A DNA stretch of 64,000 nt from Siphonodentalium dalli (lineage: Eukaryota; Mollusca; Scaphopoda; Gadilida; Siphonodentaliidae). A program made the translations under genes and the position numbers. The number at the start of each line of letters is the position of its first letter. The stretch's first letter is position 1. Below, in pieces: positions 1 to 64,000 of the stretch. The notes under the pieces are model-generated. The model worked only from the letters and a program-made list of their open reading frames with translations, did no database searches and was not told where the DNA came from. The stretch covers positions 148,679,577 through 148,743,576 of the forward strand of contig CP136065.1 of assembly GCA_032622095.1 (NCBI GenBank). The letters are read 5' to 3'.

Positions 1-3000
1 TCAAATACCAGATTGGATATGTCAAGAAAATGTTTTCGTAGTATATAATATAAGAACCAAACAAACAGTTTAAGGGTCTCTTGTTTGTTCAACTACCTGT
101 AACTGGTTATTGAGAAATATCCTAGTAAACAATGAATGATATGTCTAATGGACATTTTTGTTTGCTGTACTAAAGTTGTTGACAGATGATGCTATATTGT
201 GTATTCTAATCTGCTAATCTAACCACAAACATTTCCACTGAAATATACATCTAATTTTTCAAGGGTATTATAGACAGCACAAACAAAACTAGATCCATTT
301 ATCGGTTTTTGAGTGTTTTAAAAATGTAATTTGTCTTGGTTTGAAATAATCCTCATGTGATTTAAAATTGGAGTAAGGAGACTGCGAGTACACGTGCATG
401 TTATTAGATGTATTAACCTTTCATTGTTTGATGTATTTGCTCAGTATTGACTTTCAGTGACTGTTGTTCACTATAGTGCATGTCAAATCCCTTCAATCAA
501 ATGCCCCAACGAGCGTAATCAAATGCCCGTTTTCTTTTTGAGAAAGTTGTGATAGCTAAATTATGCATTGGTTCATCTCCTATTCCACATTTTGAATCGA
601 TAAAGTGTGGAATTCCCCATTAATGACATAATTCAAATAAAGAAATCTTTATTTACCACGCATTGAAATTGACGAAATGTTATTTCCAAAAAAATTCAAT
701 TTTGTTTGTTATATTTTCAGTCTAACGTACACTGCCATATAATTGCCTCAGATCTGTGGAGAAACACAGTGCTAGGCCATTAAAATTATTCCTTCCACAA
801 CACAGTTCCTGGGCATATACGCTATACTGTTTTGAAGAAATGGTGTCTTTTATTGTCGATACACCATTCACAAAAAAGATAACGTGTTCTATTTAATAGA
901 TAATTATCTTATCATTTCGGCGACCAAGATTATGAAATATTTTATTCGATATTCGATTCGTTTTCAAATTTTTCGATTGATATTCGTTTAAAAATTTGAT
1001 TTGATCCAAAACCCACTATTCGCAGGGGCCTATTGACATTAAACCTTTCCACTTGCATGTGACATACACAGTCTGCATTCGGAATCTTGCCATGTCATCT
1101 GCATTTGCAATTCTATTACCAGAATTGTAGGACTCAAGAAAAATGGCATTTTTAGTTCAAGTTTATATACAGATACTGTAATGATTGTTTTGGGTCCCAA
1201 GTGTTTCAGCTGGTACTTAAGGTGCATATCTTATTAGGCCACCATATTCCATCCAGCGATTGTGAAGCTGGTATTTCAAGTCCTGATAATTGCTGATTTG
1301 CGACCCATATGAAGGGAGTCTCGAACAAACTGATTCATCTGTATGGACAGAATTAAGATTACACAGTTAGTATGTGCATACATGTACATCCACACATGGT
1401 GTATAGCATTTGTATTCAAGTGGCATTATGTTTGAGAGTAACAACAAATATGTTCACATATTAATGATATGCATACATATATTTCACTCTGATGAGTTTA
1501 TTATTTATGAATTATTCCAATCATGAGCTTTGTATTAATGTCTGGTAACTTCATCTTCCCTGATTTTGTGTCATTGTGTGTATGCATATTTACCAAACAT
1601 CAAATGAACACCTGTCAGGTTTGATGGATGGCCAAAAAAGTATTAAATTCTCCTCCCATTTATATGGTGATATATCTCCGGGACTTGTCAGGTTTTTATG
1701 ATTTTATATGTATCAGATTTTCCGAAAACATCTCACGTTTAGTCACAATACTTGGTTGTCATGAAAGTTGTTATAAAATTTTCTTAATGTGGCTAGTTAT
1801 TAGATTTTTATGTTTGCGTGCATTTTCATCCTGATTTTTATTGAGCTCTGCAATATCAGTCAGTTACAGGTTCAAGTTGAAACCTGAAATTAGTATATTA
1901 GGCTAATATCTATTTGCACCTACAGGTAATTTTAATACCATGGGTTGTGCTGTGTTAAGGCAAGATAGTATACTACATGTAGTACCATTAGATGCCAGTT
2001 AATTTTCACCCATTTTGACCGAGCTGGCTTTTTTTGTTGGTATATTTTATACATCCCTCATTATGAAATCAGCCTTAACCCTTTTAACCCGCAATGCAAA
2101 ATTAGTTATGTAAACATGAACTAACCCATAGTGCAAAAATACTTGTATAAACCCACTTTCGTTTTGTTTAAGTTATCACTAAAATATATAGAACGCCTGC
2201 CCAGCAACACCAGTTGAGTACATTAAATGTCACTCAGTGGTTCCTGTTTTACTTCTGTGTCACGAGAGTGACTAATAGCCAAACTTGGTGCCAATTAAGC
2301 GAGATGACTAAAAGACAAGCTTTGCAGTTTAAAAACTTTGAAAAGTCATTTAAATGCTGTTTTTAGTCTACTTGTACTTTTATCATAGACCGCACGTTCA
2401 TCTACATGTAGAAGGCAGGAATATTCCTGGTCTGTTCTTGACATAAACTCCAAATCAGTAAAAACAGATGGAAATTCATAAGTGGTCTCTGTATAATGGT
2501 GTACCATCTTGTTAATGTTTGCACTTTTCATTTTAACGGAGTAGTATGGAAACACTCAAGATTAATCTGAAAAGTTATCAGATAACAGAATACCTTGAGT
2601 TTTTATTATGCATAAAACATTTAGAAATTTTCAGTTTTGTTTCAAATTTGTTTTTGTTCTGTGTTGAACATGTTGTTTCAACAACAACATTCGTCCAATC
2701 AGCTAATGGTGATTTCAGCACCCATACTCAGTGGAGAACATGAAAGAATAAAAAAGTAGACTTCTTTTTCTAAATTGAAGCAGGCAAATTTTATCACCTT
2801 GTGAATACATGTACTATTAAAGTCCTCGAAATTGACCACTGCTATAAGCAATATCATGGTAAATGCCATGGCAACATGTGTAATCTTACAGGCCACAGCA
2901 ATAAATTTGCTTTTAAGAAATACAATATCTTAGTGCAGTGGGGCACATATTTTGTATCATCAAGAGTGCATTTCTGTACGAAATGATATGACAACGATCC

Positions 3001-3243
3001 ATGTAGCATGACATTATGTGAGACTGGTGTACATTTCTCTATGCATTTACTAGATTAATTGTATACAGAAATGCTTATAGCGTGTGTTTATGTATAAATC
3101 ATTTGGACATCGAACCCATCAGCATTAGTTCCAGTCCACCACTGGTAAATGGTATATACATCTGTAAAGATTTATGAATATGGGGAAATTGTTTTCATAT
3201 AAATTTACGTTAAAACATAAACAAATTTCCAAGTATGGTCTCT
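1..3243. other. Unannotated AT-rich sequence, no gene recognised
   Basis: I see only short ORFs without recognisable domains, plus scattered AT-rich stretches. Nothing matches the missing first BAIAP2 exons. It may be intron or intergenic sequence. Confidence 0.5.
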
Positions 3244-3570
3244 GGCCTGGATTTAGTGTGTCTGACATTTGCTGAATGAGGTTCCCAGAGGGTGAATTTA
3301 GTAACCAGCACGGTGGGCTAGCATTACTAAATTCACCCTCTGGGATCTTACTCTGCTTTATAGGCCTCAACTGTTATGGGAGACCTAGAATCAGATTGAA
3401 GTTGGTGATGTTCACCCATAAGTCACCTCCATTATGCATTTTATCTTCTGCAATTTATGGGATATAAAGAAGGAAAAAAGTAACTGAAAGATTGTTAATT
3501 TGAGACTATATAGATACCTCCCAGAAGATGAGGTCTCAGCAGAATGAGGTCCCCAGAGCATATATGGCAA
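3244..3570. mobile_element. Family A palindromic MITE, 3'-decayed
   Basis: The left half has the typical inverted pair GAGGGTGAATTTAGT / ACTAAATTCACCCTC (about 3287-3345). The family A core follows (GGGAGACCTAGAATCAGATT; TGATGTTCACCCAT). The start of the second palindrome (AGAATGAGGTCCCCAGAG) is at about 3543, where the copy is lost. The left end GGATTTAGTGTGTCTG is a variant of the family terminus. Confidence 0.75.
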
Positions 3571-3938
3571 ATTTTGGTACGCCGAAAAAAATCTGAACTT
3601 TTGTACCCTGTTGTTACGTTATGTTGGGTACATTGGGTACAAATTAGAAAACATATTTCCTGAATTACTTGAACATTTATGGTCTTATTGCATGAGGAAT
3701 GACACTTTTATTTATGTGCTATGCTTCATCAAGGGATGGTGAATGAATTGTATAAATGTAGGTTGGTGAGAAGTTAGCTGGCTATTTAGCATGTAGGACA
3801 GGTTAATATATGTCCCTATTATAATGGTTTTGTGTGACAGCCCGTTATTGAATGACGAATCAGGTGTCTGGCTGTTTCATGTAATCCTAATGCCATCCAT
3901 CATAATCACGATGAATCGGGAGATGTTATTACTCCAAT

Positions 3939-4220
3939 GGTATTTATTTTGCTTTTCCGTTCTCTTTGTGGCACTCACTATCAACACTGCTATTAGTTTT
4001 ACTCTTAGATCTTCACATCATATTACTATATATCTCCTGATTTCATTGCTATTTGGGTGTGGCTATAGCTTCCACTAGTACTGCACTTTAATACCCACAT
4101 ATCAATAAATGGTGAATGTACACCAATGATATTGCACATCAGATGTCACTGGGCAACTTGCATACTGGTACATGTATATGTGTTGTGACAAAAATGAAAA
4201 TGGATTGACCATGTTTGACC
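3939..4220 (+). repeat. Interspersed repeat P, copy 1
   Basis: This segment (TATTTATTTTGCTTTTCC ... CACTGGGCAAC ... TTGACCATG) is repeated at 6328-6537 plus 8760-8815, where the second copy is split by a retrotransposon. Class unknown. It is useful as a pre-insertion reference for the element at 6538-8749. Confidence 0.7.
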
Positions 4221-5700
4221 AGGGGTGGTATGGGCAGCGGGAGCGGTTGTCGAGGGGGGCTATAGCCCGTCTGGGATGGTTAGCCCCACACCTATCGGGG
4301 GGGAGGGAGAAACCTGCAAGGATTCAACAGCCCCCACTGTCGGGGATCGTAGCCCCTGTTATTGCATGACCATGGTCATAAATAAATCATTCAGGTGTCA
4401 GGGGAGGGTCTGTTGATTTTTTACCAGACACATGATGGGGGGGGGGGGGGGGGGGTGGGTGGGTGCGCAGGTGAGTGGGTATGTGGGGCTGGAATATAAT
4501 GAGTAATGCAAATGTTTTCCAACACTGAAATTTACCCACATTTGTCCTCTATTAACCTTATATAGACTCTTATCTACCTGAATATATTGGGGTCTATATA
4601 TGGTATGAGAAATATTTAAATATGTTGTTTGAACCAAACTAAAATTATACTAGTATGGGTAACAGGTATGGAATTAGATTTTTGTGATGGTAGCCACGGT
4701 AGGGAGTGGTTTTATGTTCCCAATAATATCAACAAACTGTATTTCACATACATTGACTGAAAATATTTATGTAAAATTAAAAGTAATGCATCACATAAAA
4801 CTTTTTAAAAATATAGTCATCCTGACACGACAGATAAACATCTGACATAACTAAAAAAGTTAAAATAATATAACTAAAACCACTTAATGCTGCACCTTTA
4901 TGGGATAAAAACTATGCTTTGATATTTGAAACAGGCTTAATATCGTGTTCATCATTCATTGTTGGGCAGATTGAAAATTCAAATATAAGCCAGAATGACC
5001 AAAGGTTTAATAATGAGTAAGTTATATTTGGCGGCGAAAGATGGGGTCGAAGTGATACCTCTACAATAGATAGGTTTCCTAACTTGTTCTATTGTTTTTT
5101 TAAATTAATAATAAGGCATGGCCTGACTCAGTTATTAATATGATAGAAGCAGATTGGGATAGAATTGTTTCATGCCATTTATATATCAATATTCAATAAT
5201 AATGGTGAAAACTAAATGGTATGGTAGGATGGCACATATATTTAGTGACTTGAAAAATAGACTGTGGAATAGCTAGGATTGGAAACATTTAAGAGTGAAC
5301 AAGGAATACATTTGGGATGATATTGTTGATAAAAAATAAGTAAAAAATCTTTAAAAAGGGTCAAATATGGGATAAGGGTGGAAATCTTGCTGTGGAATTT
5401 TTTTTTTTGCAAGTAGGGCGGTGCCAAGTGGGTACATCGGATTTTGTTTTGTTTTTGGGCCTCATATCTACAAAATGTTTCCAGACCCCCCCCCCCCCCC
5501 CCCCCCCCCCCACAGGTGTGAGAATAAGATAAATCTCCATCATCTTATGTAATTAACAACATGCCCGATGGAGTTTTCTCTGTACAAACTTAATTTTGTC
5601 ATTTCGGAATTGATCAGTGCTTGCAATCATTACTTTCAATCATTTGTGGACTTGGACAAACTTTGATTCGGAAAAATGTCTAGTTCTTGTCTGCTGGTAT
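4221..5700. other. Unannotated region with long G and C homopolymers
   Basis: It contains a G tract at about 4437-4455 and a C tract at about 5485-5511. No coding exon or element terminus was recognised. ORFs across the homopolymers are not credible. Confidence 0.5.
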
Positions 5701-5723
5701 TTATTTATATATATATATATATA

Positions 5724-6327
5724 TAGTCCAAGTTTCCTTCGATGTAAACCAGCTCATGACATCGGTTGGGATAATGCTGTTTTACGTCAAAGTCCTGTGT
5801 ATATATCTTTCTATATCGGGTTTAGCATTGTTGACCCGCTCACTTAAAATCCCCAATAACTGTAATAAAATGTCACAATTGTGACATTAAACCAGTTTAT
5901 TCCATAGAAAATATTATATTTGTTCTGAGCTCCACAAAAGTTGTCAACTGAAAGTAGTAATGTAATGTGAAAAATAAATTTTATCACAATGTTTACAAGA
6001 ATACATACTCATTTGACCTTGTGTATTAAATGTAAACAAACTGAGGTTTATACTCATAATTACATTGCATAGTCGTTGAGGAATTTTACATGACAGTTCG
6101 ATTATAATACATAATTTTGACCATATTAAAGATGTCACTTTTCTGATAAATATAGCATTATGTATTGATTTGTGGGATAAAATCAGTTAAAATTAACCAA
6201 AACATCCCGCCACTGGATCTGGGCATAAAGTCTGTCGTAGAAAGGTATATACACAGGGCTTTGATGTAAAACAGCCTTATCCCATCCTATTTAACTACCT
6301 GGTTTACATCGAAGGAAACTTGGACTA
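5724..6327. mobile_element. TA-flanked inverted-repeat DNA element (family E)
   Basis: The termini are GTCCAAGTTTCCTTCGATGT at 5726 and its reverse complement ending at 6325, each flanked by TA. The inverted arms extend about 100 bp (right arm 6205-6325). Length (about 600 bp), long inverted arms and TA flanks fit a non-autonomous Tc1/mariner-superfamily element. The left flank is a (TA)n run, so the TA duplication is not independently proven. No transposase is encoded. Confidence 0.7.
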
Positions 6328-6537
6328 TAGTATTTATTTTGCTTTTCCATTCTCTTTGTGGCAATCGCTATCATCACTGCTATCAGTTCTACTCTCATAT
6401 CTTTACATACAATCACTATATCTCCTGAAATCATTGCTATGTAGGCGTGATTACAGCTGCTGCTGGTTGAGGCACTGCACTCACTCACATATCCATAAAT
6501 TTTGAACTTCAATGATATCACATGTTAGATGCCACTT
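6328..6537 (+). repeat. Interspersed repeat P, copy 2, left part
   Basis: This is similar to 3939-4140. It is interrupted at AGATGCCACT (6528-6537) by the retrotransposon and resumes at 8750. Confidence 0.7.
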
Positions 6538-6551
6538 ATCTCTTTATCCTG

Positions 6552-8266
6552 TGTTTAGAACCATTTGCAGCAGCATTGAAATTAGATAACGACATTATAG
6601 GCGTCAATATTAAAAAATAAAGAATATAAAATAAGTCAATATGCTGATGATTCAACAATATGGCTAAACGGTAGTCAAAGCTCTCTTCAGGGAGCGATCA
6701 ATTTGATTAAAGCATTCGAAAAGGTTTCCGGGTTAAAAGCTAACTTTGACAAAACAGAAGCGGTGTGGTTTGGAACCCGAAGAGGTTATACAAAATCTTT
6801 GAAAACAAACATTGACTTGAAATGGAACTTCAAAGGAAAATTCAAAACATTAGGAATTCTATTCAATCTGGAGGACCCTTTTACTAATACAAGAAAACTG
6901 GGAAATAAACAGGGAAAGTATGAAAAACATATTAAAGCATTGGGCACTGAGGACACTGTCTCACATCGGAAAGGTGACCGTAATCAAAACTCTAGTACTA
7001 CCAATTATTATTCAAATTATGACTGTTTTACCAGACCCCACAAACCTTTTTTTTAAGGAAATGCAGGGCTTGCTATTTCAATTTTTTTGGAATGGAAAAA
7101 GAGACCGGATTAAACGAGATACACTTATCCAAAATATAAATAATGGAGGACTCAAAATTCCAGACCTTAAATGCTTCTCAAAATCACTGAAAGTTACATG
7201 GCTTAAGAAAATATTAGACCCTTTCAACTTCTCTGAATGGAAATTAATGCTATTAAATAAAATGGAAAAATATGGAGGAACAGCAATGTTTAATTTGAAT
7301 AAACAAAGTTTAGTACAAATAGCAAAGGACTTCAATCCTTTCTGGAAAGAGGTTTTAACAGCATATGCACAACTAGCTATGGAACCGATATCAGATGAAG
7401 ATTTCAAATATCAACCAATATTTCATAACATATCATTAAAAATTCAAAAAAAAACTATCTACTATAGATCATGGATAGAAAAACAAGTCCTGTTTATCAA
7501 TGACATTTTAAGGGAAGATAACACATTCATGAATACTGAAGAAATATACTTAAAATATGGACTAAAAGTAAACTACTTAACACTTCATGCAATAATCACT
7601 TCAATTCCTTTGGCATGGAAGAACAAAATCAGAGCCACCCAAAATAAGCTAGAAATGATAAAAACTACTAAGGTTCAACAAGAAATAATAATTGAAGAAA
7701 GGTTAAACCAACTGCTCTATTGGAAATTTATAGAAATTTTAATACCAAATATGCCATGTGCCCAATTTGGATGGAGCAAAAAATTAAACCTTGACTCGAC
7801 ACAATTAGACTGGAACACTATTTATAAAAGGTGTTTTAGGATAACAAAAAATACGAAATTGCAAGCCTTCCAATATCAAATAAATCACAATACCCATGTC
7901 ACAAACATATTCCTAGAAAAATGTAAAATATCCGAGAATAACATGTGTACTTTCTGTGATAGTGAAAGAGAAAACATTGAACATCTTCTGGCAAAATGTT
8001 GCAAAGTGCTGCCTTTATGGAAACACATATCAGATATTCTATGTGCTTGTTTTAATTTGAATTCAACCTTGAAAATTGAAGAAATTATTTTTGGAACCAG
8101 TCCAAACCAAAATTATTTAGCAATAAATAACCTAATACTGATAACAAAACGTTATATATATATAACAAGATGTAAGAAAACCAGTTTAACAAAAGAAGCG
8201 CTTATAAATTACCTTAATGAAGAGTTCAAATTAGAAAAACAAGCAGGTAATGGAACACAAATTTAA
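6552..8266 (+). pseudogene. Reverse transcriptase C-terminal half, frameshifted
   Basis: Reading starts in an EPFAAALKLDND segment (about 6558). A frame change leads to QYADDSTIWLNG at about 6637, whose YADD is RT motif C with the catalytic aspartates. It continues through VSGLKANFDKTEAVWFGT and shifts frame again near 6915-6925. A 448-codon open stretch then runs to 8266, with IGKVTVIKTLVLP, a long C-terminal region and the cysteine-rich motif CTFCDSERENIEHLLAKC (around 7945-8000) typical of the L1/Tx1 clade. At least two frameshifts and the missing N-terminal two thirds make it a pseudogene. Confidence 0.88.
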
Positions 8267-8749
8267 AACATAACATTGAATTGAAGTGGAACAGTGTCCT
8301 CAACCTGATCAATGCATAATTTTTATAAACAAAAACCCCTCAAAAATTTTAAAAAATAAGAAAATAAAATCCCAAAAATTAAATCCAGGGCTCTCCAGTT
8401 CACCAAACAAACCTTTTTATAATATAACAAGGATTAGTCAGAACACACTATAATTGACAGCAACTTCTTTTTAACATTGGAAGGTCAACCACCAACAATA
8501 TTGGTGATTACTTTCCAATGAAGACTGACAGAAAACAATAAATGACGTGTAGATTCATTTAGCTTAAAGCGATTGACATTGTGTACTAACTACCCAAAAA
8601 CAGTTGGGCAATTTAAATTGACAGGAAAACTTATTATGTAAGTATTTGTTTGTTTTATTTCAGATATCTATGTATGTATACATTGATGTATGGAAATATG
8701 TTAAGTTTCAGCAAATTGTACCAAAAAGAATAATAAATTATAAAAAAAT
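8267..8749 (+). other. 3' untranslated part of the retrotransposon
   Basis: AT-rich sequence without reading frames, ending in an A-rich tail next to the second copy of AGATGCCACT. It contains AATAAAATC-like signals near 8360. Confidence 0.6.
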
Positions 8750-8982
8750 AGATGCCACTGGGCCACTGGCACATGTACAAATAATCCTGTTTTGACCATG
8801 ATTCATCAAATTTCATTCAGGACAACTTTTGATCCCACCTGAATTGGAATTTCCAACTCATTTCTCAAGATGTCTGGACAGCTGTCAGGAAAAATTCAAT
8901 GTTATGACCATTCCAGTCCAATAGTTGGACTGAATGCAGGAAAATATCTTTCACTATTTTTCACTAAATAGCAGTTGGAAAA

Positions 8983-9212
8983 TTAACTCTTTCCTCACAG
9001 GAGCTGCGCTGGTGCATAGGGAGCCTTGCATATATAAGAGAATGCACTGCATGCTTACATGTTGCAAGGTCAAGGTAAATATTACTTGGCCAATGTATCC
9101 TCTTATATGTGCGAGGCTCCCTATGGGAGAATCGCTTATATACCTGGTAAGAGAATGCATTGGCACAGGGTTTTCTCAAAATATCAGGAAGCTCCCGTCA
9201 TATAAGGGTTAA
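8983..9212. mobile_element. Family C MITE (TTAA-flanked), short copy
   Basis: TTAA occurs at 8983 and 9209. The ends are of the type TTAA-C-TTTC...AGGAGCTGCGCTGGTGCA and CAGGAAGCTCCCGTCAT...AGGGTTAA. The interior carries the family C palindromes GCGAGGCTCCCTATGGGAG and TATATAAGAGAATGCA. Probably a piggyBac-type non-autonomous element. Confidence 0.75.
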
Positions 9213-9380
9213 ACTATCAGACCTATAGCTAAATCTATTTTCGGCCTTAAATTTCCAACTTATTTTGTTACATTATATTTGTTATATTATTATGTTTTCA
9301 AGTAATTAGTTAGTTAACCCTTTGATAGTAGATGCTCATTTTTGGGTTATAACTTTAATAACTACCCTGACCTCAAAAAA

Positions 9381-10403
9381 CCAGTACGGTCCATGGTCCA
9401 GGGCCGGACTGCGGACCGGACCAGACCGCCATCATTGGGCCACTTTGGACTGGTCCACACATTGCGGACCGGTACTGTATCTGTTCGCAAACTTTAATAC
9501 ATAGAAAAATGCCTAGCTTAAGTACTGGCCGTACTGGGGTTAACTGGTACGGAACTCCGAAGCTCCCAATCGCCAGCCAATACACAGTGACGCAAATGTC
9601 TGGTCACCTGTTGTTAGATAACATAGCAGCTCATGGGATACATTCTTCTATGTCGGCAACATCAAACGACAGTGAGTATCACCTCTGTCTTTTGATTCCA
9701 CGGACTTCAGATTAGATTTTAGATTAGATTAAATTATTTATTTATCTATACAATTTTTTACAAAAGTTGTCACATGTTTACAAATTGAATGAGCAATATT
9801 ATATGATTATGGATGGAACTGTGGTCGACATTAACATATATCTGTAAATGAGTGATAAAAAGAGCTCACTATTTAGATGTATATAATCAAAAAGAGATTT
9901 AACCAATGAAGTTTTAAGATGGTTAGTCGGTGGTATTAATATTAATAAATTTTATTATTAATTTGAATGCACTGATTGGCACGTGTTTGAATTAGTGACT
10001 ATGTATCAAGCAAATATGCTCACGTAACTATTTTCAATCATGATGATGTCACATTGCCAGATGGTTCCAAATAAATCATTTATAATTCTGTAAATTCTAC
10101 ATACTTAGTACATACCAGTTGTTTGTTTAAATTTGAAATACTATGTGATGGAGCTTCAACATAGGTCGCAAATCATGATATCCAGAGTTTAATACAAGCT
10201 TGCGCGGCAGTAACTTGACACTTTCTGTAACACAAACGTGTATACTAAAGTAAGATTGAACACATTTACCTCCATTTAAGATATTTTATAATGATTGGAC
10301 CAGTCCGGACCGGTACAGGCAAGAATACCGGACCACCGAGAGCTGGACCGCCTCTTCACTGGACCGGACCACCACTGGCGGTCCGGTCCGGTCCACATCC
10401 CTA
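9381..10403. mobile_element. Possible hAT-type element rich in GGACCGG motifs
   Basis: Both ends (9372-9475 and 10296-10403) are dense in GGACCGG/CCGGTCC motifs that do not occur elsewhere in the window. The right end, read inward, is CAGTAGGGATGTGGACCGG, which resembles hAT (Charlie-like) termini. The left end is CAGTACGGTCCATGGTCC. I could not find a matching 8-bp target duplication. The interior has no transposase. ORFs at 9373-9585 and 10291-10596 run through the motif arrays and are not credible genes. Confidence 0.4.
9714..9850 (-). repeat. 3' tail of a LINE/SINE-type retroposon (minus strand)
   Basis: On the minus strand this ends in AATAAATAATTTAATCTAA with repeated TAATC motifs. This is the kind of 3' tail seen in several invertebrate non-LTR elements (compare AATAAATCATTCTATTCTA at 19715). 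Fragment only. Confidence 0.35.
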
Positions 10404-10429
10404 CTGGAGCAATGACCCATTGTGCCCGG

Positions 10430-10597
10430 CGAAGCTACCGACCATCGGCGAGCAACTGGCAGTTCCCCCAGATAGCGATATGGGATACAAAGTCAGCGAT
10501 GACTCCACGGGAATTGAAACCATATCGCCAATGCTGGAGAGTGAGAAGGTGTGGAGCAGAGCCCCTTACCGACTGAGCCACCGAGGCTCCCCCTAAA
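10430..10597 (-). repeat. tRNA-derived SINE head
   Basis: On the minus strand, TGGCTCAGTCGG (10569-10580) is a perfect match to the RNA polymerase III A box. GTTTCAATTCC (10510-10520) differs from the B box at one position. They lie 48 nt apart, like a class II (Leu/Ser-type) tRNA. The 5' end GGGGGAGCCTCGG is tRNA-like, but the cloverleaf is not intact, so this is a SINE rather than a tRNA gene. A related, more decayed head lies at 57840-57905. Confidence 0.6.
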
Positions 10598-10632
10598 CTA
10601 CCTCAGAAAATTACATGCAATAAACCTCAGCA

Positions 10633-11036
10633 AAAAGCCACCTTTGCGCTAGATCATGCCATGATTCTCTTCTCGGGCTTATGCCCATAGAGATCATATT
10701 CAACCAGTACAAAACCTGGGAACTTTTTGATGTTCTGACCTGACCGGGAACTTTATAACATTGAACAAACAAAGCCGGGAATATATTTCTTGGTTAATAC
10801 TTGCTCCTCAATAATCTAGTTCACATTTGGGCTATGGTCTAGCTAGCTCGAGATTGTATGCTTTGTGAGCCGATATCGCAATAAACATTGAATTAATTAC
10901 CTGGGAGAAATTCCATAATTGTGAGCGATGCAAAGCAAGATAGCTCACAAAGTCACTTAAGTCATACAATTTTGTGGAATATGATCTCTACGGGCATAAG
11001 CCTGTAGAGATTCATGACATGATGTACCTTTTGGGA
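10633..11036. mobile_element. Inverted-repeat MITE (family K)
   Basis: About 70-bp imperfect inverted arms (10633-10705 and 10970-11036) share GGGCTTATGCCC and AGAGATCATATT and enclose AT-rich sequence with a second inner inverted pair (TTTGTGAGC / GCTCACAAA). Termini are not sharply defined. No coding capacity. Confidence 0.55.
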
Positions 11037-11606
11037 GGGGGGAATACTCTTAACTGTGCGGTGCAGGCACTTGTTACCTACATTTTTTGCTCCTGTTACA
11101 AGTTGATGAGGCATATCGTCTGGTCATATCACTGATATTGGTGACCATGGCGTTAAATGTCTGGATCATAATCTAAAGGAATATAGCAAACGTTGTTTCT
11201 GTTTGTTAGTGTATGGTAATGTTAACCTCATGAATTGACAGATAGTTTATATCACTTTACAATCAGAGTTACCACACTGCTTGAGGCTATATTATTGCAT
11301 ATTGCTATTGTAGTCTGGCATGGAAGTGTGCACACTTTTACAATAGGTGATCTATACATCTTCTAATCGCAGATTCAGTGTTTCTATACTATCGTGTGTA
11401 GAATCTGTTTTAGGTGACAACAATCTGGTCTGATTGCCCTGAGGTATTGCATGAATAATGTTTTAGACAAGTCATATCTTGCTATTTATTTCACAGTATA
11501 GTTGGGTGGCTGTGCAGGAACCTTGTCGAATGAGGTACTCTTTACACTTAACTTGGGTAAGATCATATTCGCGTGATCTTTTAGGAATAAAAATAATCGT
11601 CACACT
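11037..11606. other. Unannotated intervening sequence
   Basis: No ORF of note, repeat terminus or RNA gene was recognised. Confidence 0.5.
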
Positions 11607-11993
11607 CAAGCCTAAGTTTAGTGTTTAATGAAGTCTGCCGAGGGTGAATTTAGTGAGGCTAGCCCTCTGGGGACCTCATTCTGCATGGCCTCATCTGCTA
11701 TGGGAGACATAGATTCAGAATGAAATTCCCAAATGGTGAATATTGTGATGTACACCCATTGGAAACCTTGATTATGCAATGTGTCTTTTGCCAATTTGGG
11801 GATATAGAGAAACTAAACTAAAAAAGAAATAGAATCTACATGTATGTGAAGAAGTTTCTATAGAAATTTGATTTTAAAGAAACTTTCCAGAGGGTGAATT
11901 TAGTGATGCTAGCCCGCTATATGGGATAGCATCACCAAATTCACCCTCTGTGGACCTCATTTTGCAAATGACAAGCACACTAAACTTAGACTT
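11607..11993. mobile_element. Family A palindromic MITE, TTTAGTGTG subfamily
   Basis: Left end AAGCCTAAGTTTAGTGT and right end ACACTAAACTTAGACTTG are inverted. The interior has a reduced first palindrome (11640-11695), the core with GATGTACACCCATTGG, and a full second palindrome (11888-11965) with GAGGGTGAATTTAGTGATGC and its complement. It is closely related to the copy at 51330-51765. Confidence 0.8.
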
Positions 11994-12336
11994 GCATGGT
12001 CACAATATGCCCGAGTAACACTTGAAATGACCCACCATTGTACCAATATGATACTTATATATCCCATCAGATGATTTGCTTTCAACAATGATGGTTAAAT
12101 CAATGTTGCTGATACAACAATATGTTAATCCAGTAAAGGTCTACTCAAGTGAGAAAGTGTGTAAAAACAAAAGGGTTATGACAAAGTGTTGACATGTCAT
12201 ATCTTTTCGCCCTGTGAGCTCTCAATACAAACTAAATCCAGATTTTGCCAAATGGATATCTGGATAGCTAAACGTCATGCTGACATTTTCATACTCATTA
12301 CTTCGAGCAATTAATATAGTTTGTGTGATCAAGGGC

Positions 12337-12603
12337 TTAACCCTTTCATGACGGGAGCTGCGCTGGTGCAGCATTAAAGATCCTGTGCCAGTGCATTCTC
12401 TTATATATTAGAGTCTCCCACATGGAGCCTCGGATATGTAAGAGAATGCATTTGCTTATAAGGTCATGAAAAATATTGTTAGGTCAATATATTCTCTTAT
12501 ATATGTGAGGCTCCCAATGGGATCGAGACTTGCATATATTAGAGAACGCATTGGCACAGGGTTTTCGCAAAATTTCAGGAAGCTCCAGTCATGAAAGGTT
12601 TAA
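12337..12603. mobile_element. Family C MITE (TTAA-flanked), full-length
   Basis: TTAA is at both ends (12337-12340, 12600-12603). Termini TTAACCCTTTCATGACGGGA and TCCAGTCATGAAAGGTTTAA are near-perfect inverted repeats. The interior holds several small palindromes built on TCTTATATAT...GAGGCTCCCA...ATATATAAGAGAATGCA. This is the best reference copy of the family in the window. Confidence 0.85.
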
Positions 12604-13174
12604 GAGAAGTCATATCTTATTCTTTGTTGACAGGAATGTGGCTTTATGGTTGTGGGAAAATTTGCTTATTGTTCAAATTACATTTATGATCTAAACAAGA
12701 ATTAAAGCTATAGCTATATATATCCCTGGAAGCTAAAGGCTATTGGTATATCCCCTGACACACAAATTAAAAACTTACCCCACCCAACTTTATTGTAACT
12801 GATTCAATTTTAATTTTGCCACACTTTGCCTGTCCAATGCCAGGAACATCCTCTAGTATAATAATAATTAGAGCACAATCCCATTGTTGAAATCCTTCCC
12901 TGATTTTTGGTAAAGTACAACAATTCCCAAGGCTGGCGAAGGAATAGTTCAATGATTATCCCATTGTTAGGCACCCCAACTCATAACAAAGAAATCGCAC
13001 GGGTGCTTCAAATTGGGAACAGTCCGTGTTGTTTCGGACATATCTATTCACATTCAGTTCATGTTAATCACGTTTTTGGGCGTGGCTAACCGGCTATTGT
13101 GTCAATCGCGGCCAGCGCATGGCACATTTCCAGTTTATTGCATTATATGGGATCAATTGTGCTCTAAGTCGGTC
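12604..13174. other. Unannotated sequence
   Basis: Short ORFs at 12767-12952 (minus) and 12907-13089 (plus) show no domain. No repeat was recognised. Confidence 0.45.
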
Positions 13175-13255
13175 AGAGCACGCGAATTGTTCTTTACCAG
13201 AATAAATCTCGTCTCCGACTCGATTGATTCTGGTAAAGAACAATTCGCGTGCTCT
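13175..13255. repeat. 29-bp inverted repeat (hairpin)
   Basis: AGAGCACGCGAATTGTTCTT and on to ACCAGAAT (13175-13203) is repeated as a perfect reverse complement at 13227-13255, with a 23-nt loop. It is probably the end of an unrecognised palindromic element. Confidence 0.7.
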
Positions 13256-13551
13256 AACCATTACAAAGAGATGTTTGTCGGGTATTCAAGAAACATAGAA
13301 CTGAAATTGTGCATTAATTATCTGATGGCCATTTATGATTTTATTGCAATTCCAAGGGATAACATGTAAGGTCCCTGGCTGGTACATCCTCAGGTCATTA
13401 TATTCATGCCCAAAAAACAAAAAAGAATGGCCAAATGCAGTTCTGTGTATATATTACCACAGCCGATTGAATGTTTACTAAAGCGAACCTGACTGCACTT
13501 CTTACTGCCCTGTTACCTACACGAAACTGGAATTAGCATTCATATGCAAAA

Positions 13552-13812
13552 AGTGACTTATTTAATTGAGTGAATCTTCATGGTATGTTTGTATGCTTGT
13601 TAATCACTCCACGCTGTAGGTTTTTTCTTGGTTCACTACATTTCAGATATATCTTTGTCACTGCACATTTTCATTCGTCATGCTGACCTAGCTTTCATAC
13701 TCAATATTTTGAGCATTTATTATAATTTGAGTTGGCAGAATACATTGTATACAGTGACTTATTTATTTGAGTGAATCTCCATGGTATGTTTGTATGCTTG
13801 TTAATCACTCAT
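13552..13812. repeat. Direct duplication of a ~60-bp segment
   Basis: The segment GTGACTTATTTAATTGAGTG...TGTATGCTTGTTAATCACTC at about 13552-13610 recurs at 13754-13812 with few changes. Confidence 0.7.
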
Positions 13813-14096
13813 TAACATTGTATACTGAGGTTGAATTTGATATAAAATGACTCATCGAATGATTAAAGGGCTTGAGTGAGAAATACTTGTATATCTCATA
13901 TATCTAACACAAAATCTGATATTATATATGCCAAGTAAAGACACTACTATTGAATTTCAGGAAGAAAGTATGCTTGTAGTATGAACAAATCTTCCTTGTC
14001 GACCTCCTGTTTGCAATGGGAAAAAGTGTTCAGTCCCTTGTTTTTTTTGTTTTCTGACATTCCGTTGGTAGACTATAGTATTGAACCTCTTCAGTG

Positions 14097-14394
14097 CGTG
14101 CGGCCAGAACTTTGCCCAAGCCAGTAATCTGTCATTTGCTGGTCAATTTTTTAAAAACTTGGCACATATATCAACCAGCATGGGAACCTTCAGTCAGACT
14201 CATGTTGGTGGAGTTATTGCCATTTTTCAACATAGAATCTTACATCCTGGGACACATCTTTTGTTCTTAGCCTGTATACCATCATTTTCCAGTCAATTTG
14301 GGACAGATGTCAACCAGCATGGGAACCTGCACACCTGCCATTTTGAGTTTAGTCAGAGTCATTTTGGCAGAGTTATTGCCATTTTTCGACATAT
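14097..14394. repeat. Two-copy ~145-bp tandem repeat with spurious ORF
   Basis: Units share TCAACCAGCATGGGAACC, TCAGTCAGACTCAT/AGTCAGAGTCAT and AGTTATTGCCATTTTTC. The ORF 14081-14401 (106 codons) merely spans both units and has no recognised domain. Confidence 0.6.
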
Positions 14395-14515
14395 ACAGTA
14401 ATATGCCCTAATTAATCGACTGCTTAACCACAACAGAATTATGGGTAACTTTTCAGGATTTAGTCGGAAATATGGCTTTTTGGCCATTCATTGGAAAACT
14501 CTCGGGCATTACTTT
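14394..14515. mobile_element. Family F hairpin MITE, deleted copy
   Basis: It begins TACAGTAATATGCCCTAAT and carries the left arm (GGTAACTTTTCAGGATTTAG, TCGGAAATATGGC). It then jumps directly to the terminal GGGCATTAC, so most of the right arm is deleted. Confidence 0.75.
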
Positions 14516-15548
14516 AAATGTTTTATGTTTTTGAGTTATTGATCCTTCCTTGACACACTGAAGATGTGCAACATATTATGTGAATATGTTCTTTGTATCA
14601 TATTGGTGTAATCAATTCCTCCTACAATTTGTAGTATAAGGATCCTTCAAACCTGCCAACTTCTTCGGGGGACATCTTGGTCAGCGACCTTTTATTTTCT
14701 GATGTTGTGTTTGGTTTTGTGTCTAGTCTATGTGCTTGGCATTTCAGTGTGTTACATTTATACAAGGGGAAAGTTCAGCCAAAGTTTCTGAAAATGTACA
14801 TCAACACACTAATTAAACTCATCGACACAGTACCTTGAGAGACAGTGGTTGAAATTCCAGTGATGTTAGTACATTGTGTACTTTTCTATTATCTTGTAGC
14901 TAAGTATGAGGTTCGGTATTGTGTACTTTTATGTTATCTTGTAGCTAATTATAAGGTTAGGCAGTAATTATCAGCTGATATAAACATTGTTCTCAAGTAT
15001 TCACATTCTATGGTGAATCAACCCTCGTACTCCATACCTAGCGTTTATGTGTGAATAAGTACCTCTCTTATTCAGTCCGATATTGATTGGTGGATCAGGA
15101 TTTGTTGTTGCCGTGATTATCTGAGTGTGAACTCATGATAAATCTCTCAGATAATTATTATTGGAGATTTGATTGGAAATGTCGCAGAAATACAAAGACC
15201 TTATATGTGGATTGAATCACTTTATTCTGTATTAGCAGGCTATAACTTAATGTTCAGGGTTATTTCATGCTAAACCTAATTGGACAAAACAGGGCTATTG
15301 GATGTACTGAAGGGATCACAGGGGGTTCAGCACAACCATGAGAGGAATTCTTTTCCCTCCAACAACATGTTGGCCACCCACACACATCTCCCTCTCTGCT
15401 TCTGCATACCTGTAGCAGATGTTCGGCCATCCCCATATTAGGAGAGTGGCATGGACCCCTCGATTTAATGCACATTTATATGCGTTCGTTATAAGTATTC
15501 ATTAGGTTTAAAAAAAAATAAGTTCAGAACCACTCAAATTCATAGGTT
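14516..15548. other. Unannotated sequence with a 47-bp tandem pair
   Basis: TTGTGTACTTTTCTATTATC...AAGGTTAGG at about 14873-14962 is a two-unit tandem repeat. A short minus-strand ORF (15260-15475) has no recognisable domain. Nothing else was seen. Confidence 0.45.
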
Positions 15549-15927
15549 TTTAAGGCTACAAATAGTGTCTGTCATTTGCAGAATAAGGTCCCCAGAGGGT
15601 GAATTTAGTGACGCTATCCCACTCAGTGGGCTAGCATCACCAAAATCACCCTCTGGGGACCTCATTCTGCTTAGGACTCAACTGCTATGGGAGACCTAGG
15701 ATCAGATTGAAGTTCCCCTGTTGAAGTTGGTGATGTTCAGCCATTATAGTCACCTCGATTATGCATATTATCTTCTACAAATTAGGGATATTAGGCCTAA
15801 GCAGAATGAGGTCCCCAGAGGGTGAATTTGGTGATGCTAGCCCACTGTACGGGATAGCATCACTAAATTCACCCTCTGGGGACCTCATTCTACAAATGAC
15901 AGACACCCTATTTGCAGGCTTGTAGGT
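15549..15927. mobile_element. Family A palindromic MITE, near full-length
   Basis: Ends GGCTACAAATAGTGTCTGTC and GACAGACACCCTATTTGCAG are inverted. Two complete palindromes (15585-15670 and 15797-15893) flank a core with GGGAGACCTAGGATCAGATT and TGATGTTCAGCCAT. Each palindrome folds back on GAGGGTGAATTT(A/G)GTGA. Confidence 0.85.
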
Positions 15928-16307
15928 TTTGGAGATTTATATTTCCTGAGTTTGTTAATTAAATTACTTGATGACCTCACTTCATCTCCTTTTTCACATG
16001 CAATTTATATCTTATTTAGTAGTCTGTATGGATCTTAATATATGTTTATTTTCAGCGCTTATTTACCAAATGTTGTTTTACATATATGTCATTGAAATAT
16101 CTGATATTATGTTTGCCAAAAAAAATGTGAAATAGAAAATGTATGAATAATTTTGAGTTGCAGGTCATGCATTATAAATTTAGTGATATTTATAGATTAC
16201 ATTAGCAAACAGATAATCGGTCTCATGACAGAGATGAAAATCGGTGAGCAAATGGACAACTATGGTAGAGATTGCCATGCATGTACTAACAGACTTTACA
16301 TCCTGAA
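15928..16307. other. Unannotated AT-rich sequence
   Basis: No feature was recognised. Confidence 0.4.
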
Positions 16308-16403
16308 CTGAGAGCTTTCCAATGAATGGCAACAAGCCATATTTCGACTAAATCCTGAAAAATTACCCATAATTCGATCTGCTGTGGTTAAGGAGTCGAA
16401 AAC
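16308..16403. mobile_element. Family F hairpin MITE, right half
   Basis: GAGAGCTTTCCAATGAATGG...AAATCCTGAAAAATTACCC...GTGGTTAAGGAGTCGA matches the right arm of the copy at 35965-36167. The terminal GGGCATTACTGTA is lost. Confidence 0.75.
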
Positions 16404-16769
16404 ACGTTCACTGCCGAAAACCAAAGGGTAATTCCATCCCGTATGCCACTATGGGATTGCATATTTTGCCAATACATGTAATAGTTGATATATTACGTAA
16501 GTAGGAGTTCCACCAATATTGGATTATATGTAATAATATTTACCTACGAGATAACTCGTAGCTGGCACCGGTGATGTACACTGGTAAATTCTGTTCCAGA
16601 TGCTGACAATGAGTTATCCTGTAGTAGCTTTATAACACGTTTCAGCATCTTATAACATGATTTTGGTCGACAAAAATTATATAAGACACAATAAATAAAT
16701 TTATGTATACACACTTGTACACTCATTGCCAGGGAACCGACCTTGCATGCATCCATGGGTAAACAAGCA

Positions 16770-17035
16770 ACATGCCATGGAACAGAAAAGAGCGTCCCAT
16801 GTTAGTCTATTCCTGATATGGTAAAAATAAAGAACGTTTGTTTCACTGTGAGTGAAATATTTAAAAAGCTGGAAAATTGCATTGACCAGGGCAAGTATTT
16901 TTCAGAGCATATGAAGCCGGTATATCAATATTTTGTGTATTTGTCAGACTATCTTATACCTCCTTCCAAATTGCATAGACAAAATTTGGAAACTCGAATG
17001 AGCTATGTCCGTTTAAATTACGGAAATCTTAAGGA
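16770..17035. repeat. Interspersed repeat also present at 59775-59965
   Basis: The shared stretch GTATTTTTCAGAGCATATGA...ATTTTGTGTATTTGTC...CTATCTTATACCTCCTTCCA shows clear similarity. The ORF 16818-17063 over it has no recognised domain. Because a copy without that frame exists at 59.8 kb, it is probably not a gene. Class unknown. Confidence 0.65.
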
Positions 17036-17624
17036 TATATTCACACCTCAGTCGGTCATTTAATACCAAGGACTGGCGAGTGGCTGTTTAGTCCCATCAT
17101 GGGGATGAATGTTTTCTCGGAGATAATAAACCTGTCTCTGGGATGAGTGCCCATCAACTTGTGCACAAGATTTGTGTTTGCTTTGGACTCACAAGTTGTG
17201 AAACAATGTTTGGTGTCAGGTATTTTGACAGTGGGCTCTAAATGAAGGTAAAAGTTAGGGAATGTCATGAAGTGTATACAAATTCTATTTGTGTTTCACG
17301 ACAATAAATACCTTCACTGTCTTAGGTACTTTATCATTGACCTTCCTTGTCTTGAATTCATCAAAAGGACATTAAAGTAACATATATACATTATATGACC
17401 AATATGTTGGGTGTTGACCATCAAGATTTATGAGCCATTAAAAATCACTTACCCTGTATATAACTAATTGTGTATTCGATTGAGTTAAATTCATGGCCAT
17501 CTTATTCATGATGCATTGACAATGTTCTGTTATCTTTTGATATCTATGCCGGTTCAATTATTAGTCAATTTGTTTCATGGTCATCACAGTTTAATACTAA
17601 ATGTATCAAAGAGCTTTCTTCTGA
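17036..17624. other. Unannotated sequence
   Basis: No gene or repeat end was recognised. A minus ORF (17056-17268) lacks recognisable features. Confidence 0.4.
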
Positions 17625-17784
17625 TACAGTAATGCCCTAAATAATCAATTCCTTAACCACAGCAGAATTATGGGTAATTTTTCAGGATTTAGTCGGAAAT
17701 ATGGCTTGTTGCCATTCATCGGAAAGCTCTCAGTTAGAGCTTTCTGATGAATGGCAACAAGCCATATTTCCGACTAAATCAATT
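17625..17784. mobile_element. Family F hairpin MITE, right end truncated
   Basis: It starts TACAGTAATGCCCTAAATAA. It has the full left arm, the tip GAAAGCTCTCAGTTAGAGCTTTC and part of the right arm up to TTTCCGACTAAATC, then stops. Confidence 0.8.
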
Positions 17785-17948
17785 TTTTTAAATCAGAATT
17801 TTTAGATGACCATGCAGCAACTCTCGGTCATAAGGATCAGGTAACCTCAATTTTTTCATGAGATAATGCTATTTTGTTTAGACCACATGGATATTAATTT
17901 TCCCAATTTTTGAGGACATGTCAATTTATAAATGATTTATTTTGTGGA

Positions 17949-18205
17949 CTAACCCTTTCTATATTAAATACTCATTGGCAATTAGTTCCTATAGGAAATG
18001 TTCAGGTAATAAGTTCAACATGAAAGAGCCATAATTTGTTGAACTTATTTAATATCTGGACATTTCCCACTAAAGAATATGAATCACGTTCTTCACTTGC
18101 ATTATTTATTTTCCCCTTTTATTCCCTGAATATCCCACAAAATATGTAATAGACCATTCCAATGTATAACTGATAAGAGATTCCATTCAGTAAAGATAGG
18201 GTTAA
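17949..18205. mobile_element. Family B MITE
   Basis: Left end AACCCTTTCTATATTAAAT and right end ATTCAGTAAAGATAGGGTTAA are imperfect inverted repeats. The interior carries CCTATAGGAAATGTTCAGG, TTGTTGAACTTATTTAATAT and TCATTCCAATGTATAAC-like motifs shared by at least eight copies in the window. TTAA at the right end fits piggyBac-type insertion. Confidence 0.75.
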
Positions 18206-18399
18206 CTTCAATCGGCACAGTATAGATATACATTATGTGGAATTCTACTTGAATTCCTTTGAAAAAATTGAGGACCCCTGGTCCAAAGTGCAGAGTAACT
18301 GGTACATGTAGCGCTATTGGTGACCATTTTGGATTAAATATAATTTTGTGAGGAAATGAGCATTATTTTGAAGTATTTTACTTTTGTGTTGGTTACATG

Positions 18400-19740
18400 T
18401 TTTAACAATCTTTATTTGTGCCAAGAAGATCAACTAGACATTTGTACCACTCCATCCAGATGAATAATTTAATATATCATAATAATAGTTATACATGTAC
18501 ATGTAGCTACACTTATTTAGGATTGTCGTTATTTTTCAATGGGAATTTGAAACATGCTTCAAACCAGATGACAAATAAAGCTAATAAAGCACAGTACTCT
18601 TTATAGTGGATGAAAACACTCAGTTTCAAATTTGCAAACTTGGATATGAATTATTTGATAGTTTAAATCAACCTATTCTGTGTTATGGATCAGAAATATA
18701 GATTGGGGATTTCTCATTGAAGGAATTTCTCAGTGATCAATCACCATTTGAGAAAGTGCATACAAAATATTGTAAATTTGTTTTGGGTTTCCATAGAAAG
18801 GATTTAAACCGAGGAAGCCACCATGAACAGGGGAGACAACGATTGTCACATTTTATATTAAAATTTGCATTGAAATATATGATGAGGCATCATGAGGCTA
18901 GAAAAGTTACCAGAAGATCATTTTTTTAAAAGGAAGTATATAAAGTAGATAAAACTCTCTCTAGCAAAGGACACCCATCCTGGTATTCAGCTATCAAAAC
19001 TGCTATGACCCACTTCAATATTAACTACATATCATGAAGGAAGATAATTTAGATGACCTGATCGCAATCGCTCATGAAAGTTTCATAAATTCTCATCTCT
19101 AATTGTATCTATCTGAACAAGTGTCGGATAGTAAATTACATTTATAAGGTAAATTACATACAAATTTGAAATGTCAAGACTGCAGGTTCTTGAATTTTAC
19201 AATCTCCAAATCTCTTGCAAGACATCAAACTTCATTTCTGATTACCGTCCATTGTCTGGCTTTTGAGAAAGACAGACAAAAGCATCCCAAACCAGATATT
19301 GAGGATCGCAATTTGTCTCAAGAATGCATGACTGCAGAAAAGGAAGAACATTTCTTTTTATTCTGTCAACAAAATATTCACTACAGGTCAATCGTGAGAA
19401 AAAAATTTGGAATTAGAGCTGGAATTTCAATGTAACATTCCCAAATCAGATAGCTTTTTAAAACTTCTCAGAAGACTTCTCTGCCCAATAGAACCTCATG
19501 AAACAAACGTATATGCTGTTTCATTGAACAATCAATACTGGTACAATTGTCGGGTCATCTGAACTTCCTTAAGATGAAAATATCAACTATAATTATTGTT
19601 TTTTTAATTGAAACACTAATATGGCTATACATGTATATGTACATGTTATAATGTTGCATTGTTCCTGTTCAGTGTTCACATGACATATGGTACATCACTG
19701 AATTGTGGTCAGTCAATAAATCATTCTATTCTAATATCCG
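18400..19740 (+). pseudogene. Decayed second non-LTR retrotransposon (RT C-terminal region and 3' end)
   Basis: Pieces in different frames can be read in order. YTYLGLSLFFNGNLKHA is at about 18505. LGYELFDSLNQPILCYGSEI is at about 18640-18700 (the conserved PILxYGSE(I)W region). Then come FEKVHTKYCKFVLGFHRK (about 18748), LSSKGHPSWYSAI (about 18958) and a tail with FEKDRQKHPKPDIEDRN...EEHFFLFC (about 19261-19370). Several stops and frameshifts make it dead. The 3' end has AATAAATCATTCTATTCTA (about 19715), a typical LINE tail. The clade differs from the L1/Tx1-like element at 6.5 kb; I would place it loosely among the CR1/L2/Jockey-like groups. Confidence 0.75.
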
Positions 19741-19952
19741 TGCAAATGTATGCTTACAATACCTGCTATAGTTCAACAAATATTGGAAAAAAAGCCCACA
19801 TGGTGTGAATTAAATCTCCTGCATTGATTATGAAAGCCAATTAAGGTCAACCTGGCCCCTTGAAAATGAGGTCATCATTAGTTCTTGTCCTAGAAGATTT
19901 AATGAACTTTTATTGAATTTTTATGTTTGAGGCATCATATAAACAAGGGGCA

Positions 19953-20050
19953 ATTAACCCTTTCTTTACTGAATACTCACTGTCATCAGGGTCTAGCTAT
20001 CATACAAATGTTAGCTATCGGTACAAATAATATACTATAAAGTTATTATA
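19953..20050. mobile_element. Family B MITE, left-end fragment
   Basis: TTAACCCTTTCTTTACTGAA followed by TACTCACTG matches the left terminus of family B. The rest is not recognisable. Confidence 0.5.
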
Positions 20051-20201
20051 CAATGTTGTGTACAGTATGTGTTTTTCTTGTATGAGTCCAGGTTGTGGTG
20101 ACAAGTCATATTGGACGAGAGACACTCAATGTCAAGTCCAATATGACTTTTCACCACAACCTGGACGATTACAAGAAAAACACATACTGTCCACAACATT
20201 G
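20051..20201. repeat. 151-bp near-perfect palindrome
   Basis: CAATGTTGTGTACAGTATGT...AGGTTGTGGTGACAAGTCAT folds back on its reverse complement ending at 20201 with a short loop (about 20115-20135). The transcript would form a long hairpin. ORFs at 20058-20345 and 20095-20292 merely cross it. Element family unknown. Confidence 0.8.
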
Positions 20202-20695
20202 TTTAATGACATTTTTATTATCCATCTGTATGTTCATTCAAATTTTGGGAATAAAACTTTTGTGGTTATTTTTGGTATTTGTCGGCACTTGATTCTCTAT
20301 AAAAGCCTCTATTTGATCATCAGAGAGCATGATTTGGAACAGTAAACATGTAAGTGAAAAAAAAACTCAATGCGGAAGTGAAACGTCTGTTAATCCACCA
20401 GAGTATTGCGCGCACATCACAGAGTCCTGATCAAAAAGTCATATTGCATGCGATTGTGACTTTTTCCCTGATTAACGTGTGATGGCTTTTGCCCAATCAG
20501 AAATAGTGTTAGTTAAGGGATGGATAATAATACTTTATACTTTACACAACCGGGACATTTATTGTTGGTATATTGGGGATTCAGCTGATAAGAAGATAAA
20601 ATGTTTCCAGAGTAATCATTTTGCCATCCAATTAAAAGTATTCTATGTACTACTCCGACCTATCGAGATCCCTAATCATGACAAAAAATATGTGA

Positions 20696-20976
20696 TTAAC
20701 CCTTGTTTTACTAAATACTTTTGACTAGTAGTTATCCCTTGGAAAATGTTCAGATAATAAGTTCAACAAACTTAGGTCGTTGTTGGACATATTATCTTAA
20801 CATTTCACACCAATTAATAGAAATGCTTTTGCACTTTTGTATATTTCTTTTTGCCTGCCTGTTGTCTGCTTACTTTATAAGTATATTACCTAAGCACCCT
20901 TCCAAATAAATAATAAACCATTCCAATGTATACTTTTATAACTGACAAGAGAATCCATTTAGTATAGAAAAGGTTA
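20696..20976. mobile_element. Family B MITE
   Basis: It starts TTAACCCTTGTTTTACTAAA and ends CATTTAGTATAGAAAAGGTTA. The interior has TTATCCCTTGGAAAATGTTC, ATTATCTTAACATTTC and CCATTCCAATGTATACTTTT. The right TTAA has decayed. Confidence 0.75.
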
Positions 20977-21657
20977 TGTCAGGGTTCTGATATCAGTTTC
21001 GTAATGCTCACATTGTTCAATGTGTGCACATTTTCGGGTTCCAGAAGAAAATAACAAATTTCAAACATAACACAATTGAAACCCCCCCCCCTCTATGTGT
21101 GGACAATTTCAAACTGAGGGCCATGGCAGTCTAAAATTGTGACTAAACATAGAAAAATAATAGACTCAATTGGTCTAAAATAATATATTCACACAAGATA
21201 TTGGTTAGAAACTCAAAACTCTCAGCATAATCTCAACCTACATCTCTTCTAAAAATTTCCTATTGCTGTTGATTCAGGCATGAAATTCCAACTGATAAAA
21301 TTTTAGCCAGACTGAGACACTACCCAGACCTCCTGTCACCACATCCATGAGTGTACATTCTATGCATTTAATTACTTCCTTGTTAAATGATTGTGTATGG
21401 TATGAAGGTTCAAAGAAATTTCAAGTTCAACAAACATTTATTAAGCCATGTTTATTGATGATGATGTGGGGTCTGGTGAGGTTTTATCTAGTGAACCCTT
21501 CAGATAAGGTCTCATGATAAATTCTGACATAAAACGGGTGAAGTATACATATTACCTTTATATGAATAACAAATGTGACAAGTTACAAGTAAGATGAGCT
21601 TGGCAGCTATTTTATGAGCATTAATATGTTTTGAGGCAACAATGATGATGCATGTCA
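20977..21657. other. Unannotated sequence
   Basis: A C tract lies at about 21083-21093. No gene or element end was recognised. Confidence 0.4.
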
Positions 21658-22646
21658 TCTATATTATATATTTTGAGACTTCGTATATATATGTGTGTGT
21701 ATATATGTGTGTGGGTACTTCATAGAATCCAAAACGCGTGTACATATTGAGCTCAAACTTCCTATGTAAGTGTCAAATCCCACCGACACGACCGTGGTCG
21801 CGGTTTAGAGAAGCTCAGAGCACCCGTTCTCCAATCTCAAATCACCGCAAAGGCACGGCGTGGGTTAATCAAGTGATTATTTAATGAGCGTTTGTTTTTG
21901 ACGCATCTCTATAAAGAGCGTCTGTTTCCCATTCAACGTTATTAGCATCTGCATAGTTATACGGGAACATTGAGTGCTTGCCTATGCGGGCAGATTTATT
22001 GGAGCTCTTACAACATCATTGTTATAGTATGTATGACACTTAGGTCAGGGCTTAGGGGGGGGGGGTAGTTATAGGCATAATGCTTCTCAGAAATCCCGGT
22101 TACAAACCAACACTCACAATTTCGTATTTACGCAAACGTTATCGCTCGAAATTTATTCCCTGCGAGCACGGATGGCGCGCTTTGTTTTTACAGTGAAGGT
22201 ATATACCGAAATCATCCCAGATAATCACGAATATAGCATCAGATTTCTCCCCAGATATGCCGTTATAAAGCTCAAACTTGCTACCTACGGGAAGTGTCAT
22301 ATATATGTGTGTGTCCTTTATAGACTCGAACCGAAATACGGGAAGTGTCATGGACGGGTTCATTGAAAAACAAAAAAAATCGGGTAAAATTGAAAAACAA
22401 AATTAAATAGGCACAATTAACTCCTTGAAAAAAAAAAAAATCGGGTAAAATTTAAAAACAAAAAATTCAATTAAAAACAAAATAATTAACTCATTGAAAA
22501 ACAAAAAATTCAATTAAAATTGTCATGTTTCTGACTATTGCCGAAATTTGCTGCAAATGCAGCACAAGTGTCTCGGAACCTGTTGCAATTGCTTTTTCGA
22601 ACAAAGCCATGGGACGAATGCCGCCAGTGGCGGGCTAACCTGCTAG
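21658..22646 (+). mobile_element. Non-autonomous Helitron 1 of a head-to-tail array
   Basis: The left end is A|TCTATATTATATATTTTGAG (TC at 21658). The right end has a CCGCC-AGT-GGCGG hairpin (around 22621-22633), then CTAG at 22643-22646. These are the classic Helitron ends: 5' TC, 3' hairpin, CTRR. The interior resembles the left part of the element at 34055 (TCAAACTTCCTATG, TAAAGAGCGT). It also carries an A-rich local repeat (22366-22520) with the phrase AAAATCGGGTAAAA. No Rep/helicase ORF. Confidence 0.8.
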
Positions 22647-22909
22647 TCTCATATATATTTTGAAGACCTCTGTTTGTTTGTTTGTCTGTCTGTCTGTCTG
22701 TCTGTCATTTATACAAATCTACGATTCTCGACCGATCGGGACGAAACTTGGTACGTGTGTGTAGTTTGACCAGGCGGTGAACGTTGTCGTATTGGCGAGC
22801 CCGTGCGGCGCCCGCTTCGCGCATGCGCAGACGAGATCTCGGAAACGGGTGGAGCTATCGACTTGAAATTTGCTATGTGAATGTATCTTGCCCCGGATAC
22901 GAATGCTAG
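22647..22909 (+). mobile_element. Helitron 2 of the array, truncated
   Basis: It starts TCTCATATATATTTTGAAGA directly after the CTAG of Helitron 1. It has a (TCTG)n tract and one 122-bp-type unit (GACGAGATCTCGGAAACGGG). It stops inside CCCCGGATACGAAT with GCTAG at 22905-22909. There is no terminal hairpin, so its own 3' end is missing or replaced. Confidence 0.7.
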
Positions 22910-24099
22910 TCTATTATATATTTTGATACAATCTGTCTGTCTGTCTGTCCTTTATACAAATCTACGATTCTCCACCGATCGGGACGAAACTTGGTACGTG
23001 TGTGTAGTTTGACCAGGCGGTCGTCGTTGTCGTATTGGCGAGCCGTGCGACGCCCGTGCAGCGCATGCGCAGACGAGATCTCGGAAACGGGTGGAGAGCT
23101 ATCGACTTGAAATTTGGTATGTGAATGTATCTTGCCCCGAATACGAATTTTATCGGGTCGCCAGGCCTGTGCGACGCCAGCTTCGCGCATGCGCAGACGA
23201 GATCTCGGAAACGGGTGGAGCTATCGACTTGAAATTTGGTATGTGAATGTATCTTGCCCCGGATACGAATTTTATCGGGTCGCCGAGCCCGTGCGACGCC
23301 AGCTTCGCGCATGCGCAGACGAGATCTCGGAAACGGGTGGAGCTATCGACTTGAAATTTGGTATGTGAATGTATCTTGCCCCGGTTACGAATTTTATCGG
23401 GTCGCCGAGCCCGTGCAACGCCAGCTTCGCACATGCGCAGACCAGATCTCGGAAACGGGTAGAGCTATTGTTTTTGAATAGCCCGGACAACGGGTGGAGC
23501 TATCGACCAGATCTCGGAAACGGGTAGAGCTATTGTTTTTGAATAGCCCGGACAACGGGTGGAGATATCGACTTGAAATTTGCTATGTGAATGTATCTTG
23601 CCCAGGATACCAATTTTATCAGGTTGCCGAGCCCGTGCGACGCCAGCTTCGCGCTTGCGCAGACCAGATCTCGGAAACGGGTAGAGCTATCGACTTGAAA
23701 TTTCGGGATTTCGATGAAACTTGGTATGTGGGTGTACCTTCGTATGGGGAGTCTCATAATCATATTCATTTGCCCGTGCGACGTGACCTTGAAATCGGGT
23801 CAATTCAAGGTCAAATCGCCAATTTTTATGGGATTTCGACGAAATTTTATACATAGGGTTACTTTTGTCCACTGGGTGTTTTGGACGGGTCAAATCGTGA
23901 CCCCAACCTGACCTTGACCTTCAAAATAATAAATTCAAGGTCAAATCGGGTAAAACCGGATGGATTTCGACGGGCCCGTTTGTCGAATACTTTTGTCCGG
24001 CAGTGTTTTGGACTGGTCAAATCGTGACCCCACTTGACCTTGACCTTCAAAATGGACAATTCAAGGTCAAAGCCCGGACGAAGTCTGGTCACCTTCTAG
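22910..24099 (+). mobile_element. Helitron 3 of the array, with 122-bp repeats and TCAAGGTCA sites
   Basis: The left end TCTATTATATATTTTGATAC (22910) directly follows CTAG. The interior has about five 122-124-bp tandem units (starts of GACGAGATC at 23072, 23196, 23318, 23440 and partial units to 23700). These are followed by a block rich in TGACCTTGA/TCAAGGTCA. The right end has the hairpin CCCGGAC-GAA-GTCTGG and CTAG at 24096-24099. The many overlapping ORFs on both strands are by-products of the repeats. Confidence 0.8.
23072..23700 (+). repeat. 122-bp tandem repeat inside the Helitron
   Basis: The unit contains CGGAAACGGGTGGAGCTATC, GACTTGAAATTTGGTATGTG, TTGCCCCGGATACGAATTTT and GCGCATGCGCA. 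Spacing is 124, 122 and 122 bp, with later units shortened. The same unit is present in the Helitron at 36553-37103. Confidence 0.9.
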
Positions 24100-24799
24100 T
24101 CTATTATATATTTTGGAAGATCTGTCTGTCTGTGTGTCTGTCTGTGTGTTCGCGATGGACTCGAAAACAGCCGAGCCGATTTCGATGAAACTTGGTATGT
24201 GGGGGTGTTTTCGGCCGGGGACTGGCATAGGCCTATTAATTTTCCCGTTCGACGTGACCTTGACCTTGAAATCGGGTAATTTCAAGGTCAAACGCACAAA
24301 TATCAAGGGATTTCGATGAAACTTGGTATGTGGTGGAACTTTCGGCCGGGGAGTGGCATAGGCCTATTAATTTGCCCGTGCGACTTGACCTTGACATCGG
24401 GTCATTTCAAGGTCAAACGCCCGAATATCACGGGATTTCGATGAAACTTGGTATGTGGGGGTACTTTCCTATGGGGAGTCTCATAAGCATATTCATTTGC
24501 CCGTGTGACGTGACCTTGACCTTGAAATCGGGTCAATTCAAGGTCAAATCGCCAATTTTGATGGGATTTCGCCGAAATTTTATACATAGGTTTACTTTTG
24601 TCCACTGAGTGTTTTGGATGGGTCAAATCGTGACCCCCCGACCTGACCTTGACCTTCAAAATGATCAATTCAATGTCATATCAGGTAAAACCGGATGGAT
24701 TTCGACGGGCACGTTTGTCGGGTACTTTTGTCCGGGCAGTGTTTTGGACTGGTCAAATCGTGACCCCACTTGACCTTCAAAATGGACAATTCAAGGTCA
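23784..24799. promoter_or_regulatory. Cluster of TCAAGGTCA (NR5A/ERR-type) half-sites in Helitrons 3 and 4
   Basis: The nonamer TCAAGGTCA, or its complement TGACCTTGA, begins at 23784, 23805, 23909, 23935, 24035, 24061, 24255, 24261, 24282, 24386, 24407, 24511, 24517, 24538, 24644 and 24791. That is sixteen sites in about 1 kb. This is the extended half-site bound by monomeric nuclear receptors of the SF-1/NR5A and ERR groups. Whether it is bound in this animal is unknown. The sites may instead be structural repeats of the element. Confidence 0.6.
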
Positions 24800-24829
24800 A
24801 AGCCCGGACGAAGTCGGGTCACCTTCTAG
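24100..24829 (+). mobile_element. Helitron 4 of the array
   Basis: The left end TCTATTATATATTTTGGAAG is immediately after the CTAG of Helitron 3. The right end has the hairpin CCCGGAC-GAA-GTCGGG and CTAG at 24826-24829, followed by T. The interior is made of several degenerate ~130-bp blocks (GGGATTTCGATGAAACTTGG...GTGACCTTGACCTTGAA...TTCAAGGTCAAA). Length 730 bp, no coding capacity. Confidence 0.85.
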
Positions 24830-25294
24830 TATTATATATATCTTAAGTCTATACCACTTTTAACTGAAATTTTAGGCAATCTCACACGACTTCCCCGTTG
24901 AGGAAATTTTGGGCTGAGATTTGTTAGAATGTACCGCCAACCTCTCCCAACCCCACCCACCATGCCAGGTTTATTTCTGATAAACTTCTTGAAATGTGTG
25001 TCTCTCTCTGGTGTGATTCTTTTGGTGTGCCCATTATTTAGTAAAGGTGATTTTTTCACTAAATAACAGGAATACTAGAGTTATATTTCTTTGAAAAACT
25101 AAAAACATTGGGCGACTATGGGGAAATCATATGATATTGCCGAATTTTATAGTATCCACCCACACATTAATGGGGGGTGGGGAGGAATGGTGCATATCCA
25201 TGTAGTGCACGCAGATAGATGTACACTTAGCCTGTCAGCAAGCCAGACCTAAATAGGTGTGAGAACAGTCTACTATACCGGGTGATGGAAGCAC
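24830..25294. other. Unannotated sequence
   Basis: No gene was recognised. The minus ORF 24832-25059 lacks features. Confidence 0.4.
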
Positions 25295-25549
25295 TTAACC
25301 CTTCCATGGCTGGGGCTTTCAGAAATTTTGCGAAAACCCTGTGCCAATGCATTCTCTTATATATGCTAGTCTCCCATTGGGAGCCTCATATATATATAAG
25401 AGAATACATTGGCCTAACAATATTTACCTTGACCTTGTAAGCCAGTGCATTCTCTTATATAGGGAGCCTCACATATATAAGAGAATATAATGGTGCAGCA
25501 CAGGATCTTTAATACTGCACCAGCACAGCTCCCATCGTGAAATGGTTAA
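25295..25549. mobile_element. Family C MITE, opposite orientation to the 12.3-kb copy
   Basis: TTAACCCTTCCATGGCTGGG ... CCCATCGTGAAATGGTTAA, with TTAA at 25295 and 25546. The interior contains ATGCTAGTCTCCCATTGGGA and ATATATAAGAGAATACATTG. The copy is otherwise intact. Confidence 0.85.
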
Positions 25550-28500
25550 AATGTAAGGGCAAGGGGCACAATCATCAGTAGGGGAATTTCCCCCCAATGT
25601 ATTTGACAAGTATTACTTGTCTTTTATGCAGTCATGCATCAGTTTAGTGCAATACTACTTCAAGAGGCATTTCCAATGAAAGTGTTAAAAACTAAAGACT
25701 AAATCCTATACCGTGATTGGTCAGCTGACAATTGTCTCATAGGTTTCATATCCAAATAAAACACACCATAACATCAACGTTGCATCTTGTTGACCTAGAT
25801 TCCAACAGTGGTAGATATAATAACTGGATGTGTTATTTTAAGTGCATGCAGCCATAGACTTAAAAAAAACACTCAAACTACAATATACATTCATTTCTTA
25901 AATGAACCTCACTTTGCTTTTAACATATTTCATTTGATGAGCATTAATATATATTGATAAAACAGAAATTCACCATGTTGAATTACATCTAATGTACACT
26001 AATCTTCTTTGAACCAGAGTTTCATTTATTCACATTGTTTGGCAACCTAGAGATATTGAGTTTAGATAGGAGTTTAGAAGTTTGAATTGTGCAGCATTCG
26101 GCTGACATGGACAAGTAAACATTGCAGTATGGCTTGACATTGTGCAGTAAGCCAGACATTTGATTGAATGTAAATGTTTGGGCAAAAGGCTCCTGATTAA
26201 TATCCCAAAGGAAATTACAGAGCCAGACGGATTTAACCCTACTCGGTGTGAAAAGGTAGCAGCTCCCTCAAGAGTGTTCTGTCTAGACATCTTTTAGCTC
26301 AATTAGTTGAATATGTATAATGGAGAATGATCACGTAGACAGTGGATTAAATAGTTTACATTGCCCTTGTCAGATAAGTGCCAAAATCAATGGGTAAAGA
26401 CAATTTCTACATATCCAAATACCACACCCCGAATAACACATTTGACTAAATATTTTTAATTTGCCATCTTCTGCTCACTTGAAACATTGAGAGATGTGAT
26501 CTGATAATACTGTTGAACTATTGTCATATAGTTAAATAATAAGCTGTCAATTCATGGAATTCAAAAAAACAATTGGTTGTCACACATTTTGCCATTTATA
26601 ATAAGGATATTTCTCGATAACCTAAATTGCTTGATTACTTTCCGCTACAGAAATGCCAGCATCAAGTGATATGACCATGCCTATATATCGCATGCCTAAA
26701 AATGTACATGAAAACTATTTGATACTTTTTACAATTAAAAGGGAATTTCGATGTTGCATCAGAATTCCGTCCGGTCTGACTGCCCTGCCATTAACCGTAC
26801 TTCTAACTAACCCTCAGTGCACAAGTACCAAGAGAAATCAACGAGAGTCATGCTAACATTTGCAAAAAAATAAAATTTTAAAACTAATGACTCAGTATTA
26901 CAGCTGACATATAAAAACAAGTTATTTCTTAAATAACATATTGAGATATGCTATCTTGTTAGATAAGAATTTTCTACCAATTTATTTAATAAAATGCCAA
27001 ATTTGAGAAGACCTTATATGTCATATTCAAGCCTACATTGTATTTGATGTTTTCATAGAGGTTTATAACAATTGCTGAAGTGTGAGAAAAAATGTAGATG
27101 GTCTCTGTTGATGGGGGGGGGGGGGGGGTCCACCTGAAATTCCAACTGCCCCCTCTCATCGAACCACACCAAAATTCCAATGCACATCTGCACACATCAC
27201 CATTAACTTGGAATTTTCCAACTGTTACCTCAAGATTTCCAACTGTTGTAAATATTCAAAGCAGATTCAAAGAAGTTGTTCCAAAAATTTGATAAAAAAT
27301 ATATTTTTTTTTACTGTTTGTCTAAAAACATATTTCACACTATTATTAATTACAAGATGGAAATTAAAATAAACTTATTAATTCTAGTTGGAATTCTCCA
27401 ACTGATGGTATATGTTAGGCATGAAATTTTCAAATGTTGGAAATTTTGACCAAATTTGGATAAGGTGAGGCGGGGGTGAGAAATCCTGTTTTGATCAACA
27501 AAATCCCATGTCACCATGTCAACTTCTAGGCTTTAATATCCCTTTAAGCTTATGACATTGACCTCAAATTAGAATTAGCAAATAGTAGATCCACTACCAT
27601 GTTTCTTTAATTACTCCCATCATGCTCCATGAACCGCCACCTCAGAAGATATTTTTTTTTGGTATAAATGTATAAATTTACAAGATAATTTTTATCTTGA
27701 GATATCAGGGACAACATCATCACCATTAGAGCTTCTATACTCCTTGGTCTACATATTTAATTTGACAGTTAATTTATAAGCTTGTAATTTATTTGTCCCA
27801 GTCATGTTATGTGCCGGTGGCTATATATGAACTTGCAAACTACATAAATCGGTCATGTGAGTATGTCATTCATCCATGAAGATTTGTTTATGGCCCAGTA
27901 AATATCTATACACTGTTTACACGGAAAGCATTGGTTTGTACCACTTGCAGAAACTATAACAACTATGGTACAAATTAATGTATTCATCTTATTCATTTTC
28001 ACATTCACTGAATACACTTTAATGTTTGTAGTTCATTTGAGCAATATTTTCAATCGCTCTCTTAACAGTCTACTGTATCATTCTAGAATATTTATAATTT
28101 TAGTAAAGGGGTTGACAGATGCATCCTAGGCCAGGGGTGACAGATGCATACTTGGTCTGGGGGGGGGGTGTTGTGGAAGGGATTTGAACTTCCAGAAATT
28201 TGTATCCTGTTTAAACAGTTGTGAACATAAATGCATTATGCTACTACTGGTATAAAACTGTATCATCAGGCACATGCAAGGATCATGCCCATATTAAACC
28301 TTCCAAGTTGATAAATTTATCTCTGGGGTCGACTGTCCAATAGTTCTTTTTCCATTGTTATTTCATATTATTTCTTGCCATTCTGTGAAAATTGGGGAAA
28401 ATTTGTGCCACCCCCCCCCTCCTTTGTTAGACACTGTTCATACATTCTACACTATGACTGTCCCACTGGGAGTGAGAGGATTCAGACCCACATCTTAATC

Positions 28501-28654
28501 ATATAGTTTTGACACATGCTTATTGCTGGTTCCCATTTGAGCTGATCTATAATCAATTAACCTGTTAATTGTTATATGTTGCTGGCTATGTGACAATCAA
28601 AACAAAACACTGATACAATCTAAATACAGCTGGGCATAGCATAGAGTCTGTGAG
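25550..28654. other. Unannotated 3.1-kb stretch
   Basis: It contains a G tract at about 27113-27128 and a block with repeated TTCCAACTG phrases (27130-27430) related to the array at 50.1-51.0 kb. It also has poly-G/poly-C runs at 28158-28167 and 28411-28420. Short ORFs (26030-26290 minus, 26653-26856 plus) have no domain that I recognise. Confidence 0.45.
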
Positions 28655-28679
28655 CTATGGAATCCTATTACGGCCACTT

Positions 28680-29030
28680 GCTAATGGCGCTTTCGGCGCA
28701 TCGCGCCAAAAGCGACAAAAAGTGCGCCATTAGTAACGCGCCGAAAGCGACAAAAAGTGCGCCGTAACGGCGCACTATTTGTCGCTTTCGGCGCGGTGCG
28801 CCGAAAGCGACAAAATGTGCGCCATTAGCGTTATTTCGGCGCTATGCGCCGAAAGCGACAAAAAGTGCGCCATTAGCGCATTCGGCGCGGTGCGCCATTA
28901 GTGCATTCGGCGCGGTGCGCCATTAGAGCATTTGGCGCGGTGCGCCATTAGCGCATTCGGCGCGGTGCGCCATTAGCGTGGTGCGCCGAAAGCGACAAAA
29001 TATGCGCCATTAGCGCATGTACAATTAAGT
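28680..29030 (+). repeat. GC-rich tandem repeats of the left fold-back arm
   Basis: Two alternating short motifs, GCGCCGAAAGCGACAAAA(A) and GCGCCATTAGCGCATTCGGC, are repeated about 6-7 times each. The G+C content is far above that of the surrounding DNA. Confidence 0.9.
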
Positions 29031-29694
29031 ATGTGATCACACCAGCAGGGGTGCCGGAAGAGGGGGGCAGAGGGGGCAGCTGATCCCCTGCCCTTGACCA
29101 AGGGGGCAGGACTTGCCCTTTTTCTGGAGACAGAAAATGCTGTGTTTAATCTCGTGTTTTTATAGCAAAATGTGACTTTTTTGGTCCAAATACCACCAAT
29201 TTCACAAGGAATATTAATTTTTCTGTCAGTGTCACGGCATTGGTCGTTACATGAATAACTTATAAATTGACTACTTTTAATTAGACTACCCCTGGTATGG
29301 AAAACTGTGACTGTTATAGCCCGATGTGTGATTTAGTTTACTGACACCCACATCTGGGATTTACTGCCCACAGGGAGATAAAAGAATGACTAGAGTGATT
29401 AACGGGCATGGTATGGGATTTGATACAATGTTTATGTTTTGAAGTGAGAAATAACTCGAAGATGCCCGTTATTTCGTTAAATATTACTTTTACGAAATAA
29501 CCGGCATTTTAAGATTTACACCACAACTTCGCAAAACGTATAAGAAATGATAAACTGAGGGTGGGTGGGCTTGGGGAAGGAGGATGGCACTGTACAAAAG
29601 ACAGCACACAAAAAAAACACTTGTCCTATTCAATCCCAGATGCCCCCTCTGCCCCCCTCTTCCGGCACCCCTGCCGGTGTGATCACATACTTAA

Positions 29695-30030
29695 TTGTAC
29701 ATGCGCTAATGGCGCATATTTTGTCGCTTTCGGCGCACCACGCTAATGGCGCAACGCGCCGAATACGCTAATGGTGCACCGCACCGAATGCGCTAATGGC
29801 GCACCGCGCCGAATGCACTAATGGCGCACCGCGCCGAATGCGCTAATGGCGCACTTTTTGTCGCTTTCGGCGCATCGCGCCGAAAGCGACAAAAAGTGCG
29901 CCGTATCGGCGCATCGCGCCGAAAGCCACAAAAAGGCGGTGCGCCGAAACAACGCTAATGGCGCACATTTTGTCGCTTTCGGCGCGTGCGAAAGCGACAA
30001 AAAGTGCGCCGAAAGCGCCATTAGCAAGTG
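29695..30030 (-). repeat. GC-rich tandem repeats of the right fold-back arm
   Basis: This is the inverted counterpart of the left-arm array, with small indels between arms. ORFs at 29818-30093 (minus) and 29846-30037 (plus) are translations of these tandem units. Confidence 0.9.
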
Positions 30031-30054
30031 GCCGTAATAGGATTCCATAGTGAG

Positions 30055-31200
30055 CAGTACCTTAGAGGGCAAAAGGGGCAGCCTAGCCCCCATCCCATTC
30101 GCTGCTGCTGCACTCCAGCTTCAAGATCTCTGGGCACCTATAGATTTACCAGAGAAACAAATTACTCTTTTATCAAGGAGTCATTGTTTTTGCTAAAAGA
30201 TTTGGTTCTTGATTCATACTGTTATAAAATGACCTAGATATCATATTCATATCAGCATTGGCATTAATTTACCAGAAGTTTGATTATGGCCTTTTATCAG
30301 CTTGATCAAAAGCAATTAATGTAGTAGACAGAAGCATCTGTTAGGAAATTAAATTGACAACAAATGATGTTTGCGTGTTCACATCTTTCTTGCATTATTT
30401 ATGTTGTCTTGACTATATCATGGGGTGCTTATTGAATGCCAAAATGGATGTAAGCATTGAGAACGTGAATAACCTTGGCATCATTGAAATTGCTTGTCAT
30501 TGTGTTTTGTGACAATAATATTTTATTAAATGCAGAATAAGTTGTGCACACAAAGTTGACTTAGGTTGTGTGGTCTTAAATATATCTGGCTGATGAATCG
30601 GGGCAATTAATATCTGTCATCATGCATAATCATCCTCAAATTTTACCTTTCTTATTCTCAGTGATTTAAAATTGTTCATACCATGAATTTGTCATCAAGG
30701 ACACCAGACCAATAGAAGGGGGCCAGATGCAAGGACCAGCCTTGAGGCCAACTTGGGAGATTTATTCTCCCTAAAATGTTCCACTTCTTCCTATTTTTTT
30801 CCCAGGTGAAGTGACTTCTCTAATATACCAGTATGCATATTTGTCCACACAGCACATTTAAAGTTTATTTACTCAGATTATAATTGTGTTGTTACTCACT
30901 ACATATTTGTTTTATAAATGGGCTTATTGGAACATAGAAGGGTGATGTTGGAGGTGTATATTGAACTTCTCCCCAATAACAGTTCACATCTCCAAAATAA
31001 CCATAAAGGGAAAAGTGACTTATATTACCATTGAAACCTCTAGGCTGAACTCTGGCCAGATGGGACAGCTTCCCCTCCTGCATGCAATTCATCATGGGAG
31101 GAGAGGGTCAAAGGGGACAGACAAAGCCCTTGCAGGATCACCAAATGGCTGAAAAAGTCCCAAAATGTGACGGGAAAGAGAACCTTTGAATTGAAATAAA
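30055..31200. other. Unannotated sequence
   Basis: No gene or element end was recognised. Short overlapping ORFs at 30892-31152 show no domain. Confidence 0.4.
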
Positions 31201-31462
31201 TTAACCCTTTCTAACCTAAATACTCATTGATGAGTAGTTATCCCTTAGGAAATGTTCAGATATTAAATTCAACAAATGGTCTTTTGTTGAACTTTAATAT
31301 TATCTGAACATTTCCCTCCTATAAATAGGACTTCTTCTGCACTTTTATTATCTGTTGTCTGCTTATTTTTCCTGAACACCCCTACAGATGGATAATAGAT
31401 CATTCCAATGTATGCATTTATAACTGGGCGGGATCGAGTATCCATTTAGTATATAAAGGGTT
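31201..31462. mobile_element. Family B MITE, complete with TTAA at both ends
   Basis: TTAACCCTTTCTAACCTAAA at 31201 and CATTTAGTATATAAAGGGTTAA ending at 31462. The 262-bp element has internal inverted motifs TCAACAAATGGTCTTTTGTTGA. TTAA duplication and CCC/GGG ends fit a non-autonomous piggyBac-superfamily element. Confidence 0.85.
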
Positions 31463-32800
31463 AATTCAGGCAGTTCATCATTAACTTGATTCTGGTAAAT
31501 TTATTAAAAATTCAGTTTTGCTAACATTTTTTTTCTAATGGTTATTTTTTTTTTGGTCGTGCTAGCCTTCCGAATCTAAATGGTACTTTTTTCTTTTTTT
31601 TTAAAGCTGCCCCCTTTCCCTTGGATTCTTCCTGCACCCTGGGTTATCATTATCAATATATCACTTTCTTTCATGTTCTCATCTGTTCATTCATATAAAT
31701 GAGCTTTATATTACCTATTGACAGAATGAGCTGGAGATTTTAAATCTACCTGATAACTCCCATTGATCTCTATGAAGCCTTGTCGTTGGTTGCACCAAGA
31801 ATCTTATCTCATATATCGATAGAGAGCTTCCTATACCTGCGAATCAATTGCTCTACCACGGGGGTTGTGTTTGTGCGTATTACTCTCAATTTCCGTTACA
31901 TCCCATATTAGGGATATCGATAGACATGTAAATGGTGGAGTTAATATTGATTAAAATACGGCAGTGTCACGCCATGACCCATTTATATACATATACCTGC
32001 CTACCTATTTTGTGGAATAATAATCTAGATGGTGCCAGTCACAGATATGGATTGTTGATTATTGGGTGTATTAGGAACCATCCTATATATTTAGGGTTGA
32101 GTTAAATCATTGATCGTTCAAACTGTGCTGTATTTAAGCTTTATTCCCCTGAGGTAGCATATAACACAATTTCTAGCAGTTTTAGCTACATGGAGGAAGA
32201 GAGTATACTGCTCCAAATCTATGCTGAGCTGTTTTCCAAGCAATAACCCATGAGTCAGTTCTTTTAAATTACACAGAAATGTTTTTTCAGAATGTTTGTC
32301 TAGCTCTCTACTTCTAATTATTTGTTTGTGATATCAGTCATCCAGTTACACGTCTTGAATTGTATCTACCAGCTATCTAAAAACTTTTTACTGAAATCAA
32401 AATTTTTAGCCCCAAGGTGAACCATGATAGTGAAATTAATTAAATCATTTATTTCATTTACATCTTGTATGAGAATCAATGAGACACATGTATATTATTT
32501 ATTTGATGAATGATCCCGGATAAATACAGCTGTCATGTTTGTTTTCTAACTCAAAAATCATTCGTTCTTTGTAAAGTAAAGTAGTATTTTTAGTGGTTAG
32601 CTTATAGTCTTTTCAACTGGAAAATATAGCTAGAAGAGTGTCACTAATTGTCATATTACAGTGATCACTGATCTGCGAGATTCAACAGATTCAAAACATG
32701 TTACAAATATCATACCTGAGCACACATCGTGAGAATTATCTCTGTCTTATTTATTGAATACTTATTTACATCACGTTAAGTCTTTTAATTGAGGTTAAAT
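31463..32800. other. Unannotated AT-rich sequence
   Basis: A weakly tRNA-like stretch lies at 31790-31865 (rejected as a gene). No ORF of interest. Confidence 0.4.
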
Positions 32801-32811
32801 GCTAGTTAATT

Positions 32812-33872
32812 TTAGTCGAGTATTTCAAAAACTCGACTTATGGTTTGACGAGGGACGGTTGGCGGGCGGGCGGGCGGACCTAAAGAATGCCTTATAACTT
32901 TGACATTTGTGAACGGATTTGGTATGTGAGTTGCTCCCAATGACTATTTACTGCCTGTAGAAAATGGGTCACGTCCGATCTTTTTGACAAGAGTTATCCA
33001 TCTTTGATGACTTTTTTTTAAGTTGTTCACTGTTAGCGCGATAACTAACGCAAATATTAACCAATTTCAACAATATTCGGTATATGAGACTCTTGCAACA
33101 ATATCTCGGACAGGTTCGAAAACCAGGTTTGTCCGAATTTTTTTTCCAGAGTTATGGGTCTTTGTTTGTCTATTTTTAGCAATTTTATCACCGTTAGCAC
33201 GATAACTCGATGAAATATTAACCGATTTCAACAATATTTGGTATATGAGTCTCCTGCAACAATATCTCGGACGAGTTCGTAAACCAGGATTGCCGAATTT
33301 TTTTTGGCGGAGTTATGGGTCTTAGTTTATCTATTTTTAGCAATTTTATCACCGTTAGCGCGATAACTCGATGAAATATTAACCGATTTCAACAATATTT
33401 GATATATGAGTCTCCTGCAACAATATCTCGGACGAGTTCGAAAACCAGGTTTGTCCGAATTTTTATCGCAGAGTTATGGGTCTTAGTTTGTCTATTTTTA
33501 GCAATGTTATCACCGTTAGCACGATAACTCAATGAAATATTAACCGATTTAAACAATATTGGGTATATGAGTCTCTTGCAACAATATCTCGGACGAGTTC
33601 GAAAATCTGGTTTGTCCAAATTTTTTTTCCTGAGTTATGGGTCTTAGTTTGTCTATTTTAATAACAATTTTATCACCGTTTGTGTGATCACTCAATGAAA
33701 TATTAATGGATTCAATTGATATTTGGTATATAGGTCTATTGCAATAATATACCACCGTCCCGACTTTTTTTCCCGGAGTTGTGCACCTTATTGGCAGAAG
33801 TTTGGTTCGACTGCCAAAAAACTCGACAAAAGCATCTTTGATGCGTACCCCTTGTTTATAACTTAATCTCAT
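32812..33872 (+). mobile_element. Element with 161-bp tandem repeats and AAAACTCGAC at both ends
   Basis: The left border has the palindrome AGTCGAG-TATTTCAAAAA-CTCGACT (32815-32839). The right border has AAAAAACTCGACAAAAGCAT and the hairpin GCATC-TTT-GATGC (33832-33844). Between them are about five tandem units of 161-163 bp, with GTTAGCGCGATAACT-type anchors at 33032, 33193, 33354, 33515 and 33678. Short inverted terminal motif, internal minisatellite and 3' hairpin resemble the DINE-1/Helentron layout, but I cannot define exact ends. The 167-aa minus ORF crossing it is an artefact. Confidence 0.6.
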
Positions 33873-33882
33873 ATATTTTTTA

Positions 33883-33996
33883 AAGGGACGCAAGGCCTTC
33901 GAAGTGGTTTCATGCAAAATAACATAAAAATCTGTAAAACAACTGCATGTTATCATCATCAAGTACATAAAGAATACATTGATTTTGTTCTTATTA
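33883..33996. repeat. Interspersed repeat G, interrupted by a family C MITE
   Basis: TAAAGGGAC...AAGTGGTTTCATGCAAAATA...ATCAAGTACA...GATTTTGTTCTTATTAT matches 55872-56000. Its continuity is broken by the TTAA insertion at 33997. Confidence 0.65.
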
Positions 33997-34740
33997 TTAA
34001 CCCTTTCATGACCATGTGCTGGTGCAGCATTAAGGATCCTGTGCCAGTGCATTATCTAATTTATATTTTGGGACCTCTGTTTGTTTGTCTGTTAGCTATG
34101 GCCGGGAAAACTGCCGGACGGATTGAGCCCAAACTTCCTATCTAATGGTAAAATCCTAGATTGAGTGTCATCGCACCGCTTCTGAGAACGTTCGAGCACT
34201 CAATCTCCAATCATCCGCCACCGCAATGGGAATTCATGGGTCAATCGCGTGATAGTTAAAGAGCGTTCGTATCCGCAGTGTCGTTGATAAAGAGCGTGTA
34301 TGTGTCCAGACATGAGCGTGTTGTGTGATTCTTAAGTCTGTGTTCGTACTTAGGGGTTCCTGGGAATGGGGGAGATTTTCATCGGGTCAGTTTTTCCGCT
34401 CGAGGTGACCTTCACCTTGAAACGGGTACCCACAAATGATCTAATATATATTTTGGGACTTCTGTCTGTTTTTGTTTGTCTGTTAGCTATGGCCGGGAAA
34501 ACTGCTGGACGGATTTCGACGAAATTTGATACCTACAGGTAATTTTTTCCGGGGAGTGTTTTGGACGGGTCAAATAGTGACTCCGACCTGACCTTGACCT
34601 TCAAATTGGTCAATTCAAGGTCAAAGCCCGGACGAAGTCGGGTCACCTGCTAGTCTTATATATGTGAGACTCGCATATATAAGAGAATGCATTGACACAG
34701 GGTTTTCGCTAAATTTCAGGAAGTTCCAATCACCAATGAC
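33997..34740. mobile_element. Family C MITE split by a Helitron
   Basis: The left part 33997-34054 (TTAACCCTTTCATGACCATG...CAGTGCATTA) and right part 34654-34740 (TCTTATATATGTGAGACTC...CAGGGTTTTCGCTAAATTTC) join seamlessly if 34055-34653 is removed. This gives an empty-site sequence as in other copies, and so defines the Helitron boundaries independently. Confidence 0.85.
34055..34653 (+). mobile_element. Chimeric non-autonomous Helitron with two 5' ends
   Basis: It is inserted between A and T of a family C MITE. The left end is TCTAATTTATATTTTGGGAC. A second complete left end, TCTAATATATATTTTGGGAC, is at 34440. There is a single right end with the hairpin CCCGGAC-GAA-GTCGGG and CTAG at 34650-34653. 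The first part resembles Helitron 1 at 21658. The second resembles the right part of Helitrons 3 and 4 and carries TGACCTTGA (34589) and TCAAGGTCA (34615). Confidence 0.9.
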
Positions 34741-34857
34741 CGGGTGATTTACGCTTAAAGTCTGATATAGAAGAGTAAGTCAACTGTACTCCAACTTAAA
34801 CCAGTATTTTATCCCCTCCGATTTCACTGGCTCGTTTACGACGAAGGAACTTGGACT
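34741..34857. mobile_element. Family E element, right-end fragment
   Basis: AAACCAGTATTTTATCCCC...GCTCGTTTACGACGAAGGAA-CTTGGACTA matches the right arm of the element at 5724-6327. Confidence 0.6.
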
Positions 34858-35121
34858 AGTTACATTATATGATTTATTGGAACAAATCAATGAATAGATT
34901 TATTGTTCCATTAATGTCCATAAAATGTTTAAATGTAGGCAGGTGCCAATGACCCAGTTAGCTGAACTTCGAAATCACTCTGAACACATGGTTTGTCAGT
35001 CACCATCAGCTGTTCTGATTCTAGTCCTGAAGGTCTGATTCTGATGATTGGAGCTTCTACAATGTTACCTGCCCAGTGATTTATAAGTCTATATATACCA
35101 GTACTGGCTAGAATGTTTGTC

Positions 35122-35336
35122 TTAACCCTTTCAGTGCCAAGTCTGATTTTTGTATCAACCCATATTTCCTTGATCATTTTTCAAATTTATTGATTATAAT
35201 AATGTGATACATTGATGGAAAGAGCTCAAAGAGTTCTTTCCATCAATGTATCACATTATTATAATCAATAAATTTGAAAAATGATCAAGGAAATATGGGT
35301 TGATACAAAAATCGGACTTGGCACTGAAAGGGTTAA
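35122..35336. mobile_element. TTAA-flanked perfect hairpin MITE (family D)
   Basis: TTAACCCTTTCAGTGCCAAG at 35122 and its complement ending in TTAA at 35336. The whole 215 bp is one palindrome with about 100-bp arms, differing at very few positions around a short loop (AGCTCAAAGAG). The near identity of the arms suggests recent insertion or ongoing arm conversion. It lies about 80 bp upstream of the first recognised BAIAP2 exon. Confidence 0.9.
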
Positions 35337-35417
35337 ATGATTTATAAACCAATAGACAATGCTCTGAGAGGAAGGAAACTCAAACCGTGTATATTTGAAC
35401 ATATTCTTGTTTTACAG

Positions 35418-35479
35418 GGTCTGCTTTAGCTGATCTGGCAAATATACAAAGAGAAATATTCAAACGGATTGAAGAAAGT
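35418..35479 (+). CDS. BAIAP2: BAIAP2 exon (IMD, middle helix start)
   Basis: The acceptor tttacag and donor gtaagt bracket 62 bases. Two bases complete a split codon, then 20 codons read SALADLANIQREIFKRIEES. This corresponds to the part of the IRSp53 IMD just after the first long helix (family segment around ELGDVLFQMAEVHRQ). The upstream exon must end in phase 1, and I could not find it in the window. It is the most 5' exon I can support. Confidence 0.88.
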
Positions 35480-38400
35480 GTAAGTCTGAGTTTATTTGGT
35501 TTTCAAAATATTTTATTTAGTTTGATGAAATGCACATCAATTGATCAATCATCAGCTGTTCAAGATAGAAGGCATGCTGGATACAATACAGCTCAGATGG
35601 CCTGATATCCCTATATGATGTGATTGATTAAGTTGTATGCACATAATATTTACCCATCCTGTATCTATTTGGTTTGTGAACACATGGTAATTGGGTCATT
35701 CATTTTATATCCCAATAAAACATACCATAACATGAACTGATGTCACACCTTGTTAATAACTTTGCATATATTTTAAGTGAGGGGTCACAGACTGCATGCA
35801 ATCGATCAATAATTCACATCAGGTAGAATATAAATTGGGCTAACTTATTTACAGTGCTTCATGGTATAATATCCAAACTGCAGACATATTTCAGGAAAAC
35901 AAAATTAGCTGAGTTTATATAGAAATTACTAAAGAAAAAGTCATATAAATATGAGAAATATATGTACAGTAATGCCCTAAATATTGACTCCTTAACCACA
36001 GCAGAATTATGCGTAATTTTTCAGGATTTAGTCGGAAATATGGCTTGGAAAGCTCTCAGTGAGAGCTTTCCGATGAATGGCAACAAGCCATATTTCCGAC
36101 AAAATCCTGAAAAATTACCCATAATTCTGCTGTGGTTAAGGAGTCGATTATTTAGGGCATTACTGTAATTGAGTGTGCATATGTTTTATTGAGGGGTATG
36201 TAGCTGTGGCTGTTGTAGCACACAATGTTCCCAATAAAACACACTCAAACTACATTAATTTCTTAAATAACGTTTCCATGCAACTGAAGGTTTTGTAACA
36301 ACTAGCCTTAACTCTATAATTTACCAGGCCTGCATGACCACATTGATCCTATATTAGTGTAGCTGAAATCTAGTGCCACAAATTTTTATCTGAATCTGGG
36401 CCCTTTATTGATATATGTTATGTTTCTACTAGATTCTGACTGACACTATAAAGTCTTTATAATGACACTGATGTCACTTATATCCATATTCATTGAGCTT
36501 CAACATACATGGCCCATGCTCGGGACTATATTTCTCAATCTTGGCCTTCCAATCTCATATATATTTTGAAGACCTCTGTCTGTCTGTCTGTCTGTATGTT
36601 TGTCTGTATGTTTGTCATTAATACAAATCTACAATTCTCGACCGATCGGGACGAAACTTGGTACGTGTGTGTAGTTTGACCAGGCGGTGAACGTTGTCGT
36701 ATTGGCATGCCCGGGCGGCGCCCGCTTCGCGCATGCGCAGACGAGATCTCGGAAACGGGTGGAGCTATCGACTTGAAATTTGGTACGTGAATGTATCTTG
36801 CCCCGGATACAAATTTTATCGGGTCGCCGAGCCCGTGCGACGCCAGCTTCGCGCATGCGCAGACGAGATATCGGAAACGGGTGGAGCTATCGACTTGAAA
36901 TTTGGTATGTGAATGTATCTTGCCCCGGATACGAATTTTAAAGGGTCGCCGAGCCCGTGCGACGCCAGCTTCGCGCATGCGCAGACCAGATATCGGAAAC
37001 GGGTAGAGCTATCGACTTGAAATTTGGTTTTTGAAACGGGTGGAGCTATCGACTTGAAATTTGGTTTTTGAATAGCCCGGACAACGTCGGGCTCATCGGC
37101 TAGTTATATATATTTTAGATCTTATCTGGTCCATAATGATACTAAAGTAGCTAGACCACCTGAACAGTTGACTACTGTTGAAGACCTCCAAACATGTTCA
37201 AGAAGGTTTCGTTTATCTTCAAAATGATATTCTCCCTCAAGATATTTTAATACTATTATATTAAATTAAACATTTATAATATCATTGTGAACTGTTCACA
37301 TTTTGTTTTTTTCTCTATTATAGATTAAAGCTCTGCAAACTGAAGTTATTTTGCCATTAGAGAAGAAGCTGTCAGAGAGTTTCAGACATATTGGAGTGAG
37401 TATTATTGATTTAAAACTCAAGATCAGCAACAAGAACCTTAAAAATTTGCTTTCTACATGTCATGTGCTGTGTGTTAGCAGGAGGTTTGTGACATGAGCG
37501 AATTGATTAATTTGCAATCAACCTGCCTGCAACACTGCCACCAACTCTCACCAAATTTGATCAGTGCTTTAATTTGGTGGTGTGATTCCCACTGATAAGT
37601 TAATTTAGGTTTTACAATTACATATACTAGTATACAAAGAGAAGTAACCAATTTAGTCACTGCTGTACAAGTAATCATATATCAGTGATCGGGGAAAGGT
37701 ATTTCTAACAAAGAAATAACTGTAGTCATATTAGAACTTGAAATTTTATACCATTTAAATTTAGTTATATTCAAATAGAGTGGAGAATTTGGGCTCATAT
37801 GTGTGACAGATGATATGATACCAACCTGAGAGACTATTAATTGATAAAGTTTAACACTTCCATGACTGGAGCTTCCTGAAATTTTACGAAGACCCTGTGC
37901 CAAAAAAGCATTATCTTATATATGTGAGTCTCCCATAGGAAGCCTTTCATATATACCGGTAAGAGAATACATTGGCCTAACAATATCTACCTAAATGTAA
38001 GCAAGTTCATTCTCTTTAAATATATATGCGAGGCTCCCTATGGGAGACTTGCATATGTAAGAGAATGCACTGGTACATGGTACTTAATGCTGCACCAGCG
38101 CAGCTCCCATCATGAAAGGGTTAAAGTGTGGACATTCAGTACAATCCTGTTTGAAATTTAATAGTATTTTAGTCAAAGATGATCATACAGACTTTTAACT
38201 ATGCTATTTGTGATCTTTTACATACATACATATGTAATATGAAACAAAGAGTTCATAGAACTCGTTTTATCAAATAATTAACCCACAAAATGAGCTTCAT
38301 AATTATTGGTAAGACACACGTGGAATATTAGCGCATGCAATGATGTCACGCCATTATTTAAATCACTTGCGATTGCTGAAGTTTATGATTGTTGTTTTCG

Positions 38401-41400
38401 ATGAATACTTCGCATTGCTTCGCGTTTATTTGATCATGTGATAAAAGGTATCTCAAACTCGTTCTATTTTATACGTAATTTATCAACCTCGTCCACTAAA
38501 TTCTATATGAGCCTCGATCAGTAAACCTCGGCTCAAATCTAATTTAGTGAACTCGGTTGATAAATTCTGTATAAAATAGAAACTCATATGAGATCCTCTA
38601 TTAATTAAATCTGTCCAAAAAAAAATATGAAATTGAAAGAGGGGCTTTGCTCATTGTGATTATGAGTCAAAACTAATACTGCTCTGATGTAAGCTATGGT
38701 TTATTTTCAGACTGAATACAAAAAGTACTCACAGGGTCACAAATCTATTGTGGCACCATTCTATAAATCCACAGAAACACTGAGAAAGTTCCAAAAAAAG
38801 AGCCGTTCAAGGGGTTATGCAGATGGTCTCAAAGAAAATAGTGTAAGTTTTATCAAATTTTACAAAGAAAGAAATATATCAAGGGCCATCTCAATATCTT
38901 CTAAGAGAGTTATCATTAGACTACATTTGCTTTCAGTATTTATTTAAAGCCACATGGCTGTTTGTGCTCCAAAATACATTTAATAATATATGCTTTTGAA
39001 TTATTCCTGGTATCGAAATAGGTCAATAAATACCTAACTACCTTTCTACAAACATTGATCCCAGAAAGACGCATTTGAGTCATAAGTTATCTGTTCATGT
39101 ATGGAATATTTATGGTATATATGCCAAGCAAGGTATTACAGAAGAGATATAAATTATCACCTCATAAAGAAAAACTGGTCCCATTTGCTTCTGCAGCATA
39201 ACAAAAAAAAGGAGAGACTGTTTCTTGATAGTTTTTTTCTGATATGGTAAATGAGTAGTTGTATCACTTAAAATTAGATATCAATTATTACATCCACTGT
39301 AAAATCTGCTACTTAACTATTTCTTTACTAAATACTCATTGACTAGTAGTTCCCTTAGGAAATTATCAGATTTGTTGCAACTATTATTTGAACATTTCCC
39401 TCCATAGATAGGACTCCTTCTGCACTTGTATTATCTGTTGTCTGCTTATTTTTTTCCTGAAAACCTCTCCAGGTGAATAATATACCATTCCAATGTATGC
39501 TTTTATAACTGAGTGGGAGAATTTATTTAGCACTTGGATAATGCTCAAGTTACAATTTGGTACACATTTATCTTTGGGTGCAATTAGAATTCTTCAAGTT
39601 CTTGTTCAAATATTTAAAGACTGAACACTTCCATATTTACAGTTACAATGTATGCTAACCCTTGTTGTGAATTAATCATATTACTATTATGACTTAAAAT
39701 CTTCAATTGTACGAAAGTGTATGTCATTTGAAACCTCCAGACAGTATTTTATGCTGTTCTATGCATATCACAATCATTTCTATCGGGGAACAAAATTACC
39801 TCTCATGTTACCATTTGAATAAATATCACATCAAAGATTACGTTGGTTTGAGGAAGTTTATAGAAGGATGATCCGTGTCTCCATATATTGATCCCTGTTG
39901 TTCACTTTGGCGAGCACCTGAGAGATTGTAGACATATGCATCAGTTATTAATACCACCTTCTTTGTTCCTCTATCCAGATCTTGCAGGAGGCAACAAAAT
40001 GCAAAAGCAGAGTCGACAAATACAGATTGGAAGGCTTGCAACAGGTACAGCTCCATATAATACATTAAAGCCAATCACATGTGTTTGAACATTATACTAT
40101 CAGTTTCAATCTGTGAGTTCAAATAGGCCAGAAAATGTAACATTTTGAATGTAGATAACTAGGGGGCATATATATATACTAGCTGATGTGTCCGACTCTG
40201 TCTGGGCTTTTTAGGGAACAACATCGAAATAAATATTGTTCGATCAGTCCAGAAACATGCCTATATGAGCGTATATGAGTGAGGTCAAGGACATGCTCCC
40301 ATGTGAAATTGGACCCGCCCATATTGTTCCCGGGATCAAACTAGGCCTACATACCAAATTTGAGTCGGATCGGTCTATCTGTCCAGAAACATGCCTATAT
40401 GAGCATATATGAGCGAGGTCAAGGACACGGTCACACGTGAAATGGGACCCTTGTTTCCATGTTAAAGTAGGCCTACATGCCTAATTTGAGTCGGATCAGT
40501 CCAACAGTTTTCCAGCCTATAACGCACACAGAGAGTCAAACACAGACAGAAGTTCCAAAATATACTGTAGATAATGTGTTCAGGAACATGATTGAGCCAT
40601 ATATTGCAAGATAACAGTGTAAAGCTGCTTACACATGGAAGTGGCGCGGCCGGTGCGGTTATCTAGCGAATAAACTTTTTGTCTTCGCCGCGAGAGTGTC
40701 GCTTTCACATGGCAGCGGCAGAATAATTATAAACGCCCAAAGTATTGTGTTTCATAACATGATTTTAGAAGGAGGCAGTGTCTGATGACACACTTGTTAT
40801 AATAGACTGGCATATTTGTATCGACAACGGAAAAAGAAGAGAAATAGAAGGTTTTTGGTACACCCAATTAATAAGAAGAGATATTTACATGGTGTATTTA
40901 ATCATAATTTATACCATGAACTCTATTCAGATGAGGACAAATTTATACAATACTTTAGAACGTCAAATGAACAGTTCGCACTGATACTTTTCTTCATCGA
41001 AGATGATATAAAGAACGAATACAGGGTGCGGAAGCCAATATAATTTTTGGGGATTTTCCCTTACATTTGAGGTAGTGCTACATGACCCGATGAATATGTG
41101 TGGAATGCTTTGATCCGACAGTGATTCATCGCGCGAACGCTCTGCAAAATGGCTCACGGTTCCATTGAAAATAAACGCGCCGCTCATTAAAAATGTCGCC
41201 GCGCGTCGATTGGCCACGCCGCGCCAATATGTAAGGTCCCGTTCTTCATGTGTAAGCGGCTTTACAAGTGTTAGAAATGTTACAAGCTTTGAATGAGACA
41301 CTATAATCTGTATCATTGTGGGATTTGAACCTCCATGCCTCTTACCATAATTGAGAATATCCCATAAACAATCTTTTTGCCCCAATTCAACATAGCTGAC

Positions 41401-44400
41401 CTACCATTAAATCACAAATTAAATCACATTCCCCTCCCATCTCATTAACCTCTTGGCTGCTATACATTCATAAGGTTTTTCAAGATTCCCCATTATATTT
41501 TTCCACTGGAAAATGGCAATAATGTCAATGGTCCAGCACACAACATCATGACGTCATATAGCAGTGAATTGTTTTTAACAGTTCCAAAAAATAGCTCTTT
41601 CCTCAGAAGAGGTAAGACAGGAATACAGGAAGGGAAGGTCTAGATCCCAACCGCCTCCCACCAGGGAGACCAAGACCGCCTACTGCTATTTTCTGTGGTG
41701 TTAAAAATAGCCTGAAAAATATGGTTTTATTGAAACGTTATTACTAATCGCCTAGTGGTAGCAAAAAGTACTTGTTTCATGCAGTATCTAGATAGAGCTC
41801 GTTATTATATACCCTTTCTTTATTAAATATACTCATTGACAAGTATTTCCCTAAAGAAAATGTTCAGATGTTAATAGGTCATAGGTCCTTTGTTGAACTT
41901 AATTTAACATTTCCCTCCAATAAATAGGATTCCTTCATGTATTTTCTGTTGTCTGCTTATTTTTACTGTAAACTCCTCCAGATGGACAATATATATATTT
42001 ATCATATGACTCATTCATTATTTACGTTGGAAACTATGTCATAAATCAATTTCATATCAATTACTAATTCATATCACCTTCCGATAATTTGATTGGTTTG
42101 TTGACAAAAAGTGTGTTCTGATTGGCTGAATGGCAGCCTGGGGCCGAGCCGCATCTCTGACTAAATGCAGGTCAAATTTGTGCCCGTCAAATACACGAAT
42201 CAACGCGATGCCGAAATTCTCGCAATTATAATCTTGAAATATATAGTTTTGGACATTGTTATACGATAAATAGAATATGTAATTCGTATTTATCTAATAA
42301 ACATACGATATAATGTCACAAACTAAGAACAGAATAGCGCACTATATCTTCGCGTGCATATTATTTCTGCTAGTTCACCAAGTGTAATTGGGCTTCCGGT
42401 GCAATGAAGTGATGTCACATTAACCTTTTGCTGCCGATGTCATATAGCTATTTAGTGATTTGTGTGCGTTTTGGACATCATAATCAATTTATAGGTGTCA
42501 TATGATAAATAGAATATGTAATTCGTGTTTCTCTCATATGATATTTATGAAATTCGTCACAAATTTTCAGTTTTCTCTCGCCAGAGGCTCGAGAAAACTG
42601 AAAATTCTTAGACTCGTTTCATAAATATCATATGAGAGAAACACTCATTTCATATCCTCTATATAAAGACTATTCCAATATATAATTTTATAACTGAGTG
42701 GAGAATCCATTTAGTACAAAAAGGGTTAACCCAAGCCTGCAAATAGCTTGTCTGTCATTTGCAGAATGAGGTCCCCAGAGGGTGAATTTAGTGATGCTAT
42801 CCCGCATAGCGGGCTAGCATCACTAAATTCACCCTCTGGGGACCTCATTCTGCATAGGCCCTCAACTGATATGGCAGACCTAGGATCAGATTGAAGTTCC
42901 ACAGTTGAAGTTGGTGATGTTCACCCATTGGGCACCTCAATTATGAATTTTATCTTCTGCAAATTAGGCGATATAGAAACTTCCTAGAAGGGAAATGTGA
43001 CTAAGAACAATCTTAATTTGATACTGTAGATACTTCCCAGAAGATGAAGCCTAAGCAGAATGAGGTCTCCAGAGGGTGAATTTGGTGATGCTAGCCCACT
43101 GTGCGGGATAGCATAACTAAATTCACCCTCTGGGGATCTCATTCTGCAAATGACAGACATGCTATTTGCAGGCTTGGGTTAACCCATCCACCCATGAATG
43201 GAATTCATTGACTCCTGACTGTATCCTCCCACTCGGTTCTAAAGGTATACATTGTAGTGGTACCGGTATATCATTCACTCACTTGAACATCCAGATAATA
43301 TCAGCATCCAACAGACAGAGAAACGCTTCCATGTTATTTCAGTCATTTTGCTTTAGGGATATGGAATAACAATTTCAACAAACAGCCTTAGGCTAAAAGT
43401 TGGTGAGTCTGAGATAGAAACCAGTGATCCATGTTGAAGCAGCTACAGTAATGCTCTAAATCCTGAAAAGTTACCCATAATTCTGCTGTGGTTAAGAAGT
43501 CGATTACTTAGAGCATTACTGTACCTCAGTGAAGAGTAAATCAGAGTGAATCTGTAATATTATTGGTTGTTGTAGGCAAGGTCACATGTGAACTCGTTCC
43601 TAGCACTCAGTCTCCTCTATGCTAAGGCGCAACGCTCTGGCAAGTAGCGACTAGTAAGTCCCACCATACATTTTCTGGGGATTTACGTCGTTTATATATA
43701 TATATATAGCATCACCAGAAATACCCCAGGTAACTAGCGCCCAGATGTACATTTACTAGGTCATGAACTCAAGCTCCTGACGTTGTATTTTAAAATAGTA
43801 GGGGGCAGAATTCCGTCTCCTAACATGGTGGCACTTACTGGACTCTGACAGCGGAGGCGTTACGTCATGTAGTTGCACAGAACAGTGAGCATATGAGCCA
43901 GGTTCGAGACCAGGTCGCATGAGGGAGAAACACACAAGACACTAAATCTCATATCTGTTAGTTATTACATCGTAGAATTTGTTTTGCCAGTGGCATTCTT
44001 CATTTCAAAGCAAACAGTCTTCTTATGGATCTGTGGATTATATGAACAAATTGACTTGAAATTAGAGAAATAGTTTTTTGATATACATTTTAAAGAGTTG
44101 CTAGACAATTGACCCAGCTACATCGCGACAGGTGTTTGGAGGGGGGGGGGGGTGCCAATTTTTTTTAATTTAAACAGTTAGAAATTTTATGCCTTACAGA
44201 ACATTATTTGGAAATTTCAGACCAAGCAAGCCTTGAAATAGTGTCTGTCATTTGCAGAATGAGGTCCCCAGAGGGTGAATTTGGTGATGCTAGCCCGCTA
44301 TGTGGGGTAGCATCACTAAATTCACCCTCTGGGGACCTCATTCTGCAAATGACAGACACACTTTTTCAAGGCTTGCCCACGGGGATGATGTGCAAATGGA

Positions 44401-47400
44401 ATTTCTCGGACTTAGAAATTTTGATCTGCTTCAGGGGGTAGGGGTGCAAGGTGGCAGGCCTTAATATTCCCCACAACTCACAGCGTTTACCGATGTCCCC
44501 AAATTATAGAAATGTCCCCAAATTAGAAGGCACATTTGACAAAATGTCACCGCAAAATCACTCTTTTTATGACCTGGTTGTGTGTGTATATTGCTTCATT
44601 TGACCACAACAAATCAACTTTCTAACTGTTTTCAGGTTCACATATAGTTAAATTAAATTAAATTTTAATTGGAAATACCCATGATCTGTGTGTTGGTGGA
44701 CTGCTTGGTGAACTTTCAAGCATCATATACATTTATAAAATGGCTTTGTTGATGTCAAATGATCCAATATTCCCAAGTGGTCAATAAATGTCAGATTGTG
44801 ACCTACAAAACTTGAAAATATAAGGGTAACATAACTTGCTGAATGCTGATATAACCCCAAGTTGCCTGGAAATGATATGAGGGCCATTAATTGGTACATT
44901 TCTTACACCATTCATATGCTTCAGAACCAACCAGACAGCCCCCATTTTAGGCTTACTTTTTTTTTTAATTCTCCCCAGGGGAAACCCCCGTACCCCCCAA
45001 TAGTCACGAGGGGTCCCCCCCCCCCTCGCAAACCCACCCGTTCGGTCCCCCAAAATGTCCCCAAATTAGCCTAATCTAAAGGCCTGAAGGTGGATACCCC
45101 TCCCCCAAATGGAGACTCTCCTGCTCCATCCCTGTATAGTCCAAAGGTGGCCAGATCACATCAACATTGTGTTCATTTTCTCCAGCCACATCGCATTGTT
45201 TATCTGAGTCTTTGTAATCATCTCAAAATGTGACTGTTTTGTAAACACTTTCTATTTCACAACAATGTTGAGTTTGAATTTACTTTTAAATTTTGTATTC
45301 GCCCATAATTTTCCCTGATCCCATCAAACAAACATTAGTCTGCATGCAGTCTGAACTGAGCTACCAGATTCTTGATCATTTGATCAATAAGTTTAACTGC
45401 ACTCAATGCTAGTGCTTGACTCATACTTGAACAAGTCCCCTGTATCTGTTCTAGCCACCTGCATGTCTGCATATTTTTCATGCTTTAGTAAGCTGAAGGA
45501 TCAATGATCAACATTTATGCACGACTATGTAGTTTGGAATTATATATGATGATCAGTCAGATATGTTCATGCTGGAATATAAGCAGGGATAGCCAACTAT
45601 TCATTTCTGCAGAACTTCTAAGAACATGCTTGTTTGGCCATATTGAACTTGCATTGTTTCGTTTCTTCTGTTATTATTGAGGGTATCACCCCCCTCCCCC
45701 TTAATCCTGAATACCAGTTAATTTTGGGGGGTGAATCCTGAATACGAGTTAATTTTGGGGGGTGAATCCTGAATACATGTTAAGAAATAATATGCGATAA
45801 ATGACATACAAATTGACTGTTTTAATATCAGACAGATACAAGCAGAAGTTACATAGACACATTATGATGATGGTCGCGTTATGAGGCCGTTATGATACCA
45901 TTAATGATACTTTATGATCAGGGACGTGGCTAGAGGGTTTCCGTTGGGGGATGTCCACCTTGGGAAATTACAACTGCACCCCCCTCCTTGAGTCAGAATC
46001 AGACCGAACACAAGTTTTGCATAATTCCATTTGCACCCCCCCCCCCCCCCCTTGCACCTCAGTGTTTATAGGCCTAATATCCTATAGACCCCGAAGCCAC
46101 GACAAATCGATTTCGCGGCTGGCTCAAACCGAATTCGTGGCTGTCCAGCTAACTAAGCCGGCTCAGCAGCGGTGTTCGCGGCTGACGCAATATGGCGGCT
46201 CAGCCGGCTGAGACGTTATCATTCAGCGTATTTTCGTTTCCAAAATGTTCCTATAATCCCAGGTTTTGGACCCCATCGTGTTTTATTGTTTGCGTTGAAC
46301 CCGTATAAACACAGATGGTGCAGTGGTGCGCGCGTCACGCACGTGCTCTTTTGATGTTGGGCTGTTCCATTGTGGCGACAATACAAGGAAGGACTGGCAT
46401 GGCTGTACTATTGTACTACTATATGTACTTTCCCATCTATTACATGTAATGATATAAGTTACATTGGGAACTCTGTCGACTTCAGACTGCTACCATCACT
46501 GCATGGCATCTGGCGATATATGCACGAATCATTGAATGATGAATTCATTGAATTGAATCCGATATTAATCTATCATTATATATCGGTCCGATAGTAATGA
46601 TTATAATGATATAATATTTCAAACTATTTTCTAGTCTCATTCTACATTGGGATAGTAGAAATTAATGCATAAGCAGAGCAATTATTAGAATCTTATGGAA
46701 TTTTGATTCCCATTTATTCATTTACAGAGATGTTCATATAATATGTGCAATGTGCCGTTTGGTGAACATGTTATTTGAAGATCTCTACAAGTGAATGACT
46801 GGAAATCAATTAATTTTTCGTTATCCAAATTTTAAATGGTTAAAACATCACCAATATCCTCTCACCAGTAAGTCCTATTTCTCACTAGTTAGACCCACGG
46901 GGCTACGGGCTGATATAGCTACTGCATTATAGGTATGGGTGTCAGAACAGGTTTGGTCTTAAAGGGGTACTATACACTAAATCCGGCAATTTATGGGAGT
47001 AATAGGACCATATCCTTTTATACTTAACAGAATATATGCAACAAATGAATGAATTTGAGCCAATGATTAGAGCCAAAATACACTAATGTGTTCTACGATC
47101 GATGCAGATAACATGGTAATTATAATGAAAATTAATTTATGACTCGACTCTTAAAATAATCATCATTATAATTATAATTACCAAGTTGTTTGCATCATTC
47201 GTAGAGCACACGAGTATATTCTGCTCTAATCCATGGCTCAAATTAATTAATTTGCTCATTTTGTTACATATATTTTGTTGAGTATAAAAGGAGATAGTCC
47301 CATAAATTACCGGATTCAGTGTACAGTACCCCTTTAAGTGACAATCATTCAATCAAGAAGATAATGAATAATACAATACTTTATATACATATTGTCATGA

Positions 47401-50400
47401 TATTGATATAGGCTGCATGCACAAACATCTATTCAGACATTAGAAATATTAATAACAAAACTGGATGGTTAATGTAGTCTGTCCAGTCACTCCAGTGTAT
47501 ACATGAGCAATGTATCATGCATCGATGTACAATTATATTTTGACCAAAACAAAACAAACAATCGGTCGAATAAATCATTATGTCGTTCTTCCACATATTC
47601 TGGAGACTGTCTCACTGGTATATAGTCTACAGCAGTTTGAAATTGTCATGAATGAAAGAGATCATGTTGCATTTTGCAGGTGCCAGCGATGACCTCTTAC
47701 GGTTTAATATTAATCCCGTTGTGCTGAATAACTGTTCAACCGGAACACTCCCCGGACTGGCACATAGGTATACTCTGGCCATTCGCCCAAGCAAAGGAAG
47801 TCGTTTTTCATAGCGACACCAGAATTCAAGGGGGCACATGTTATCCTCCCTGATGCCCAGATATTGTTCTATTTCATCAGCAAAAGGGTCCTTATTCTGC
47901 TGTGAGTTCTTCCCGACGACTTCTTCAAGTAGCGACATTCTCAGACGCTTCACTTCCGTTGGATGGGTAACCGGCACTGATTCTGTTTCGATTGGTTCCG
48001 ATATATTTGACGCCGCGCTAGACATGGATTCGCATTTGTCAGTTGCAGACGAATCTTCGATGAATATCCGCTCAGAAAATCGGGATGTTTTAAGATTTGT
48101 GTATGTTTCATTAAGAATATCCCTACACTCGTGGACAGAAATCATCGCATCACGAATAGATGGGTCAAAACACACTACTCTTTTGACAAATGGCGACAAA
48201 GGCAGTCGCTTGTCTAGGTTTGCGGCAACGGACCTCTTCATAACTTTAATTTCATCAGAATCATTTATGTCTACTTTACATATGCTCTGCACGCGAGCTC
48301 TCATGAGTGGGACCGTGGATAGGCTAGGTGCCACTTCACTAGCTATCAACGTGAATTTCTTGAAAGGTTCAAGGAATGTACGCAACTCGCCGAGTACTTG
48401 GTAGTCTTCGTCGGTGAAACACAGCTCAAATTTGCCAATTTTCTTGAGCATTTGATCAACCTCTCGTTTAAGATCGAGTATACTCTCGATCATACTTAAT
48501 GTGCTGTTCCAGCGTGTGGGTACTTCCTGCTTTAGTGTCGTATGATGATGTTCATGATGTGATGGGGCGCGAACTTCGTCGTCTTTCGATGTGGTTTGTT
48601 TGGGGTTAATGTCGTCTTCTTCGAGGTGGGTAAATTCTAGAGATATGTTTTGGCATAATTCAGCTTCTTTTGCAGACATGGTTTCTTCTGCTATCATGTG
48701 GGACTTGAAATGAAGAGCAGTGACAACTTCCTTGCACTGCTTAAGAAGAGCACTGATTTTGTCAACGCCATTCATTCCATCCACTGTCAGCAGATTGTGG
48801 ATACAATGTGCCACGCAGTTAACTCGTTCGTGGCCAAGGAGACGAGATAGTTTGATCATGTTGGGAGCTGCATCGGTGGTATTGAACATAAGGATGGACG
48901 CAGGTGTTGCAAAGAATTCATGCAAAATACCCCTTACAAAGCGATGGAGGCTTTCACCTGTGTGACTCTCTACTGGCTTAACTCCCAGGGTCACTACTTG
49001 GAACTTCCAATCCCGAATGAAACTCAACCTCACCGCAAAGTATGGCATCGCGCGATATTTATCCGTCCATCCGTCCATCATCAATGTAATACCAGAGACG
49101 GATTTCAGCATTTCCTTGACTCTCTCCTTGATGACGATGTACACATCAACGAGTGCAGTCGTCGCAAGTGCCCTGCTTGTAGGAATGGATATGTCCATGT
49201 TCTTTTCAACAAACGATTTGAACCCCTCCTTTTCAACAATCTCAAACGGCAATAAGTCTCTGCATAGCCATAATATAATGTCTCGATTGACTTCGAATGG
49301 TGATGATGACTTAGTACTTGCTTTCACTTTGGTCATCCAATTCGTGATTTTCATTTCTTGTTCCTTTTTGAATGTCATATTGTGAGCAACAGAACAGTGC
49401 ATGAAAAAGTTCCCGGTTGCAGTCCCCTCGGACAGTTTATAGATTTTTCCGAACGAACCATGATTCATTTTGGTCTGAATGTCAAAACATAACTTGCAGT
49501 AGAAGTTTTTATCAATTCGTTTAGATGTGCCATCTTCGTTTCGTTTGTGCAGTTCACCCATGAATTCCCAGTATTTTGATGTAGTCTTCTTACCTTCGCA
49601 ACTGTGTTGTAACCACACCAGGTTGAGTTTAGAGAGTTCTGAAAATGTTCTGTTTCTGTTTGACACAAATTTGTTGTTTACTGCGGCAGATCTCTTCGGT
49701 CTCAACATATTTATTGTCAATCGATCCGAATCACGAGACTGATTGTAAAAGTGTTGGTGCTAACTGTCGGCGAAACAAATTAGATGAAGAACGTTATTGT
49801 TTAGCTCACGTCAAAGTGTGACGCTACTGACGTTACAAGTGACGTAGAACGGTAGTTTGTATTAACCCTGCTGTGTCAATTCGTCATGACATTGCGAGTA
49901 TACCAATTTTGGCAATTTAGTTCTGTGTGACGTACGGTACAATTGGGCTTGACATATAAGCCCTTGTACGCGGCTCAGCCATTTTACAATTCCGGCGGCG
50001 GAGATTTTTTCATGTAGCTGGCGCTAGAGTTAATATGGCTGGCGGCGGCTTGTGACCAATATGGCTAGCGGCGGCGGCGTGCGGCGGCGGCTTCGGGCTC
50101 TAATATCCTATATCTTTATAAACCATAGTTCTATATTCCCGGTATGAGAACATTCAGATATTTTAACCTGAAACATTGCATAAATCCTAACATCTAGTGG
50201 TCTAACTCCATACAAATGCACACGGCTACGGGCAAGAGACCACGACACACCGAGCTGACCATCGTTTTCGGCCGGTGTGAGAAAATTTTGAAATTTGAAC
50301 AAGAAAATCGCAAATCCTAGCATCCAGACTGGCCTCAACTAAAGCTTTCCTATAGTGTTGGAAATTTCAAACCTCATACTCCCCCTCAGGTTGGAAAATT

Positions 50401-53400
50401 ATCCAACTGATGACCACAAGTTTGACCAAATGTAGTAAAATATTGTTAAACTTATTAGCATTTTTGTATTGGCCACAGGGGAGAGACAATGAGACACCGG
50501 GCCGACCATGGTTCAGCCCGGTGTACGAAAATTTTGTAATCTGAACAAGAAAATCGCAAAATCCTACCAACTAGACTAGCGTCAAGCATTTTTAGAGTTG
50601 GAAATTTCAAACCTGACACCCCACTTAGGTTGGAAAATTTACAACTGATGACAATTCCAATGCCAATGTTGACCAAATGTATGAGAATATTGTTTTCTTA
50701 AAATTACTTGCAGTTTTTGACTGGCCACGGGGGAGGGACCAGGACACAAGATGTCCAAGTGTTGGAAATTTCCAACCTGTCACCCCCCTGAGGTTGAAAA
50801 ATTTCCAACTGATGACCATTTCAGTCCAAAATTTTTACAAAAAATAGGAAATTATGCAAATATTGGTCCAAAAACAATTAATTCCCCCCAATAAATTGTT
50901 TGAAAATCAAACTACAAGAACATTTCAACCTATTGTTGGTGTGAAATTTCCAACTAATGTTTTGGCAGGTATGAAATTTCCAACTGTTGAAAATTTTGAC
51001 CAAAGTTGGGGGGGGGGGGGGGTGAGATGGGGGGGGGGGTGAGACACCCCCTGTCGCCACGTCTCTGTTCGAATATGCCCAAGAAGCTATTCTACCCACT
51101 CATTCATACAGATAACTAGCACAAAATATTACTTTGCGCCATCAAAACCTGATTCCAAGATGTTTTGCTTGAACCCGAATACCAGTTAATTCAGGGGTAT
51201 GAATCCCGCGTACGGCTTCAAAACACCCTGAATCCCGCGTACCGAAAGGAGGGGGTGATACCCTCATTATTATCAGGGACATGGCTAGAGGGGGAAGTGT
51301 TCACCTTGGAATTTCCAACTTCATCCCCTACACCCAAGCCTGAGTTTAGTGTGCCTTCATTTGCAGAATGAGGTCCCCGGAGTGGGAATTTAATGAAGCT
51401 ATCCTGCATAGCGGGCTAAATTCACCCTCTGGGGACCTCATTCTGCATGGCCTCATCTGCTATGGGAGCCATAGACTCAGATTGAAGTTCTCAAAAGGTG
51501 ATGTACACACATTGGGAAACTCGATTATGCAATGTGTTGTCTGCCAATTTGGGGATATAGAGAAACTAAACTAAAAAAGAAATAGAATCTTTGTGAAGAA
51601 GTTTCTATAGAAATTTGACAATAAAGAAACTTTCCAGAGAAGATGAGCCTGAGCCGAATGAGGTCCCCAGAGGGTGGATTTAGTGATACTAGCCCACTAT
51701 GCAGGATAAAGTCACTAAATTCACCCTCTGAGAATTCTGAAAATGTCAGGCACACTAAACTCAGGACTTCCCTATACCCATTCCTTGAACTTTCCAACTG
51801 GTACCTGAAACTTTCCAGCTTTTAGATATTCCCACATAACAACCCCCCCCCCCCCCCCCCCCCTACAGTTTGAAGTTCAAACTGATTGTCATTTCAGTCA
51901 AAATATTTGACTGAAAGTCAGGCCGTACAGTCGTCTTATTGTCATGAAATTTGTAATGGATGTTAATATTGACATGCAGATGGGAACGAGTAATTTTGGG
52001 TCATTTGGCCAAAAAACATGGCCGCCGGCAGCCATCTTAGATTTGACTCTTTGCATGACTAAATCCTTTGACACGGGCTACAGGTCGTACCTTTGGTCAG
52101 ATCATCATAAAATTTGATCATGGATGTTAACAATGACATGTAGATGGGAACGAGTCTTTTTTTGGGTCATTCGGGCAAAAAACATGGCCGCCAGCAGCCA
52201 TCTTGGATTTTACTCTTTGTATGACTCATCCTTTAGCACGGGCTACAGGTCGTACCTTTTAGTCTGATCATCATGAAATTTGTAATGGCTGTTGAAATTA
52301 GAATGTAGAAGGGAACGAGTCATTTTGGGATCATTCGGACCAAAAAACATGGCCACCAGCAGCCATATTTGATTTCAAAATTTAATCCATTAGAACAGGC
52401 CACAGGTCGTACTGTTCGTCTGATCATCATTAAATTTGTCATGGATGTTAATATTGACATGTAGATGGGAACGAGTAATTTTGGGGTCATTCGGCCAAAA
52501 AACATGGCCGCCAGCAGCCATCTTGGATTTTACTCTTTGTATGACTAAATTCTTTAGCACAGGCTACAGGTCGTACCTTTAGTCTGATCATCATAAAATT
52601 TGTCATGGATGTTAACAATGACATGTAGATGGGAACGAGTCATTTTGGGGTCATTCGGCCGAAAAACATGGATTTTACTCTTTGTATGACTAAATCATTT
52701 AGCACGGGCTACAGGTCGTACTTTTAGTCTGATTCATCATAAAATTTGTCATGAATGTTAATAATGACATGTCGATGGGAACGAGTCATTTTGGGGTCAT
52801 TCGGCCAAAAAACATGGCCACCAGAAGCCATCTTGGATTTTACTCTTTGTATGACTAAATCATTTAGCACGGGCTACAGGTCGTACCTTTAGTCTGATCA
52901 TCATAAAAAATTTTATGGCTGTTGAAATTGTAATGTAGATGGGAACGAGTCATTTTGGGGTCATTCGGATGAAAAACATGGCAGCCAGTGGCCATCTTTG
53001 ATTTCAAAATTCAATCCATTAGCACGGGTTACAGGTTGTACTGTTCGTCTGATCATCATGAAATTAGTCATGGATGTTAATATTGAGATGTAGATGGGAT
53101 CGATTAATTTTGGGGTCATTCGGCCAAAAAACATGGCCGCCAGCAGCCATCTTGGATTTTACTCTTTGTATGACTAAATCCTTTAGCACGGACTACAGGT
53201 CGTATCTTGAGTCTGATCATCATGAAAATTTTTATAGTGGTGGAAATTGTAATGTAGATGGGAACGAGTCATTTTGGGGTCATTCGGATGAAAAACATGG
53301 CCGCCAGTGGCCATCTTTGATTTCAAAATTCAATCCATTAGCACGGGTTACAGGTCGTACTGTTCGTCTGATCATCATGAAATTAGTCATGGATGTTAAT

Positions 53401-56400
53401 ATTGAGATGTAGATGGGAACGATTAATTTTGGGGTCATTCGGCCAAAAAACATGGCCGCAGCAGCCATCTTGGATTTTACTCTTTGTATGACTAAATCCT
53501 TTAGAACGGGCTACAGGTCGTACCTTTAGTCTGATCATCATAAAATTTGTCATGTGGATGTTAACAATGACATGTAGATGGGAACGAGTCATTTTGGGGT
53601 AATTCGGCCGAAAAACATGGCCGCCAGCGGCCATCTTTGATTTCAAAATTCAATCCATTAGCACAGGCTACAGGTCGTACCTTTTGTCTGATCATCATAA
53701 AATTTGTCATGGATGTTAACAATGACATGTAGATGGGAACGAGTCATTTTGGGGTCATTCGGCCGAAAAACATGGCCGCCAGCGGCCATCTTTGATTTCA
53801 AAATTCAATCCATTAGCACAGGCTACAGGTCGTACCTTTAGTCTGATCATCATAAAATTTGTCATGGATGTTAACAATGACATATAGATGGGAACGAGTC
53901 ATTTTGGGGTCATTTGTCCAAAAAACATGGCCGCCAGCAGCCATCTTAGATTTTACTCTTTGTATGACTAAATTCTTTAGCATGGGCTACAGGTCGTACC
54001 TTTAGTCTGATCGTCATAAAATTTGTTATGGATGTTAATGATGACATGTAGATGGGATACAATAATTTTGGGGTCATTCGGCCGAAGACATGGCCGTCAG
54101 CAGCCATCTTGGATTTTACTTTTCTCTTCATGTCTATAAACTAGTATTAGACATTCAACTTTCCTAATCGCTCCATTGACTGTAATACATTAAATTATTC
54201 CCTTTCCAAGTTGAGCTACAGTGTCATTGACACTTTCATTATATTAAATTTTTATAGTTATATTTGACAGTATCAATCCCCTCATACCCAGATTTTTTGT
54301 GTGTGGAAAATATGGTATCACGCATGTTCAGCCACATTGACATGTATAATAATAATGCAGCAAACGAACTGGCTCCAGATAAAATTAATGAAATTATTTT
54401 ATTGTATAATGACACAAGTATGCCTCCATAAGTGACATTAATGGGGTGACATGATTGCTCATAGCCACTTTTAAACTGCTGCCTCTTTTAGTCTTTTTGA
54501 AGAAAAAAACCCAGTAATATCTGTATTCAACTGTTATAGTTTAATATAGCTAAAGTAGTTTAATTCAGGACGTGGTAGACATGTAATAATAGTCATAAAT
54601 CGTGAGTGACCGAAATGCTGAAGTAACTATAGTGAAATTGAGACATGCACGTATGGCCATAAAACTGTTTACAACATTCCTTGCTCTATTCTGATTTTAA
54701 ATGAAAATATGAGAGATTGTTAATTGACACAGATACCTCTCTTATTATGTGTCACTATCTATTTTAGCATCTTCTATTGTGCAATTATTAATATAAATAT
54801 ATGGCCTGTCTGTGGTGTCATTCATGAGAAGTTGAGACATATTTGATAAGATAAAAAAGGAAGTGATTGAAGATGAGGCCTAATGAGCAGAATGAGGTCC
54901 CCAGAGAGTGAATTTAGTGATGCTACAGCTGGCTATGCAAGATAGTCACTAAATTCACCCTCTGGAGACCTCATTCTGAAAATGTAAGGCTCACTATATA
55001 AACCCTATACCCATTCCTTGAATTTTCCAAATGGTACCGGAAACTCTCCAGTTTTTGGATATTTCCCACCTAACATTCCCCCTACAGTTTGAAGTTTCAA
55101 ACTGATATTCAAACTGATTGTCATTTCAGTCAAAATATTTGACCTCAAGTCCAGGAAATATTTCAAAATTTGGTGAAAAAAAACAACAAATTTCACATTA
55201 AATGCTGGTTAGGATATCAAATTATCAAAACAAATTTAACCTGCTTTTTGAAAAAAAAACAATAATATCTGTATTCAACCGTTATATTTTAATATAGCTA
55301 AAGTAATTTAATTCAGGACGTGGTAGACATGTAATAATAGTCATAAATCGTGAGTGACCGAAATGCTGAAGTATTAAACTATAGTGAAATTTAGACATGC
55401 ACGAATGGCCATAAAACTGTTTACAACATTCCTTACTCTATTCTGATTTTAAATGAAAATATGAGAGATTGTTAATTGACACAGATACCTCTTTTGTTAT
55501 GTGTCACTATCTATTTTGGCATCTTTTATTGTGCAATTATTAATATAAATCTATGTCCTGTCTGTGGCGTCATTCGTGACAAGTTGAGACATATCTGATC
55601 AAATTAAAAAGGAAGTGATTGAACCAGGAAAATAGCAATTCATAGATGGTGACACTTTATGTCTGCATGAGTGATTGTATAAAAACAGATTATCAGCTTT
55701 ATCAGCATTCTTTTTACATGATCTCGCATATTGAGAGTACAATGAGACAAGGGGTCCTAAGGATACACCAAGTAGTATTGTGTGGGTGGGCATTGGCAGG
55801 GGAAAAGTGTTATATAAATAAATTATTACTTAAAAATGGTTTCAGATAAAATATTGTGAAAGACTGAACACTTTAAAGGGACTCTTTTGGCCTTTGAAGC
55901 TGATTGAAGTGGGTTTATGCGAAATAACATTTGTAAACCAACTATCATCAACAAGTACACTAAAAATAGATTGACGTTGTTCTTATTTTCATCGTTAGTA
56001 AATCTCTATTAATGAGATTTCGCATGTCAAAACCATTAATTGTTATGTAAATATTACTGTTACAGTGGAATTGCAAATAAAAGTCCAATTAGTCCAATAA
56101 GATACCAAAGTTTAACCATTCCATGACTGGAGCTTCCTGAAATTTTGAGAAAACCCTGTGCCAATGCATTCTCTTTTATATGCGAGTCTCCCATAGGGAG
56201 CCTTGCATATATAAGAGAATACATTGGCCTAACAATATTTACCTTGACACCGTGTAAGCCAGTGAATTCTCTTATATAAGAAAATGCACTGGCACAGGAT
56301 CGTTAATACTGCACATGTGCAGCTCACGTCATGAAAGGTCGTCAAAACACGCCGGTGAACATTGGAAAAGGTCAAGGTTTTTTTAGAATAGAAACTTCAG

Positions 56401-59400
56401 ACATATGCAGAGCATAGCAAGATATAGACAAATATTATACCCAATCTTCAATTTTGTCTGTTTTATTCGCAGAAAAGGGTTTTTGTTGTCTTGAAATTGT
56501 GTTTTATAAAAATAATGATATTGTTGTAATTGTGGCCCGGAAGAGATAGACCATCTTTAAGAATTATGTGTGAGAATCCATTCAGTAATAAAAGGTTTAC
56601 ATTTATACTGCTGACTGATGTCATGACTGGATTGTTGACGTTGCGGCCATTTTCCAGTGAAAAAATGTAACAGGAATATTTCAAAAACCCTAAAACAGAC
56701 TTCATGCAATGGCTATCAAAACATACAAGTAACAATCCCGGAACATCATACACTATCAAAGTTTGTGATGTTCTGATTCCAAGGCACTATTAAATTTGTT
56801 ATTCCTGTTATGAATGATTGCCGTATGCTGGTGCGCTGAAGTAGGTTCTTATTAAAGTCTTAAGACATATAACACACAGGCAAGAGGTTAAAACTCAACA
56901 CTATATCCTCTATGATGAATGATATTGTGTGCAGCTTGGTGCAACAGGATAGGTGATCTGGTCACATATGACATTTTTAATGTATACTGTCTGCATTTAA
57001 TGTTTGTGGAGTTACTCAATTTATCCTTGTTTTATACTAAATGCTCATGGACAAGTAGCTAGTTTCCTTAGGATATGAACATTTCCCTCAATGAATATGA
57101 ATCACTCTGTACTTGTATTATCTGGATTTGTTTGGTCTGTCATCTGCTTTTATTACCTGAACACCCCTCAAAATGTTGTAAGGATTTATGAGGCTCATTG
57201 TACTCACTTATAAAGCTTAGTGTTGGAAATATTATTGCGAAATTCTTTAATTACCTGACAACAATACAAGTTTCATACCTCAGTAAATGTGCTGTCTTTG
57301 TACTTTCCCGATATATGTCTGTGATATGATAAATTTGGCAGTATCACTGACACATTAACTCATGTCATGGCATAGGCAACCTTGTGGTCGATTATCATTG
57401 TTGTAGCTGTTTCTTGAATGTATTGAATGACATTGGATTCATTTCCATGACTGTCAGAATTACTACATAGTGGTAGATCATTATGTTGTGGAGCTTGGTA
57501 TTTATTGCAATTTATGAACCTGACCCCGGTGGAGATAAATGCTAAGATTATTCATGAAAAATTAAATTTGCTTTTTAGTTTCCATTTCCTGTTCTTGATT
57601 GTCATTTTATAGCCAATTGCTGAACAGATGGTACAACTAATTTCTTATAAAATGTTATGGTTATTTCATTGAAGCGAAGAAGTTTAATAACGTAGTAAAC
57701 AAGAAGATTATACATAGCTAATACTTGCTAGGATGGCACAAATATTTGGTTTCTAGTTTTAGGCTTATTTTATGTTTTCACACTGATATATAAGCACTTG
57801 AGAAGTATATGTCTGCTTTAACCATTTTAACCATAAATGGATTCTCTCAGGGAGAAACGGTTTGGAGTTGTACCTCTAACTGACTGAACCACTGAGGCCT
57901 CAATGAATATAAGAACACAGTCTTCTTCATTGTGATGTTTTTATAGACTTTTATTTTTTTGCACATTGACCCTGCCATTTAGAGCGTTGGGCTCTTTTAA
58001 CTCTTTAATTACTAAGTACTCATTGACAAGTACAGTAATGCCCAAAGTATATGAACCCTAAACCACATCAGAATTATGGGAAATTTTTCAGGATTTAGTC
58101 GGAAATATGGCTTGTTGCCATTCATCGGAAAGCTCTCACCGAGAGCTTTCCAATGAATGGCAGAAAGCCATATTTCCGACTAAATCCTGAAAAATTTCCA
58201 ATAATTCTGCTGTGGTTTTAGGGGTCGATTATTTAGGACATTACTGTAGATTCCTGACGAAATGTTGATATAATAATTTCAACAAATGGCAACAGGCATT
58301 TGCATTGTCTTTTCATCTGTCTGTCATCAGCTCTATTTTCCTGAACACCCCTCCAAATGAATAATAGATCATTCCAATGTATACTTTCATAACTGTAATG
58401 GGAGAATCTATTTAGTTAAAAATGGTTAAAATAATTGGTTAAGCATGAGTATTCAGTAAATCTTCAGAACTAAGCAGAGTATTTTACATTACTTTACTTT
58501 ATATTACAGGTAATGGTGCAAGATAGGAAGTCTCACTGTTTTCTTCTGGAAAGACTATGTTCCGTGACCTCCATGCAAGCAAATTATCACACAAAGGTAC
58601 GGTTAAATTAATATGCTATGATCACTTTGTATTCATATTACATGATAATACATTATGAGAAGAGTTCCAGTAACTTGAAGGTGAGTAATAGAACCTCAGT
58701 CCAATATAGTCTGTGAACTTCTAAAAAGTCATACTACATATCCTCCAAAATATTCCAGTTGACACAAAAAAGTATCTCTGGAAATATCATTGGGTAGCTA
58801 CCAATAAATTTGCGTGATTGTCCTTTATTTCGCAGTTGTTATCAAAGATAAACTGTCAATTTATATCTTTCCTGGTTGATGAGAAGTATAAATTACTAAT
58901 CCTTGTTGTTTTGATGACATCTGCGGGTTCAATGAATCTTTTTCACTCATGATAAGGAGGAAACGCCTCTTCAAAACAATCCAAATCCAATCAGAATTAT
59001 TTCTACCAGGAACGGTTTCGAAACTAAGACATTAATCATTTTATTATCATTGACTATTTATAATTATTTAACAGGAAACCCTGTTACGACACTTTAGAAC
59101 ATGATTTAGAAAATGACATTTAAACTTGCAAGCGAACACATAGTTTATAAATATGCCAAAAAGTGCTTTTGTACCAATCTCCAGATATGACATTTTAGAA
59201 AACCACTGACGATATGTTGGAAAATAGTGGCAGCAATAAAATTTTGTGGTGAGGCAAGTTTGAAGATGGAAGTGAGAATAAGCTAACAATGCCAACTTCT
59301 GGCATACCGTTTGAACTGATCTGGTGTGTATAGATACTAGTGGTGTGATGTACGAAGCATGTATATTATATGCATGTGTATCCAGGGGATATACACAAGG

Positions 59401-62400
59401 CATTGCAGGTGTATCCTCATGTCATGTTTTTTTTGGGCAATCGGTCATCCGTTTTAAGTTGATAATACAAACAGTGTCTTATATACCTGCATGCCGTCAC
59501 TATGTGGTTAGAACTCAGGGTTGTTTTCATTGACTGTATATATGGTCTATGTAACTATACTAGAAATCCAAATGCTGAAAGCGAAAAAATCCAAAATACA
59601 CATAATAAATTCGGTTTTCAATTTTTCCCGGGATCGAAATAGGTCGATAAATAACTGAACTACCGTTCTACGAGCTTTGTGTGTCCCAAAAAGATGCATT
59701 GAAGTCACGAAAAATACAACTTTGAACACAATGTTTGGGTTCCAAACAAAAAACAGCCATTTGCATCGCATGGAACAGAGAAGAACATTCTGTGCATAAT
59801 GGTAAATTATGTGCAAAAAATTGAAAACTGCTGGAAAGTATTTTTCAGAGCATATGAAGCCGTATTTTAATATTTTGTGTATTTGTCAACCTATCTTATA
59901 CCTCCTTCCAATTTACATCAACAAAATTTGGAAGCTTGAATGAGCCATGTCCGTTCAACACAGAATATTTTGGTATTTCACTGAGATTATTTCAAGTGTA
60001 TGTTATCATTCATTATAATTTATTAATCTTCATTATTAGGCTTCTGACGACCTAGTAAAGCATATACCTCGCTGGCTGGAGATGACAGCCCACCCACACA
60101 TCTTACCAACCAAAGGAAAAGCTCTTATGCACAAAATTTCGACAGTAAGTTTGTTTCACATAATCTTTGACAAATATTCACTTTATAGAAAAATTATAAG
60201 TATTATTAAAACTTGGGATCCAATTGCATCAGAAAGAAAAATAATTGGTACAATTGGCTGCATAATGTAAAAATAAGAGAGTTCTATGGCTGTTATTTTC
60301 CTGATATGTTTAATGTAAAGAGTGTCACCCTTCTGTTTGGAAAGTTTAACCCTTTGGCAAGTAGAATGACATATATCAAAGTCGCCATACAGTTCGCGAG
60401 TGGAACGACATATATGTCTTTTCAGGAAGTGTCATTTTTATGCAGACATATTAACGTCAATTAATTATCTGATTTATAAATGAATTGTATAGGAGATATT
60501 TTGATTAATATAACGTCCCAATGTAAAAGTGCAATAGATTATGATAGCACACAGAAAATACACATAAATTAAAACGAATTATGGACCCTTTTGACCCGAA
60601 CTTGTTAATAATTATTGCTATGACTTTGACATTAAATTCACGCATGACATCATGTATATGACGTTATAAATACTCTCCAAAGGGTATAAACAAATGTATC
60701 TAAATTTCTATAGCTTGGGTAAGTCATTTCATAGTATATTATGGCCGATTACAAGTTTAATTTGAGGCTTGAAGGTAAATTTTATATGATCCACTGGGAA
60801 TTCTCTTCAATTTACTAATATATTTACTAATATTCTGGATGATTCTAATGATGCTGAATTCTGTAATCTTCGATCCTTTCTTTACCAAATTCTTGGACGA
60901 GTAGTTCCCTTTGGGAAATGTTCAGATAGTAAGTTCAATAAACTTCTGGTTATACTTCCTGAACATCCTCTAGATGAATGATGGGCCATTCCAATGTATA
61001 CTTTTTATAACTCTGGGAGAAACCGTTTAGTAAAGAAAGGGTTTAATAGCAGGGATCCCCTAAGCACCAAAGGCAAGGGGGGGCAAAACAGTCAAGTGGG
61101 CACTTTTTGGGACTCGCCAGGGCAAGGGGGGCAAGTGCCCCCGCATGCCCCCATTCTCCGGCGTCCATGGTTAATAGCCTGTTCTGTGACCTGGGCAGTG
61201 GATATTTTCCTAGATTATTTGTGCAATATATTTCTCTTTTTATAGGGAGAGAATGTGGAACCAATGAATGGAGGCCCGCCTGGGCATCCAGGTCATGTGG
61301 CCCATCCACGCCTCAGTAATGGCATCAATGGCGAGAGAAATATTATTCCATACCACACGCCCTTATACAGACCTGCCAGTGTTCATTCCTCCGATTACAC
61401 CAGCAGAACGCCAATCCACCAAACTTACATGGAACAAACACAGAGTGAGTGAAGCCTACATTTCTTTCTAGATAATTTGAATGATAACTTTAACTCTCTG
61501 GGCGTCATTATGTTTTCATCCTATTCCTATCCTACATTTTGCTCTATTTCTATTTTGAGTAATAATAACAATGACACTGAAATAATTGGGCCACAAAATT
61601 TAAACTTGTTCAGTGACATTATATTTTGAAAAACTAAAATTATGCAAGATGCAGTTTAACAACCTGCATGATTGCTTATCGCAATGTCCAGATAGAACAA
61701 CCATTCTGATGGTTATCGATAGTAAACATCTGTGAATGGTTAACTCGATTTATATGCTACTCCTGGCTGCGCTGTGATGTATTTTACACTCGTTGTCATG
61801 ACGAGGCACTCCATTCAAAATTTGTAAACTTATCAGCGGTCGATGCTGGTGAATCGAAAACTTAAGTTATCAACTCTCGCCCAGTCAGAATATATGTTTT
61901 AGCAACAAATATTCAACTTGAATTACAATATTGTAATTTTATGATATTCTTTGTCAGGCAAAACACTCCCAAGAGCAATCACTGTTCCTCCACCCCCTTC
62001 TAATGGACCACAAGTGCGAGCTGTTTACAAACACACCCGAGAAGGGGACAGCCAGATAGATTTCAATGATGGAGACGTTATAACACTGATAGGAGACAAA
62101 GCTGATGGCTGGCAGTACGGCTACAACAACAACAGTGCAAAGTGAGTTTATTTATTTTTGAGATATGCCTACAGTAATGCCCTAAGTAATCGACTCCTTA
62201 ACCACAGAAGAATTATGGGTAACTTTTAGGAGTCGATTATTTAGAGCATTACTGTATATGCCTGTTGGGACAATAGAATACCAGGTTTCATCCACATAAT
62301 TTAAACATTGTTGTCTCCCTCATTTGACTCATTACCCCATGGTTACATTTTGATCAGTCACTTTTTTGAACATATACTTATTTCTGATACATGTGCATGA

Positions 62401-63028
62401 ACATAATGTAATAATAAGCTGGTCAATTCTCGAAATACTGGAAAACAGCTGACTTTTGCTTAAATAGACTTGTATATTATCTCAATAAATTTAAGGTTTT
62501 TTAAATAAATTTATTACATTCCTATGTGTGATTTACCATGATTTTTGAAGTGTTTATAAACTATAATTTCACTTGTGAATTATATCACTTTAACTAGCGC
62601 GTTAAGTATTCATGCGCGCTATCGAATTGTATGCGTCATGGGTATAATGGCAGTATTATTCGGATTTATGGTTAATCAGATGTTTATAGTGGAATATAAT
62701 AATCAGAATAATCACCTGGTGACGTGAATTAATACATGAGAGGGAGGGATGTTGTACAAACACGAAGTGCTCAAGTGTTTTACAAAATAGTCCCCGTCTC
62801 GAATGAATTATTTCATGTCACAAGTGGACATACTTATTTTTTCTGATACATGAACATAATGTAATAAATAATGTAATAATAAGCTCTCAATTCATTAAAT
62901 ACTATAAAGGTTTTTACATCAATTTAATCATAATTAATCCTATTATTTTTCAGATCCGGGTGGTTTCCATTGTCATTCACAGAGCCAGTGAACGCCCATG
63001 ATGGGGAATCTAGTCCTACTCCTATCAG
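35418..63028 (+). CDS. BAIAP2: BAIAP2 (IRSp53)-like I-BAR/SH3 adaptor gene, partial, nine exons
   Basis: The gene is assembled from exons 35418-35479, 37324-37395, 38711-38842, 39979-40044, 58510-58596, 60040-60144, 61246-61444, 61958-62141 and 62954-63028. All have AG acceptors and GT donors, and the reading phase is continuous through every junction. The first six exons give about 174 residues that match the IMD (I-BAR) domain of IRSp53 from its middle to its end. The seventh is a proline/asparagine-rich linker, and the last two hold a KTLPR motif and an SH3 domain. Family knowledge: IRSp53 binds and bends PIP2-rich membrane through the dimeric IMD, and recruits actin regulators through SH3 downstream of Rac/Cdc42. 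The first ~70-75 IMD residues and the C-terminus beyond SH3 are missing, so the gene is open at both ends. No obvious CRIB-like motif is visible in the linker, so the gene could represent the ancestor of the BAIAP2/BAIAP2L1/BAIAP2L2 group rather than a strict BAIAP2 orthologue. No promoter was identified. Confidence 0.93.
35965..36167. mobile_element. Family F hairpin MITE, complete (Tc1/mariner-like)
   Basis: The ends are TA-CAGTAATGCCCTAAATA and TTTAGGGCATTACTG-TA. The element is one long palindrome, with left arm GGTAATTTTTCAGGATTTAG, TCGGAAATATGGCTT and its complement. The left arm lacks about 17 bp present on the right (TTGTTGCCATTCATCGG type). CAGT ends and TA flanks fit Tc1/mariner-type MITEs. 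The 68-aa ORF over it is a translation of the palindrome. It lies in a BAIAP2 intron. Confidence 0.9.
36553..37103 (+). mobile_element. Non-autonomous Helitron in a BAIAP2 intron
   Basis: The left end A|TCTCATATATATTTTGAAGA is nearly identical to Helitron 2 at 22647. The right end has the hairpin AGCCCGGAC-AAC-GTCGGGCT and CTAG at 37100-37103, followed by T. The interior has (TCTG)n and three 122-bp units. It gives the complete form of which Helitron 2 is a truncated copy, and it stops 220 bp before a BAIAP2 exon. Confidence 0.9.
37324..37395 (+). CDS. BAIAP2: BAIAP2 exon (IMD)
   Basis: This is a phase 0-0 exon of 24 codons between attatag and gtgagt. It reads IKALQTEVILPLEKKL and on to HIG, matching the IMD helix that carries the family pattern L-x(3)-E-x(2)-L-x(2)-LE-x-K. 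The preceding intron (35480-37323) carries a hairpin MITE and a Helitron. Confidence 0.92.
37851..38124. mobile_element. Family C MITE in a BAIAP2 intron
   Basis: TTAACACTTCCATGACTGGA ... CCCATCATGAAAGGGTTAA, with TTAA at 37851 and 38121. Orientation is as at 25295. Internal ATATATGTGAGTCTCCCAT and GCGAGGCTCCCTATGGGAG palindromes are intact. Confidence 0.85.
38455..38590. repeat. Imperfect palindrome
   Basis: CGTTCTATTTTATACGTAAT...CCACTAAATTCTATATGAGC pairs with its approximate complement up to 38583 (AATTTAGTGAACTCGGTTGA, TAAATTCTGTATAAAATAGA). It may be the right end of an unrecognised element starting near 38230. Confidence 0.6.
38711..38842 (+). CDS. BAIAP2: BAIAP2 exon (IMD, basic tip region)
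   Basis: This is a phase 0-0 exon of 44 codons between ttttcag and gtaagt. It starts TEYKKYSQGHKS and contains a basic cluster, RKFQKKSRSR (exon residues 25-34). That cluster aligns with the lysine-rich end of the IMD in IRSp53, which is known to contact acidic membrane and actin. Conservation of the cluster supports a functional I-BAR domain. Confidence 0.94.
38843..39312. other. Intron sequence with a repeat also seen at 59615-59715
   Basis: GTATCGAAATAGGTCAATAA...CCCAGAAAGACGCATTTGAGT (about 39010-39090) resembles GGGATCGAAATAGGTCGATA...AAAAGATGCATTGAAGTCA at 59630-59710. Nothing else was seen. Confidence 0.5.
39313..39535. mobile_element. Family B MITE, right end decayed
   Basis: TTAACTATTTCTTTACTAAA...CCCTCCATAGATAGGACTCC...CCATTCCAATGTATGC. 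The right terminal GGGTTAA is missing. Confidence 0.7.
39536..39978. other. Intron before the fourth BAIAP2 exon
   Basis: No feature was recognised. Antisense ORF 39838-40074 overlaps the real exon and is a shadow. Confidence 0.5.
39979..40044 (+). CDS. BAIAP2: BAIAP2 exon (IMD)
   Basis: This is a phase 0-0 exon of 22 codons (ILQEATKCKSRVDKYRLEGL then QQ) between ctatccag and gtacag. It lies at the position of the family segment that connects the basic tip to the last long IMD helix. It is the weakest individual match because it is short, but phase, splice sites and position between two clear exons support it. The next intron is about 18.5 kb. Confidence 0.85.
40179..40571 (-). mobile_element. 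Minus-strand non-autonomous Helitron, divergent subfamily
   Basis: On the minus strand it begins A|TCTACAGTATATTTTGGAAC (40571) and ends in an AGCCCAGAC-AGA-GTCGG stem, CACATCAG and CTAG (40179-40182), followed by T. The interior has two ~125-bp units with ACATGCCTATATGAGC and TTTGAGTCGGATC. It has the same terminal plan as the other Helitrons but different internal sequence. Confidence 0.8.
40618..41266 (+). mobile_element. PIF/Harbinger-type remnant with inverted ends
   Basis: The left end TGTAAAGCTGCTTACACATG and right end CATGTGTAAGCGGCTTTACA are inverted repeats. Subterminal GTGGCGCGGCC / GGCCACGCCGCGCC are also inverted. The interior encodes only the start of a Harbinger (HARBI1-like) nuclease. 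The element is a deletion derivative. A 3-bp target duplication is not resolved (TAA on the left, TTA on the right). Confidence 0.75.
40816..41043 (+). pseudogene. N-terminal fragment of a PIF/Harbinger transposase
   Basis: The reading frame has RRFLVHPINKKRYLHGVFNH, then a Tyr/Leu/Phe-rich segment and DKFIQYFRTSNEQFALIL, ending in RVRKPI. This is the characteristic start of HARBI1-like proteins (family pattern RRxWVHPINxKR...FFKYFRMS...F). The catalytic DDE domain that should follow is absent and the frame stops at once. It is preserved only inside the deletion derivative. Confidence 0.8.
41267..41807. other. Intron sequence with a repeat related to 56622-56730
   Basis: On the minus strand 41470-41560 shares ATTGCCATTTTCCAGTG and nearby motifs with 56640-56720. 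A B-box-like GGTTCAAATCCC is at about 41324-41335 (minus) without a convincing A box. Confidence 0.4.
41808..42729. mobile_element. Family B MITE split by an unknown ~670-bp insertion
   Basis: The left part 41808-41990 (ACCCTTTCTTTATTAAATA...GTAAACTCCTCCAGATGG) and right part 42660-42729 (CTATTCCAATATATAATTTT...GTACAAAAAGGGTTAA) together make one copy. The intervening 41991-42659 carries a strong hairpin at its right end and includes GTGATGTCAC and TTCGCGTGCAT. I cannot classify it. Confidence 0.65.
42520..42648. repeat. Hairpin at the right end of the insertion in family B
   Basis: GTGTTTCTCTCATATGATAT...TTTTCAGTTTTCTC pairs with GAGAAAACTGAAAATT...ATATCATATGAGAGAAACAC around a CTCGAG-type loop. 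Confidence 0.8.
42726..43182. mobile_element. Family A palindromic MITE, complete, with TTAA target duplication
   Basis: The ends are TTAA-CCCAAGCCTGCAAATAG (42726) and CTATTTGCAGGCTTGGG-TTAA (43182). It has two full palindromes (about 42766-42855 and 43056-43150) and the usual core. The left TTAA is also the terminal TTAA of the family B copy, so this element inserted exactly into that site. It is the reference copy for family A and shows that the family uses TTAA (piggyBac-type). Confidence 0.9.
43183..44223. other. Intron sequence, mostly unannotated
   Basis: It includes the short family F copy at 43444-43523 and a (TA)n run at about 43695-43708. A G tract lies at about 44140-44152. No exon was recognised. 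Confidence 0.45.
43444..43523. mobile_element. Family F MITE, internally deleted 80-bp copy
   Basis: TACAGTAATGCTCTAAAT...CCCATAATTCTGCTGTGG...TTAGAGCATTACTGTA. Both TA-flanked ends remain, while the left arm interior is lost. Confidence 0.85.
44224..44384. mobile_element. Family A derivative with a single palindrome
   Basis: The inverted ends GCAAGCCTTGAAATAGTGTC and GACACACTTTTTCAAGGCTTGC enclose just one GAGGGTGAATTTGGTGATGC hairpin. The core and second palindrome are absent, so the 160-bp element is one long hairpin. Confidence 0.85.
44385..46073. other. Intron sequence with short tandem repeats and homopolymers
   Basis: A 33-bp tandem repeat lies at about 45707-45775 (CCTGAATACCAGTTAATTTT unit). 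C tracts lie at about 45017-45027 and 46034-46051. The phrase GAGGGTATCACCCCCCT (45679) occurs inverted at about 51250. No exon was recognised. Confidence 0.45.
46959..47337. mobile_element. TTAA-flanked MITE inside the hAT element (family N)
   Basis: The ends are TTAAAGGGGTACTATACACT (46959) and AGTGTACAGTACCCCTTTAA (47337). The inverted arms are about 60 bp and include AATCCGGCAATTTATGGGA. It lies downstream of the transposase stop codon, so it does not break the coding frame. Confidence 0.85.
47627..49720 (-). CDS. hAT-family transposase (BED zinc finger, ZBED-like)
   Basis: This uninterrupted 697-codon frame on the minus strand is the length expected for a full hAT transposase. A BED-type zinc finger spans residues ~75-112 (CKLC...HCSVAH). 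The RNase H-like catalytic domain begins near MDGWTDKYRAMPYFAVRLSF, where the first catalytic Asp is expected. VNCVAHCIHNLL is the C/H-containing helix typical of the family. The C-terminal dimerisation region reads PLEFWCRYEKRLPLLGRMAR and then PGSVPVEQLFSTTGLILNRK with RSSL. No stop or frameshift is seen, so this copy could encode active protein. I chose the first Met (MTINMLRPKR); a second Met four codons later is equally plausible. Long antisense ORFs (for example 47838-48404 plus) are shadows. Confidence 0.93.
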   Translation of the reverse strand: MTINMLRPKRSAAVNNKFVSNRNRTFSELSKLNLVWLQHSCEGKKTTSKYWEFMGELHKRNEDGTSKRIDKNFYCKLCFDIQTKMNHGSFGKIYKLSEGTATGNFFMHCSVAHNMTFKKEQEMKITNWMTKVKASTKSSSPFEVNRDIILWLCRDLLPFEIVEKEGFKSFVEKNMDISIPTSRALATTALVDVYIVIKERVKEMLKSVSGITLMMDGWTDKYRAMPYFAVRLSFIRDWKFQVVTLGVKPVESHTGESLHRFVRGILHEFFATPASILMFNTTDAAPNMIKLSRLLGHERVNCVAHCIHNLLTVDGMNGVDKISALLKQCKEVVTALHFKSHMIAEETMSAKEAELCQNISLEFTHLEEDDINPKQTTSKDDEVRAPSHHEHHHTTLKQEVPTRWNSTLSMIESILDLKREVDQMLKKIGKFELCFTDEDYQVLGELRTFLEPFKKFTLIASEVAPSLSTVPLMRARVQSICKVDINDSDEIKVMKRSVAANLDKRLPLSPFVKRVVCFDPSIRDAMISVHECRDILNETYTNLKTSRFSERIFIEDSSATDKCESMSSAASNISEPIETESVPVTHPTEVKRLRMSLLEEVVGKNSQQNKDPFADEIEQYLGIREDNMCPLEFWCRYEKRLPLLGRMARVYLCASPGSVPVEQLFSTTGLILNRKRSSLAPAKCNMISFIHDNFKLL
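50113..51060. repeat. ~240-bp tandem array next to the hAT element
   Basis: TTGGAAATTTC anchors are at 50358, 50598 and 50761 (the third unit has an internal deletion). Units share CCAACTGATGACCA, GAACAAGAAAATCGCAAA and GGCCACGGGGGAG. G tracts lie at about 51007-51036. The minus ORFs 50108-50819 are repeat translations. Confidence 0.8.
51061..51329. other. Short region with inverted similarity to 45670-45940
   Basis: AGGGGGTGATACCCTCATTA (about 51249) is the complement of 45676 onward. CAGGGACATGGCTAGAGG (51275) matches CAGGGACGTGGCTAGAGG (45919) in direct orientation. Confidence 0.5.
51330..51765. mobile_element. Family A palindromic MITE, TTTAGTGTG subfamily
   Basis: The left end CAAGCCTGAGTTTAGTGTG and right end CACACTAAACTCAGGAC are inverted. 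The left palindrome is partly deleted (AATTTAATGAAGCTA...GGGCTAAATTCACCCTC) and the right palindrome is full. It has the same layout as the copy at 11607-11993. Confidence 0.85.
51766..51924. other. Low-complexity spacer with a C tract
   Basis: CTTTCCAACTGGTACCTGAA and TTCAAACTGATTGTCATTTC recur at 55020-55135. A C tract lies at about 51843-51863. Confidence 0.5.
51925..54122. repeat. 155/164-bp satellite array with GCCATCTTGGA motifs
   Basis: About fourteen units; the anchor CATGG starts at 52017, 52183, 52348, 52503, 52667, 52813, 52977, 53132, 53296, 53451, 53616, 53771, 53926 and 54089. Spacing alternates mainly between 164-166 and 155 bp. That is because two unit types exist: one with CTTGGATTTTACTCTTTGTA and TGACTAAATCCTTTAGCAC, and one with TTTGATTTCAAAATTCAATC and CATTAGCAC. 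All share GGGCTACAGGTCGTACC, CTGATCATCAT and TAGATGGGAACGAGTCATTT. Minus-strand ORFs over it are repeat translations. Confidence 0.95.
54503..54873. repeat. Local direct duplication, copy 1
   Basis: AATATCTGTATTCAACTGTT...GGAAGTGATTGAA recurs at 55251-55621 (offset about 748 bp) with only scattered differences. Copy 1 is followed by a family A half-element; copy 2 is not. Confidence 0.9.
54880..54990. mobile_element. Family A MITE, right-half fragment
   Basis: GAGCAGAATGAGGTCCCCAG...CACTAAATTCACCCTCTGG...AAATGTAAGGCTCACTATAT matches the right half of the 51330-51765 copy. Confidence 0.75.
55251..55621. repeat. Local direct duplication, copy 2
   Basis: This is the second copy of 54503-54873. 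Both share GACGTGGTAGACATGTAATA and CGTGAGTGACCGAAATGCTG exactly. Confidence 0.9.
55872..56000. repeat. Interspersed repeat G, second copy
   Basis: TTTAAAGGGACTCTTTTGGC...AAATAACATTTGTAAACCAAC...ATCAACAAGTACA matches 33883-33996. Confidence 0.6.
56112..56345. mobile_element. Family C MITE in the long BAIAP2 intron
   Basis: TTAACCATTCCATGACTGGA...AGCTCACGTCATGAAAGG. The left TTAA is present and the right end has decayed. The interior has the usual GCGAGTCTCCCATAGGGAGC palindrome. Confidence 0.8.
56346..57020. other. Intron sequence; small family B fragment and repeat related to 41.5 kb
   Basis: TGAGAATCCATTCAGTAATAAAAGG at 56571-56595 is a family B right end. 56622-56730 resembles 41470-41560 inverted. 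The minus ORF 56463-56759 (98 codons) has no recognised domain and overlaps these repeats. Confidence 0.4.
57021..57180. mobile_element. Family B MITE, partial
   Basis: TTTATACTAAATGCTCATGG...CTTAGGATATGAACATTTCC...CTGAACACCCCTC. Both termini are decayed. Confidence 0.6.
57181..57996. other. Intron sequence with a SINE-head fragment
   Basis: Minus-strand 57840-57905 has TGAGGCCTCAGTGGTTCAGT then CAGTTAG, a decayed relative of the SINE head at 10430-10597 (11 of 12 A-box positions match). Nothing else was seen. Confidence 0.45.
57997..58429. mobile_element. Family B MITE interrupted by a family F MITE
   Basis: TTAACTCTTTAATTACTAAG at 57997 and AGTTAAAAATGGTTAA ending at 58429. At CATTGACAAG-TA the family F element (58031-58248) is inserted, and the family B sequence resumes at GATTCCTGACGAAATGTTGA. 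Confidence 0.85.
58031..58248. mobile_element. Family F hairpin MITE, complete, inserted in family B
   Basis: The ends are TA-CAGTAATGCCCAAAG and GGACATTACTG-TA. It is one long palindrome around GGAAAGCTCTCACCGAGAGCTTTCC. Comparison with uninterrupted family B copies shows a TA target duplication, which supports a Tc1/mariner-type mechanism. Confidence 0.9.
58510..58596 (+). CDS. BAIAP2: BAIAP2 exon (IMD, RxxFCFLxEK helix)
   Basis: This is a phase 0-0 exon of 29 codons between tattacag and gtacgg. It contains DRKSHCFLLERLCSV, the counterpart of the IMD family signature around ERRRFCFLVEKQC, followed by NYHTK (family AYHSK). This is one of the most diagnostic exons for the IRSp53/MIM-type I-BAR fold. 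Confidence 0.95.
58597..59614. other. Intron sequence, nothing recognised
   Basis: Overlapping short ORFs on both strands (59068-59403, 59324-59533) have no domain or splice support. Confidence 0.4.
59615..59965. repeat. Interspersed repeat shared with 39010-39090 and 16770-17035
   Basis: The left third matches 39.0 kb and the right half matches 16.8 kb. This is therefore the most complete copy of one family of unknown class. Confidence 0.6.
60040..60144 (+). CDS. BAIAP2: BAIAP2 exon (end of IMD)
   Basis: This is a phase 0-0 exon of 35 codons between cattattag and gtaagt. It starts ASDDLVKHIPRWLEM and ends LMHKIST. It aligns with the last part of the IMD (family pattern L-x(3)-LP-W-x(7-9)-P-x(2)-A-x(2)-L). 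Confidence 0.92.
60346..60690. mobile_element. Probable TTAA-type MITE (family M) in a BAIAP2 intron
   Basis: The left end TTAACCCTTTGGCAAGTAGA and right end TACTCTCCAAAGGGTATAAA are imperfect inverted repeats. ATGACATATAT / ATATGACGT motifs lie just inside. The right TTAA is mutated to TATAA. Confidence 0.6.
60870..61046. mobile_element. Family B MITE, short copy
   Basis: ATCCTTTCTTTACCAAATTC...CCATTCCAATGTATACTTTT...CCGTTTAGTAAAGAAAGGGTTTAA. The left TTAA is lost, and TTAA is retained at 61043-61046. It lies 200 bp before a BAIAP2 exon. Confidence 0.75.
61246..61444 (+). CDS. BAIAP2: BAIAP2 linker exon between IMD and SH3
   Basis: This is a 199-base exon (phase 0 to 1) between tttatag and gtgagt. 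It encodes 66 codons rich in Pro, His, Asn, Ser and Tyr, starting GENVEPMNGGPPGHPGHV and ending MEQTQ. It is low complexity and poorly conserved, as linkers are in this family. The half-CRIB motif of vertebrate IRSp53 (an I-S-x-P core before a proline stretch) is not clearly present. Confidence 0.85.
61445..61957. other. BAIAP2 intron, nothing recognised
   Basis: AT-rich, with no element end or RNA gene seen. Confidence 0.5.
61958..62141 (+). CDS. BAIAP2: BAIAP2 SH3 exon, first part
   Basis: The exon begins with two bases that complete a Ser codon, then KTLPRAITVPPPP, then the SH3 domain. The N-terminal strand VRAVYKH replaces the usual ALYDY. The acidic RT-loop region is EGDSQIDFNDGD, followed by VITLI and the conserved Trp in DGWQYG. 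It ends in phase 2 at gtgagt. KTLPR just before SH3 is also found in vertebrate BAIAP2. Confidence 0.95.
62170..62256. mobile_element. Family F MITE, internally deleted 87-bp copy
   Basis: TACAGTAATGCCCTAAGTAA...ATTATGGGTAACTTTTAGGA...TTAGAGCATTACTGTA. It lies 28 bp downstream of the SH3 exon donor. Both TA-flanked ends are intact. Confidence 0.85.
62257..62953. other. BAIAP2 intron, AT-rich
   Basis: A short direct repeat is visible (ACATGAACATAATGTAATAA-type phrase at about 62390 and 62850). No other feature. Confidence 0.45.
62954..63028 (+). CDS. BAIAP2: BAIAP2 SH3 exon, last part
   Basis: This 75-base exon follows ttttttcag and completes the SH3 domain with SGWFPLSFTEPV (the GWFP-x-(S/N)Y element). 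It continues into a Ser/Pro/Asp tail (NAHDGESSPTPIR) and leaves in phase 2 at gtaatt. The protein therefore continues beyond the window. Confidence 0.94.
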
Positions 63029-63767
63029 GTAATTAAGTCACATTAATATATTGTAAACAATGTGATGATCATAATCTTGCCAGATGACGATTTCGACGAC
63101 ACTACTGAATAATCTGAAGTGTTGTTGTTGTTGAATAAGAAGTCTCGGTTTATTGACGTGGTTATGATGACGATGGTCTCGACGAGGATGACGAAAACGA
63201 CAAGGACGACTACCATGATGATGATGATGATGGGAAGTTTGTGTATATATTGGACATATACTGCAACATTCTCAATCTTTTGTACATATCTTCTACTTGT
63301 ATCTCTCAATATCTTTTTGATCAGAGAATAAACGCATTCACATCTGGCTTCGGTATTGACTCCACGAGTCTCTTATTTCTGGTACATTCATTGAGATAGC
63401 ACCTTTTGGGCAAGAGATGAAATATTTTGTGAACCCTTTATTAAGATTTTCTTATTTAATCCAATGTAATTCATATGTATAAACCAGAAAAATAGCGTCC
63501 ACCAACTCATAGTAGTGGTCAAAATTTCCCAATATCGGCAATCTGGTGGGATTTATACCGTTCCTGGACATAAGTTATATAATTTACTTGCAATTCTGGA
63601 AGCGCAATATATTGGTAATGAATTTAAATTGAAATTACTACATGTTATCCCTAGGAATTGGGTAAAACCCACTAGAATGCCCATATTGCAAAACTTTGAT
63701 CCACCCCTATGAGATATGGTGCATGCTATGTTTCTTCTGGACAAACACAAATCACATTGCCCCCACA
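63029..63767. other. Intron downstream of the last visible exon
   Basis: Short triplet repeats: (GTT)n at about 63120-63132 and (GAT)n at about 63214-63230. No exon was recognised, and the next BAIAP2 exon is beyond the window. Confidence 0.5.
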
Positions 63768-64000
63768 AGCCTGCAAATAGTGTGTCTGTCATTTGCAGAA
63801 TGAGGTCTCCAGAGAGTGAATTTTATAATAGTCATGCTATCCTGCATTCTGATCCTAGGTCTCCCATATCAGTTGAGGCCTAAACAGAATGAGGTTCCCA
63901 GAGGGTGAATTTTGTGATGCTAGCCTGCTGTGTGGGATAGCATCACTAAATTCATCCTCAGGGGTCCTCATTCTGTAAACTCCAGACACGCTATAAGGCT
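63768..64000. mobile_element. Family A palindromic MITE, rearranged copy at window end
   Basis: The left end CAAGCCTGCAAATAGTGTGT is perfect for the family. The first palindrome is deleted to GAGAGTGAATTTTATAATAG, and the core phrase is inverted (CTGATCCTAGGTCTCCCATA). The second palindrome (63890-63975) is complete. Confidence 0.8.

Follow-up and report, generated by a model that had tools for sequence, protein, structure and literature searches.

A head-to-tail array of four non-autonomous Helitrons in Siphonodentalium dalli and its probable growth by insertion at 5′ edges

The window analyzed here is a 64,000-nucleotide stretch of the Siphonodentalium dalli assembly (contig CP136065.1). 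On its plus strand, positions 21658–24829 are occupied by four non-autonomous Helitron units, u1 to u4, which abut one another at three exact CTAG|TC junctions with no gaps (Table 1). The original prediction had described such an array, and every one of its coordinates proved right; all three junctions were found again with a 20-mer pattern, CTAGTCTATTATATATTTTG, that had 4 matches in the window at up to three mismatches, vs 0.03 expected. Three of these are the array junctions, while the fourth (18138–18157, minus strand) was rejected as a junction because it lacks CTAG. The bare hexamer CTAGTC is common, with 15 occurrences in the window on both strands, and hence only a CTAG joined to the full 5′-end motif is informative. 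This 5′ end reads exactly TCTATTATATATTTTG in both u3 and u4, TCTCATATATATTTTG in u2, and TCTATATTATATATTTTG in u1.

Table 1. Coordinates in the window of the array units, their junctions and the related insertions.
Feature	Start	End	Strand	Length (bp)	Description
u1	21658	22646	+	989	TC after A (21657); palindrome CCGCC-AGT-GGCGG; CTAG end
u2	22647	22909	+	263	Solo-like; 3′ part with hairpin missing; terminal GCTAG
u3	22910	24099	+	1190	Chimera
u4	24100	24829	+	730	Internal repeats of ~131 bp; CTAG, then T and a (TA)-rich flank
Junction u1/u2	22643	22662	+		CTAG|TCTCATATATATTTTG; 20-mer pattern match, 2 mismatches
Junction u2/u3	22906	22925	+		CTAG|TCTATTATATATTTTG; 20-mer pattern match, exact
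Junction u3/u4	24096	24115	+		CTAG|TCTATTATATATTTTG; 20-mer pattern match, exact
B2a	34055	34439	+		TC after A; without CTAG end; abuts B2b
B2b	34440	34653	+	214	TC after A; 3′ palindrome; CTAG, then T
Solo copy	36553	37103	+	551	Complete relative; A|TC...palindrome...CTAG|T
Minus-strand copy	40179	40571	-	393	Divergent complete relative; A|TC...CTAG|T

The window also contains three insertions of this kind that the original prediction had not mentioned, at 34055–34653, at 36553–37103 and, on the minus strand, at 40571–40179. The solo copy at 36553–37103 reads A|TCTCATATATATTTTG ... AGCCCGGACAACGTCGGGCT ... CTAG|T, with a 5′ end of the u2 type and unrelated DNA on either side. The original prediction had made its reading depend on these boundaries recurring in other copies, and within the window they do, given that this copy has both kinds of end. 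The array might instead be no set of separate transposons but a single larger repeat that has CTAGTC motifs inside it, an idea that draws on the chance frequency of the hexamer and, beyond that, on contiguity only. It is contradicted in the window by the solo copy, and two other insertions have the same kind of ends; we find it scarcely credible. All eight units have a 5′ region in common, their first 200 bases scoring 45–206 against the 5′ regions of the other units, vs a maximum of 27 among 400 background segments. No further copies were convincing in the window when it was searched with a 5′-end matrix built from its own eight ends, whose high scores follow from the way the matrix was made; the next best sites, at 18153 and 33867, were rejected since by eye the 5′ core is missing. 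No exact match to the junction, internal core or 3′ hairpin patterns was found in viral_contigs, nor to the 3′ hairpin or internal core patterns in genome_contigs, and distant blastn searches of u4 against phages and u3 against plasmids returned no matches. One viral contig matching a degenerate 5′-end pattern was dismissed as chance: the matching stretch is part of a predicted gene, the ORFs look phage-like by eye, and no Helitron features were seen.

By their ends and insertion sites, the array units and their relatives fit canonical (Helitron1-type) non-autonomous Helitrons, in agreement with the class originally assigned to the array. A TC start is present in 8/8 units and a CTAG end in 7/8, with B2a as the exception. 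All five starts that do not lie at a junction are preceded by A (the probability of A before TC in the window being 0.285), and T follows all seven CTAG ends (probability of T after CTAG in the window, 0.278), while TC at the three junctions comes after the G of CTAG. An A|T target, as well as a T after CTAG at every junction, had been part of the original prediction and is borne out by the 5/5 starts that can be judged and the 7/7 CTAG ends. By eye, no target-site duplication is shared in the flank pairs of four insertions, and the flanks of 40179–40571 have a 2-base TA match. Helentrons are described as targeting TT and Helitron2 elements as inserting after TTTT (PMC5148889); the sites here, A|T at the 5/5 starts and 7/7 ends that can be judged, fit neither group. 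No Helitron domain was detected by Pfam in the ORFs of the window (31 distinct of 36 ORFs of at least 95 aa), and the four ORFs of the array gave nothing above the Pfam cut-off, with two weak matches at chance level (E 0.076 and 0.11).

Three of the four units had also been credited with a GC-rich hairpin upstream of CTAG. The palindromes themselves are present by eye in u1, u3 and u4 and absent in u2, and across the window a palindrome occupies the homologous place in six of seven CTAG ends; u2 is the one without it, and in the minus-strand copy it has decayed. Energetically, however, they are unremarkable: folding energies compared with dinucleotide shuffles gave z values of -0.35 (u1), +0.20 (u3) and -0.64 (u4), and the range across the seven CTAG ends folded, -1.37 to +0.20, is no better than that of shuffles. 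Ranked by folding energy among 248 CTAG contexts, the solo copy is 4th, u1 7th, u4 12th, u3 38th and u2 87th. A scan for a hairpin plus CTAG found 12 matches at 248 CTAG sites (4.8%), a figure inside the range for hairpins at seven other 4-mers (24/744 to 27/391, i.e., 3.2–6.9%), and thus hairpins alone are not diagnostic. Since the palindromes fold at the level of shuffles, the case for a hairpin is one of homology and position rather than of energy.

The units differ widely in their interiors. The 5′ part of u1 matches B2a at 106/153 positions, and u1 is otherwise unlike its neighbors, its common ground with them being the 5′ region and the 3′ palindrome. The first 258 bp of u2 and the first 262 bp of the solo copy can be aligned, with agreement at 244/262 positions, and u2 is about as close to this dispersed copy (205/216) as to the adjoining u3 (205/214). 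In u3, a u4-like 5′ tip is followed by a u2/solo-like body with tandem repeats of ~122 bp to about 23703 and then, from about position 795 of the unit, by a u4-like 3′ part of 396 bp (370/390 compared bases, 15 gap columns). u3 and u4 are identical at 16/16 bases of the 5′ tip and at 49/50 of the last 50 bases; over the last ~110 bases they agree at 105/106 compared positions with 9 gap columns, the corresponding figures for B2b being 101/112 and 98/107. Local likenesses inside the array link u3 with u4 in their 3′ parts and u2 with u3 in their bodies.

Helraiser circles are reported to carry exact CTAG|TC junctions (PMC4778049; PMC5876387), and the array, or the u3–u4 pair, could have been inserted at once as a head-to-tail rolling-circle multimer, parts of which were later replaced by recombination. 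The likeness of u3 and u4 at both ends is in keeping with this, as are private changes in the two units that do not differ significantly (see below). A multimer from a single circle would consist of near-identical head-to-tail units, whereas the lengths here are 989, 263, 1190 and 730 bp and the bodies are unlike. Moreover, u1 shares just the 5′ region and 3′ palindrome with its neighbors, u2 is equally close to a dispersed element and to u3, and u2 and u3 are unequal in private change, all of which makes an origin of this kind rather unlikely. The case that the original prediction built on unlike interiors against a simple tandem multimer is upheld by the differing bodies and lengths of u1 to u4, by the chimeric nature of u3 and by the loss of the hairpin from u2.

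We favor, with a probability of roughly 0.6, a pile-up of separate canonical non-autonomous Helitrons, each of which landed on the 5′ edge of an element already present. A newcomer would insert directly behind a host A and ahead of the TC that opens the resident, its CTAG-3′ would thereby be joined straight to the resident's 5′ TC, and the product, A-[TC new CTAG]-[TC resident CTAG]-T, would have the structure that is observed. As the host A and the resident TC would always present A|T, the left edge would remain a target after every insertion, and the array would extend leftward, with u4 as the earliest unit and u1 as the latest. IS608-like elements likewise retain an intact target at their left edge. 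Both the separateness of the insertions and their order are what we infer from this arrangement.

The original prediction had instead offered successive insertion at the 3′ edge as one of two possibilities, and this one is not supported. A T follows each CTAG, so that the junction sequence alone would fit, but the target would be G|T, while Helitrons use A|T, and a newcomer at the intact A|T site of the 5′ edge would leave an identical CTAG|TC junction. Because the left edge (A|TC) is an A|T site and the right edge (CTAG|T) a G|T site, the left edge is the likelier of the two. Among 1,751 Helraiser insertions, 46 were reported not to be at AT, the most prominent exceptions being TT, AC and AA (PMC4778049), and an insertion at G|T would thus be unusual. 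De novo Helitron insertions in wheat are likewise described as having a strong AT preference (PMC13286980). The whole array has an A in front and a T behind, as would also be expected of a composite Helitron that had been built elsewhere and had reached this site in a single step, with read-through starting at the leftmost TC and passing the inner CTAG ends up to the last one; u3 itself resembles a read-through or recombination chimera. Such an arrival would require three CTAG ends to be missed, two of them with a palindrome, and would leave the first origin of junctions between unlike units unexplained, and we hold it to be distinctly improbable.

Relative ages bear on these readings, given that leftward growth predicts u2 to be younger than u3, rightward growth the opposite, and a multimer equal ages. 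Over 215 aligned columns, private substitutions number 1 in u2, 11 in u3 and 10 in the solo copy (u2 vs u3, two-sided binomial 0.006), and over the whole alignable length (237) they number 1, 18 and 10, respectively. Two runs, of 3 and 4 bases, account for seven of the 11 substitutions private to u3, and counted as events the comparison becomes 1 vs 6 (two-sided p 0.125). Judged from these substitutions, u2, which lies to the left of u3, looks younger than u3, although with a chimeric u3 subfamily rather than age may be behind the contrast. For u3 vs u4, private sites with B2b as the third sequence number 3 vs 0 in 143 columns, which is not significant. With the repeats and B2b as outgroups the counts are 10 vs 6 of 19 differing sites, 1 of the 19 being ambiguous and 2 being without an outgroup, and this difference is not significant either. 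The u3/u4 counts do not support the leftward order and lean the opposite way without significance; the near-identical ends of these two units could equally stem from a local dimer or from gene conversion. This lean toward an older u3 would suit serial insertion at the 3′ edge, which would however need u2 to be older than u3 and not younger, in addition to a G|T target, and which we consider very unlikely.

Insertion at the 5′ edge of residents can also be considered in light of the target preference. Behind the four CTAG ends that have no unit following them, the flanks read TATTATATATATCTTA, TCTTATATATGTGAGA, TTATATATATTTTAGA and TATATATATATGCCCC. These 3′ flanks have a mean of 9.0 TA/AT steps in 16 nt, vs a background mean of 3.08 over 12,746 A|T sites (200,000 draws, P 5e-6), and the 5′ flanks have no such enrichment (mean 1.75, P 0.93). 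For Helraiser, a similar AT bias was described that is strongest on the 3′ flank (PMC4778049). The possibility that the (TA)-rich flanks are relics of older 5′ ends was rejected, as none of the four has homology to the 5′ regions beyond the AT run, and 0.13–0.74 of 400 background segments score as high against those regions; the flanks look like host target. Directly after the CTAG of B2b, positions 34654–34684 contain an 11-bp inverted repeat, TCTTATATATG...CATATATAAGA, and the insertion target of B2b may have been a hairpin-forming site.

The elements' own 5′ ends carry 5 to 10 TA/AT steps, which places seven of the eight in the top 0.4–11% of A|T sites and the minus-strand copy at 21%. Such a (TA)-rich 5′ end would be expected to make the 5′ edges of residents preferred targets. 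Random abutment is unlikely, being expected ~0.0016 times over seven insertions, or 0.030 times if (TA)-rich sites only are counted, vs 3 observed, these expectations being rough and the window having been picked for its array. With ~0.03 abutments expected from (TA) preference alone, the 5′ ends of residents would seem to attract newcomers in some more specific way. A possible reason lies in the model proposed for Helraiser, in which transposition starts with the binding and nicking of the left end by the transposase (PMC4778049). More tentatively, the 5′ end of this family could mimic its own target (A|T plus a TA-rich run), so that residents would act as standing landing sites and arrays would grow leftward with the newest unit outermost; we regard this as possible, if doubtful. 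Were such a self-targeting rule true, the order of units in an array would be a time series.

Helitrons lying next to one another or in tandem have been published before, and the array described here is a further example, a real and well-preserved one, of a known phenomenon, with its mechanism modestly refined. In bat and maize, distantly related Helitrons were reported directly adjacent to each other, which resembles the unlike units side by side in this array (PMC4067079). The same report mentions tandem Helitron arrays in Myotis lucifugus and Bombyx mori, ascribing them to a bypassed termination signal, in contrast to insertion at a resident's 5′ edge as favored here (PMC4067079). The main text of the silkworm paper that it cites (PMC3789558) does not contain the word "tandem." In Metarhizium acridum, three tandem Helitron copies were read as the outcome of either 5′-end insertion occurring twice or rolling-circle replication, and this pair of candidate mechanisms, which includes 5′-end self-insertion, is akin to that weighed here, as are composite elements with several 5′ ends described in that work (PMC5148889). 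However, the Metarhizium elements are presented as non-canonical and Helitron2-like, with other ends and another target, whereas the present units are of the type TC...CTAG in A|T (PMC5148889). Helraiser and Helibat1 are described as having, like the array units, TC/CTAG ends, an A|T target and an AT preference on the 3′ side, and the circle junctions of Helraiser are exact CTAG|TC junctions like those of the array, although Helraiser is an autonomous reconstructed element and the units here are non-autonomous and chromosomal (PMC4778049; PMC5876387). Plant centromeric Helitrons amplified by rolling circle also form head-to-tail arrays (Xiong 2016, via PMC5876387), while in the present array the units differ. 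Blocks of internal tandem repeats like those of u3, u4 and the solo copy occur in Mothra, a non-autonomous, non-coding rolling-circle element (PMC4683698), and in oyster Helentron elements (PMC7492417), the likeness in both cases being one of described structure. The oyster elements bear the name of Helentrons, for which a TT target is given (PMC7492417; PMC5148889), unlike the canonical ends at A|T found here.

If insertion at the 5′ edge were the rule, the order of units in a Helitron array would record the order of insertion, and it would separate serial self-insertion from rolling-circle multimers, two readings between which the Fusarium study did not decide in the case of Metarhizium (PMC5148889). 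Exact genomic CTAG|TC junctions need not imply circle multimers, a caution that matters wherever such junctions and tandem arrays serve as evidence of rolling-circle transposition (PMC5876387). The argument from the A|TC and CTAG|T edges was not found in the open-licence literature that was searched; it may well be in print, for instance in subscription papers.

Several other features were observed in the window. On the minus strand at about 32802–33866 lies a 161-bp tandem repeat (33027–33750, 4.5 copies), past which on that strand a perfect 11-bp hairpin stands 8 bases before a CTAG that is followed by C; this region is possibly another putative Helitron family carrying a satellite. At 25403, also on the minus strand, TCTCTTATATATATATGAGGCTCCCAATGGGAGACTAG combines a TC start, a hairpin and CTAG in 38 bases, with T before and C after. 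At 28786–29854, GC-rich 25-bp units form two oppositely oriented arrays ~760 bp apart, which resembles a foldback element, and a satellite-like array with units of ~155/319 bp extends over about 2.2 kb at 51942–54120. Coding traces of other transposons comprise pieces of a LINE-type reverse transcriptase spread over two frames at 6601–8263 (RVT_1 and zf-RVT, below the Pfam cut-off) and a long hAT transposase frame on the minus strand at 47630–49759, an open frame of 710 aa with a hAT dimerisation domain (Pfam E 1e-10).
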